Under the pieces are notes generated by a model. It did no database searches and was not told the origin of the DNA. It saw only the letters and a list, made by a program, of their open reading frames with translations. Source: a virus. Taken from it: a DNA stretch of 39,874 nucleotides. This document shows, one piece after another, positions 1 through 39,874 of this stretch. Both the position numbers and the translations under genes were made by a program. Numbering within the stretch: position 1 is the stretch's first letter; each line of letters opens with the position of its first letter. The stretch lies in the IMG/VR virus record IMGVR_UViG_3300044825_003408, positions 1 to 39,874 of that record. One strand, given 5' to 3'.

Positions 1-3000
1 GATCACGCCGCCGTCCCAGTCGCTCCAGGTGTCTACCTCGCCTAGGCGGCTGTCGATTAGGTCGCTGGGGAAGTAGCCGCGGGTGACGAAGTAGCGGCTG
101 AAGTCGATGGAGAACGTGTTGCCGAAATCGACCGTGGTGGCGAAGTCGTAGGTGCCGGAAGGTTGCACCTCGCCCATCACGTCGAAGGTGGGCAGCAGAT
201 CCACGTCCACCACGTCGTCCAGCAAGTCCGAGCCATCCAGCGTTAAGGCATCGAACTCATCGCTATAGAAGGTGTTCGTGCGCGTGCCTTGGAATGGTGG
301 GGTGTCCTGATCTTCGCGGCGGTTGATCAGCGTGAGGGGTGCCAGCGTGTCGGGCAGGTCGACGATGATGCTGGTCTCGCTGGCGCTTTGGCGGCCACCG
401 TCGTCCTCAAATTTGACCAGCACCTCACCTTCCACCAGCGGGATGATGGCCTCGGTGGCGCTGCCCGATTTGGCGGGGATTAGGTCAACGCTGTTGCTCC
501 AGCTGGCTGAGCCGTCGGTCAGATTGCTGTGGCGGATGTGGATCTTGCCGCCAACCTTCACGTCGAGGTCTACGGTTTCGTCCCAGCGCAGACGGCCGGA
601 GTTGGCATTAATGGCCTCAAAGCTCAGGTTCTGAACATTACCAGGGACAGCGGTTTTGCCAACGAGCGAGAATTGGGCAGAAGCGATTGCGCCGCCTTTG
701 TTGACGTAGTTGTACGCCTGAATTTGTACGTAAAGCGTTCCAGGGCGCGTATTAGTGATTTTGATTGAAGGTGAAGTTGTGTTGGTCTGTTGCCAGTTGT
801 CGTTGTCAATGCGGTATTTAACGCGAAACTCAGAAACGCGATCTTTGGGGCTAATCCAGCTAAGGGTGAAGCCAGAAAAAACACTTTGCCCGTCTTGATA
901 AAGGTATTCCGTGCCGTCAATGCTGCTAACTGCGTCTGGCGGGTCGCTGAGGTTACTGATGTCGCGGGCAGTCAGCGTGTTGTCGCTTTCAATCGCGTTG
1001 TAAATGCTGCTGTTGTATTGCAGGGCGGTGACGCCGTAGATGCCGTCTTCAGATTCAGCAACGTTGAGGACGCGGAATTGCTGGGATTCGATGTCGTCGG
1101 TTTGGATGAGCCAGATTGCGTTGACATTGGGTGCTTCGCTAAATGGGTTGCCGACCGTGATGGTGTGGTCGCTGATGGACTGGATCGGGCGGAGTTCGAC
1201 GTTGCCGCTGGGCAGAATTACCGAAATACGTGGGTTGCTTGCCAAATTTACGGACAAGCTGCTGCTGGAATCAACCGTGATGGTGGTTGTGGTGGCAGAA
1301 CTGACGCGACCGCTGCGGCGTGTGCCAGCCTTCATTGGGTCGGCAACGTCAATCACCATGCCCGGACGCAGGATGATGCCGCTGTCGATAGACACAGAGA
1401 AGGTGACAGTTTCAGTCAGGTTTTGTTCGCTCAGCAACGCCCACTTACCAGCGCGGTGCGCTTGACCTTGGCTGTAACAACCTAGGGCTTTGATGTCTTT
1501 GTTGATGATGCCGTATTTGGCTACAGCGTCTGCATCTTCGACGTACTCGTACTCAACTTCGCCGAGAGTGTCGTATGACTGCCAAGCAACAGTTGCGACG
1601 CTATGGCGGGCTTTTTGTGATGTGCCGCTGTAAACAAAAATGCCATCGACGACGTTGCTTGGTCCCAGCAGATATTGCGAGTCGGTCGGTTTGTCCTGCT
1701 GGAGCACCAGTGAGCCGGCGCCGTAGTACGCAATGCCACGGAACAGGCTGGTCATCTCTTGGATGACGTTATAAACCTCGTCGCGGCTGTTAATCAGCAG
1801 GTTGCAGGAAAAACGAGGTTCCAAGCCACCTTTGCCGTCGTCAACAAGGGCGTTGCAGTATTGGCTGATGGCGTAGAAGTCGTAGCGATCCAGGCTGCTG
1901 GTGGGAATGCTGGCGCCGTAGCGAGTGTTGGTGAGCAAATCCCAAAGGCACCAAGCTGGATCATTACACCAAGTTGCAGCGCCAAAGGTGCCGTCCCAGA
2001 CGCCGGAATAGGTGACGCGACCTAAGTACGTGGTGGTATCGACAGTGGCGTTGCTGGGCAGTTGAACTTTTTGTCCACGAATCAGATATTTGCGGGTTGG
2101 GATTGAGTCGAACTGGCGGGAATCAAACCGCAGATAACAGAGTGCGCTATTTGGGTAGCGCAGTTTTTCGTCGATGATTTCGGTGTAGCTGAACCAATAA
2201 GTTTGGTTTTGGCGTTTGGTGCTGGATTCGTCGGCGCTTACGCGAATGACTTTGATGTCAACGGGGAACGCACCAGACAGCGAAATCATGTAATCGCGCT
2301 GGTAGCGGTTGCTGGTTTTGCCGCTGATCGTGTCGTCTACAACGGTTGTGTAGCCGCCGGCGTTGTACTGGACTTGGATGCGGACTTGAACGCTGTAACC
2401 AACAATGTCGCCGTCGTCTTCGATGATTTGCAGTGATGGGACTTGTAGCGTGACGCGCACACGATCCACGTCTGAATCGGTGATGGTGCGGACAACTGGA
2501 GTGGCATTAACAACTTCAACGTTGACGGCTTCTTCGCTTTCGGTGCCAATCGCGTTACTGATGTAACTCTGGGCTTGCGTACCAGTGCGAGTGACTACGG
2601 TGTAGCCCTCAAAGTTGGCGTTACCAGCAGCGTCTTTGACGGGTGTGCCTTCTAGGTAGATGCCCTTTTCGCCGTTTTCGATGCCGTCAATTTCGCCTTC
2701 GCACAGCAGATCCAACACACTGGCGTACTGGACGGATTGCAGCGAGTCGTCGGCTTCTGTTGGAGTGCGGCTAGCACCGCCGCCACCACCGCCGCCTTTG
2801 CCACCACCACCGCCTCCGCCGCCGCCAGCACCAGCGATGCCAAGACCCAAGCCAGCGTTGTGAACGCGGATGTTGTTGGCGATGAAGGTGTGGTGGCCTT
2901 CGACCGTCAGGTTGTAGACCGTGCCAGTGCAAAATTCGGTCTTGCCGACGATGGGGCGCAGGTGGTTGTTGGCGTCAACGAGGCAGTCGTCGGAGCCCAG

Positions 3001-3288
3001 CGTGTCGATTTCGACGAAGGCGTTGAACTGGTTTAGAACCCAGTGGTTAGGGGTGGCATCAAGATGCTGTCCGCCCCAGAGCGTGTAGCGGATGACGCGC
3101 TCGTTTTCGTGTTCGTGGACTTTGAGGATCTTGGCTTCATGCAGTCCGCCTGCGTCGTCGAAGCTCAGGACGAGATCGCCAGCCTGCAGTTCATCAATGC
3201 GGCGCGTGCCACCGGGAATTGCGACAAGGGTGTGTCCTAGGAAGCAACCGCCACCGCCACCACCGCCAGAGCCGACAATTCGTGTCAT
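1..3288 (-). CDS. J: Tail-tip / host-specificity protein J (N-terminal 1096 codons, cut by window edge)
   Basis: Tail-tip hub and receptor-contact protein, homologous to lambda gpJ. The frame is open from the ATG at 3288 to base 1 without a stop. After a glycine-rich N-terminus that is interrupted by a Hint domain (residues 15-144), it shows lambda J landmarks: SRTPTEADDSLQS, DLLCEGEIDGIENG, YTEIIDEKLRYPN, GVWDGTFG, AWCLWDLLTNTRYG and GQAHRAGKWAL. The C-terminal part contains fibronectin-III-like segments and ends at the edge with DTWSDWDGGVI. The start overlaps the stop of the gpI homologue by ATGA. The missing C-terminus is probably the fragment at 39529-39874, if the genome is circular. 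The family is certain; whether the protein is auto-processed is inference. Confidence 0.95.
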   Translation of the reverse strand, partial: MTRIVGSGGGGGGGCFLGHTLVAIPGGTRRIDELQAGDLVLSFDDAGGLHEAKILKVHEHENERVIRYTLWGGQHLDATPNHWVLNQFNAFVEIDTLGSDDCLVDANNHLRPIVGKTEFCTGTVYNLTVEGHHTFIANNIRVHNAGLGLGIAGAGGGGGGGGGKGGGGGGGASRTPTEADDSLQSVQYASVLDLLCEGEIDGIENGEKGIYLEGTPVKDAAGNANFEGYTVVTRTGTQAQSYISNAIGTESEEAVNVEVVNATPVVRTITDSDVDRVRVTLQVPSLQIIEDDGDIVGYSVQVRIQVQYNAGGYTTVVDDTISGKTSNRYQRDYMISLSGAFPVDIKVIRVSADESSTKRQNQTYWFSYTEIIDEKLRYPNSALCYLRFDSRQFDSIPTRKYLIRGQKVQLPSNATVDTTTYLGRVTYSGVWDGTFGAATWCNDPAWCLWDLLTNTRYGASIPTSSLDRYDFYAISQYCNALVDDGKGGLEPRFSCNLLINSRDEVYNVIQEMTSLFRGIAYYGAGSLVLQQDKPTDSQYLLGPSNVVDGIFVYSGTSQKARHSVATVAWQSYDTLGEVEYEYVEDADAVAKYGIINKDIKALGCYSQGQAHRAGKWALLSEQNLTETVTFSVSIDSGIILRPGMVIDVADPMKAGTRRSGRVSSATTTTITVDSSSSLSVNLASNPRISVILPSGNVELRPIQSISDHTITVGNPFSEAPNVNAIWLIQTDDIESQQFRVLNVAESEDGIYGVTALQYNSSIYNAIESDNTLTARDISNLSDPPDAVSSIDGTEYLYQDGQSVFSGFTLSWISPKDRVSEFRVKYRIDNDNWQQTNTTSPSIKITNTRPGTLYVQIQAYNYVNKGGAIASAQFSLVGKTAVPGNVQNLSFEAINANSGRLRWDETVDLDVKVGGKIHIRHSNLTDGSASWSNSVDLIPAKSGSATEAIIPLVEGEVLVKFEDDGGRQSASETSIIVDLPDTLAPLTLINRREDQDTPPFQGTRTNTFYSDEFDALTLDGSDLLDDVVDVDLLPTFDVMGEVQPSGTYDFATTVDFGNTFSIDFSRYFVTRGYFPSDLIDSRLGEVDTWSDWDGGVI
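2857..3246 (-). other. Intein-like Hint (HINT/BIL-type) domain inside J
   Basis: Residues 15-144 of J form a self-contained Hint domain. Block A is seen at Cys15 (CFLGHTLVAIPGG, then RRIDELQAGDLVLSFD). Block B has the TxxH motif at residues 79-82 (ATPNHWVLN). Block F is VYNLTVEGHHTFIANN followed by IRVHN, ending in His143-Asn144. At 130 residues there is no room for a homing endonuclease. The residue after Asn144 is Ala, not Cys, Ser or Thr, so canonical splicing is not expected; A-type bacterial intein-like domains have this arrangement and can cleave at either end. It sits between a run of seven Gly and a second Gly-rich tract. The motifs are seen directly; the activity is inference. Confidence 0.9.
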
Positions 3289-3956
3289 ATCAGTTGGTCA
3301 ACGTCAAGGCCGCTGGAGAGAACAGCGGAGCCGATAAACAGGCGCCCATAGGCGATCGGAACTGGTAAACCTTGCTTCGCGGTGTTGACGATGCCAGAGA
3401 ATGTGAAGGACTCGAACTTTGCGGCGTCGCGTCCGCGCTCAAATGAATTTACTGCCGCTGTTGATTGAACAGGAGCCGGTGAAATCGCTTGAGCAATACC
3501 GCCAAGCACCAGCGCAGCCCCCATGCCGCTAAAAGCAACACCCAGACTTGTTAGTGCCCCTGTTGTTCCAGCCGTTCCTGCCGCCGCACCAAAAATACTA
3601 GTTGTGCCAAATAAACCAGCGCCAGGCAATAAAAAAGACAATGCAATCAGACCAACACCAATGCCTATTTGGCTACCTATACCACCTGCGCCAGTCAGTA
3701 CAGGAGTGATGCTAAAAACTTCGCGTTCACTCCAAGGACCGACAATCAACGCTGCGTTTTGTTCGGTAATTTTTTCTTTTCCGAGGGTTACGCGATAGCC
3801 AACGCCGTCTTTTTCGCTATCCAGTAACCACTTTTCAAGGCCGGGAAAGTTGACGCAAAGTGCCTTGAGGGCTTGGGCGGGCGTGTCGGCTTCAAACTGG
3901 AAACGGCACTGACCCAGCTTTTTGCGGAGTGCGCCGTAGACCTTAACGACTTTCAT
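3285..3956 (-). CDS. I: Tail assembly protein, lambda gpI family
   Basis: 223 residues, the same length as lambda gpI as I recall it. The N-terminal half is a ubiquitin-like fold typical of the family (MKVVKVYGALRKKLGQ, then a segment ending in ALIVGPWSEREVF). It is followed by a long hydrophobic, glycine/alanine-rich stretch at about residues 88-165, and ends with PIAYGRLFIGSAVLSSGLD, a typical family end. In lambda, gpI acts with gpK, gpL and gpJ in tail-tip assembly and is not found in the mature tail. It overlaps the gpK homologue upstream by 14 bases and J downstream by four, so translation is probably coupled. Confidence 0.9.
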   Translation of the reverse strand: MKVVKVYGALRKKLGQCRFQFEADTPAQALKALCVNFPGLEKWLLDSEKDGVGYRVTLGKEKITEQNAALIVGPWSEREVFSITPVLTGAGGIGSQIGIGVGLIALSFLLPGAGLFGTTSIFGAAAGTAGTTGALTSLGVAFSGMGAALVLGGIAQAISPAPVQSTAAVNSFERGRDAAKFESFTFSGIVNTAKQGLPVPIAYGRLFIGSAVLSSGLDVDQLI

Positions 3957-4656
3957 GCCGCAGGACTCGGGCGGTGCTCTTCAAATAATAACCGCCGTAC
4001 AGATCACGGCTACTGAGTCGGCCTTGTAGATGGTGCAGGATCAACTGGTCACCCAAATAAATGGCGGCGTGGTTGGGCAGCGGTGATGCAAGCTGCATCA
4101 GGATCGCATCGCCGTACTGCAATTCCTCCAGGAGGATGGGGTAGAAGCCTTCGTTGGCGAAGTTGTCTAGGTATAAATTCTCACCGCGTAGCCAGAACTG
4201 ATCACGGCGGTCGTAGTCGCTCAAATTGAGGCCGAATTCGCGGTTGTACCAGTCGCGGCACAGGCTGTAGCAGTCCACAATCCCAAAAACGAACTCCCGT
4301 CCGACGTAAGGGAGTTCGAAACCGCTGGGTTCGCAGTAGCCCCACTGCTCGGTCTGCGGGTTGATGATGTGCCACGGCAAGCCGGATTTTTCGCAGGCAA
4401 CGCGGTCAGCTTGGGATGGGGCGTGATTGGTCTTGGGGTGGCTATGCACTACAGCTACGATTTCGCCCTGCTCTTCGGCGGTAACGTAGTCAGCCGGGTC
4501 CAGCACAAAGTGTTCGTCTGGTGTTTCGGCCATGTTGCGGCAGGGGAAATACCGCTTGCGGCCTTTGACCACGGCGACCAGGCCGCAGGATTCCCTTGGA
4601 AATTCCGCCTTGGCGTGCTCCAGTGCAGCCTCTTGGATGGATTTGCTGAGTTTCAT
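3943..4656 (-). CDS. K: Tail-tip assembly protein K: JAB/MPN peptidase plus NlpC/P60 domain
   Basis: 237 residues with two enzyme-like domains. The N-terminal JAB/MPN domain carries the JAMM motif HSHPKTNHAPSQADRVAC at about residues 71-88. The C-terminal NlpC/P60 domain shows the catalytic Cys in GIVDCYSLCRDWY, a His in PNHAAIYLG and a further His pair in LILHHLQG. In lambda-like phages K is a tail-tip protein thought to process a tail protein or cut peptidoglycan during entry. It overlaps gpL upstream by ATGA and gpI downstream by 14 bases. Both metal and Cys/His motifs look intact. Confidence 0.93.
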   Translation of the reverse strand: MKLSKSIQEAALEHAKAEFPRESCGLVAVVKGRKRYFPCRNMAETPDEHFVLDPADYVTAEEQGEIVAVVHSHPKTNHAPSQADRVACEKSGLPWHIINPQTEQWGYCEPSGFELPYVGREFVFGIVDCYSLCRDWYNREFGLNLSDYDRRDQFWLRGENLYLDNFANEGFYPILLEELQYGDAILMQLASPLPNHAAIYLGDQLILHHLQGRLSSRDLYGGYYLKSTARVLRHESR

Positions 4657-5546
4657 TGGGTTAGACCGGCGCCTGGGAAACTTCCGAAGGGCAACTCGGC
4701 GGTTTCACCGAAACGCAATTTGCAGGAACTGAGGCGTTTGCCGCATTTGTCTTGCGCCAGCGTGCCGACCACGTTGTCGTTGGCGTCCCAGTAGTTGCTA
4801 CCGGTGTAGCCGCACTCGGTGCTGCGGTATTTCCACTGGCAGATATTGGCGATGATCTGGCGTTTGGGGATCATCACGCCCGCGAGGTCGAATTTGCTTG
4901 CCAGCTCAAAGCTCACCGAGTCGCGGTTTTCGCTTGCCTTGCGGTCCACGTACCAGACCTCATCTGGGAATTTGGCGTGAGGGTCTGCGGCAGTTTCGCC
5001 GTCGAGGTATTTCTTGAGGGTGCGGATGCGCTTGACGGTGGCGCCACCGAGATCGTTGCCGGGTGTGGTGGCGTTGACCAGCAACAGCAACGTGGTCATG
5101 GTGCCATCCAAGTTGCTGATGGTCAGCGTGGGGCGTGGCAGCGTGCCGGTGTTGCTGTATTCAAAGCCGTCTGCCTTGACGGGCAGGCGGGTGTAGGTAT
5201 TGCCGTTCCAGGTGATGTTGCCGCTGACATTGGCGTTGCAGCCGTTGTGCCAGCGGTAGGTGTCGCTGCTGCCGTGCAGGGTTGTGTCCAGCGTCATTTC
5301 GAACAGTTCGATAATGGCGCTCGGTGCCAGTGCAGCCAGCTCCTCGTAGACGCTGCTAATCGCCGTCCAGACAACCGTGCCATCGGTGATGGTGCTGCCA
5401 ATGTCAGTTGGCCAAGCGGGTTGGATACTGGAGCTGGTGCCAGCTGTGGTGCATTGGAAGACAAGGCCGGATGCCTGCAGGCTGCTAGCGCGGACAATAT
5501 CGCCAACAACGTATGCGGTTGAACTAGCCCAAGCCGAGTACGCCAT
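4653..5546 (-). CDS. L: Minor tail protein, lambda gpL family, with extra N-terminal binding-type module
   Basis: 297 residues, longer than lambda gpL (232 as I recall). The C-terminal domain has four cysteines at 236, 245, 268 and 275, matching the iron-sulfur-binding Cys pattern of gpL. The central part (FEYSNTGTLPRPTLTISN, LDGETAADPHAKFPDEVWYV) is typical of the family. The first ~60 residues (AWASSTAYVVGDIV, FQCTTAGTSSS, DGTVVWTA) form an added module that resembles the small Trp/Gly carbohydrate-binding-like repeats common in phage tail fibres. It lies between gpM and gpK with one- and four-base overlaps. The metal site is inferred from cysteine spacing. Confidence 0.9.
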   Translation of the reverse strand: MAYSAWASSTAYVVGDIVRASSLQASGLVFQCTTAGTSSSIQPAWPTDIGSTITDGTVVWTAISSVYEELAALAPSAIIELFEMTLDTTLHGSSDTYRWHNGCNANVSGNITWNGNTYTRLPVKADGFEYSNTGTLPRPTLTISNLDGTMTTLLLLVNATTPGNDLGGATVKRIRTLKKYLDGETAADPHAKFPDEVWYVDRKASENRDSVSFELASKFDLAGVMIPKRQIIANICQWKYRSTECGYTGSNYWDANDNVVGTLAQDKCGKRLSSCKLRFGETAELPFGSFPGAGLTQ

Positions 5547-5890
5547 CAGGGTTCAAATACTTGTTGGAACGTAGCTGTAATGGTGGCGCGGTTGTTGTAC
5601 GTGATGGTTTTGTTCCATTGCGGGCAAATCCACTTGTACGAAGTTGCCTCATCAGGCGGTGTCCAATCAAAGCTGGCGTTATCAGCGGCGCGGTTATTCA
5701 GGAAGGTTTCGATGGTATCAGCGTTGGTTTCAGTAATGTTCTGCCACGTCAGATCCCATGACTTTGGATTTTGATTGAGGCCATAGGTCAGACGCTGCTG
5801 GTAGCCGTCACCAAACTGCACCGTGCGAACAACAGGCTGATTGTTCTTTGTGGCGCCGTAGGTGGCCGTGATAGCGGGGAAAGTGGCCAT
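5546..5890 (-). CDS. M: Minor tail protein, lambda gpM family
   Basis: 114 residues, close to lambda gpM in length and in its place between the tape measure and gpL. Recognisable family features are VRTVQFGDGYQQRLTYGLN near the N-terminus, SWDLTWQNIT, and a FDWTPP segment followed by a C-terminal beta strand ending TATFQQVFEP. In lambda it joins the tail tip to the tube. It overlaps both neighbours by one base (TGATG or ATGA type), so translation is coupled. Confidence 0.9.
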   Translation of the reverse strand: MATFPAITATYGATKNNQPVVRTVQFGDGYQQRLTYGLNQNPKSWDLTWQNITETNADTIETFLNNRAADNASFDWTPPDEATSYKWICPQWNKTITYNNRATITATFQQVFEP

Positions 5891-8016
5891 TAGGCGAGTA
5901 AACCTCCAGGACGTTTCTGTTTAATCAATTCTTGCTGAACGGCAATCCCAATGACCTTGCCAAGTGCGTTGGCCTGTGCGCCGTCGCCCTGCACGTTAGA
6001 GCCGCCTGCATCGACATTCACCACGATATTTCCGAGGCCTCCGAAGGTGCCTGCAGGGGCGATGCCGCCACTACGACCCGGCATGAACAGCTCAGGCCCC
6101 TTCTCGCCCACGAGATAGCCCTGTCCGGCCATCACTGAGCCACCCATCGCACGCTGCGGGATGCCATAATTGGGTCCGAAGGTGCCATACCTACCGACCG
6201 ACCCACCACCAGCGCCAAATGGCGTGGCTGGATTGAAAGGAGTTAAGAAGCTGCGGATCGAGTTGATCGCCTGCTCAATCACGAAGATTCTCAGTAGCTG
6301 GTTGGCAATATCGACAAGCACGCCAGACGCGATCTGTTGCAAGCTCTGTTGCCAGTTTTGAGAGCCTTGAATGAGCAAATCGAAGGTGTTCGTCAGACCT
6401 TGGCCCAGCGTGCCTGCTATGCCATCTGCCAATGCTTTCTGCTGCTGGACAGCGGTGTTCAGCTCATATTGCTGCTCGATGTGCTTTTTCAGCGCATCCA
6501 TGTGGTCTTGATCCTGCTGCCGCTGGATCTCGGCCAGATTGCGTTCGGTCTCGCGTTGATTCGCGATTAGTGCAGTGTTGCCCTCAAAAATGATGGCCTG
6601 CTGTGCGCGCAGATCTTTCTCAGCGGCAAGCTGTTGAGCATACTTATATTGCAGATCGACTTCGCGCTGCATGCCCTGCAGGCGCGCCGCAAGCATCGGA
6701 TCGCGAGCGGCTTGGGCTGCGGCGATCTTGTCCTGCAAATCAGAATTGATGCGCAGGATCCCACCCTCTGCAAGGCGATCGCGCACGACATCTGCAACAC
6801 GTTGTCTTTCTTTGGCCGCGGCCTCAGCGGCGCGTTCGGCGTCTGATTTGCCCTTGCGGCCACCCTTGCCATCCTTGGCGCCAGCCAATGCTGGGATATC
6901 GAAGGCTTTGGTTGCTGCGCCAGTCTGCTTATTGAGAGTTTTTTGAGCCTCGATATTCTGGTTGATCTTCTGAAGGATGACGCCTTGCAGCTGCACAGCA
7001 CGGTCGCTGTTTGGATCCTCAGGTGCAATCGATTGCAAAAGACGCTGGTACTGCTGCAGGGCCTGCAGATTCTGGGCGATGCCGGTCTTGTTTGATTGCG
7101 ACGTGATCTGGCTGATGCCTTTGGCAATATTATCAACCGCCTGACTGGTCGCACCGCCTGTGATGAATCCTCTAGCACCTATGACACTTCGCGTGAATCC
7201 AGCCCCGCGTCCAGCGGCCAAAGCCTGATTGATCGCATCGACAACAGCAATGGCTTGTGAAAAAATGGCTTTAAGTGCTGGCGTGAGGGCCTGGCCAATA
7301 CGGCGCGCCAAAGCATCCACACCATCCTGCAATGTGCTGAGCTTGCCTGAGAGCGTGTCAGACTGTGCAACCGCACCGTTGGCATATTTGCCGCCCACAT
7401 CAGTCAGTCTTTGGAATGCAATCTCAACGGCGCGAGCACTGATCTGCCCCTTACTCAGTGCCTTCTGCAGCTCTTCGCCTGAGAGCTTGTACATCTTTTG
7501 CAGCTCTTGCTGCAGGCCAACGCCGCGCTCTTGGAACTGCAGCAGCTCCTCGCCTTGCAGGCGTCCCTTGGCGACAACCTGACCATATGCTGTAACAAGA
7601 CCTTGCAGCTCGGCACCGGTCGCGCCGGATGCATCGGCCAGCCTTCGAGTGACCTCGACGACCTGATTGCCAGCTACGCCAAAAGCTTGGAGGCGCTTGG
7701 CAGCATCGATGAGCTCAGTGCTCGTGAATGGCGTTACGGCGCCCAACTGCTGCAGCTCTTGGATGATCTGCTTGGCTTGTTGAACACTGCCGGTCAGCAC
7801 TTGCAGGCTTTTGGTCTGCGTCTCGATCTCTGCCGTTTTGGCAAAAACGAACCGAACTGCCTGAATTGCCGCAAAAGAGCCTGCCAGCTTGGTGACTGCA
7901 TTCTGCAGCCCACCGATGCTTGTTTGGGCTGCTTTAGATGCAGTATTGACCTGCTGCAGATTACGTACAGCGCTCTGGCTATTTACCTGTACGTCTACAA
8001 CGGCAACAGCAGGCAC
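5890..8016 (-). CDS. H: Tape measure protein
   Basis: 708 residues; it sets tail length and is ejected with the DNA. The N-terminal part (residues ~45-215) is a tape-measure domain (AEIETQTKSLQVLTGS, then TPFTSTELIDAAKRLQAFGV). The middle is long, Gln/Ala-rich and predicted helical with coiled coils (e.g. QREVDLQYKYAQQLAAEKD). The C-terminus matches the lambda tape-measure C-terminal domain: a hydrophobic segment near residues 535-585, then YLVGEKGPELFMPG. The start codon is GTG at 8016, 27 bases after the frameshifted chaperone ends. At about 0.15 nm per residue it suggests a tail of roughly 100 nm. Confidence 0.94.
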   Translation of the reverse strand: MPAVAVVDVQVNSQSAVRNLQQVNTASKAAQTSIGGLQNAVTKLAGSFAAIQAVRFVFAKTAEIETQTKSLQVLTGSVQQAKQIIQELQQLGAVTPFTSTELIDAAKRLQAFGVAGNQVVEVTRRLADASGATGAELQGLVTAYGQVVAKGRLQGEELLQFQERGVGLQQELQKMYKLSGEELQKALSKGQISARAVEIAFQRLTDVGGKYANGAVAQSDTLSGKLSTLQDGVDALARRIGQALTPALKAIFSQAIAVVDAINQALAAGRGAGFTRSVIGARGFITGGATSQAVDNIAKGISQITSQSNKTGIAQNLQALQQYQRLLQSIAPEDPNSDRAVQLQGVILQKINQNIEAQKTLNKQTGAATKAFDIPALAGAKDGKGGRKGKSDAERAAEAAAKERQRVADVVRDRLAEGGILRINSDLQDKIAAAQAARDPMLAARLQGMQREVDLQYKYAQQLAAEKDLRAQQAIIFEGNTALIANQRETERNLAEIQRQQDQDHMDALKKHIEQQYELNTAVQQQKALADGIAGTLGQGLTNTFDLLIQGSQNWQQSLQQIASGVLVDIANQLLRIFVIEQAINSIRSFLTPFNPATPFGAGGGSVGRYGTFGPNYGIPQRAMGGSVMAGQGYLVGEKGPELFMPGRSGGIAPAGTFGGLGNIVVNVDAGGSNVQGDGAQANALGKVIGIAVQQELIKQKRPGGLLA
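6775..6782. repeat. HIP1 palindrome
   Basis: GCGATCGC, the highly iterated palindrome of cyanobacterial genomes; lies within the tape measure gene. Confidence 0.7.
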
Positions 8017-8042
8017 AGCACTCGACCTATCTTGAGTTCAGT

Positions 8043-8581
8043 CTACCTGCGTTGACGCGCTTTGGCTTTGTCCATCTCTTCTTTCTCTCGCTTGCCCTTA
8101 ACTTCGTAGTAGGCGGCGAACATCATGAATTCGGCCTCGGTGAGCTGCTGCCTAAGCTCGCTCACCGTCTTGCCAAGCTCGGTTGCAAGGAAGAGCTCAA
8201 AGAATAGCCATGAGTCTTCCTCTACTCGTTTTTTGCTTCTTCAAGCGAGGGTGCATTGCCCAGGCCAAACAGGAACAGCTCAAGCTCGTTGAGAACGTCT
8301 TCGGGCAGTTCGCGTTGCAGCTTGGCGGCGTCAGCAGCAGCAAATGCCTTGGTGCCGTCTTCAAGCTCGGCCATCTGGCAGAGCATCTGCGTGCTGATTT
8401 CTAGAGCCTCATCGGTGCCCGCCATCGCGGTTGCACGCTTGCGATCGGCGCGGGTGATGGGCTTGAAATACAGCGACAACACTACATCGCCCGCAGGATT
8501 CTTGATATCAAACCGACGACGTTGGTTGAGATCAAACGCCCCAGTGAGTAGATCAACGGGGCGCTGACGAGTAGCCGACAT
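8043..8581 (-). CDS. Tail assembly chaperone GT fusion made by -1 frameshift
   Basis: Long form of the tail chaperone. Translation starts at 8581, follows the short frame to the slippery heptamer at 8228-8234, then moves to the -1 frame and continues to a TAG at 8043-8045. The extension starts RVEEDSWLFFELFLATELGK and ends KAKARQRR. It is alpha-helical and basic at its end, as T extensions of lambda-like chaperones are. In lambda, G and GT recruit tail tube protein onto the tape measure. Position just upstream of the tape measure is the classical one. The extension is read directly; its use is inferred. Confidence 0.85.
8222..8581 (-). CDS. Tail assembly chaperone, short form (lambda gpG-like)
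   Basis: 119 residues, unframeshifted product. Features: DLNQRRRFDIKNPAGDVVLSLYFKPITRADRKRA and a helical C-terminal half ending SLEEAKNE followed by TAG. Such proteins bind the tape measure and tail tube protein during assembly. It lies six bases below the second tail tube gene. The last codons hold the slippery sequence that yields the longer GT form. Confidence 0.88.
   Translation of the reverse strand: MSATRQRPVDLLTGAFDLNQRRRFDIKNPAGDVVLSLYFKPITRADRKRATAMAGTDEALEISTQMLCQMAELEDGTKAFAAADAAKLQRELPEDVLNELELFLFGLGNAPSLEEAKNE
8228..8234 (-). promoter_or_regulatory. -1 ribosomal frameshift site, A AAA AAC
   Basis: On the minus strand the codons GCA AAA AAC GAG TAG end the short chaperone. A AAA AAC is a canonical -1 slippery heptamer in the correct phase, one codon before the stop. 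Slipping joins the short frame to an open -1 frame of 60 codons. Confidence 0.85.
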
Positions 8582-8587
8582 GCGGTG

Positions 8588-9007
8588 TTAGATGCTAAGT
8601 GTGATAGATCCGTTAGTCACGAAATTAATCGTGATTATTTCGATCTCTCCCACTGTAGCAGAATATTCAGCGCTTGTCACTAGGATGTCGCCTGTGATCT
8701 TTTTGGTGCCAGCTTCATCTAGATAGAGCTCGACGCTGGCATTGGCGGGGTCAGTAGCCGTGTTGACCTCTTTAATGAGATCAAGTTTGTCACCAGAACC
8801 CGGCGCGTCGTACATCACCTCGATCGAGCCTGAACCGCTGATCAAACCACCATTATTGGCCCGGTAGGTGGCACCATGAGCCGTCACATCGAGTGATTCT
8901 TTTTCAACGGTCATAGACCAAGACCGCACAGCGGCGATTTCGGAAATGCCGCCACTGGAATCTTTGTCAAAAAAGACCGTGCCTTGTTGGCCGCGATACA
9001 AAGCCAT
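8588..9007 (-). CDS. Major tail tube protein, copy 2
   Basis: 139 residues. It builds the beta-rich tail tube. It is a clear paralogue of the gene just upstream (9010-9426): both share YRGQQG at the N-terminus, SWSMTVEKESLDVTA, GATYRAN.GGLISGSGS, and TSAEYSATVGEIEIIT with FVTNG at the C-terminus. The two differ most in the middle and in the first loop. Position between the tail terminator and the tail chaperone fits a tube protein. Which copy is the principal one cannot be told from sequence. Confidence 0.85.
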   Translation of the reverse strand: MALYRGQQGTVFFDKDSSGGISEIAAVRSWSMTVEKESLDVTAHGATYRANNGGLISGSGSIEVMYDAPGSGDKLDLIKEVNTATDPANASVELYLDEAGTKKITGDILVTSAEYSATVGEIEIITINFVTNGSITLSI

Positions 9008-9009
9008 GA

Positions 9010-9426
9010 TCAGATGTCCAGGGTGATGGTGCCGTTGGTCACGAAATTGAGAGTGATGATCTCGATTTCGCCCACAGTAGCGGAATATTCAGCGGAAGTG
9101 ATCACGCCATCAAAGGTGATCTTTTTGCCGCCCGTAGTGTCCATATAGAGCTCAAAGAGCGCGGCGCCTTCATCATTGGTCGAATTGACCATTTCGATGA
9201 AAGCATTGGTTTCATCTGCACTACTGGCGGTGTAGAGGACCTCGCAAGACCCAGAGCCGCTGATCAGACCACCGACATTGGCGCGGTAGGTGGCACCCAA
9301 GGCGGTGACATCGAGTGATTCTTTCTCGACAGTCATCGACCACGAGCGGGTGCTGGTGATGGTGGCTGCAGATGAGCCCGCATCATCGAATTTGATTGAG
9401 CCTTGCTGGCCTCGGTAGAACGCCAT
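9010..9426 (-). CDS. Major tail tube protein, copy 1
   Basis: 138 residues, the first of two tandem paralogous tube proteins, two bases from its partner. The same conserved blocks are present (FYRGQQGSIKFDD, SWSMTVEKESLDV, GATYRANVGGLISGSGS, TSAEYSATVGEIEIITLNF). Most siphophages have one tube gene; a second copy may form a mixed tube, a decorated tube or be specialised to one end of the tail. Start ATG at 9426, two bases below the stop of the tail terminator. Confidence 0.85.
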   Translation of the reverse strand: MAFYRGQQGSIKFDDAGSSAATITSTRSWSMTVEKESLDVTALGATYRANVGGLISGSGSCEVLYTASSADETNAFIEMVNSTNDEGAALFELYMDTTGGKKITFDGVITSAEYSATVGEIEIITLNFVTNGTITLDI

Positions 9427-9428
9427 GG

Positions 9429-9854
9429 TTACAGATCCTCGAAGGTTTCAAAGGTCAGTCTGACCCGTGTTTGGAAGAAACCCTCTGGAGATGGCGAAGC
9501 CACCACCTCGGGCCCTGTTGGGGGATCGAAATGAACCCCACTTACAACGATTCTATTGTAGAGATCCCGGATGCGTTTTCCCACGGTCAGATTGGCGCCT
9601 GGACCCACACCTTTGGCTGAGAATATGTTGATCACCACCACACCGAGCACATTATTGCTACTGCCTGTCGTGCCACCCATGGTCAAATAGGTGTTGGCAC
9701 CGAAAGACACCAAGCACTGGACCCAAGTGCCATTGTTGACCGGGTTATACGGCATATTGTGGAAAACCACCGGGATCGCTGGCGACAGCGCAAGTTCTGT
9801 GGCAAGTCGACCTTCGATGGTAGCCCTTACGGTATTGAGATTGATTGCTGCCAT
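9429..9854 (-). CDS. Tail terminator-like protein
   Basis: 141 residues. Pattern and position fit tail terminators (lambda gpU / DUF4128-like): an N-terminal helix (NLNTVRATIEGRLATELAL), then PVVFHNMPYNPVNNGTWVQC and a beta-rich core ending in TRVRLTFETFEDL. Such proteins cap the tail tube and join it to the head. It overlaps the upstream HK97 gp10-like gene by one base and is followed two bases later by the first tube gene. Assigned mainly by fold pattern and gene order. Confidence 0.7.
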   Translation of the reverse strand: MAAINLNTVRATIEGRLATELALSPAIPVVFHNMPYNPVNNGTWVQCLVSFGANTYLTMGGTTGSSNNVLGVVVINIFSAKGVGPGANLTVGKRIRDLYNRIVVSGVHFDPPTGPEVVASPSPEGFFQTRVRLTFETFEDL

Positions 9855-10294
9855 CAGGATGACCTTGCGATGTACTCGGCACTTGCCCGCACGCTAGCTG
9901 TGATCTCAGCAGCGATCAGGTCCACCCAGCCTGGCGGGTTCTGCAAGCTGCCATTCACGCCCGCTGCTTTCCATGATGGTGGCAGGTTGGTTCCATAGCA
10001 CAGCGCCTCTGCATAGGGCAGACTGTTCGATATGTGATAGACACCGCCAAGCTTTTCTTGCTGGTAATTCTGTCTGTTCATCGCCTTAACATCCTTGGAT
10101 ATCTGAGCGCCTTCTGCCTCAAACTCGGTCACATCATTTTCGGAGACCACCCAACTCGACCTGAATCTGCCGGTGAGAACTGGACTTTCTTCCTTGAGTT
10201 TGCGATCGGTGTTGAGCACCGTCACGCGCAGCAGCTTTTCGAATTGGTCAGCGGCGTAATCGCCCGTCTGTGCCAGGTTGATTCGCCGTGCCAT
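9854..10294 (-). CDS. HK97 gp10-like head-tail / tail completion protein
   Basis: 146 residues. It carries the hallmark of the HK97 gp10 family: an N-terminal helix followed by ESPVLTGRFRSSWVVS, and later GGVYHISNSLPYAEALCYGT. These proteins act at the neck or tail end in siphophage assembly. Upstream is a putative head-closure protein one base away and downstream the tail terminator with a one-base overlap. Confidence 0.78.
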   Translation of the reverse strand: MARRINLAQTGDYAADQFEKLLRVTVLNTDRKLKEESPVLTGRFRSSWVVSENDVTEFEAEGAQISKDVKAMNRQNYQQEKLGGVYHISNSLPYAEALCYGTNLPPSWKAAGVNGSLQNPPGWVDLIAAEITASVRASAEYIARSS

Positions 10295-10295
10295 A

Positions 10296-10652
10296 TCAGA
10301 CCCTCAGAAAGAGCTCTACAGCAATTGCCGTATTGTCTTGTTCGATCACGTTGATGCGCACAATTTGATGCACAACACTGCTGATGACCACACGATCGGC
10401 AAGATTGGGTGTGATTGTTAGATCTGCAGCCGCAATGGTCAGTTTTTTATCGGATTCTTGTACCAGTTCATTGACCTCTATTTTGCGCACATTTTCAAGC
10501 ACGCCTTTGATAGTGGTGTTCGTTTCTGTCTCGGCTATTGCACCTGTCGATGTGTTGTAAGCAGCCGTTGAGACTTGTCTGTATGTGACTGTGCCACCGA
10601 ATTGTCTAACCAGATTGCTGGCAACTTTCCGTAGCGAAGTCGCAAGTGCCAT
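10296..10652 (-). CDS. Putative head closure / stopper protein
   Basis: 118 residues. After an amphipathic N-terminal helix (SLRKVASNLVRQFGG) the chain is beta-rich (TVTYRQVSTAAYNT, TIKGVLENVRKIEV, RVVISSVVHQIVRINVIEQ). Length, beta content and place between the adaptor and the gp10-like gene match small head-tail stopper proteins such as SPP1 gp16. This is position plus pattern; no catalytic residues are expected. It overlaps the upstream small gene by one base. Confidence 0.6.
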   Translation of the reverse strand: MALATSLRKVASNLVRQFGGTVTYRQVSTAAYNTSTGAIAETETNTTIKGVLENVRKIEVNELVQESDKKLTIAAADLTITPNLADRVVISSVVHQIVRINVIEQDNTAIAVELFLRV

Positions 10653-10900
10653 CAGATTTTATATGCGACGCAGTGACCGTTCTGCAGTTTGATGCTGGTA
10701 AATACGCCGTACAGGGTTGTTGAAGCACTCATCGATTGCCCGGACAATGTAGAGCCGTCGTAGTTTTGCGCCGTTATTGCATCTATTTGAGTGTTGGTTG
10801 TGAAGTGGATTGCCCCCCAACGCCCCGTGCGAGTTGTTGTATCACTGATGAAGGTCGCCCCCACCGAGTAATCAATGCCGTAAACGTTGGAGTCGCTCAT
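10652..10900 (-). CDS. Small beta-rich structural-region protein, paralogue B
   Basis: 82 residues, function unknown. It is a tandem paralogue of the 78-residue gene just upstream: both contain a FISDT or YISDT motif, a G-R-W/F turn, and end with GVFTS then a KL or TL strand and AYKI. Small all-beta proteins in this place are usually virion parts (decoration, neck or fibre-base proteins). Spacing to both neighbours is minimal, so it belongs to the head-tail operon. A virion role is inference. Confidence 0.75.
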   Translation of the reverse strand: MSDSNVYGIDYSVGATFISDTTTRTGRWGAIHFTTNTQIDAITAQNYDGSTLSGQSMSASTTLYGVFTSIKLQNGHCVAYKI

Positions 10901-10902
10901 AG

Positions 10903-11139
10903 TCAGATCTTGTAAGCGATGATTTTGCCGCTAGTCAGTGTCACGCTGGTGAACACGCCTTCAATCTCGTCGCCCTTACCCAAAGGTACCGAGGTGAAAG
11001 CATTGCCGCTTGCATTCTGGACCGTCGCAGTGCTGATCACGGCGTCGGCCACGGCATATAACTTCCAAAACCGACCGGGATGGGCTGCAGTGTCGCTGAT
11101 GTATTCAAAGCCAATATTGTAGGTGTCGTTTTCAGCCAT
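10903..11139 (-). CDS. Small beta-rich structural-region protein, paralogue A
   Basis: 78 residues, unknown function. Features: GFEYISDTAAHPGRFWKLYAV, a central strand pattern and a C-terminus GVFTSVTLTSGKIIAYKI shared with the next gene. Three bases separate it from its paralogue and two from the adaptor gene upstream. It may be a neck or head decoration component; I recognise no named family. Confidence 0.75.
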   Translation of the reverse strand: MAENDTYNIGFEYISDTAAHPGRFWKLYAVADAVISTATVQNASGNAFTSVPLGKGDEIEGVFTSVTLTSGKIIAYKI

Positions 11140-11141
11140 TG

Positions 11142-11708
11142 TCAGCTCCTGCGAATCGAAAAATTGCCTGGTCCACTGATTCTAAGGCCTGTCAAATACC
11201 TTTCAAAAATCGGTGGCACACGATCAGCGCCCGTGGCTGGGCTGCTGGCTCCAGCGGTGGTCACACTCAGACTGCCGATGCTCACGCTCTTGTAATCTTC
11301 CAGCCCGCTTAAAGCCAATCCGTCTTTGTTGTTATTGAGGTAAACCGCCAGAACACACTGGGCCTTTTCAATCTGATCGGGAATTTCCGTGTCGGTGTAG
11401 TAATCCGTGGTGATACGGAACGGGAAGCCGACGGCATAGGTATTGATATAGGTGTCAGGCTTTCGAACACCCGTGCGCGGCCATTGCAGAGCTTGGGTGT
11501 CGGTAGCCCGAGCACCAAGGAACCGCTCACGATCAAGACGTTGAGTAGCAGTATAGAGTGCCCGGTTTTTTTGATCTGTCGTTGCAGTGGCCCAGGCCGT
11601 TACGTCATCATCCTGGACAAATCCTTCAATCACCAGTTCCGCTGCTGCCAGCGTCAGGTAACTGTTGGCGTTTGCGCCGCCCACCGTTGCGTCGATTGTT
11701 ATTGCCAT
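11142..11708 (-). CDS. Head-tail adaptor (DnaT-like phage protein)
   Basis: 188 residues. The opening DATVGGANANSYLTLAAAELVIEG is characteristic of phage proteins often labelled 'DnaT-like ssDNA-binding', and now seen as head-tail connectors. It continues with an alpha-helical region (KNRALYTATQRLDRERFLG, QALQWPRTGV, EIPDQIEKAQCVLAVYLNN). Its place directly after the capsid genes supports an adaptor that docks on the portal. Its first 83 bases overlap the end of a small upstream gene in another frame. Confidence 0.72.
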   Translation of the reverse strand: MAITIDATVGGANANSYLTLAAAELVIEGFVQDDDVTAWATATTDQKNRALYTATQRLDRERFLGARATDTQALQWPRTGVRKPDTYINTYAVGFPFRITTDYYTDTEIPDQIEKAQCVLAVYLNNNKDGLALSGLEDYKSVSIGSLSVTTAGASSPATGADRVPPIFERYLTGLRISGPGNFSIRRS

Positions 11709-11832
11709 CTGGGGACAGCGGTTGGTCTTTGATTACATCAAGTTTAGGTTCGGGCTCCGTCATAGAAAAAGAGGCCCCAGCCGTAGCCAGAGCCTCCCGT
11801 TCACGCAGTCGCCGGAAAGCGAACAGCCCCAT
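11626..11832 (-). CDS. Small hydrophilic protein downstream of the capsid genes
   Basis: 68 residues starting MGLFAFRRLREREALATAGA and then Pro/Asn/Arg-rich (GNNNRRNGGRRKRQQ). Its ATG overlaps the stop of the upstream gene by ATGA, the coupling used throughout this operon, and it fills what would otherwise be a 123-base gap. Similar short 'FRRxRERE' proteins occur after the capsid gene in other siphophages, as far as I recall. It overlaps the start of the adaptor gene by 83 bases, which lowers confidence. Function unknown. Confidence 0.6.
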   Translation of the reverse strand: MGLFAFRRLREREALATAGASFSMTEPEPKLDVIKDQPLSPDGNNNRRNGGRRKRQQLPDAGSSGTGD

Positions 11833-12230
11833 CAGACGCGCTTCAGCAGCACGGTGATGATCACACCAGCCAGAGTGGTGGTGGTGCCGGTGACATCAAG
11901 CGACAGGCGGTTACCTGCTTCGAGGGTCAGATCGGCAGTGGTGGCTGTCAGAGCAGGGGTTTGCTCAGTGAGAGCAGTGCCCTTGAAGTTGATTGCGGCG
12001 CTGAGCAGGTCATCGCCAGCAGTCGCAGCCTCGGTGCCTTGGCAGCGACGAATCGTGCCAGTCACAGCACCTGCATCGTTGCCTGCAGTGGCGTGAACTT
12101 CACGCACTGCAACCACTTCGCACTTCACCGGAGCGGTGAAGAACTGGACATCGGCCACAGAAGAGGCGATGTAGTGGGTGGCAGTGATGTACTGCTCAGT
12201 GGACAGTTCAAACTGGGAAGGTTGTGCCAT
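11832..12230 (-). CDS. Putative capsid-associated protein (next to major capsid gene)
   Basis: 132 residues, beta-rich and Thr/Ala-rich (FELSTEQYITATHYIASS, CEVVAVREVHATAGNDAGAV, LTLEAGNRLSLDVTG, GVIITVLLKRV). It starts 11 bases after the major capsid stop, the usual place for a head decoration or stabilising protein, but no named family is evident. Role is inferred from position only. Confidence 0.7.
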   Translation of the reverse strand: MAQPSQFELSTEQYITATHYIASSVADVQFFTAPVKCEVVAVREVHATAGNDAGAVTGTIRRCQGTEAATAGDDLLSAAINFKGTALTEQTPALTATTADLTLEAGNRLSLDVTGTTTTLAGVIITVLLKRV

Positions 12231-12241
12231 GATTAGTTACC

Positions 12242-13273
12242 TCAATCCATGTTGGAGGTATTGGTGGCGCGCACGATGCCGAGGTTCTTCAGCTCGTACA
12301 CCTTCGACCAGTTGCCCACGGTCTCCAGTTGAGCGCGGGTGGGGTTGGTGGTGGTCACCCCCCACTTTGCGCCAACGGGGTGATAGCAGTAGTGCAGGTC
12401 GATCGACATGGCATCGCTCTTGGCGAGGATGTCACGGTCGGTTTCAGTCTGCATTGCCATCTGCTCGCCACTGGCAACAGCGCCAGCAGTGAAGAAGTAA
12501 GTGGCATACTCGGTCGAGGAACCGCTGCCATCGGTCTGCACATCGTCAGACACGATCACACGCAGGCCCATGTAGGTGGGCACGCTCACGGGACCGTAGG
12601 CGGAGGCAATGCTGCCACCCACAAAATCGGTCACGCTGGAGGTGAGACGGGCGTCGGTCTCGGTCACGTAGTCGATCGCCTTGCGCTCAACCAGGTCATA
12701 GTAGACCTTAGAGTGCATGGCAACGGCAGTCAGCTTGTCGCCCTGGTCGCCCAGGAGCGCGCGGGCTTCAGCCACGTGACGGGGGCTCAGCACGGTCGGG
12801 GTGTCGCCCGATTCGCCGTCGATGGTCAGACCAAAGAAAGCGGCAGAGCTGCTGGTAGCGCCCAGGCTGCCGAACACACCGCCGAGGCAGGACAGCAGGT
12901 CCTTCTGGCGCTGGTTGGCAACATAATCGGCAATTTTGGCACCGATGGCGGCCATGGGGTCAGCGCCTGCTGCAAGAGCAGCAAGGTCGCGGGCCTCGAA
13001 GGCACGACCGCGGTGCAGGATCACGCCGACTTGCTTGTCAGCAGTGATTTTGCCGGGGGTCAGACTGGTGCTGTCAGACAGCACTTCAAAGTCGCCGGAA
13101 AGGTTGGCTTTCCAGAAAGGCACGTTGATAAAATCACCGCCCTCCGTGGCATTCAGCTCAGCCATCGGCTGCACCACACCGGAAGCCAGGAAGGCATCAC
13201 GCTGGGTGGTCTGCTCGATGACATACGGCGTAAATACCTCGGGGATGATGATGTCAGAGCGAAGAGTCGCCAC
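12242..13273 (-). CDS. Major capsid protein (HK97-fold)
   Basis: 343 residues. Features of phage coat proteins: N-terminal DIIIPEVFTPYVIEQTTQRDAF, the loop region EGGDFINVPFWKANLSGD, an alpha segment FEARDLAALAAGADPMAAIGAKIADY, then the P-domain-like part (HVAEARALLGDQGDKLTAVAMHSKVYYDL) and C-terminal PVGAKWGVTTTNPTRAQLE. It follows the scaffold gene. Start is GTG at 13273, with GAGG about ten bases upstream. An 80-base leader with two small repeats precedes it. The protein forms the icosahedral shell. Confidence 0.92.
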   Translation of the reverse strand: MATLRSDIIIPEVFTPYVIEQTTQRDAFLASGVVQPMAELNATEGGDFINVPFWKANLSGDFEVLSDSTSLTPGKITADKQVGVILHRGRAFEARDLAALAAGADPMAAIGAKIADYVANQRQKDLLSCLGGVFGSLGATSSSAAFFGLTIDGESGDTPTVLSPRHVAEARALLGDQGDKLTAVAMHSKVYYDLVERKAIDYVTETDARLTSSVTDFVGGSIASAYGPVSVPTYMGLRVIVSDDVQTDGSGSSTEYATYFFTAGAVASGEQMAMQTETDRDILAKSDAMSIDLHYCYHPVGAKWGVTTTNPTRAQLETVGNWSKVYELKNLGIVRATNTSNMD

Positions 13274-13304
13274 GACAAATCCTCAAGATTGGTTTACGGT
13301 TGTG

Positions 13305-13332
13305 GGCGTAGCCCCAGCGGCTCGGCGTAGCC
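13305..13332 (-). repeat. Two 9-bp repeats in the capsid gene leader
   Basis: GGCGTAGCC occurs at 13305-13313 and again at 13324-13332 (read as GGCTACGCC on the transcribed strand). Each copy can form a three-base-pair hairpin with a three-base loop, extended to four pairs in the first. They lie in the 80-base gap between the scaffold stop and the capsid GTG. They might act in mRNA stability or expression; nothing else is visible in this gap. Confidence 0.5.
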
Positions 13333-13353
13333 TTGCGCACTTACAGCTTCATC

Positions 13354-14034
13354 TTACATCGATTTAGCTGCAGCTTTCATTCTCTCATATAGATCGCGGT
13401 CGGTCCGGAACAGTCGCGATTGCTCAGTGAGATTGAAATGCTCGGGCGTGAATGGGTTTTTCAGGCCGGTCGGCATTTCGCTCGAGCCACGGTTGGTCGG
13501 TGCACCACTGCCTTGCGGCTTGGGCTGCTTCTGCATCCATGCGGGCAAAGTCTTTGCCCACTCCTGAACCGGAATGCGCTGGTAGCCGTCCACCACCACG
13601 ACTGTGCCATCTTGCTCACGCTCGATCTTGTCGGCGCTGAGCTTGGTCTTGAGGATTAAATCCGGATCGTGCACAACATCTGCCAGCGCAGACACGGCAG
13701 GACTGACAAGCTCCAATTCCCTGACGCGTGCTTCAAGCTCAGATATCCGCTTGTCTTTCTCAGACGTGACCTCGCGGAATTGCTGCTCCAGAGCCTGGCG
13801 AGCTTCGTTGTACTTGCCTTGGCTTTCGAGTTCTTCCTGCTCTTTACGGCGTTTGAATTCGAGCAGTTCGTTGACATCGACGCCATCCGGCACGGGCGGC
13901 GTCTTGGACTTCAAGTCCTTGATCTTGCCAATCAATTCGTGATTTTTACGCTCAAGCGCCTCGATGCTGCGCTTCAGGGCGGTGAGATCTTCAGTATCAG
14001 TCGCCGTAGGCTCCTGAATGATTTCGTCAGACAT
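13354..14034 (-). CDS. Capsid scaffolding protein
   Basis: 226 residues, acidic and charged, with a long coiled coil at about residues 15-110 (LTALKRSIEALERKNHELIG, FKRRKEQEELESQGKYNEAR, SEKDKRISELEARVRELE). The C-terminus is short and basic-helical (RLFRTDRDLYERMKAAAKSM), as in scaffolds where this end binds the coat. It precedes the major capsid gene. It should be absent from mature virions. Confidence 0.88.
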   Translation of the reverse strand: MSDEIIQEPTATDTEDLTALKRSIEALERKNHELIGKIKDLKSKTPPVPDGVDVNELLEFKRRKEQEELESQGKYNEARQALEQQFREVTSEKDKRISELEARVRELELVSPAVSALADVVHDPDLILKTKLSADKIEREQDGTVVVVDGYQRIPVQEWAKTLPAWMQKQPKPQGSGAPTNRGSSEMPTGLKNPFTPEHFNLTEQSRLFRTDRDLYERMKAAAKSM

Positions 14035-14073
14035 GAATGACCCGTAGGGCTATTTCAGACGCATCCTAACTGA

Positions 14074-14262
14074 TCACTTTTTGCCGCGCTTGCCTTTTTT
14101 GGGCACGCCAGCTTGGCGGAGTGCGATCGCAAGTGCTTGCTTTTTGCTTTTGACGGTTGGGCCTTTGCCAGGACCAGGCTTGCCGCTGTGCAATTGACCG
14201 GCCTTGAACTCGGACATCACTTTGCCGATCTTGGCCTGCTTCTTGCTCATGTCCTTAGGCAT
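14074..14262 (-). CDS. Small basic protein, DUF6496-like
   Basis: 62 residues, very Lys-rich: KDMSKKQAKIGKVMSEFKAG, LHSGKPGPGKGP, then KSKKQALAIALRQAG. This matches the DUF6496-type proteins found in phages and bacteria; their function is unknown, though the charge suggests nucleic-acid binding or virion DNA contact. It overlaps the end of the MuF-like gene by eight bases and precedes the scaffold gene. Confidence 0.8.
   Translation of the reverse strand: MPKDMSKKQAKIGKVMSEFKAGQLHSGKPGPGKGPTVKSKKQALAIALRQAGVPKKGKRGKK
14123..14130. repeat. HIP1 palindrome
   Basis: GCGATCGC within the DUF6496-like gene; second of five copies. Confidence 0.7.
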
Positions 14263-15466
14263 CGATCTTGCCGTAACGGCGACGCAACTGATCCAAGGTT
14301 AGTTCTGACCCATCGTCACGCACCAACTTTGCCATTGCATTGTCGGCGCCATATTCTTGAGTCAGCTTGTCGAAGTAAGCGACCTTCGATTTGCCCAGCA
14401 CATCAGCCTTGACTGATGCTGGCTGGTCGTAGAGCCACTTGCCATATGTGGTGTTTGCGGGCACTGGCCCGTCCATGCTTGCCCTGCGGCCTGCTGCGGG
14501 TGGCACGAAGTCGTATCCGGCCTCTTTTAGGCCTTCATAATCCACGATCGGCACCGTGGTGCTGCGGCAGTTGAAGTGCTGCGGCGGCATCGGCCCCTTG
14601 CCATACTCGAATTCTTTACCATCGAGTGCCCGGCAGATCGGTGACGTCTTGGTGTCGAGCGTGGCTACATACTTGTACTTTTTGGTGATATCTTGGTTGG
14701 CCTCATAAACCTGCTGGCTGGCTGTGTTCGCCACCTGGTTGATGCTGGTTCTGACCAGCGCCATGATCTGATTGTCTGCGATGGCAGTTGACTGACCACC
14801 GGCTGCGATCAGCTGCCGCACGGATTTGGCCTCTTCGCCAAACTGCAGAGAGCCGATCAGCTTCTTTGCAATCTGCGGCGTCGTCTCGCCCGACAGGAGC
14901 CCCGTCCGCACCGTTTGACTGAATCTCTCGGCCTGATCTACCGCCAGGCCCCGGAAGGCCTTCTCGACGGTCTTTCCGTTGGGCAGCGTGATGGTGGTGC
15001 CTTGAGATGCAGTCAGGCTGAATGTTTGCGGCGCGCCCTGGACTGCAGCCACCAAGTCATCGCTCAGTGTCACCACATTGATCTGCGTTGGATCCGTAGT
15101 GACCACAGATTCTGCAAATTGCGGGCTGATCTCGACTGTGTTGACCAGTCTGCGCGCATCTTTGGGCAGAGCTTTGCGCAGCTGCTCAGCTACGAACTCA
15201 GACTGCAGCTCGGCCAGCCCCTGCAGCTCACTGGTGGCCAGTTCTGTGCTGTCGCCTGCCCAAGTACCGAGGCTCTCTTTGAGCTGTTGCAAGATTCCAC
15301 GCAGCCTTGCTGCCTTATTGGGCGCTGACAGCTCATCGATAGTGCGCAGCTGGTCTACGGCATTGATGATCATGTCGTTGTAGGCGTTGATGATACGCCT
15401 GGCCACGCTGTTGCTGTAGCGATTCAGATCGATCGCGTTACGATACAGCGCTGCCGGTACGACCAT
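14255..15466 (-). CDS. Head morphogenesis / minor capsid protein, SPP1 gp7 (MuF) family
   Basis: 403 residues from the ATG at 15466, which overlaps the stop of the 94-residue gene (TGATG); a TTG one codon earlier is less likely. Mostly helical N-terminal region, then the diagnostic MuF C-terminal motif: ICRALDGKEF, GPMPPQHFNCRSTTVPI around residues 269-300. MuF proteins bind the portal and enter the procapsid. The gene lies between portal and scaffold, as in SPP1 and Mu-type head modules. Confidence 0.9.
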   Translation of the reverse strand: MVVPAALYRNAIDLNRYSNSVARRIINAYNDMIINAVDQLRTIDELSAPNKAARLRGILQQLKESLGTWAGDSTELATSELQGLAELQSEFVAEQLRKALPKDARRLVNTVEISPQFAESVVTTDPTQINVVTLSDDLVAAVQGAPQTFSLTASQGTTITLPNGKTVEKAFRGLAVDQAERFSQTVRTGLLSGETTPQIAKKLIGSLQFGEEAKSVRQLIAAGGQSTAIADNQIMALVRTSINQVANTASQQVYEANQDITKKYKYVATLDTKTSPICRALDGKEFEYGKGPMPPQHFNCRSTTVPIVDYEGLKEAGYDFVPPAAGRRASMDGPVPANTTYGKWLYDQPASVKADVLGKSKVAYFDKLTQEYGADNAMAKLVRDDGSELTLDQLRRRYGKIDA

Positions 15467-15750
15467 CAATCAAGCCCAAACTCTGCAGGATCTAAATCGC
15501 ACATCACCGTCACATCAGCGCCGCATTGGATGGCCTGGGTGACTGCGGCCATAAAAGCTTCATAGCTGTTGTTGGTGCGCTCAACGATCTGAAATTCATC
15601 TACCTCCTGGGGCCTGCCTTCTTTAAACCAGCTGAGCCGCACTACAGCGAAGATGTGATCAGGCAATGGTTTGCGGCTGTATCCCAGCGTCTGGCGCCGT
15701 GGAGGCCGCGGCTCCAGAGGATCTGTGACGTCCACAATGTGGTCTGTCAT
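15466..15750 (-). CDS. Hypothetical protein between portal and MuF genes
   Basis: 94 residues from the ATG at 15750, which overlaps the portal stop (TGATG). Sequence: an N-terminal Pro/Arg-rich stretch (DPLEPRPPRRQTLGYSRKP), then an alpha/beta part (HIFAVVRLSWFKEGRPQEVD, FMAAVTQAIQCGADVTV). I recognise no family. Conserved coupling to both neighbours supports a real gene with a head-assembly role. Confidence 0.75.
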   Translation of the reverse strand: MTDHIVDVTDPLEPRPPRRQTLGYSRKPLPDHIFAVVRLSWFKEGRPQEVDEFQIVERTNNSYEAFMAAVTQAIQCGADVTVMCDLDPAEFGLD

Positions 15751-17174
15751 CACTCTTCGATCGGCGGCATCTCTTCTTCGATGCTGGGCGGCTCAACCGC
15801 TGGGCCTTCCATCTCAATCAGACCGCCTGATTGGGTGGCCATGATCTCTTCATCAGTGTCAAAATCATCGCCCAACACTTCACCCTGTGCGAGCTGATCG
15901 AGCAGCGTCTTCTGGGTGATCGTGCCTGCGGTGTAGAGCTGCAGCAGTGCCAGCTGCTCTGCGGGATCAAGCTTGGTGCCCACAAAATCGCGGTTGACAA
16001 GACAGCTTCCAGCCTGCGTGATGTTCAGATAGTCGGCATGGAACTGCAAGCAGTTGTCGATCAGATCTTGCACCTGCTGAGCGATCACCATCATGGTGCT
16101 GTCGCCTTGACTTCGGTCAATCCGCTTGGCTTCGGCAGTCTCTGCTGACAACTTTTGGCCAAGCACTGCAGACAAGCCAAGCTCGTTGATCTGTTTTTCA
16201 AGCTGCTCCATGCGGCGGAATTGGGAATCGAAGCTCGACCCACCGGGCTCGATGTATTCGGCGCGCCCCTCTGCTGGGAATGCGATCGCCTCGCCAGGCC
16301 CCGCTGATACCTCCTCGGCTGCGGATGGGAATCCGAAAAATGCCAGCATCGGCACTGCCGAAATGTGCAGCTGGTTGTCAAGATCGCTCTGCACCTGATA
16401 CATCTTTAGGTTCAGCTCTGCGATGTCCTCGAGCGGCGGCCTCGAATCCATGAATCCAACGCGGTTGGCATAGGCCACTGTGAATGGGATCTCGGGCAGA
16501 CTGGTACCACCCTGCTCGGTGCGTGCCCATTCAGATTTCTCGTTGCGCTGCCAGATTTCGTATTCACCAGGCTTGAGCACGCGCACCTGGTCCACCTGCT
16601 TCTCGCCCCAGTCACCATCGGGCAGAATCACAGATTCGCGCAGACGTAGCTGTGTCAAGCGCTGCGAACCATTAGCCTGCTCGGTGCGCCACCCGAGGAT
16701 GTCCCGCGGCGTGTAGGTCACCCAATAGGGGCGACCCTCACCACCCTGCGGCGCGTCCACCAGCACACCCACGTGTCCATACCTGACCAGCTTGCGGGCG
16801 GTCTCGTAGGTCCACACGTTCAGGTCGTGGCCCTGCAGGTCAACATCAAACAGGTGCTCACGCACGATGTCCTCGACGTTCTCGAGCCGCACCGGCTTGC
16901 GGGTGAGCATGCCTGCAAGCATCCGCTCGAGCCGCTGATAATACGGCGGGCACACGCTGCGTGCCAGGCGGTTGTCGTAGCTTTCGTCGAGTTCCCTGGG
17001 CTCTTGGGGAAGATATCTACGATGCTTCCTACGCATGCCGTAGGTGCCCTGCATCAGGTCCTCGATCAGCACCCAATGCGGCTCTTGAGCAGCCCAGGTT
17101 GAGTTCGTGTCCCCGACATTCGCGACCCTGCTGAACACGGCACGGTCGTAGAACCTGTATCCGGTGTAAGTCAT
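15750..17174 (-). CDS. Portal protein (DUF4055-like)
   Basis: 474 residues. Features of DUF4055 portals: RLARSVCPPYYQRLERMLAGMLTRKPVRL near the N-terminus, TARKLVRYGHVGVLVD, PYWVTYTPRDILGWR, a central domain (LPEIPFTVAYANRVGF, PPLEDIAELNLKMYQVQSDL), and a C-terminal acidic Glu/Pro/Ile-rich tail (EEEMPPIEE). The portal forms the dodecameric DNA channel at one capsid vertex. It lies 36 bases downstream of the large terminase. Confidence 0.9.
   Translation of the reverse strand: MTYTGYRFYDRAVFSRVANVGDTNSTWAAQEPHWVLIEDLMQGTYGMRRKHRRYLPQEPRELDESYDNRLARSVCPPYYQRLERMLAGMLTRKPVRLENVEDIVREHLFDVDLQGHDLNVWTYETARKLVRYGHVGVLVDAPQGGEGRPYWVTYTPRDILGWRTEQANGSQRLTQLRLRESVILPDGDWGEKQVDQVRVLKPGEYEIWQRNEKSEWARTEQGGTSLPEIPFTVAYANRVGFMDSRPPLEDIAELNLKMYQVQSDLDNQLHISAVPMLAFFGFPSAAEEVSAGPGEAIAFPAEGRAEYIEPGGSSFDSQFRRMEQLEKQINELGLSAVLGQKLSAETAEAKRIDRSQGDSTMMVIAQQVQDLIDNCLQFHADYLNITQAGSCLVNRDFVGTKLDPAEQLALLQLYTAGTITQKTLLDQLAQGEVLGDDFDTDEEIMATQSGGLIEMEGPAVEPPSIEEEMPPIEE
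16280..16287. repeat. HIP1 palindrome
   Basis: GCGATCGC within the portal gene; third of five copies. Confidence 0.7.
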
Positions 17175-17210
17175 CCGTCGCGGCTGGGCTTTCTGCGATT
17201 CTACGTGAAA

Positions 17211-18551
17211 TCAGTAAAGTCTGATTCCGGTGCCGCGTCCGGCATTTGCGTGGAGTGGGTTGAACTCGCGCCAAACCAAATAGCCCAGCGCGTCATTCAT
17301 GTGATCAAATCCGGCGTCCTTATCGGGCTCGCCCTTGTCTGTGTAGCTCTGCAGTTCCAAAGATTCGATCAGCCGAACACACTTATCGAGAATCTGGATC
17401 CTTGTTTCTCCACGCCCATTCTCCAAAAGAGCCTGAACAGCAGCCACCCGATCGCGTATGGGGGGATTGCTTCGTGGGGATTGATTTTTAAACCCGTAAG
17501 ACTCCAGGATCGCGATGTCCGTCTGCGTGGCATTGGTGCTGCGATTTCCACCCGAAGCATCTGGGTACATGTAGACCGGATGCGCAGGATATCTGGCCCG
17601 GATCTCCTTGGCAATTGCGTCGGTGTCATGTGCCCCGCTGACTTCATCGACGACGAGCAGCTCATTGCCACGGCGCACGGCAATCACAGCTGACATATTG
17701 CCCACGTTGAAGTCGATGCCCACACGCAATGGCTCCACAGCTGCGCTGTCATACGGCGTCTGGGTGACATGCTTGGCCCGGTTGAACCGGTCATAGACCT
17801 GCCCTGTGTTGAGGTTGACGAATTGCCCGTCGAGGTACGCCCGAATCAGCTGTTCGGGGTAATTGGCCATCAAAGAGTCGATGAACCCCTCTGGCAGGTG
17901 TGGGTTGTCCTGGGTGCGCGCCCGTATCAGGTGTCTGCCTGGTGCGGTGTTCTTTTCAAATGTCTCCCAGGCCCACCCGAAACCCTCCGGGGTGGTCGCC
18001 ACATAGAACTGCTGCACATTGCCCGAGCGCAGACGGGCTAGTGCCATTCGGGCCGCCTGCTCGGCAACGCGGCGGTTGGCTGTATCTACCTCGTCAAAGC
18101 CGATCGCACACAGGTTCTGGCCCCTAATGCGGTTCCAGGTCTCCATGGTCCGCAGCAGGATCGTGTGATCACCCTCCCTGAAGTGCAGCACGTATTCGGG
18201 CAGCGGGCTGACCCTGAAATCAAATGGCAAGCCAAGCCACTCGAGCATGTCGTCCAAAGAGCGCATCAAGATGTCGCGCAGCATCGGCGCAACAGGCTCA
18301 AACAGGGCAGACACGTAGCCGATGTTGGCCGCGGCGATATTGATTGCTTTTGCGCACAGGCCATATGTTTTGCCTGCGCCAAATCCACTGACCAGCCCGA
18401 GGATCCGATGATCGGTGTTGCTGCAAAACTGAGCCTGGTGCGGCAGCAGTGTGCCGTTGAGCTTTCCGAGGATCTCTGCTGAGCTTGGCCCGCTGTGACT
18501 GGGCCCGGCGAGAATGCTGCCACCGGCGACATAATCCAGGATGCCGGGCAT
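17211..18551 (-). CDS. terL: Terminase large subunit (ATPase and nuclease)
   Basis: 446 residues. The ATPase domain has Walker A GFGAGKT at 56-62 and Walker B AIGFDEVD at 148-155. The C-terminal RNase H-like nuclease shows its acidic motif I in VGIDFNVGN (about residue 270) and a further acid in YPDASGGN (about 330). A conserved end, GFDHMNDALGYLVW, supplies the third acid. The enzyme packages DNA into proheads and cuts concatemers. It is the first gene of the leftward late operon and diverges from a sigma-like gene 41 bases away. A likely small subunit lies about 2.7 kb away at 21264-21587. Confidence 0.93.
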   Translation of the reverse strand: MPGILDYVAGGSILAGPSHSGPSSAEILGKLNGTLLPHQAQFCSNTDHRILGLVSGFGAGKTYGLCAKAINIAAANIGYVSALFEPVAPMLRDILMRSLDDMLEWLGLPFDFRVSPLPEYVLHFREGDHTILLRTMETWNRIRGQNLCAIGFDEVDTANRRVAEQAARMALARLRSGNVQQFYVATTPEGFGWAWETFEKNTAPGRHLIRARTQDNPHLPEGFIDSLMANYPEQLIRAYLDGQFVNLNTGQVYDRFNRAKHVTQTPYDSAAVEPLRVGIDFNVGNMSAVIAVRRGNELLVVDEVSGAHDTDAIAKEIRARYPAHPVYMYPDASGGNRSTNATQTDIAILESYGFKNQSPRSNPPIRDRVAAVQALLENGRGETRIQILDKCVRLIESLELQSYTDKGEPDKDAGFDHMNDALGYLVWREFNPLHANAGRGTGIRLY

Positions 18552-18575
18552 TGTGGTCTGCGCTGTAATGGCTGT

Positions 18576-18592
18576 GATCTTAATTTAGGATC
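18576..18592. promoter_or_regulatory. Imperfect palindrome between terL and the truncated sigma gene
   Basis: GATCTTAATTTAGGATC is a 17-base near-palindrome (half-sites GATCTTAA and GATCCTAA, seven of eight bases equal) in the 41-base divergent intergenic region, ending just before the sigma gene ATG. It is placed like an operator controlling both directions. No clear -35/-10 pair is visible here. Confidence 0.4.
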
Positions 18593-19168
18593 ATGTCTGA
18601 CATGTCTGATGTGAAAGAATTCATCGACATGGCAGCGCGGTATCCGCTGTTGACCCAGCAGCAAGAGATCGAGCTTGGGCGGCGCATCCAGCTGTGGCTG
18701 AAGCATCCTGACCCCCCGCGAGGACTGGTCAGGTCAGGTCGGCGCGCCCGTGATCAGTTCGTGTGCTGCAACCTGCGTCTCGTAGTGGCAGTTGCTAAGA
18801 AGTACCTCAGGCGCATTTCGGGCACGAGCATTACCTTTGCCGATCTGCTCCAGGAAGGCACGATCGGCCTTCAGCGTGCGGCTGAAAAATACGACCCTGA
18901 ATGCGGCTACAAGATGTCCACCTACGCATATTGGTGGATCCGCCAGTCGATCACCAGGTCGATTGATATGAAAACCGGCATGATCCGGATCTCCAGCGGC
19001 GCCAAGCGCAAGCTCCAAAAGTTCCGTGAAGCAGCGGCAGAAGGTGGCACGGTTGAACAGATCCTTGACCGAGCTGGGCTGACTCAGCGTGATTTGAAGA
19101 TAGTCGAGCAGGCCAGCATCTGTTACAAGGTGACCTGCTTGGACGGGCTCGATCTCAACGCGATCTGA
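18593..19168 (+). CDS. Sigma-70 family protein lacking region 4
   Basis: 191 residues. Region 1.2 (RYPLLTQQQEIELGRRIQLWL) and region 2 (CCNLRLVVAVAKKYLRRISG, FADLLQEGTIGLQRAAEKYD, GYKMSTYAYWWIRQSITRSI) are clear; part of region 3 follows (SGAKRKLQKFREAAAEGG, LDRAGLTQRDLKIVEQA). The chain stops before regions 3.2 and 4, so it would bind core and -10 DNA but not a -35 element. It is related to the full-length sigma at 33130-33999. It may direct late transcription with an accessory factor, or act as a competitor; both are inference. It stands alone on the plus strand and ends against a convergent gene. Confidence 0.9.
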   Translation: MSDMSDVKEFIDMAARYPLLTQQQEIELGRRIQLWLKHPDPPRGLVRSGRRARDQFVCCNLRLVVAVAKKYLRRISGTSITFADLLQEGTIGLQRAAEKYDPECGYKMSTYAYWWIRQSITRSIDMKTGMIRISSGAKRKLQKFREAAAEGGTVEQILDRAGLTQRDLKIVEQASICYKVTCLDGLDLNAI

Positions 19169-19432
19169 TCAAAACAGTTTGGACAGCGTGTTACGGGTGC
19201 GCTCACGCCCAGTCTTGCTGCGGCGCATCGATTTGACAGCAGATGCATTGGCCGCAGCGCGCTGTTGCAGAGGACCTTTGCCAGCCTTGGCTGCAGCTTT
19301 GGCAGCTGACTTGGGCTGTCTTTTCAGCACCGTGTCCATCACGGGTGATTTGGTTTTGATCACCCGGCCACGACCTGCGTTACCTGCGCCACCACCGGCA
19401 TAACGTCCTTTGGAATCCCGGCGCTGTGCCAT
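19169..19432 (-). CDS. Small basic protein with RRDSKGRYAGG N-terminus
   Basis: 87 residues from the ATG at 19432, overlapping the upstream stop (TGATG). It is rich in Lys, Arg and Ala (AQRRDSKGRYAGGGAGNAGR, then KSAAKAAAKAGKGPLQQRA and SMRRSKTGRERTR). The RDSxGRxA opening recurs in the 158-residue gene at 20633-21109. Such proteins may bind DNA or be packaged, but this is inferred from charge alone. It ends directly against the sigma gene's stop. Confidence 0.75.
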   Translation of the reverse strand: MAQRRDSKGRYAGGGAGNAGRGRVIKTKSPVMDTVLKRQPKSAAKAAAKAGKGPLQQRAAANASAVKSMRRSKTGRERTRNTLSKLF

Positions 19433-19683
19433 CACTCGAAAACTTCCGACTCCAGCTTAGACCACTCGGCCTCCCAGGCTTCGGGATCTTGATCACGCTC
19501 GAGCAGCACGCAGCAGATGTAGTTGCGCTGCTTGGGGGTCAGCTTGTGCAGCTCATAAATAGCAACGCCAAGTGGGATCTTGTCATCAAAGCCGGTCAGG
19601 GTCAGCACGATGTCGAGCATCTTGGAGTCTTCAAGCTTGAAGCTGAAGGCGTCGCTGAAAAAGTCGTGGGTGGTTTCAAACAT
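19432..19683 (-). CDS. Small acidic protein, function unknown
   Basis: 83 residues starting MFETTHDFFSDAFSFKLED at 19683, with GAGGAC shortly upstream; a longer reading from 19818 would bury the neighbour and is unlikely. Later parts: KMLDIVLTLTGFDDKIPLGV, ELHKLTPKQRNYICCVLLER, and an acidic end (EAWEAEWSKLESEVFE). It overlaps both neighbours by a few bases. I do not recognise the family. Confidence 0.75.
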   Translation of the reverse strand: MFETTHDFFSDAFSFKLEDSKMLDIVLTLTGFDDKIPLGVAIYELHKLTPKQRNYICCVLLERDQDPEAWEAEWSKLESEVFE

Positions 19684-19837
19684 TGATGTCCTCAGAGAGT
19701 ACGCGTTTTTCAAGTTTGGCTGCTCGCTTGGCCCACAACTGGGCTTTGTCGATATCGCCACAACGTTGGTAAAAGAATTGCCAATCCAGCGCCTTGATCC
19801 AAGCGCTGGAGATGGCATGCCGCTCTTCGTAATTCAT
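19676..19837 (-). CDS. Small protein, function unknown
   Basis: 53 residues from the ATG at 19837 (MNYEERHAISSAWIKALDWQ), helical and basic towards the end (KAQLWAKRAAKLEKRV). Its ATG overlaps the stop of the 56-residue gene upstream (ATGA), and its end overlaps the next start by eight bases. It is the second gene of the short operon read from the promoter at 20029-20058. Confidence 0.7.
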   Translation of the reverse strand: MNYEERHAISSAWIKALDWQFFYQRCGDIDKAQLWAKRAAKLEKRVLSEDINV

Positions 19838-20004
19838 ACGATCCTCATGCCGGCTGGATTGATGCTGACCTGCAGGATGCGGCCACGGTGCCAATAAGCC
19901 TCAGCTTTCCAGCCTTCACCTGCATCCCAACAAACGGTGCCGGTGAAGGTCTTGTCGCCTTCCAGGAAGCTGATTGCCTCGCGGTAGCTGTTGTGAGTGA
20001 ACAT
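19834..20004 (-). CDS. Small protein, first gene of an early leftward operon
   Basis: 56 residues (MFTHNSYREAISFLEGDKTF, ending SINPAGMRIV). A strong ribosome-binding site, GGGAGGAA, lies five bases before the ATG, and a near-consensus sigma-70 promoter lies just upstream. The pattern suggests a small beta-rich protein (GTVCWDAGEGWKAEAYWHRG). A good promoter and SD suggest strong, early expression, as for host-takeover proteins; that role is speculation. Confidence 0.8.
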   Translation of the reverse strand: MFTHNSYREAISFLEGDKTFTGTVCWDAGEGWKAEAYWHRGRILQVSINPAGMRIV

Positions 20005-20028
20005 CGGTTCCTCCCGATCTGTAAATAT

Positions 20029-20058
20029 ATCATATCAGGACCGATCACGAAATGTCAA
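20029..20058 (-). promoter_or_regulatory. Host-type sigma-70 promoter, leftward
   Basis: On the minus strand: TTGACA (20053-20058), 18-base spacer, TATGAT (20029-20034) with an extended TGA before it. The start site would be near 20022, giving an 18-base leader that holds the GGGAGGAA ribosome-binding site of the 56-residue gene. Confidence 0.75.
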
Positions 20059-20070
20059 GATGTGGCAGAC

Positions 20071-20082
20071 ATTTTGCAAAAT
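20071..20082. promoter_or_regulatory. Perfect 12-bp palindrome between divergent promoters
   Basis: ATTTTGCAAAAT is a perfect palindrome midway between the -35 boxes of the two divergent promoters at 20029-20058 and 20095-20124. It is placed as an operator that could control both; the binding protein is unknown. Confidence 0.5.
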
Positions 20083-20094
20083 GGTTGATATAGA

Positions 20095-20124
20095 TTGACA
20101 GCTATGATCGCTTTGAAATTTAAT
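20095..20124 (+). promoter_or_regulatory. Host-type sigma-70 promoter, rightward
   Basis: TTGACA at 20095-20100, 18-base spacer, TTTAAT at 20119-20124. The transcript would begin near 20131 and run into the 142-residue gene, ending at the terminator at 20605-20628. Confidence 0.55.
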
Positions 20125-20161
20125 GATTTCAAGAGGCGAAAGCCCACCACATTTTCCAATC

Positions 20162-20590
20162 ATGACCACTTTCGAAATCGCTCAAGCTCTCGGCCAACTC
20201 AAGGGTCGCCACTCCATCGCCTGCAGCGAAAAGGGCTATTTCTCAGAGAATGGCACCCGCATCTCCAAAGAACGCGCCATGGCCGTGCTGGCTGCTCTCC
20301 AGCAGGAAGCCGTCATCGGTGCATTCTCGGCTCCCGCCCGCCTGACTTTCGAAAAGCTCAATGCAGCCACACAGGCTCTCTTCTTCCAGCTGTGCGAGCA
20401 AATCCAATCTGCAACGCATGACGCTGACATGATTGTTGGCGCCAAAATCGGCAAAGACATTCCCAGCATCGGCTTGGCCAATGCACCACGCCTGACCAAC
20501 CTCAAAAAGGCTGGCGTTTTCGAGCACGGCGGTAAAGGCTGGCTGCAACTGACCGAGCGTGGCCGTGCGATCTTTCTGGCTACTGTCTGA
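20162..20590 (+). CDS. Putative winged-helix regulator, monocistronic
   Basis: 142 residues from the ATG at 20162 (MTTFEIAQALGQLKGRHSIA); the in-frame ATG at 20123 lies inside the predicted -10 box and is rejected. The C-terminal part, RLTNLKKAGVFEHGGKGWLQ then LTERGRAIF, has the shape of a winged-helix recognition helix and wing. It has its own promoter and a strong terminator and runs against the surrounding genes. That arrangement fits an early regulator. No clear SD is visible. Family not identified. Confidence 0.8.
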   Translation: MTTFEIAQALGQLKGRHSIACSEKGYFSENGTRISKERAMAVLAALQQEAVIGAFSAPARLTFEKLNAATQALFFQLCEQIQSATHDADMIVGAKIGKDIPSIGLANAPRLTNLKKAGVFEHGGKGWLQLTERGRAIFLATV

Positions 20591-20604
20591 ATCGGAGAGC
20601 CTCC

Positions 20605-20628
20605 AGCCCCCGCAATGGGGGCTTTTTT
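20605..20628 (+). terminator. Rho-independent terminator
   Basis: Stem AGCCCCC (20605-20611), loop GCAAT, stem GGGGGCT (20617-20623), then six T residues (20623-20628). It lies 15 bases after the stop of the 142-residue gene. Confidence 0.9.
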
Positions 20629-20632
20629 GTAT

Positions 20633-21109
20633 CTACATGTAGTAGAACTGACCGAACTTCGGATTCTGCCCCTTATCGATCAGCTTCTGATCAGTGCGGC
20701 GCATGCGACGGACCCTGATCAGATTCAGCGATTTTTCAATCTTGGCAACCTCCTTGGGCCTCAGGCCAGGCTTGGCAAGTTGCTTCTGCAGCTGAGCAGC
20801 CCGTTTGGTATCTGCCTTAGCTTGCCTATCTAATCGTGCGGCGACGGGCGCTGGCGTCGAGCTGAAATAGCGACCGGCACCGGGTGAGGGCTGAACTTCG
20901 CCGGATCGCCTGTAGCCGGGCCTCTGGCGCATCCGGTATTGCTCATTGGCACGGCGCAACTGGGCCTGATCAGCACCGCCGAGACGACCAGGTGTCCGAC
21001 TGGGCTTGGCACCAATCGGCTTGGCCGTTGGCTGCGGAGTCTTTTGCACCCTGGTGCTGGTGGTGGCAAATCGCCCTGAAGAATCTCGCCTATAAACGCG
21101 GCGGGCCAT
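20633..21109 (-). CDS. Basic protein with RRDSSGRF N-terminus
   Basis: 158 residues, strongly basic. N-terminus MARRVYRRDSSGRFATTSTR, a Pro/Lys-rich linker (KTPQPTAKPIGAKPSRTPGR), and a helical basic C-terminal half (DTKRAAQLQKQLAKPG, EVAKIEKSLNLIRVRRMRR). The opening resembles that of the 87-residue protein at 19169-19432, so both may be related or share a function. Could be a DNA-binding or packaged protein; unknown. Confidence 0.78.
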   Translation of the reverse strand: MARRVYRRDSSGRFATTSTRVQKTPQPTAKPIGAKPSRTPGRLGGADQAQLRRANEQYRMRQRPGYRRSGEVQPSPGAGRYFSSTPAPVAARLDRQAKADTKRAAQLQKQLAKPGLRPKEVAKIEKSLNLIRVRRMRRTDQKLIDKGQNPKFGQFYYM

Positions 21110-21263
21110 CTGGATTGCCGTGTGCTGATCTCATCCTACACCTGCTGAGCCACTGATTTCGAGGAGACGTTTGGAAGGTCATTGAGATATGTGTTGGCTA
21201 TGTGAATAGCTGTGAAGCACTAGAGGTATCTTCCCGAGGCTTCCAGACGCCACTCCGTGCACA
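21110..21263. other. Intergenic gap without a convincing gene
   Basis: 154 bases between the likely small terminase and the 158-residue gene. A 14-codon minus-strand frame (MCTEWRLEASGRYL) starts on the TGATG overlap with the terminase stop. Its coupling looks genuine, but it is too short to call and may be the remnant of a longer gene. Nothing else is evident. Confidence 0.4.
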
Positions 21264-21587
21264 TCAGCGTTGGGCGTGCAGCCCTATGAGCAGGTGCATC
21301 TCCTTGTAGGCACCTAGGGCAACACCGAGATTGCCATCCTCCTGGGCCTTGGTTGCCAGCGCCTCGAGCCTGATGAGCTGCTGGGTCATGAACTCACTGC
21401 GCTCGATCGTGAGCTCTTGCTGCTGCTCGTGCCTGATCTCCTGAATCAGCTCATCTGCAGTCTCTGGGTTGATATCGAGCTGCTCATTGCAGGCGGCATT
21501 GATCCGCCAGCGCGGCCAGCCCATGTCCATCCACAGCCGCAACTGCGTCTTGAGCTCTTTACGGCGCTTGGGTGATAGGGCTGGCAT
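21264..21587 (-). CDS. Probable terminase small subunit
   Basis: 107 residues. The N-terminus is a helix-turn-helix-like segment (KRRKELKTQLRLWMDMGWPR then WRINAACNEQLDINPETADE). A long helix follows (IRHEQQQELTIERSEFMTQQ), then AQEDGNLGVALGAYKEMHLL and IGLHAQ. The last pattern, 'A..GN...AL.A.K....L.GL', is typical of small terminases. It stands apart from terL. Small terminases recognise the packaging site, which often lies in or near their own gene; a polypurine tract lies just upstream. Confidence 0.6.
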   Translation of the reverse strand: MPALSPKRRKELKTQLRLWMDMGWPRWRINAACNEQLDINPETADELIQEIRHEQQQELTIERSEFMTQQLIRLEALATKAQEDGNLGVALGAYKEMHLLIGLHAQR

Positions 21588-21621
21588 GCTTGAAGTCTAC
21601 CGACCTTACTACATACATAAT

Positions 21622-21668
21622 GTTTCCTTTTTTTCCCCTAAAAACCCCCCTTCTTCCCCTTCTTTTCC
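21622..21668. other. Polypyrimidine/polypurine tract upstream of the likely terS
   Basis: On the plus strand, an 18-base pyrimidine run (21622-21639), AAAAA, then a 24-base pyrimidine run (21645-21668), followed by the AT-rich AAAAATATTATTTAG. It sits in the 162-base gap (21588-21749) between the primase stop and the small-terminase ATG, and is unlike anything else in the window. It could mark a packaging site, an origin or an easily melted element. Function is unknown. Confidence 0.6.
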
Positions 21669-21749
21669 AAAAATATTATTTAGTAAGTTGTAAAAACAGG
21701 TAAACGGCCAATCGGGACGGGCAGATTGCTACTACATATTCTTACAGGC

Positions 21750-23660
21750 TCATACTGATTGTCTCCATATTGTCTTGAACTCTCCCGATAGATCCTTACG
21801 TGTCTTATAATATCCGAGTGATCTCAGGATCCGGTTCACCCTTGTAAGTGTTGTATGGTTCTGGCGCTCCAACGGAATCTCCAGACAGTCGGTCAGAATA
21901 TCGCTGCTGAGTATGTATTCCAGGCGCCGAATCGATAGCCACACAGTGATCTTGTCGCGCCAGGCATCCTCTGCATACATGCCTCGGTTGCGGGCATTGT
22001 TGACTTCTGTCTCCTGCTCATCGAGAAACCATTTCGCCCCCGCCAGATAGTCACGGCGAGCGCTGCTCCAGATCCTGTCGCGCAAATCCTCGATCTTTTC
22101 AGAATCGATCTTCTTCTCCACTGTGTAGATCACAAACCGGCGGTTGCCGGTCTCATCGGAGAAGAAGCCATCATGCTTGTTGGTCGTGCCACAGAGCACG
22201 AACTGCCGCGGCCTCTCCTGGTGCCCTTTGCCGTATGCCTCGCGCACAAGATCCGTCTTGCGGGTGATGAAATTCTTCAGCCCAGCCGATTCGTGGTTCT
22301 TGATCCCACCGTCCAACTCGCCCCATTCCGCGATCCAGCGCATATGCAGGCCCACGATGTCGTCTGCATCCTTGTTGGACTTGATGAAACCCTCATAGAA
22401 CCAGGGCTCGCTGGCCAGGGTGTTGTAGAAGCGTGTCTTGTGCAGGTGCTGGTCGCCAGCCAAGATGTGCACGAAGCCGCAAGGGCAGCCCGGCTCATAG
22501 ATGCGAGCCACAGCAAAGATCAGCCATTTGCGCAGAGCGCTGTTGTCGAAGTCATGTGCATCGCCACCGAGGAGCTCGCCCGCAATATTCGCCCACACCG
22601 CGTCAGGCAGCGGATCCGTGCAGGTGTCGAGGTATTGCCGGATCGGGTGGTAGGGGCGATCGCAGGCTGCACGCAACAGTGCATCCTGCGCAGTCTGGGT
22701 TTGCACATCGATGCCGCTGTGCTGCAGGTCGATGTAGGCCAGGCGCAGCGCGGTCTCGTCCATGCAGGTGCCGTCGATCTCGATGGCACGTTTCAGGGTA
22801 TTGAACCGGAGGGCACCACCCAGACCATTGTCGATGATGTGCTTGAGCTCCAGCCCGCGGGGCTTGACCAGGCGCCCAGTGTCTGTGTGGTGCTGCCCCA
22901 GGCGCTCATACCAGGGCAGCTGCGGCAGTGTGGGACCCTCCATCCGCACAGCACCGCGCAGGGCATCCTTGGTGGCACCGTCTGCGATCCAATCCGCGAT
23001 GTCGTATCCGTCGCTCGGATCATCCCAGGCGTCACCGTTTGAAGGCTGCGGCCAGAGCCACCTGGACCCAGGGAATGCCGCGGCCAGACGCTGCATGAGC
23101 TCGATCCCAGGGCGGTCCCTATCTGGGCAGAGGATCAGGCGGTTGGCAACAAATTTGGGCAGGTCGGGCATCTTGGACTTCCAAGAACCGCTGCCGTTGG
23201 GCACAGATGTGACGTGCAGGTCCATCGCCCGCAGGGCCTCAGCGCAGGTCTCGCCCTCGACCACAAACACCGTGGCACCGGACTCGGGCAGATCCTCATA
23301 CCACAGCGGCAGCAGGTCATCTGTCTTCGTGCCCTTGGACCAGGACACATCCTTGGGGCCATACGTGTAATCGATGCGGCGGTGCAGACTGCGCTTGCCC
23401 GCGGGGGTGAAATATTCCCACTGCCTGGTGCGGACAATCTCGCGCTCGGTATGACGCTTGAATGTCACACACTCGGCATCATCGTTGATCTTCACGCATG
23501 CCCAGCCATCTGCCACGATCTCGCCCACTTTCAGGTGCGGGTGGCGCTGCATCGGGCTGCAGGAATTGCCGATGCGGCAATAGAGCAGGTCATCCTCCCA
23601 CTTGCAGCCACTCGACGTGCGGCCACAGACAGGACAGGGCGTTCTCGTGCTCGAGAGCAT
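21750..23660 (-). CDS. Replicative primase-helicase: zinc finger, Toprim, VirE/D5-like ATPase
   Basis: 636 residues from the ATG at 23660; a GTG at 23708 lies in a hairpin loop and is less likely. Zinc-binding region with Cys9, Cys12, Cys28 and Cys34 (PCPVCGRTSSGC, LLYCRIGNSC). Toprim core: VFVVEGETCAEALRAMD (about residues 145-161) and LILCPDRDRPGIE with the D-x-D pair. The C-terminal half is a VirE-type P-loop ATPase (ILAGDQHLHKTRFYNTLAS, MRWIAEWGELDG, RQFVLCGTTNKHDGFFSDET, GNRRFVIYTV). The Walker A reads GDQHLHKTR, the degenerate form seen in this family. It would prime and unwind phage DNA. No polymerase domain is present. Confidence 0.9.
   Translation of the reverse strand: MLSSTRTPCPVCGRTSSGCKWEDDLLYCRIGNSCSPMQRHPHLKVGEIVADGWACVKINDDAECVTFKRHTEREIVRTRQWEYFTPAGKRSLHRRIDYTYGPKDVSWSKGTKTDDLLPLWYEDLPESGATVFVVEGETCAEALRAMDLHVTSVPNGSGSWKSKMPDLPKFVANRLILCPDRDRPGIELMQRLAAAFPGSRWLWPQPSNGDAWDDPSDGYDIADWIADGATKDALRGAVRMEGPTLPQLPWYERLGQHHTDTGRLVKPRGLELKHIIDNGLGGALRFNTLKRAIEIDGTCMDETALRLAYIDLQHSGIDVQTQTAQDALLRAACDRPYHPIRQYLDTCTDPLPDAVWANIAGELLGGDAHDFDNSALRKWLIFAVARIYEPGCPCGFVHILAGDQHLHKTRFYNTLASEPWFYEGFIKSNKDADDIVGLHMRWIAEWGELDGGIKNHESAGLKNFITRKTDLVREAYGKGHQERPRQFVLCGTTNKHDGFFSDETGNRRFVIYTVEKKIDSEKIEDLRDRIWSSARRDYLAGAKWFLDEQETEVNNARNRGMYAEDAWRDKITVWLSIRRLEYILSSDILTDCLEIPLERQNHTTLTRVNRILRSLGYYKTRKDLSGEFKTIWRQSV
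22656..22663. repeat. HIP1 palindrome
   Basis: GCGATCGC within the primase-helicase gene; fourth of five copies. Confidence 0.7.
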
Positions 23661-23687
23661 GGTAAAATAATTCGAAGAGCAGGATTC

Positions 23688-23719
23688 GACCCCGGCTTGG
23701 GCTGGCACCCACCGGGGTC
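23688..23719 (-). promoter_or_regulatory. RNA hairpin between nuclease stop and primase start
   Basis: GACCCCGG (23688-23695) pairs with CCGGGGTC (23712-23719), with an inner TGGG/CCCA stem (23698-23701, 23708-23711), a two-base bulge and a CTGGCA loop. It begins at the nuclease stop codon. There is no T-run, so it is not a typical terminator; it could attenuate or protect the primase mRNA. Confidence 0.55.
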
Positions 23720-24098
23720 ATTCCGTATATGACACGGTAACACGATCCGAAAGGAGCGTCACAGCATCTTCAACGGAGCGTGCCACGCCTGCAACACCAC
23801 CGGCGCAGCGCAGGCGATCCAAAAAGTGCAGCTGGTCCTCGCGAACCTTGCCTGTGGGCGTTTTGATCTCGATGCCGCAGAAGACGGCCACCTTGGAGCC
23901 GACCATATCGGGCGTGATCTCGACGGTCTTCCAGCCCACAAGATCGGGCGAGCCTGGGTGCAGACCAAACTGCACCATCCGACCGTTGGCATCACGCAGA
24001 GCGCCGCAGTGATTCCGAAAAATCGTGGAGCTTGGGCATTTAGCCGAGAGCGCCAGGCGAATTTCGTTTTGCAGGACAGTCTCTGGCTGTGCACCCAT
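23718..24098 (-). CDS. VRR-NUC domain nuclease
   Basis: 126 residues. Short stand-alone VRR-NUC (PD-(D/E)XK superfamily): N-terminal ETVLQNEIRLALSAKCPSST, then VQFGLHPGSPDLVGW with the catalytic Asp, CGIEIKTPTGKVREDQLHFL with the E-x-K, and LRCAGGVAGVARSVEDA. Phages often place such nucleases beside the replicative helicase; they may act on recombination or replication intermediates. The catalytic triad looks complete. Confidence 0.9.
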   Translation of the reverse strand: MGAQPETVLQNEIRLALSAKCPSSTIFRNHCGALRDANGRMVQFGLHPGSPDLVGWKTVEITPDMVGSKVAVFCGIEIKTPTGKVREDQLHFLDRLRCAGGVAGVARSVEDAVTLLSDRVTVSYTE

Positions 24099-24207
24099 AG
24101 CTCAAGTTCTCGGCAGCTTGATTCACTGCCCAGACGGCGGCAGCACGCTGCACACTATAGGCGTGCGAAAGTTGGTGCACAACAATCAGCAGCTCGTCCT
24201 TAGTCAT
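24040..24207 (-). CDS. Small helical protein, function unknown
   Basis: 55 residues from the ATG at 24207 (MTKDELLIVVHQLSHAYSVQ), chosen because ATGACTAA overlaps the upstream stop by eight bases, as elsewhere in this run. Alternative ATGs at 24237 and 24276 would add DLFMERIRRAADT and overlap the upstream gene more. Helix pair (ELLIVVHQLSHAYSVQR, AAVWAVNQAAENL). With the longer start the length and helix pattern vaguely recall NblA-type phycobilisome-degradation proteins; this is a weak analogy. It overlaps the nuclease start by 59 bases. Confidence 0.6.
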   Translation of the reverse strand: MTKDELLIVVHQLSHAYSVQRAAAVWAVNQAAENLSYGCTARDCPAKRNSPGALG

Positions 24208-24403
24208 AGTATCCGCGGCGCGGCGGATCCTCTCCATAAAAAGATCGGTCGAAATCGAAGGCTGAATCGAGGTCATAGCACCATTCGAGGTAATCGACCG
24301 CATCCATGTCGTCGGTGTATTCCGACTCCAGGTAGGTTACGGCCACGTTGACATCAGGTCGTCGTGAGAGCAAAAAAAGAAGCAGTTTGGTAAACCAAGT
24401 CAT
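24200..24403 (-). CDS. Small acidic protein with hydrophobic N-terminus
   Basis: 67 residues from the ATG at 24403, in ATGA overlap with the gene upstream. N-terminus MTWFTKLLLFLLSRRPDVNV is hydrophobic then basic, like a short membrane anchor or signal; the rest is very acidic and aromatic (YTDDMDAVDYLEWCYDLDSA, FDFDRSFYGED). Acidic aromatic surfaces are seen in DNA mimics, but nothing more supports that here. Unknown function. Confidence 0.65.
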   Translation of the reverse strand: MTWFTKLLLFLLSRRPDVNVAVTYLESEYTDDMDAVDYLEWCYDLDSAFDFDRSFYGEDPPRRGYYD

Positions 24404-24567
24404 GACGGTTTGATGTTGCGTAGATCGTAGACAGTCACAAGGCGGTGGGTAAGTTGCACGCAGACGTAGGAGGACTCGCAGACGCGCACATGACCGCGCT
24501 GCCAATCTGCACCCATATAGACCTTGACCGGCGTGCCAACACGAATCGCACCAAAGCTAGGAAACAT
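24400..24567 (-). CDS. Small beta-rich protein
   Basis: 55 residues (MFPSFGAIRVGTPVKVYMGA, DWQRGHVRVCESSYVCVQL, ending DLRNIKPS). Strand pattern V-x-V-x-G-x-W-x-x-G-x-V suggests a small SH3/Tudor-like barrel. The ATG overlaps the upstream stop and the TGA overlaps the next ATG, so it is part of the coupled run. Function unknown. Confidence 0.75.
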   Translation of the reverse strand: MFPSFGAIRVGTPVKVYMGADWQRGHVRVCESSYVCVQLTHRLVTVYDLRNIKPS

Positions 24568-24775
24568 CAGCCAGAATCAAACGACGTAGGCGCATGCGCT
24601 CAGCCCAGGCTGTGTACTCGACAAGCGAGGCATCGGCAGCAGGTTCAGACTCGACGGGCACCACAGCGTCTGCAACGGCGAGCAGCACACACTCCATCCG
24701 GCAGGATGAATCGATGATGCACTCGTTGTGACGGGGGTGCCAGTATTCGGCCAGACAATCTGCGGGCAGAGTCAT
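24557..24775 (-). CDS. Small acidic protein, function unknown
   Basis: 72 residues from the ATG at 24775 (MTLPADCLAEYWHPRHNECI). Four cysteines/histidines cluster early (AEYWHPRHNECIIDSSCRMEC), which could bind metal, but spacing fits no family I know. The C-terminal half is Ala/Glu-rich and helical (AADASLVEYTAWAERMRLRR). ATGA overlap with the 25-residue gene upstream. Confidence 0.7.
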   Translation of the reverse strand: MTLPADCLAEYWHPRHNECIIDSSCRMECVLLAVADAVVPVESEPAADASLVEYTAWAERMRLRRLILADVS

Positions 24776-24849
24776 CGCAAAGACAGGTACATGAAGCCCA
24801 AAAGCAGTGCACCGGCGATGCACAGCAGTAAGGTGAATTGGTCCTCCAT
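24772..24849 (-). CDS. 25-residue predicted membrane micropeptide
   Basis: ATG at 24849 overlaps the upstream stop (TGATG), and its TGA overlaps the next ATG (ATGA). The peptide is MEDQFTLLLCIAGALLLGFM followed by YLSLR: an acidic start, about 18 hydrophobic residues and a basic end, i.e. a single membrane span. Coupling on both sides suggests it is translated. It could act in the host membrane; role unknown. Confidence 0.6.
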   Translation of the reverse strand: MEDQFTLLLCIAGALLLGFMYLSLR

Positions 24850-25004
24850 CAGCGCTGTGCCTGCGGAGATTCCAGATTCAGCACAAACAGCACAAAAGCG
24901 GCGTGAGTGCGGATCGCGTGTGGGCCTGGAGGGGCCATGGGGTAAGACTCTGCCCACCACTTGATGAACAGTTCTTCGAGCTCTGCGTAATTAGGAGTTG
25001 CCAT
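24849..25004 (-). CDS. Small protein, function unknown
   Basis: 51 residues from the ATG at 25004 (MATPNYAELEELFIKWWAES), then YPMAPPGPHAIRTHAAFVLF and VLNLESPQAQR. Mostly helical with a Pro-rich middle. It overlaps the upstream gene end by 14 bases and the micropeptide ATG by one. Confidence 0.65.
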   Translation of the reverse strand: MATPNYAELEELFIKWWAESYPMAPPGPHAIRTHAAFVLFVLNLESPQAQR

Positions 25005-25209
25005 CGGAAAAGAGAATGCGGAGACCACGTACGGTGAAAGATCCGAGCCAGGCCGTGCCATCGTGCACGTCATAGAGCACCAAACCGCACTTGCGGTGGG
25101 GTTTGCAAGCTTTTGTGATGGTCCAGCCACGCTCGGTGGCGATTTCAGCGATGCGCTTGAGAGTGAGAGTGGGTGCAAACATTTTGGGATTGAGTACGTC
25201 CGGTGTCAT
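24991..25209 (-). CDS. Small protein with helix then beta region, function unknown
   Basis: 72 residues from the ATG at 25209 (MTPDVLNPKMFAPTLTLKRI); a second ATG at 25182 would shorten it by nine. N-terminal helix TLKRIAEIATERGWTITKAC, then beta strands (KCGLVLYDVHDGTAWLGSF, TVRGLRILFSDG). The start codon is uncertain because the gene overlaps the 42-residue frame upstream by 65 bases. Not recognised. Confidence 0.65.
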   Translation of the reverse strand: MTPDVLNPKMFAPTLTLKRIAEIATERGWTITKACKPHRKCGLVLYDVHDGTAWLGSFTVRGLRILFSDGNS

Positions 25210-25273
25210 AAGCCATCGCCCACACACCAAAGATGATGGCGAAGATGGCAAAGCGGTTGATCCAGGGGTTCAT
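25145..25273 (-). CDS. Possible small membrane protein
   Basis: 42 residues (MNPWINRFAIFAIIFGVWAM, AYDTGRTQSQNV, ending HSHSQAHR): one predicted membrane span and a hydrophilic tail. No SD is visible and the end overlaps the next gene by 65 bases, so it may not be expressed. It fills the gap between the 86- and 72-residue genes. Confidence 0.45.
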   Translation of the reverse strand: MNPWINRFAIFAIIFGVWAMAYDTGRTQSQNVCTHSHSQAHR

Positions 25274-25310
25274 GAATCTAAACGCGAAGGGAATCAGGAG
25301 GGGGCCAGCC

Positions 25311-25571
25311 TCAGGCGGCCAAGACAGCACCTTGCTTGATCAAATCTGACCAAATTGTGCGGGCTTTGATGATCGACACTGAAGTCCAAGAATTACCTTT
25401 GATGACTTGCTGGTTGACCTTGCCGGTATAGCACCAAGTGCCATGCCATTCATTGATGGTTTCAATTTCCTTAATGTTGATCACTTGGGTAGTGGTTTGA
25501 TCGATTTCAACAAACTCACCATTGGGGGTGAACTTGATGATTTCGCCGTTGAGGGTCAGAGCGTGAGTCAT
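25311..25571 (-). CDS. Small protein, function unknown
   Basis: 86 residues from the ATG at 25571 (MTHALTLNGEIIKFTPNGEF). Beta-rich N-terminal half, then IETINEWHGTWCYTGKVNQQ and a helical end (ARTIWSDLIKQGAVL). A hairpin lies in its leader 15 bases before the ATG. It is the first gene after a 98-base gap following the SF2 helicase, so transcription of the micro-gene run may begin here. Confidence 0.7.
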   Translation of the reverse strand: MTHALTLNGEIIKFTPNGEFVEIDQTTTQVINIKEIETINEWHGTWCYTGKVNQQVIKGNSWTSVSIIKARTIWSDLIKQGAVLAA

Positions 25572-25585
25572 GGTTTGAAAGCGGA

Positions 25586-25602
25586 GGGGGCTCTTTGCCC
25601 CC
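25586..25602 (-). promoter_or_regulatory. Hairpin in the leader of the micro-gene run
   Basis: GGGGGC (25586-25591), loop TCTTT, GCCCCC (25597-25602). On the transcribed minus strand it lies 15 bases before the ATG at 25571 with no T-run after it, so it is more likely a leader structure than a terminator. The AT-rich 25603-25669 upstream may hold a promoter, but no good -35/-10 pair is seen. Confidence 0.5.
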
Positions 25603-25669
25603 GATTTACATATCAAAACACTTCAGAAAAATCAAAGCAATCATCAATATACAGCTTGTAACATGTCTA

Positions 25670-27037
25670 TCACTTGCGCGACTTCATCACCGCGTAGGCC
25701 CAGCCCGGCTTGTACCCGCGGTCCTTGGCGATTTGCAGCAGTTCCTCGAGGGTACGTGCTTTACCAACCTCTTTGCGCTTGTTCTTTGTAGCAGTTCTTT
25801 CCTCGGCTGCAGCACGCCGGGTGTCCACCTCTACTAGATCTGCCTTGACTTCCTTAGGCATCTCGCGATCTACCGCATGCACATGCCCGCAGAACGGGCA
25901 GACGGCGGCAGGTCGGTGGACCCCATAGCACGACGGACAGATGCGAACGGCAACAGCGCGCAGGTCACTGCGGCTCTTGGGCGCGATGCCCTGCAGGCTC
26001 CAGGGGCGCACGTCACAGGGCAACCCATGTGTTTGGGAATTGCCAGCGCAGTCCAATATCACGGCCTCGCGGTCTGAGGGCCTGAGGGCGCGCCCGACTT
26101 GCTGCAGATACACGCTGAGCGATGCCGTAGGGCGCAGCAAGATGGCGCAATCGCAGGCGGGCACATCGAAGCCTTCAGATATCAGATCAACGGATACCAG
26201 CACCCGCACATCGCCAGATTTGAAAGCATCAAGCCTGGCAGCACGCTCGGCGGCAGACAGGGTGCCATCAACGGAGGCCGCGGCCACGCCAGCTTCGTTG
26301 AATGCACCGCAGGTGAGCTCGGCATGCTTGATCGACGTGCAAAATGCGATCGCACGACGGTCAGGTGCATACTTCTTGAAGTTCTGCACAGCGCTATAGA
26401 GCACCCGCGATTCGATCATGCGCTCCTCGATCTGCTCGACCCTGTAATCACCAGCCCGTTTCGACAGACCAGACAGATCGGCGCCCGTAGGTGGTGCATA
26501 GAGCTTGTAACGCGACAGATGACCCATCTCCATGAGCCTGGCCACAGATGGACCCTCCACCAACGCATCGAAGGAGTCGGACAGGCCTTTGCCGTCCAGT
26601 CGCTGGGGTGTGGCCGTCCAACCCAGCACGTGGGCATTGGAGTAGCCATCGAGCACTTGCTTCCAAGACCGCGCCGCACAGTGATGCGCCTCATCGACGA
26701 TCAGCAGATTGGGCGACCAGGGAAACGCCTTTAGGCGGCGCGCTGCCGAATGGATCGACGCGACCTGCACCTGCGCGTGCACGACAGGATGGCCCGGCGC
26801 GATCACACCGTGTGGCACATCCATAACCGTGAGCCGCGCAGACGTCTGGGCAATCAGCTCGCTGCGGTGCACCAGGATGAGCACATTGTGGTTGCGGTAT
26901 GTGCTCAGCTGGGCAATAGTGCAGAACGTGTGCGTCTTGCCAGCGCCAGTGGGCAATACCGCCAAGATCCGCCGGTGATCCTGCAGTTCAGCTCGGATTT
27001 GGTCAATCAAATCGATTTGGTACGTGCGCAGGCCCAT
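25670..27037 (-). CDS. SF2 DEAD/DEAH-box helicase with C-terminal zinc ribbon
   Basis: 455 residues from the ATG at 27037. Helicase motifs in order: Q-like RTYQIDLID, Walker A PTGAGKT (29-35), LVHRSELIAQT, DEAH in LIVDEAHHCAA (about 114), TAT in LGWTATPQRL, then domain 2 with AIAFCTSIKHAEL, VSVDLISEGFDVPAC and QQVGRALRPSD. A zinc ribbon follows (CPSCYGVHRPAAVCPFCGH) and a basic C-terminal tail. It resembles the stand-alone SF2 helicases of phage replication or recombination modules. 98 bases of intergenic DNA follow it. Confidence 0.93.
   Translation of the reverse strand: MGLRTYQIDLIDQIRAELQDHRRILAVLPTGAGKTHTFCTIAQLSTYRNHNVLILVHRSELIAQTSARLTVMDVPHGVIAPGHPVVHAQVQVASIHSAARRLKAFPWSPNLLIVDEAHHCAARSWKQVLDGYSNAHVLGWTATPQRLDGKGLSDSFDALVEGPSVARLMEMGHLSRYKLYAPPTGADLSGLSKRAGDYRVEQIEERMIESRVLYSAVQNFKKYAPDRRAIAFCTSIKHAELTCGAFNEAGVAAASVDGTLSAAERAARLDAFKSGDVRVLVSVDLISEGFDVPACDCAILLRPTASLSVYLQQVGRALRPSDREAVILDCAGNSQTHGLPCDVRPWSLQGIAPKSRSDLRAVAVRICPSCYGVHRPAAVCPFCGHVHAVDREMPKEVKADLVEVDTRRAAAEERTATKNKRKEVGKARTLEELLQIAKDRGYKPGWAYAVMKSRK
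26346..26353. repeat. HIP1 palindrome
   Basis: GCGATCGC within the SF2 helicase gene; fifth of five copies. Confidence 0.7.
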
Positions 27038-27073
27038 CACCGCAAATCCCCAAACAACGTGTCTTTTGTTGAG

Positions 27074-27430
27074 TCAGTCATCGAGTTGCTCCAGTGCGCG
27101 GCGGATGGTGTGCCAGTGCTGCTGAATTTCAGCAATGCTGCAGGTTTCGTCTGCAGAAGTCAAAACTGCCAAGGCAAACAAAGCCTGTTCTTTGGCACTC
27201 GGCGGCCCAGGGCGGCGTGCGGAGTACAGAAAATCCCGTGCGTTGTCGTCAGAAAGTTCCAGCAGCGCACAGCACGCCTCCAGCTCTTGGTCTGCGCCCC
27301 ATTGGGCGGCTTGGGTGGCAATGTGTTGTTCGTAAGACCAGTTCTCGTCAGTCCAGGGAGCGCCAGCCAAATTGGCGTCGTGCCCCCACTTCTGCACCAG
27401 CTCCGGCGGTGGGGTGATGGGAGTAGTCAC
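27074..27430 (-). CDS. Hypothetical protein (cyanobacterial/cyanophage type)
   Basis: 118 residues. Start GTG at 27430 is in GTGA overlap with the upstream stop. The block IATQAAQWGADQELEACCAL followed by ARRPGPPSAKEQALFAL is a pattern I associate with small proteins common in marine and freshwater picocyanobacteria and their phages. Function unknown; acidic and helical. Confidence 0.75.
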   Translation of the reverse strand: MTTPITPPPELVQKWGHDANLAGAPWTDENWSYEQHIATQAAQWGADQELEACCALLELSDDNARDFLYSARRPGPPSAKEQALFALAVLTSADETCSIAEIQQHWHTIRRALEQLDD

Positions 27431-27780
27431 CGCGATGCCTCCTGCTCGAGCAGGTCTGCGAATGTCCCCGCATATTGCATCCGGCTGTTGCGCAGCCATT
27501 CGGCCACTTCACGGATTGCTGCGGCTGCTTCTGTGTCATAGCCAAAATCGCCATCAGCACGAGCCATAGCAGATGCGACCCGCCGCACCAATGAACGACC
27601 TGGCTTGGCGGCATAAGCATCTGTGACTACATTTTTCACAGCAGCGTGGATACCGGCGCCGAGTTCGAGCCTCTCGATTCTGTCGCGCAGCTCGAGGATG
27701 CAGGCAGATCCGCCGCTATCTTTTGACGACCAAAAGATCACCTCTGCCCACTGCTTTTCAGTTGCTTTGAATCCAGACAT
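27427..27780 (-). CDS. Hypothetical protein
   Basis: 117 residues (MSGFKATEKQWAEVIFWSSK, ACILELRDRIERLELGAG). The N-terminal part, 'ATExQWAxV...ACILELRDRI', recurs in cyanophage proteins as far as I recall. The C-terminal part is helical (DTEAAAAIREVAEWLRNSRM). ATGA overlap with dcd upstream and GTGA overlap downstream. Function unknown. Confidence 0.75.
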   Translation of the reverse strand: MSGFKATEKQWAEVIFWSSKDSGGSACILELRDRIERLELGAGIHAAVKNVVTDAYAAKPGRSLVRRVASAMARADGDFGYDTEAAAAIREVAEWLRNSRMQYAGTFADLLEQEASR

Positions 27781-28355
27781 CAGACGATCGGCAGGGTGAC
27801 TTGTTCTTGCTGGCCTTGATATTTACCACAGCGGTCCTGATAGGTCGTGTCGCAGGGCTCGCCCTCGAGGAATAGCAGCTGGCAGACGCCTTCGTTTGCG
27901 TAGATGCGGCAGTCAGCACCGCTGGAGTTGCTGAATTCCAGGGTCAAGTGGCCGCTCCAGCCAGCCTCAGCAGGGGTCACATTCACTATGATGCCCATGC
28001 GGGCGTAGGTGGATTTGCCAACGCAGATCGCCGTGACGTTGCCTGGCATCTGAAGACGCTCCAGAGCCACGCCCAGGCCGTAACTGTGGGCGGGCAGTAC
28101 GAACCACATGCCCTCAGTATCGGCGTGCAGCTTGACCTGCTCCAGATTCTGCGGATTGAACCGCTTGGGATCCATCACGGTGCCAGGCACGTGGCGGAAG
28201 ATCTTGAAATCTTTGGGCGACAGGCGCAGATCATATCCGTAGCTGCTACAGCCGTAGCTGAGTGCCGGGATGACTCCGATGTGCCGCTCTAGCTGCGGGA
28301 CCAGCGGGGTGATCAGGCCGGGCGTGCTGCGGATCCAGGCGTCGTTTTTGAGCAT
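27780..28355 (-). CDS. dcd: dCTP deaminase
   Basis: 191 residues, the usual family length. Converts dCTP to dUTP on the way to dTTP. Family motifs: SYGCSSYGYDLRLSP at the N-terminus, CVGKSTYARMGI with the Ser/Arg that contact substrate, VTPAEAGWSGHLTLEFSNSS with the catalytic Glu, and a C-terminal CGKYQGQQ lid. It begins a leftward operon at a divergent promoter region. In a phage that may replace A with Z, extra dTTP supply for Z:T pairs makes sense, but Dcd also occurs in ordinary phages. Confidence 0.95.
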   Translation of the reverse strand: MLKNDAWIRSTPGLITPLVPQLERHIGVIPALSYGCSSYGYDLRLSPKDFKIFRHVPGTVMDPKRFNPQNLEQVKLHADTEGMWFVLPAHSYGLGVALERLQMPGNVTAICVGKSTYARMGIIVNVTPAEAGWSGHLTLEFSNSSGADCRIYANEGVCQLLFLEGEPCDTTYQDRCGKYQGQQEQVTLPIV

Positions 28356-28375
28356 GAAGTGAATGCGACCGTTTT

Positions 28376-28381
28376 ATCATA
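28376..28381 (-). promoter_or_regulatory. Extended -10 element upstream of dcd
   Basis: On the minus strand, TGTTATGAT gives an extended -10 (TG-T-TATGAT), about 20 bases before the dcd ATG. No good -35 is seen at the proper spacing, which extended -10 promoters do not need. Confidence 0.5.
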
Positions 28382-28397
28382 ACAGATCTTGCAATAC

Positions 28398-28426
28398 TTG
28401 ACGCATCTGATCGATCGTGATTTACT
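28398..28426 (+). promoter_or_regulatory. Candidate rightward promoter of the recombination/Z operon
   Basis: TTGACG (28398-28403), 17-base spacer, TTTACT (28421-28426), 20 bases before the exonuclease ATG at 28447. Five of six and four of six consensus bases. The 91-base divergent region 28356-28446 would thus drive dcd leftward and the long operon rightward. Confidence 0.45.
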
Positions 28427-28446
28427 ACATCAGTCCGCTTTTTCAC

Positions 28447-29259
28447 ATGGACATCATCGACTACCACGCCCACAGCGGCGTATCCAAATCCAAGCTCGAC
28501 TCGATCGCCAAATCGCCACTCCACTATTGGAGCCGGTGGTGCGATCCCAGCAGACTTGAGCCTGCACCGACACCCGCAATGGAGCGTGGCACCGCCGTGC
28601 ACATGGCTGTGCTCGAACCCGAAAAGTTCGCGGCGACGTATGCCCAGGCGCCGGATGTCAGCCGCACCACCAAAGCAGGCAAGCTCGAATGGGAGCTAGC
28701 TGCAGCGGATGGTAAGAAGCTCCTGAAAAAGGATGACTGGGACACCGTGCAGTACATGCTGCGTTCGGTGCTCGAGCATCCGATGGCGCACAAGATCTTG
28801 GCCGCGCCAGGCCGTGCAGAGGAATCTTTCTTTGCCAAGTGCCCCAACACCGGCCTCGAGCTCAAATGCCGCCCCGATTGGCTGACAGACTCCGGTTGGT
28901 TGGTCGATCTGAAGACCACGCAGGATGCCTCGCTCAAGGGCTTCCAGAAGGCGGTTGCCACTTACCGCTACCACGTGCAGGCGGCGCATTACCTGAACGT
29001 CTTCAAGCTCGCCACGGGCGTGCAGCCCCGCGGTTTCATCTTTATCGCGGTGGAAAGCACCGACCCTTGGGCGGTTCAAGTTTTCGAAGCATCACCGCTG
29101 CTGATCGAAGCAGGTGCCCTTGAAGTCAACCGCAACCTGCAGGCGCTAGCGCATGCAGCATCCACCTACCCACTCGGATTGCCATGGCCAGGATACAGTC
29201 AGCACGTAACCACGCTGGACCCGCCGACGTGGATGAGCCCACGCCTGCCGGAAATGTGA
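28447..29259 (+). CDS. PD-(D/E)XK exonuclease (DUF3799/RecE-like)
   Basis: 270 residues from the ATG at 28447; a GTG at 28417 overlaps the predicted -10 and is rejected. Features: SKSKLDSIAKSPLHYWSRW, MERGTAVHMAVLEPEKF, LELKCRPDWLTDSGWLVDLK with the catalytic Asp...Asp-x-Lys, then TTQDASLKGFQKAVATYRYH and VQAAHYL with the Gln-Tyr motif. It would degrade 5' ends to give 3' ssDNA for the annealing protein that follows with a one-base overlap, a typical exonuclease-recombinase pair. Confidence 0.92.
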   Translation: MDIIDYHAHSGVSKSKLDSIAKSPLHYWSRWCDPSRLEPAPTPAMERGTAVHMAVLEPEKFAATYAQAPDVSRTTKAGKLEWELAAADGKKLLKKDDWDTVQYMLRSVLEHPMAHKILAAPGRAEESFFAKCPNTGLELKCRPDWLTDSGWLVDLKTTQDASLKGFQKAVATYRYHVQAAHYLNVFKLATGVQPRGFIFIAVESTDPWAVQVFEASPLLIEAGALEVNRNLQALAHAASTYPLGLPWPGYSQHVTTLDPPTWMSPRLPEM

Positions 29260-29678
29260 TGGAAAACCTCGCACAGGCGTTAGCTGCTTTCCAGGCCACA
29301 CATCACAGCGCCAGCCGGTCAGGCCGCGGCAATTATGGACAATACGTCACCTTGGCAGATGCCCTACAGGCCGTCCAGCCCGCCACAGCATTTGGCCTGG
29401 CACATGCCCAGACCATGCACTATTTGGGCGAGGGGCTGATGTCTATTCGCACCACATTGATGCATGTCTGTGGTGAGAGAATTGAATCGGACCTGCCGAT
29501 CCCGGTCAGATTTGAAGGTGGGCGCGGTAATGTCATGCAGCAGCTTGGCTCAGCACTCACCTATGCCCGCCGTTATGGTCTTCTGTCGATCTACGGATTG
29601 GCCGGAGATGATGACGATGATGCTGAATCAACTTTTGTTAAAAAACAGACTGATCATGATGCAAAAGATTTCTTCTGA
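29259..29678 (+). CDS. ERF-family single-strand annealing protein
   Basis: 139 residues from the ATG at 29259 (TGATG with the exonuclease stop). ERF features: MENLAQALAAFQATHHSASR, YGQYVTLADALQAVQPATAF, GLAHAQTMHYLGEGLMSIRT and LGSALTYARRYGLLSIYGLA followed by an acidic DDDDDAE patch, as in P22 Erf-type proteins. Anneals complementary ssDNA in recombination-dependent replication. Short for the family, lacking a long C-terminal tail. Confidence 0.92.
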   Translation: MENLAQALAAFQATHHSASRSGRGNYGQYVTLADALQAVQPATAFGLAHAQTMHYLGEGLMSIRTTLMHVCGERIESDLPIPVRFEGGRGNVMQQLGSALTYARRYGLLSIYGLAGDDDDDAESTFVKKQTDHDAKDFF

Positions 29679-29746
29679 TGCTTTAATGGGTCTGCCTGCT
29701 CAAGATGCATCAGCATCTGTCTTAATCATTCAGGAACAGACTCATC

Positions 29747-29974
29747 ATGTCGCCCGATCTTGACCGGAGCAATCTCCTGACCCCCAGCGAGCTTGTCAAA
29801 CGCTGGGAACAGTCCCTATACCCCGTTTCGAATGTCACTCTTAGCAGGTGGCGCCGAGACGAGAAAGGCCCAAATTTCATCAAGATCGGCGCAGCCGGTC
29901 GCGTGTTCTACCTCCTCGATTCCGTGAAGGAATTCGAAGCCACCCACAACATTGGAGTTACCATCCGTGCCTAA
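29747..29974 (+). CDS. Small helix-turn-helix protein (excisionase/AlpA-like)
   Basis: 75 residues. TPSELVKRWEQSLYPVSNVT then LSRWRRDEKGPNFIKIG, and GRVFYLLDSVKEFEATH, form a MerR/excisionase-type winged HTH (HTH_17-like). It probably binds DNA as a small regulator or architectural factor. 68 bases separate it from ERF, holding a short palindromic hairpin AGATGCATCAGCATCT. There is no integrase in the window, so a role in excision is unlikely. Confidence 0.8.
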   Translation: MSPDLDRSNLLTPSELVKRWEQSLYPVSNVTLSRWRRDEKGPNFIKIGAAGRVFYLLDSVKEFEATHNIGVTIRA

Positions 29975-30263
29975 TCCCGCCATCAATGCCTCGCTGTTCA
30001 AAAACGAGCGCAAGGAGCAAGACAACCAACCGGATTTCACCGGTCCTGGCACCGTCACTCCCGAGAACCTCAAGGCCATCTACGAGGCCGCCGTCTCTGA
30101 CAAAGCGGTGTTCGATGACAACGGCGCTATCAAAGTGCGTGTCGCCGGGTGGCGCAAAGAATCTGCCAAAGGCACCACCTACATCTCGCTGTCGATCCAG
30201 CTTGAGCAGCCGCGGCCAGAAGCCAAGCCTGCCGCCAAGGCCAGCAGCGGAGACCTGTTCTGA
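29967..30263 (+). CDS. Putative single-stranded-DNA-binding-like protein
   Basis: 98 residues from the GTG at 29967, which has GGAG nine bases upstream; it overlaps the HTH stop by eight bases. Features: NASLFKNERKEQDNQPDFTG, PGTV, then IKVRVAGWRKESAKGTTYIS and LSIQLEQ, and a Pro/Ala-rich tail ending in GDLF. This resembles DUF736-type proteins and short phage SSB-like proteins with an acidic/hydrophobic C-terminal tip. Beside exonuclease and ERF, ssDNA binding is plausible but not proven. Confidence 0.7.
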   Translation: MPNPAINASLFKNERKEQDNQPDFTGPGTVTPENLKAIYEAAVSDKAVFDDNGAIKVRVAGWRKESAKGTTYISLSIQLEQPRPEAKPAAKASSGDLF

Positions 30264-30490
30264 TGGCTTTTTATGAAGCAGATGAACTGCGCCGTATTGC
30301 CGATCTGATCGACCGGTTCCCCAAATTCATCCGGCGCGATAAAGGCAAAGTGTCTGTGCACGAAGCCATTAGCGGTATCCTCAATCGGCACCACATTTAC
30401 AACGCGGCGCTCGAAATCGAGCTTGAACAGCTCACTGAAGACTACCGCCAGACCATCGCCAACTACTACGAACGCCAATTCGGAGCATGA
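30263..30490 (+). CDS. Hypothetical protein upstream of purZ
   Basis: 75 residues (MAFYEADELRRIADLIDRFP, KGKVSVHEAISGILNRHHIY, then ALEIELEQLTEDYRQTIANY). All helical. One-base overlap with the upstream stop and four-base overlap with purZ, so co-translated with the Z cassette. No family recognised. Confidence 0.75.
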   Translation: MAFYEADELRRIADLIDRFPKFIRRDKGKVSVHEAISGILNRHHIYNAALEIELEQLTEDYRQTIANYYERQFGA

Positions 30491-31578
30491 GATCCGTCGA
30501 AGTCATCATGGATGGCCAGTACGGATCAACCGGCAAGGGCCTCTTTGCCGGTTATCTGGCATCCAAACACAATCCCGAAGTTCTGGCCTGCGCGCTTTCG
30601 CCCAACGCTGGACACACCCTGATCCTCGAAGACGGCACCAAACTGGTGCACCGGATGCTGCCACTCGGCATAGTGTCAGACAGCCTGCACACAATCGTGC
30701 TCGGCCCTGGCAGCCTGATAGATCTCGATGCCCTCTGGGAAGAGGTCCAGAATGCTGAGATGCTTGGCTTGCTGTCTGAGTCTGTGCGCATCTGCGTGCA
30801 TCAGAACGCAGCAGTGGTGACCAACCGTCACCGCGATGCAGAATCAGATGGCGGCACTGCGCCAGGCTCTACCCGCAAAGGGGTCGGCGCGGCTCAGATC
30901 GAGCGGATTCGCCGCAAGCCCGATAAAAACAACATCATTGGGCTGATGCAGCCGGTACATCCGGTGTTTGATCGCATCACGCTGGCGAGCACCCATGAGC
31001 TCCAGCGCATCTACTTGGAGGCCAACCGCATCCAGGTGGAAGGGTGCCAAGGTTACAGCCTGAGCATCTATCACGGTCAGTATCCGTATGTCACCTGCCG
31101 TGATGTGTCCACTTACAGCCTGCTCGCAGACTGTGGTATGCCGTACATGCGCTGGTCTGCAGTGACTGTCTATGGCGTATTCCGCACGTATCCCATTCGT
31201 GTGGCCAACCGACCTACTTCTGGCGAGTGGAGCGGCCCGACATACCCAGACTCGCAGGAAACCACCTTCGAGGCGATCGGACAGGCCCAGGAGCTCACCA
31301 CGGTGACTCAGCTCCCACGGCGCATCTTCACATTTAGCCACCAGCAGGCGATCGAATCCTGTGTGCAGAACAAGGTCGATTTCATCTTCCTGAACTTCGC
31401 ACAGTATTGCACCAGTTGGAAGGATCTGCGCGATCTGTGGCTCAGGCTCAATGAATGCTCGATGGTCTCGTACCTCGGCTTCGGTCCCAAAATCGACGAC
31501 ATCGTGCGCGTCGGCTCACCCAACATCACAGAGGAACATGTCCGAGAAATCTACGAGCGTGCACGAGCTGCAGGCTGA
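30487..31578 (+). CDS. purZ: PurZ: dGMP-specific adenylosuccinate-synthetase-like enzyme (2-aminoadenine pathway)
   Basis: 363 residues, shorter than cellular PurA (about 430). PurZ joins aspartate to dGMP to give the precursor of 2-amino-dAMP. N-terminus MDGQYGSTGKG: Ser14 stands where PurA has its catalytic Asp (GxQWGDEGKG), the diagnostic PurZ change. Retained motifs: SPNAGHT with His43, PGSLIDLDALWEE, GSTRKGVGAAQIERI, and EGCQGYSLSIYHGQYPYVTC. The C-terminal base-binding segment LPRRIFTFS departs from the PurA RRCGWFD pattern. It is followed by mazZ and datZ, the known partners. Function is inferred with high confidence from this combination. Confidence 0.93.
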   Translation: MRSVEVIMDGQYGSTGKGLFAGYLASKHNPEVLACALSPNAGHTLILEDGTKLVHRMLPLGIVSDSLHTIVLGPGSLIDLDALWEEVQNAEMLGLLSESVRICVHQNAAVVTNRHRDAESDGGTAPGSTRKGVGAAQIERIRRKPDKNNIIGLMQPVHPVFDRITLASTHELQRIYLEANRIQVEGCQGYSLSIYHGQYPYVTCRDVSTYSLLADCGMPYMRWSAVTVYGVFRTYPIRVANRPTSGEWSGPTYPDSQETTFEAIGQAQELTTVTQLPRRIFTFSHQQAIESCVQNKVDFIFLNFAQYCTSWKDLRDLWLRLNECSMVSYLGFGPKIDDIVRVGSPNITEEHVREIYERARAAG

Positions 31579-31843
31579 CATTGCCGAATGGGCAGATAAG
31601 CTCAATCCGCACCGCACCGCACTCAGCATCATTGCCAAGATGCTCGAGGAGCTGGGAGAGCTCATCGCCTCAGACAGGCAGGATGACCCGCTAGAGCTAG
31701 CCGATGTGCTGATCCTGGCGCTGGACCTGGCACACATCAAAGGGATCGACCTGACCGATGCTGTGCAGCGCAAAATGCGAGTCAATCGCAACCGCGTATG
31801 GCGCATCGCAGACAATGGAGCCATGAAGCATGTCTCAGCTTGA
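31538..31843 (+). CDS. mazZ: MazZ-like all-alpha NTP pyrophosphohydrolase
   Basis: 101 residues from the ATG at 31538, with GAGGAAC just upstream; it overlaps purZ by 41 bases. MazG-type metal motif: LEELGELI (Glu37, Glu38, Glu41) and PLELADVLILALDLA (Glu53, Asp56), then QRKMRVNRNRVWR. In Z-phages MazZ hydrolyses dGTP to dGMP, the PurZ substrate. Specificity for dGTP cannot be read from sequence; the assignment uses its place between purZ and datZ. Confidence 0.88.
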   Translation: MSEKSTSVHELQADIAEWADKLNPHRTALSIIAKMLEELGELIASDRQDDPLELADVLILALDLAHIKGIDLTDAVQRKMRVNRNRVWRIADNGAMKHVSA

Positions 31844-32360
31844 GCTGCGTACTACCGCAGAGTTTCTGCGCGCCAGTCACATCACCCGGTGGGGAATCGT
31901 CCAGACTGCGGTTCCACAAAACATCGCGGAGCACATGTACCGCGTGTGGCTGCTTGTGCGTGCTTGGGGTCCGATCGTCGGGCTCACTGCTGATGAGCAG
32001 TTTTTGGCCGAGCAGCTCGCCTTGATGCATGACCTGCCCGAAATCCGTACCGGCGATGCACCGACGCCGCACAAGACTACAGAACTTAAAGCACATCTAG
32101 CGCGAGTTGAGCAGGAGATTTATCCTGAGCTCCGTGCGTTGGAGGAGCAAGCACCCGCAAAGGTGCACGCTCTGGTCAAGCACTGTGACACCGCCGAAGC
32201 GGTGCTCTTTCTCGAAGTGAATGGGCTGGGCAAACACGCGGCAGATGTAAAAGCACTGCTGCGCCAGCAAATGCTGGATCGATTGGCGATGTCGCCATTT
32301 GATCCTGCAGTCCAGGTCACACTCATCAACGCGTTCCATTCCACACTGCACAGCACATGA
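31830..32360 (+). CDS. datZ: DatZ: HD-domain dATP triphosphohydrolase
   Basis: 176 residues, against 175 in S-2L as I recall. It removes the triphosphate from dATP so that polymerase meets dZTP instead. HD metal ligands are visible at His35, His67, Asp68 and Asp120 (AEHMYRV, ALMHDLPEI, KHCDTAEAV). Trp21, Ile23 and Pro80 also fall one position after the adenine-pocket residues reported for S-2L DatZ (Trp20, Ile22, Pro79, from memory). The start overlaps mazZ by 14 bases. The constant offset of one supports true orthology. Confidence 0.92.
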   Translation: MSQLELRTTAEFLRASHITRWGIVQTAVPQNIAEHMYRVWLLVRAWGPIVGLTADEQFLAEQLALMHDLPEIRTGDAPTPHKTTELKAHLARVEQEIYPELRALEEQAPAKVHALVKHCDTAEAVLFLEVNGLGKHAADVKALLRQQMLDRLAMSPFDPAVQVTLINAFHSTLHST

Positions 32361-32608
32361 CCGAGCTTCAGCACAAAGAGATCCTCGAGCTCAAGCAGCG
32401 AGGCTACTCCAACCTCTACATCTCGGCCTGCGTCGATGGTGTGAGCTATCGAGAGATCGAAGACATGCTCGGCCCTATGCCACACCCCGAAGACCGGATG
32501 CCGCCCAAGCTGCGGGAATGGTGGATGCAGCAGCCCTGGGTGTGGCGCCCTGACAACAAAGAGCCGATCGAAGCACCCTGGGAGCGCGTCAGCCGTGAAT
32601 GGTTCTGA
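32357..32608 (+). CDS. Hypothetical protein downstream of datZ
   Basis: 83 residues (MTELQHKEILELKQRGYSNL, YISACVDGVSYREIEDMLGP). The N-terminal part resembles a helix-turn-helix (KQRGYSNLYISACVDGVSYREIEDML). The rest is Trp/Pro-rich (KLREWWMQQPWVWRPDNKE). ATGA overlap with datZ and 14-base overlap with the next gene. A role linked to Z metabolism is possible only by position. Confidence 0.75.
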   Translation: MTELQHKEILELKQRGYSNLYISACVDGVSYREIEDMLGPMPHPEDRMPPKLREWWMQQPWVWRPDNKEPIEAPWERVSREWF

Positions 32609-32924
32609 ATTCAAGCTGCTGCTGACCCAAACAGCTGAGCATTTGTGGACGCTGACCGAGAGCAAGGGTGCAGAATATGCACACGATGCCGACCAGCTCG
32701 CCAATTTCAAACGGCTGGGTGGTCAGTTGCGCCTGCAGCCCACCACGGTGCTGTTGGTGTACATGCAAAAGCACCTCGATGCCATCGCTGAGTATGTCAG
32801 CGCCATTCAGGATGAGCGCATGCCGGTGCTGTCTGAGCCCATCGATGGGCGCATCGACGACGCGATCCTCTATCTGATCCTCCTCAAAGCACTTATCGCA
32901 GATCTCTCACTGCCAAACGCATGA
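32595..32924 (+). CDS. Second all-alpha NTP-PPase-like (MazG-related) protein
   Basis: 109 residues. The pattern TESKGAEYAHDADQLANFKR, VLLVYMQKHLDAIAEYV, EPIDGRIDDAILYLILLKAL matches phage proteins of the all-alpha NTP pyrophosphatase group ('K-x-x-EY...NF...KH...R-I-x-D-x-x-x-Y-x-x-L-L'). It would hydrolyse a nucleoside triphosphate. It differs from MazZ in metal motif, so it is not a recent duplicate. Its place in the Z operon suggests nucleotide-pool control. Family fairly sure; substrate unknown. Confidence 0.75.
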   Translation: MNGSEFKLLLTQTAEHLWTLTESKGAEYAHDADQLANFKRLGGQLRLQPTTVLLVYMQKHLDAIAEYVSAIQDERMPVLSEPIDGRIDDAILYLILLKALIADLSLPNA

Positions 32925-33130
32925 CCCGCACACGCACCCGTTTTCTGATCACCGTTGGTGATTTGTATCTGGCCGACCCAGCGCCGGATGACAGCGGCAT
33001 CAGGCTGACAAACAATGAGCTTGCCGCTTTAAAATTCGTGACATTCGAACGCGCATGTCATGTCGCCAAAGTGGCGGCTGCGCGCACCGAATTTGAGCCA
33101 CGCGTTCTCAGCTGCGAATTCGACTACTGA
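32921..33130 (+). CDS. Hypothetical protein
   Basis: 69 residues (MTRTRTRFLITVGDLYLADP, then NNELAALKFVTFERACHVAK). Beta-rich start, one central helix. ATGA overlap with the NTP-PPase and one-base overlap with the sigma factor. Not recognised. Confidence 0.7.
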   Translation: MTRTRTRFLITVGDLYLADPAPDDSGIRLTNNELAALKFVTFERACHVAKVAAARTEFEPRVLSCEFDY

Positions 33131-33999
33131 TGTCTACCGCATTTGACGACTTTCTCGAGAATATTGGCCGATATCCGTTGCTCACTCCAACGGAGGAAAT
33201 CGAGCTTGCCAGGCAGATTCAGGCCTGGTTGCCGCTGCGCAAGCGGACCAAACTGAGCAAATCGGAACAGCGCACTGCGATGATTGGGCGCCGTGCGTAT
33301 GACAAATTCTTCTGTGCCAATCTGCGGTTGGTGGTCTTCGCTGCCAAGCGCTACATGATCAAATCCAAGTCGATGACTATTGATGATCTGGTGCAAGAAG
33401 GTTGCATGGGCCTCGCACGCAGCATCGAGAAGTTCGACCCGGAAAGAGGCTACAAATTTAGCACCTATGCATACTGGTGGATAAGGCAGTCTATTGCCAG
33501 GGGGCTCGAGGCATATGATCGCATGATCAAGCTGCCGGTGGTCGGCGTCCAGACGCTGGGCAAGCTGCGCAAATTCACCCTGGAGTTTTATCGAGAAAAG
33601 GGCAGATATCCAAGCAAAGCCGAATGCATCGAGCACTGCGACGTATCTGTGCACCTGTTCAATGCGTATATCGCGCATATGGATGGTTGCTCATCCCTCA
33701 ATGCCAAGTGCAATACCGAAGAGCACGCCAGTGAGCTCATAGATGTTGTCATCGACCATGACCGGTCTTTGGAAGAATCGATCGAACGCAGCATGATGCA
33801 CGAGCATCTGCAGCGTTGGATGCTATCGCTGAGTCATGAAGAAAGGGACCTGCTCACCAAGCATTACGGCTTGGATAATTCACCACCGATGTCACTGCAG
33901 GATATCGGCACAGGGATGTTTTTGAGCCGCGAAGCGATCAGACACAAAGAGAATCTGATCATCAATAAGCTGCGCATTAAGGCCAGAGCTTATCAGTAG
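33130..33999 (+). CDS. RNA polymerase sigma factor, full length, cyanobacterial type
   Basis: 289 residues. Region 1.2 (RYPLLTPTEEIELARQIQAWL), region 2 (CANLRLVVFAAKRYMIKSKS, DDLVQEGCMGLARSIEKFD, GYKFSTYAYWWIRQSIARGL), region 3 (LPVVGVQTLGKLRKFTLEFY, EKGRYPSKAECIEH) and region 4 with its HTH (SLQDIGTGMFLSREAIRHKE, NLIINKLRIKA). Group 2/3-like in layout. It ends the plus-strand operon, so it would be made with the replication genes and could redirect host polymerase to late promoters. It overlaps the convergent endolysin gene by seven bases. Confidence 0.93.
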   Translation: MSTAFDDFLENIGRYPLLTPTEEIELARQIQAWLPLRKRTKLSKSEQRTAMIGRRAYDKFFCANLRLVVFAAKRYMIKSKSMTIDDLVQEGCMGLARSIEKFDPERGYKFSTYAYWWIRQSIARGLEAYDRMIKLPVVGVQTLGKLRKFTLEFYREKGRYPSKAECIEHCDVSVHLFNAYIAHMDGCSSLNAKCNTEEHASELIDVVIDHDRSLEESIERSMMHEHLQRWMLSLSHEERDLLTKHYGLDNSPPMSLQDIGTGMFLSREAIRHKENLIINKLRIKARAYQ

Positions 34000-35063
34000 T
34001 CCCAGCGCACGCGTGGCTTGCCAGCACGCATGCCCAGGTGCACGAAGCCCTTTTTGGCACCATATCCAAGGCTGTAGGGCCAGTGCTTGTCGCACCAGTC
34101 CTGGACTGCATAAATATCGGCACCTTGGATATACCAATCCACAGCGCCCACATCGGGTGCGTTGTACAGATGCTCTGAGTTGCTAGCGCCGCCTACAGAC
34201 TTGTTGATCGCGGGCGGTCTGTAGCCGGATGTGATGATCACCGGTTTGCCACCGAATTCGGTGCGTGCACGCTCGATGAATTCGGCCAGCTTCTGAGCCG
34301 TGTGACACTGGTACTGGTGATCGAATCTTCTTGCTTCCTGCTCCAGGGCAAATTCGCCGTAGGTGATGTGTGGCGTGATCTTCAAATCAAAACTGGAATT
34401 GGGCATGAACACCTGCTGCTGCATCGGGGTGCCAGCCCAAACGCGTCCCTCTGCCTCACGACGGCGCCGGAGACCGGCTTCAACATTTGTGCCGGGGTTG
34501 CGGTACAGGAGCAGGGCCGCAGGTACCTCCGACCAGCTCCGATCGGCCAGGCGCTTCGTGATGGTCTCGAATCCATCTGAACCGTAGAACCCCGACCCCA
34601 GGTTGTAGGCGAAACTAATCAGCGCGCATTTTTGGCCATCATTCATCTCGCGCCAGTTGGGCACGGTCGATGCCAACTTGTCTGCGATTCGATCAACTTC
34701 GAGGCGCAATAACATGTCTGCCTCGATCACGTTGATTTTATCGCCGCGCTTTACCGGCACACCACCGCTGTATCGGGTGGTGCCATAACCGATCGTCCAC
34801 GGATCACCACCACTAAGCGGATCTGGGTAGGCAGTTAGATGACAGCCTTCAAAATCCTTGATCAACTTTATAGCTTGAGAAAGATCAGTTTGTTTGCCAT
34901 CCTGGCTCCAGGCTTCAAACCAAGGACGATCGCGCCGCATTGCAGCTTTGTAGCCGTTAGCAGCCAGATCTTGCTCAAGCAGACTGACTGCCGCGGCCTG
35001 ATGCGGCAGTCCTTTGTAATACCTAAACAGCGTTTGCAGCGAAATTGCGGCTGCGTTGCCCAT
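33993..35063 (-). CDS. Endolysin: GH24 lysozyme plus M15-type peptidase
   Basis: 356 residues with two peptidoglycan-cutting domains. GH24 muramidase at about 60-215: KDFEGCHLTAYPDPLSGG with the catalytic Glu, WTIGYGTTRYSGG, then CALISFAYNLGSGFYG. A C-terminal M15_3 peptidase at about 230-356: KPVIITSGYRPPAINKSVGG, SNSEHLYNAPDVGAVDWY and GFVHLGMR, giving the His...Asp...His zinc site. No signal peptide is seen, so release needs a holin. The 45-residue membrane protein is one base upstream. Confidence 0.93.
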   Translation of the reverse strand: MGNAAAISLQTLFRYYKGLPHQAAAVSLLEQDLAANGYKAAMRRDRPWFEAWSQDGKQTDLSQAIKLIKDFEGCHLTAYPDPLSGGDPWTIGYGTTRYSGGVPVKRGDKINVIEADMLLRLEVDRIADKLASTVPNWREMNDGQKCALISFAYNLGSGFYGSDGFETITKRLADRSWSEVPAALLLYRNPGTNVEAGLRRRREAEGRVWAGTPMQQQVFMPNSSFDLKITPHITYGEFALEQEARRFDHQYQCHTAQKLAEFIERARTEFGGKPVIITSGYRPPAINKSVGGASNSEHLYNAPDVGAVDWYIQGADIYAVQDWCDKHWPYSLGYGAKKGFVHLGMRAGKPRVRWDY

Positions 35064-35064
35064 G

Positions 35065-35202
35065 TCAGCGCTTAGGGAAAAGCATCTTCAGCACTTTAAC
35101 AGCCAGCTGCACCCAGCTGTTCTGGCGGATCGGCAGCAGGGCGATGATTTCGCTACCGGCAGCAACGATGATCGCGATAGTGGCGAGTGTGGTGGGGTCC
35201 AT
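35065..35202 (-). CDS. Small membrane protein, holin-like
   Basis: 45 residues: MDPTTLATIAIIVAAGSEII, ALLPIRQNSWVQLAVKVLKM, LFPKR. A hydrophobic N-terminal span and an amphipathic basic C-terminal helix. Its ATG overlaps the stop of the upstream gene, and it sits directly before the endolysin, the usual holin position. Similar short proteins are frequent in cyanophages. Holin function is likely but unproven. Confidence 0.7.
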   Translation of the reverse strand: MDPTTLATIAIIVAAGSEIIALLPIRQNSWVQLAVKVLKMLFPKR

Positions 35203-35456
35203 CAGGTTTGGCAGTTAGGCCTTGCTTCCAGCTTAGAGATTCTCTGCTCGACACCGCTGATCCGGTTAAAGGTCTCGCGCCTGTCCTCCTTCATGTCTAC
35301 GTGCAAAACTTCAAGCTGGGTGGCGATGTGCTCGACGGCGGTGGTGAGACGCACCACAGCTTCGCGACCCTCTTCATTTCTTCTCGAGAATCCCATGAAG
35401 CCCATAGCGCCGATCGAGATCGAAGCACCAGTTATGGCAGCCCAGATCTCAATCAT
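35202..35456 (-). CDS. Membrane-anchored coiled-coil protein of the lysis region
   Basis: 84 residues: an N-terminal membrane span (IWAAITGASISIGAMGFMGF), basic SRRNEEGR, then a coiled coil (VVRLTTAVEHIATQLEVLH, MKEDRRETFNRISGVEQRIS). It resembles XhlA-type holin partners or spanins. It is coupled to the holin-like gene downstream. It may help form or control the lysis hole. Confidence 0.72.
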   Translation of the reverse strand: MIEIWAAITGASISIGAMGFMGFSRRNEEGREAVVRLTTAVEHIATQLEVLHVDMKEDRRETFNRISGVEQRISKLEARPNCQT

Positions 35457-35619
35457 GATTCAAAGAACTCCCACCCAGTCTAAACAACCTGGCCATGCCA
35501 GGATCAACCCCTGTTTTTGCAACCGCGACGGCCCGTGAGTAGAGATGGCAGTCTGTTTTGCCTGCATCTTCCAATGCGCGCATGATCTTGCACCAGTTTT
35601 CTTTGGTGCGATCGTCCAC
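35449..35619 (-). CDS. Small cyanophage-type protein, function unknown
   Basis: 56 residues starting at GTG 35619, which overlaps the upstream TAG (TAGTG): VDDRTKENWCKIMRALEDAG, KTDCHLYSRAVAVAKTG. Helical. The pattern 'RTKENW.KI..ALE.AGKTD..FY.RA' is one I associate with small cyanophage proteins. Overlaps the next gene by eight bases. Confidence 0.75.
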   Translation of the reverse strand: MDDRTKENWCKIMRALEDAGKTDCHLYSRAVAVAKTGVDPGMARLFRLGGSSLNHD

Positions 35620-35756
35620 TACTTGCCTTGCCCCCGCATGGGTTTACGGCCTCGACGGCGCGGCCTTGAATGCTGCCCAAAGCCCTGCCGCGTTGTTTTG
35701 GGCGGGCCGGGTCGATGCTCGATCCGAGCGGTGCCGGTCTTACTGCGGACGGCCAT
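35619..35756 (-). CDS. Small basic protein of cyanophage type
   Basis: 45 residues, extremely basic: MAVRSKTGTARIEHRPGPPK, TTRQGFGQHSRPRRRGRKPM, RGQGK. A near identical layout (SKTxxxRIEHRPGPxKxTxQG ... RGQGK) is common in cyanophages as I recall, function unknown, possibly nucleic-acid binding. TGATG coupling to the gene upstream. Confidence 0.8.
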   Translation of the reverse strand: MAVRSKTGTARIEHRPGPPKTTRQGFGQHSRPRRRGRKPMRGQGK

Positions 35757-36001
35757 CAGAGTCCGAGTAGCTCCTTCAGCTCCTCCACCGTCAGCCCACT
35801 AGCGGCCAGCTTTTCAGCGGGCGTCAGCTCGGGGACGGGCTCGGGCTCGGGTGCAGGCTCGGGGGTGTTGCCGGCTTGCAGCCAGGCCAGGTACGCCTGG
35901 TAGTCGGTGTTGGCGGGGTCGGGCGGGATGAAGGCGTTGTCCTCAATGCGCTCAACAAATTGCTGGTCGCAAAGCCAGTTTTGAGGATGAAGTCGGTACA
36001 T
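35756..36001 (-). CDS. Small protein downstream of tail fibre
   Basis: 81 residues: MYRLHPQNWLCDQQFVERIE, FIPPDPANTDYQAYLAWLQA, then a Pro/Glu repeat (PEPAPEPEPVPELTP) and a helical end. Proteins with 'IPxDPxNxDYQxYLAWxxxGN' accompany tail fibres in many phages and may aid fibre assembly. Follows the fibre gene by two bases. Confidence 0.8.
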   Translation of the reverse strand: MYRLHPQNWLCDQQFVERIEDNAFIPPDPANTDYQAYLAWLQAGNTPEPAPEPEPVPELTPAEKLAASGLTVEELKELLGL

Positions 36002-36003
36002 GA

Positions 36004-37107
36004 TTAAAGCTCAGCAGAAAGAAAAGCCACGTCGCCAGTACATCCAGAAACAGCACCAACAGCCATACCTGTATCAGAAGAAGCGAAAGTTAGGCCTGCA
36101 CCGTCTGCTCCTAGATAATAGGCTCCGATACTTGAAAGGTTGCCGGCAGCACGGCCAAATTGATACCCTTGGGCTCCAGATTTGATTGCCGCCGTGGGTG
36201 TGGCACGCATTAACACGGGTGTTTTGCACCAAAATTCAACACCGTTGCTAGTTGACACCCGTCCTACACCTGACACGCCTTGGTAATACCTCTGACACAA
36301 CGCCAGCTCCTGCCCGTAGCTCCTGCGCTCAAACGGGGTGGCGACGCTGCCGGCTTCAAGTTGGACGCCGGTGATGTAGAAGGTGGCGTTAAGAGTGCCA
36401 ATGACTGAGACTGCGCCCGTGGCTGAATTATTGTTGTTTGAGTTCCAGGCGCCAGCAGTGCCCGATCTATCAGAGCCAACGCCTAGTCCAAATGTCACGG
36501 TTAGACCGATGCTGTTATCGGCAAGCCACGTTCCGGTAGTGTCGCCGGAAACAGAAACACTTTTATACTCCCATGTGTTTGCCGCGCTTATTGAATATGT
36601 GAAAGGATAAGAACGATTTGCCGCATTGTTTTTAAAAGAGCCGCCAAAAGTGCCGGTAAGTGAACTTCTTACCCAGAAAGACAATGTGACTGTTTTTGCG
36701 TTAGCCGTGCCAAAATCAAAATCGGCTGCGTTAAATCCTTCTATGTTATGTTGAACGCATAATTGCTGGTTGGCCGCTAGCGATGAATCTGCGGTCGTGA
36801 TTGTAAAGCCTAGCGAATTATTAAAGCTTGTTGGAGCAACCGTGCTTCTTTGAGCACTAAATGCACCGTCGCTGGTGTGTTGTACATTCCATCGATCCAC
36901 GGGGAAGCTGCCAGCTGTCGTTACCGACGCCCCAGCATTGCGCTGGTCGATCCGCATGTCGCCGTTGATGATGCGGTTGCGAGCACCACTGAGTGCCCCA
37001 CCGTTAAGGCTGCTGAGCTGCGCGGTGGCGGTGCCGTCTGATGCCAGCACGATGGCGGGCGATGCTGCTGAGGGGGCTTGAAGGTTGGTTGTTTTTAAGG
37101 TGCTCAC
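36004..37107 (-). CDS. Tail fibre protein with C-terminal binding domain
   Basis: 367 residues. N-terminus MSTLKTTNLQAPSAASPAIV is a common fibre start; RNRIINGDMRIDQRNAGASV opens a beta-sandwich domain typical of phage adhesins (FPVDRWNVQHTSDGAFSAQR, TVTLSFWVRSSLTGTFGGSF, FYITGVQLEAGSVATPFERR, CQRYYQGVSG). It probably binds a cell-surface sugar. Overlaps the next upstream gene by four bases. Confidence 0.88.
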   Translation of the reverse strand: MSTLKTTNLQAPSAASPAIVLASDGTATAQLSSLNGGALSGARNRIINGDMRIDQRNAGASVTTAGSFPVDRWNVQHTSDGAFSAQRSTVAPTSFNNSLGFTITTADSSLAANQQLCVQHNIEGFNAADFDFGTANAKTVTLSFWVRSSLTGTFGGSFKNNAANRSYPFTYSISAANTWEYKSVSVSGDTTGTWLADNSIGLTVTFGLGVGSDRSGTAGAWNSNNNNSATGAVSVIGTLNATFYITGVQLEAGSVATPFERRSYGQELALCQRYYQGVSGVGRVSTSNGVEFWCKTPVLMRATPTAAIKSGAQGYQFGRAAGNLSSIGAYYLGADGAGLTFASSDTGMAVGAVSGCTGDVAFLSAEL

Positions 37108-37415
37108 TGGTCAGCCTCCTGGGGGTACGGGTAGCGGCTGCGAATCTCAGCAACCTTGGCCTGCCACTCCTCGATGGTGGCTTCACCGCGCTGCGCCTTG
37201 AAGAACAAGGGGTCGGCTTCGGTGGTGTAGGCGGAGGCGCGATTGCGCTGGGCGGTGGCCAGTGCCTGCTCCTGAGCAACGATGACCGCTGCTGCGTCGA
37301 CCTTGGCCTGATCGAGCTGGACGGGCTTGCCAGCGGCGTCGAAGGCTCCAGTGCCATCGTCAATGGTGACGACCTGCGGGTAAGCCTTACGGATAGCTTC
37401 GTGGTTGAGGGTCAT
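37104..37415 (-). CDS. Tail fibre-associated protein (assembly-like)
   Basis: 103 residues: NHEAIRKAYPQVVTIDDGTG, AFDAAGKPVQLDQAKVDAAA, then a helical region with QRGEATIEEWQAKVAEIRSR. This resembles small tail-fibre assembly or XkdW-like proteins. ATGA overlaps with both neighbours. Its Ala/Gln helix suggests a chaperone or a fibre stalk piece. Confidence 0.75.
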   Translation of the reverse strand: MTLNHEAIRKAYPQVVTIDDGTGAFDAAGKPVQLDQAKVDAAAVIVAQEQALATAQRNRASAYTTEADPLFFKAQRGEATIEEWQAKVAEIRSRYPYPQEADQ

Positions 37416-38017
37416 GCTGCTACCTCCATCACAATGATGGACGAGGTTGTTCTTGGCTCATTTGCGGTATCTGTATTAGCTACAGTGCCATTAACAGCTA
37501 TGGTGTTTCCAGTATTAGCCCTTATTTGGATTTTGTATGTGGTCGAAGAAGTCGTTGCGGGCGAGTCTAGATAGACAATCGAATCGGTAGTGTGGCCTAT
37601 TCCGCCAGTAAATTGGTTTCCTGTCGCTCTGCCTCTGCTTCCAGCAGCGTCGCCTTGGAAAATTGCCGTTGTATCTCTGATGAGAGTTGTAATCGCAGTA
37701 ACTGATGCAGTCGTTGCTGTGGAAATCTTTGCAATAACTAAAACTTTACTGGTTGAACTTGCAGGTGTAATGGCGACTGACAATCCAGTAATGTCAATAA
37801 ATGAAGCGCTTGATGTGGTGAAGTAGTCGGTCTTCACCGTTTGCACCACCTGCAGGATCCGCTGGCTGCCCCAGCTCAACGTTCCACTGCCATTAGTCTG
37901 CAGGAACTGCCCACTGGACCCATTACCAGTCGGAAGCACCAGCGTGTTCGACCCAGCCACCGCCGGAGCGTCGATCTCGGTGTAGCCCGATGTGCTGCCT
38001 TTCAGTCTGATGCTCAT
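37412..38017 (-). CDS. Tail fibre protein
   Basis: 201 residues. MSIRLKGSTSGYTEIDAPAV, AGSNTLVLPTGNGSSGQFLQ and TNGSGTLSWGS form a typical fibre shaft/trunk start; the rest is a Thr/Ser/Ala-rich beta domain (DYFTTSSASFIDITGLSVAI, KVLVIAKISTA, RTTSSIIVMEV). ATGA overlaps link it to its neighbours. Confidence 0.85.
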   Translation of the reverse strand: MSIRLKGSTSGYTEIDAPAVAGSNTLVLPTGNGSSGQFLQTNGSGTLSWGSQRILQVVQTVKTDYFTTSSASFIDITGLSVAITPASSTSKVLVIAKISTATTASVTAITTLIRDTTAIFQGDAAGSRGRATGNQFTGGIGHTTDSIVYLDSPATTSSTTYKIQIRANTGNTIAVNGTVANTDTANEPRTTSSIIVMEVAA

Positions 38018-38436
38018 GGGGTCACCTCCAGGGCGGTCTTGATTTCGTCAGAAGTAGACGCGCCTTCGATCACGTCTTGGATCAGGGCGTACTTATCGCG
38101 GATCTCTTGCCGCTTGGCTTCAGCTTCAGCAGCGTCAGCACCAGGGATCTGCTTGGCAATCACCTCGTCGTAGGGGGCGAACTCCTCAGCGCGTTGCTGG
38201 CGGCGAATGTTGTGGCCGATCTCCTTGCACTTATCAAGGTCGTGCTCCACGCAGCAGTCGCCCATGACCCACGCATTGCGGAAGTAGCGGTCGCTGGGGA
38301 TGTCGGCTTCGTCCACGATCTCGTAGGGCACGCCTTCGGGCACATCCTTTGCGGCAACTTCTTTGATGGGCAGCTCGCCGGTGGGGATGATGATGGAAAC
38401 TCCGCCGGTCTCGTTTTGGTAGATGATTCGTTTCAT
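38014..38436 (-). CDS. Tail fibre-associated protein
   Basis: 140 residues: MKRIIYQNETGGVSIIIPTG, VPYEIVDEADIPSDRYFRNA, then a helical acidic region (EEFAPYDEVIAKQIPGADAA). The 'DRYFRNAW' motif occurs in small proteins next to phage tail fibres and may act in fibre assembly or regulation. Overlaps the next gene by four bases. Confidence 0.78.
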   Translation of the reverse strand: MKRIIYQNETGGVSIIIPTGELPIKEVAAKDVPEGVPYEIVDEADIPSDRYFRNAWVMGDCCVEHDLDKCKEIGHNIRRQQRAEEFAPYDEVIAKQIPGADAAEAEAKRQEIRDKYALIQDVIEGASTSDEIKTALEVTP

Positions 38437-38442
38437 GATGGG

Positions 38443-38916
38443 TTAGCGGAAGATGGCAACATGGGTGCCTTGACTGTCCCAGGGGGTAGATGCACCGGCA
38501 AGGGTTGTAATGTAAGCGGTTTTTATTGCCGCAGACGCTGTTGTGCGAGCAAATGGATTGGCGTCATTTGTGCCAATGATCGTGTAGTTTGTTGCGCCAA
38601 CCCCAGAAACAGTTGACGGTTCAGCAGTGGCTATAACGGCGTAATTTGTATCTACTAATGCCGTAGTGAAATTCACCGTATAGTCGCCTGTCCCGTTATC
38701 CGTAATGCTGCTCACGTTGTAGCTGGCGCGGATCGCCACGGTGCCGGTGCCGTTGAAATTCACCCATGCTTTGCAGAGTTGACCCTGCTCAGTGGTGCCA
38801 ATCTTGGCGTAGGTGACGGCGTTGGCCGCAATGTCATCCGTGGTGATCACGCCATCGGGCAGGCCGCCTGCGCTAATGCCGGTGATTGTTCCAGAGCCAG
38901 CAATGGTGATAGGCAT
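38443..38916 (-). CDS. Tail fibre protein
   Basis: 157 residues. MPITIAGSGTITGISAGGLP then DGVITTDDIAANAVTYAKIG is a standard phage fibre trunk motif, followed by KAWVNFNGTGTVAIRASYNV, the start of a beta-sandwich tip domain. Two bases separate it from the upstream fibre gene. Probably one of several short fibres on the tail tip. Confidence 0.85.
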   Translation of the reverse strand: MPITIAGSGTITGISAGGLPDGVITTDDIAANAVTYAKIGTTEQGQLCKAWVNFNGTGTVAIRASYNVSSITDNGTGDYTVNFTTALVDTNYAVIATAEPSTVSGVGATNYTIIGTNDANPFARTTASAAIKTAYITTLAGASTPWDSQGTHVAIFR

Positions 38917-38918
38917 GA

Positions 38919-39500
38919 TCAGACGATGACCCAGGATTGGCCGGAAGGAACGGTGACCGTCACCCCAGAGTTGATCGTGATCGGTCCGGCGCTCATGGCG
39001 TTTTTGCCCGTGCTCAAAGTGTAATTGGTGGTGACCGTCTGGCCATTCTCATAGAAGATGTCATCAGACGATCCACCCGTTGCCCCACCTCCAATGGCAC
39101 CCCAGGCGCTGGCTTTGTAGCCCTCGAACTGGTTAAGGGTGGTGTTGTACCGGATCATCCCGTTGACTGGGGTACCGGGTCGTTGTGCCGTCGTGCCGTC
39201 CGGCAGTTCCAGTGCCGTGGTGGTGCCGAGGATGACGTCGCCGGTGAACGTCGCGCCAGCCAAAGACGCTAGGCCGAGGTTTGTGGAGGCCAGCGTGCCA
39301 ACAGTTACCCAAGCCGAGTTGGCGGCATTGCGGATCTTGAGTAGGCCGGTGGTCGTATCAGGCCACCACTGGTAGGCGTAGGTGGTGGTCGGTTCGGTGG
39401 CGCCGCTGTTGTTGGTGGCGATAGCGGCGAGGGCGCCGTTGAGATCCGACCTGACAGCCGCCCCTGTGCCGTTGGCTATGACGTAATCATGCTGGGCCAC
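38919..39500 (-). CDS. Tail fibre protein, J-proximal
   Basis: 193 residues. N-terminus MAQHDYVIANGTGAAVRSDL, NGALAAIATNNSGATEPTTT and YAYQWWPDTTTGLLKIRNAA is a recurring attachment domain in cyanophage fibres. Then a shaft (FTGDVILGTTTALELPDGTT) with MIRYNTTLNQFEGYKASAWG, and a C-terminal INSGVTVTVPSGQSWVIV. First fibre gene after J, so likely to attach to the tail tip. Confidence 0.88.
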   Translation of the reverse strand: MAQHDYVIANGTGAAVRSDLNGALAAIATNNSGATEPTTTYAYQWWPDTTTGLLKIRNAANSAWVTVGTLASTNLGLASLAGATFTGDVILGTTTALELPDGTTAQRPGTPVNGMIRYNTTLNQFEGYKASAWGAIGGGATGGSSDDIFYENGQTVTTNYTLSTGKNAMSAGPITINSGVTVTVPSGQSWVIV

Positions 39501-39528
39501 GAATCAGGCGTCCTCTAATACAAGAAGT

Positions 39529-39874
39529 TTAGCCTTGCCGTCCATATCCGGTTGCACTCCATGTGAAGTTGCGGGTGATGGGACTGCCGCCGGAGTTATA
39601 GAAGCTGATCGTGAAGCCGGTGCCCGTCACCGAATTGATCTGGAAGTAATCACCTGCCTGCATATTCTGCGCCGTGATGCCCACGCTCGGCAGATAGGCG
39701 TTCAGTCCCCCGATGCTGGCTGTACCAGTGAAGAACGGGTAGGGGAAGATGACTGCCGTGCTGGTAGTGCCGCTTATTGCAGCGGTGCTCTGCTCGGTCC
39801 GGCGTTGGACTGTGGCGAGGTAGCCCAGCTCATCCACGAGGATGTTTTCGGCAACGTCGTTGCTGGTCAGCGTG
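39529..39874 (-). CDS. C-terminal fragment of a J-type tail-tip protein (cut by window edge)
   Basis: 114 codons, open to the right edge. Reads TLTSNDVAENILVDELGYLA, TVQRRTEQSTAAISGT, AVIFPYPFFTGTASIGGLNA and ends with ITRNFTWSATGYGRQG. This is the usual end of a J protein (a 'TSND..ENI.V.ELG' beta strand followed by the receptor-near domain ending in 'GYGR'). It precedes the fibre genes on the same strand. If the molecule is circular it completes the J gene cut at base 1. Confidence 0.82.
   Translation of the reverse strand, partial: TLTSNDVAENILVDELGYLATVQRRTEQSTAAISGTTSTAVIFPYPFFTGTASIGGLNAYLPSVGITAQNMQAGDYFQINSVTGTGFTISFYNSGGSPITRNFTWSATGYGRQG

Follow-up and report, generated by a model that had tools for sequence, protein, structure and literature searches.

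We identified a 130-residue Hint domain at the N-terminus of the tail tip protein J in the IMG/VR virus record IMGVR_UViG_3300044825_003408, of which positions 1 to 39,874 (39,874 nucleotides, hereafter the window) were analysed. Comparative sequence evidence leads us to prefer, over an inert domain or an intein that splices, a pro-domain at the J N-terminus that removes itself; the predicted processing, a cut by the Hint at its own C-terminal end, is judged somewhat more probable than not. Many freshwater, probably cyanobacterial, phages carry on J a Hint whose self-cutting active site is intact. Since near-identical phages exist without it, the domain is more likely to be a mobile front piece that removes itself than an intein of the usual kind.

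Most descriptions of inteins and intein-like domains concern enzymes that act on DNA, or surface proteins and toxins of bacteria. A search of the open-access literature gave no description of such a domain, Hint or intein, in J or a tail tip; relative to that literature, the tail-tip location, the invariant AGL(G) followed by a restored J start, and the variable presence of a domain that passes from one J lineage to another are new. The family is abundant and strictly conserved in a host-recognising structural protein. Closely matched phages that differ in whether J carries the Hint form a natural experiment on the role of the domain, and such pairs make the purpose of bacterial intein-like (BIL) domains directly testable. 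In addition, well over 100 natural variants are available, all of them with Ala at +1, and might be used as self-cleaving tags.

The Hint domain precedes a lambda-type protein J

The J reading frame starts with ATG at position 3288 on the minus strand, is still open at the window start, and reads MTRIVGSGGGGGGG-[CFLGHT...DATPNHW...VYNLTVEGHHTFIANNIRVHN]-AGLGLGIAGAGGGG..., so that the order in J is MTRIVGSGGGGGGG, the 130-residue Hint domain, AGLGLGIAGAGGGGGGGGGKGGGGGGGASRTPTEADDSLQS and the remainder of J (Table 1). Its start codon overlaps the stop codon of gene I (ATGA), and genes I, K, L and M lie upstream in the lambda order. The Hint-bearing protein matched phrog_31, annotated as 'central tail fiber J', as well as lambda J (Table 1) and FNIII-A_GpJ (E 1.6e-40), and also contains Phage-tail_3 and fn3 domains. 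The host protein is unambiguously a lambda-type tail tip protein J, since both the body profile and the neighbours I, K and L fit. Residue 2 of lambda J aligns to residue ~167 of the window J, which places the Hint ahead of canonical J, inside a Gly-rich leader. The original prediction had the Hint interrupting the J N-terminus; its location in the Gly-rich leader stands, but no conserved J sequence is broken, and the domain is an N-terminal addition instead.

Table 1. Coordinates of J, its N-terminal elements and the neighbouring tail genes in the window
Feature	Position	Strand	Evidence
Gene J, tail tip / central tail fibre (first 1096 aa; truncated at the record end)	1..3288	-	phrog_31 E 7e-244, lambda J E 3e-65
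J residues 1-14, MTRIVGSGGGGGGG: leader / N-extein, first copy of motif IxG[AS]-Gly	3247..3288	-	
Hint domain, 130 residues (J 15-144)	2857..3246	-	profiles, PDB search, AlphaFold, structure comparison
Cys1 of Hint (J Cys15), putative N-S acyl shift nucleophile	3244..3246	-	no variation among 160 distinct DNA sequences; encoded by two codons
Block B TxxH (J T79-H82, TPNH)	3043..3054	-	T and H invariant
His143-Asn144, C-terminal His-Asn of Hint	2857..2862	-	invariant in 160 distinct DNA sequences
AGLG, residues +1 to +4 after Hint	2845..2856	-	AGL invariant in 160 distinct DNA sequences; AGLG in 96/96 flank pairs
Second copy of J start motif, IAGA-Gly9-Lys	2797..2838	-	motif in 96/96 distinct filled flanks; matches Hint-less J start
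J body, from RTPTEADDSLQS on	1..2769	-	phrog_31 and lambda J matches
Gene I, tail assembly protein	3285..3956	-	phrog_32 E 1e-41
Gene K, JAB + NlpC/P60 peptidase domains	3943..4656	-	Pfam Prok-JAB 9e-17, NLPC_P60 1e-14
Gene L, minor tail protein	4653..5546	-	Pfam Phage_tail_L 1.4e-55

The last J residues were found at the opposite end of the window (39529-39873), about 40 codons being absent between the two ends in comparison with L005, and the record looks like a nearly complete, permuted genome cut inside J. TerL showed 60% identity to that of Synechococcus phage S-H1 and 59% to that of KBS-S-2A, and a Hint search of 84,980 bacterial and archaeal species genomes gave a single match, on a 7-kb contig of a cyanobacterial MAG. 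Based on the TerL similarity and this lone match, the phage is probably a cyanosiphovirus. Rfam and tRNA searches of the window gave no match.

Fold and classification of the domain

When the domain was searched against Pfam, Intein_splicing (E 2.4e-6), Hint (E 3.5e-5) and PT-HINT (E 1.7e-3) were all under their curated cut-offs, and NCBIfam intein_Cterm scored 20.1 bits (cut-off 15.6). In a profile search of the PDB, the top sequence match was the BIL domain 2lwy (E 1.2e-8), followed by the gp41-1 and RecA mini-inteins. AlphaFold prediction from the single sequence gave a pLDDT of 42, and a 49-sequence alignment was used instead, with which 120 of 159 residues, covering nearly the whole domain, exceeded a pLDDT of 90. 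Near the top of the Foldseek matches to this model were the Tetrahymena BUBL1 BIL2 domain (first, E 8e-11), a DnaB mini-intein and 2lwy, and VIA-align superposed it on 2lwy with a Z score of 20.9 and an rmsd of 1.5 over 132 residues. Based on the model, we are confident that the domain has the HINT fold, but since several inteins gave Z scores in the same range as BILs (about 20-22), the fold cannot separate the two.

The features of A-type BILs were found in the family, namely the predicted HINT fold, the terminal His-Asn in 160/160 DNA sequences, and a +1 residue that is never Cys, Ser or Thr. By these sequence criteria the domain is classed as an A-type BIL-like Hint, and the autocleavage or partial splicing of that class is predicted here; type A BILs undergo thioester hydrolysis or partial splicing (PMC4031507, PMC7664689). 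There is no endonuclease inside the Hint, whose 130 residues are matched in length by all 208 relatives measured. The original prediction had described a 130-residue Hint in J that has the block A Cys, TxxH and a terminal His-Asn, is followed by Ala, is free of an endonuclease and belongs to the A-type BIL class. The domain and the absence of an endonuclease were both borne out, with C15, N144 and 2857-3246 exactly placed, and the class agrees with the sequence features testable here.

Distribution and conservation

A Hint relative was encoded by 443 IMG/VR stretches when one query was used and by 501 with a divergent profile. At every locus examined it occupied the same position at the J N-terminus, a constant spot ahead of the conserved J body yet within the variable Gly-rich leader. 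The insertion originally proposed for a single J is accordingly not unique to it, and J homologues without it were found as well. Among 50,697 isolated phage records, only 8 matches were obtained (E <= 1e-3), annotated as TerL, other proteins or hypothetical, and none was a J. The top fold match in BFVD, a 1016-residue 'putative gp62' of an uncultured virus with 35% identity, may be a deposited relative.

When 160 distinct DNA sequences (146 proteins) were compared, C1, T65, H68, H119, H129, N130, A131, G132 and L133 never varied while synonymous codons were used, with all four Ala codons present at +1. This set had been anchored on Hint motifs, and the count was therefore repeated on loci gathered via the J body alone, some contigs being counted more than once. 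All 128 complete Hint copies among them (118 recognised by a pattern match, the 10 with TANH by eye) keep C1, TxxH, HN and Ala; a further 91 J genes had no Hint and 14 were too incomplete to judge. The dN/dS ratio was about 0.07 in the Hint, compared with about 0.05 in the J body. By these sequence measures, the Hint is under purifying selection and is intact, not decayed. Since the domain is conserved throughout, with 54 of 136 alignment positions invariant, the constancy of the catalytic residues says less than the same finding would in a more divergent family.

The J start motif is present on both sides of the Hint

Past the His-Asn, the sequence continues with AGLG, 1-3 variable residues and IxG[AS]-Gly..Lys-Gly, the last of which is how Hint-less J begins. 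We found the motif I/L/V-x-G-[AGS] in 41/41 distinct Hint-less starts, in 96/96 leaders before the Hint and in 96/96 stretches after it. The Lys-Gly element was found in all 41 Hint-less J and all 96 C-flanks but in only one of the 96 N-flanks. AGLG occurred in each of the 96 distinct flank pairs, as did Gly at -1. When front lengths were measured up to TPxE, the J body was preceded by 27.7 +/- 3.0 residues in Hint-less J (from Met) and by 28.5 +/- 7.2 residues counted from +1 in Hint-bearing J, while a spliced front would measure 42.4 +/- 8.2 residues. These lengths, together with the motif, suggest that cleavage between Asn and Ala would restore a normal J front and that splicing would not. 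The second motif copy and the lengths are comparative evidence on the product and not proof of the reaction. The release of J with a new N-terminus, which had been proposed originally, is in this way favoured indirectly, in that the sequence past the putative cut site rebuilds the normal J start.

In the lineage of L237 (2980-3435), the J start motif takes the unusual form IQGASTGGG on either side of the Hint, although some of the codons differ, and the two copies may therefore have co-evolved or undergone conversion.

These data bear directly on splicing, in which a Cys15 thioester, cyclisation of Asn144 and attack by the Ala145 amine would join residue 14 to 145, and J would keep its Met start and be ~14 residues longer. 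All residues that this reaction needs are invariant, as is the Gly at -1, and type A BILs can splice, with cleavage products dominant (PMC4031507). Against it, the product would have a front of 42 residues, compared with 28 in Hint-less J, and the start motif would occur twice; in addition, the +1 residue is Ala throughout. Cys1 is as conserved as the rest of the site even though pure C-terminal cleavage has no need of it. This is the main counterpoint to a role in cleavage only, and splicing is therefore kept as a serious rival, albeit an improbable one. The first IxGA-Gly copy is also retained in all N-flanks, although the pro-domain model discards that part; the overlap with gene I, combined with recombination with Hint-less alleles, may explain its retention.

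Hint-less alleles and movement of the Hint

Each sampled J clade includes Hint-less J proteins, which read M..IxGA-Gly-Lys-Gly followed by TPTEA or similar, and in DNA alignments the insertion comprises the Hint plus AGLGLGIAGA, with Gly codons on either side. The pairs L008/L108 and L021/L087 have an identical 300-residue J body with and without the Hint, and from the J body onward L021 and L087 are essentially identical at the DNA level for about 1.7 kb. Such Hint-less twins in near-identical phages indicate that the Hint, originally suggested as a possible timer of tail-tip maturation, is not essential for tail assembly in this group.

When a FastTree phylogeny of 165 J bodies was examined, at least 28 state changes were needed, compared with a mean of 45 for shuffled labels; as read from this tree, presence of the Hint is partly inherited and often switched. 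Similarity of the Hint and of the J body also disagree, the Hints of L375/L326 being 100% identical on J bodies 77% alike and those of L117/L033 81% alike on J bodies 94% alike, which indicates that the Hint moves independently of its J. This movement, the Hint-less alleles, the AGLG signature and the doubled J start motif were no part of the original prediction. No second Hint was found elsewhere in three records of Hint-less phages. We infer that exchange via the flanking Gly-codon repeats is the simplest route of transfer.

The alternation of presence and absence among phages with identical J bodies argues against an unreactive folded decoration of the tail tip that is kept in the virion, and such a decoration would have no need of invariant C1, TxxH, HN and AGL together. 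Conservation spanning the whole domain would allow selection on its fold or surface, and flexible Gly linkers could make the precursor tolerable, but we consider this explanation quite unlikely. A plain selfish mini-intein persisting by homing alone is very unlikely: it would suit the repeated gains, losses and exchanges among J lineages, but the domain lacks an internal endonuclease and a +1 nucleophile and sits in a Gly-rich leader instead of a conserved site. A resident homing endonuclease was also sought. HNH genes (PF01844) were present in 18/20 tested records, Hint-less ones included, with no link to the Hint-filled state and none in the window, and no GIY-YIG gene was found. Finally, a Hedgehog- or ubiquitin-like ligation is highly improbable. 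In such a reaction the Gly-Cys thioester would pass the leader MTRIVGSGGGGGGG to an amine on a second protein of the tail tip, and the JAB peptidase K would hydrolyse the product. In its favour, Gly always precedes Cys1, the neighbouring K has JAB and NlpC/P60 domains, and JAB processing of a ubiquitin-like gene I product in tail assembly has been predicted (PMC1779556). Against it, the reaction has no known acceptor, genes of the K and I types occur generally in lambdoid phages (PMC1779556), and no difference was found between the gene I C-termini of Hint-bearing and Hint-less alleles.

Proposed processing of J

Under the favoured self-removing pro-domain, J would be synthesised as leader-Hint-J, the order visible in the sequence. 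Judging from the invariant residues and the fold, Asn144 of the folded Hint, aided by His143, would cyclise and break the bond to Ala145. The leader-Hint fragment would be discarded, and mature J would run from Ala145 and begin with AGLGLG-IAGA-Gly-Lys-Gly, which resembles the start of Hint-less J. By analogy with the A-type BIL family, the Cys15 thioester at the Gly-Cys junction would be mostly hydrolysed and occasionally used for splicing. Since the cut would leave a normal J, a cassette of the Hint plus AGLGxG-IxGA-Gly could be gained or lost harmlessly, and its observed movement would proceed by recombination via the repetitive Gly codons on both sides.

We also put forward, tentatively, a broader possibility, namely a mobile self-erasing BIL-type Hint cassette with a built-in J start that hops among the tail-tip genes of freshwater cyanophages via Gly-codon repeats, always leaving a normal J and perhaps delaying or gating J assembly until the self-cut. 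In lambda structures, the J N-terminal region adjoins gpL and contacts gpI (PMC10721106), and a 130-residue extension on three J copies may matter for the order of assembly.

Comparison with known systems

The BUBL1 BIL2 domain of the ciliate Tetrahymena is flanked by ubiquitin-like domains. This top Foldseek match (PDB 6y75, 6tmm) is likewise a BIL-type Hint, but it differs from the J Hint in that no tail protein flanks it. The A-type BIL of Clostridium thermocellum (PDB 2lwy) shares the HINT fold, Cys1, His-Asn, and the lack of both a +1 nucleophile and an endonuclease. Known A-type BILs occupy variable regions of non-conserved bacterial proteins (PMC7765530), a trait that describes them without bearing on catalysis. 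The J Hint, by contrast, has a constant position in a tail protein that is conserved among phages, is followed by an invariant AGL past the putative cut site, and shows presence and absence within one phage population.

Canonical class 1 mini-inteins (gp41-1, DnaB, RecA) have the fold and the conserved blocks up to His-Asn in common with the J Hint. We rejected this class, as position 1 Cys, TxxH and His-Asn are present but all members have Ala at +1, the insertion does not lie in a conserved active site, and removal would not be precise, the joined flanks leaving ~14 residues more than Hint-less J and hence no seamless J. A class 3 intein, which has no N-terminal nucleophile and uses the internal Cys of a WCT motif, was ruled out by the invariant Cys1. 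Inteins of phages and cyanophages have been reported in TerL, RNR and dCTP deaminase. PT-HINT of polymorphic toxins (PF07591), whose self-cleavage is proposed to free the downstream part (PMC3482391), matched the J Hint weakly, residues past His-Asn included (E 0.0017), and was rejected as well, since the score of 19.0 bits is under the cut-off of 27.7 and the Hint heads a tail protein, with the J body and not a toxin after it.

Other features of the window

Two sigma-70-like ORFs were recognised by eye in this one small phage genome, at 18593-19168 (+), adjoining terL, and at 33130-33999 (+); an RpoD-type sigma factor is annotated in the related cyanophage KBS-S-2A too. A VapE-like domain protein is encoded at 21750-23708 (-), and the genes in its vicinity include those of a VRR-NUC nuclease (23718-24098) and of a ResIII-type helicase (25670-27040). 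An adenylosuccinate synthetase-like ORF at 30487-31578 (+) and a dCTP deaminase-like ORF at 27780-28355 (-) were also recognised by eye.
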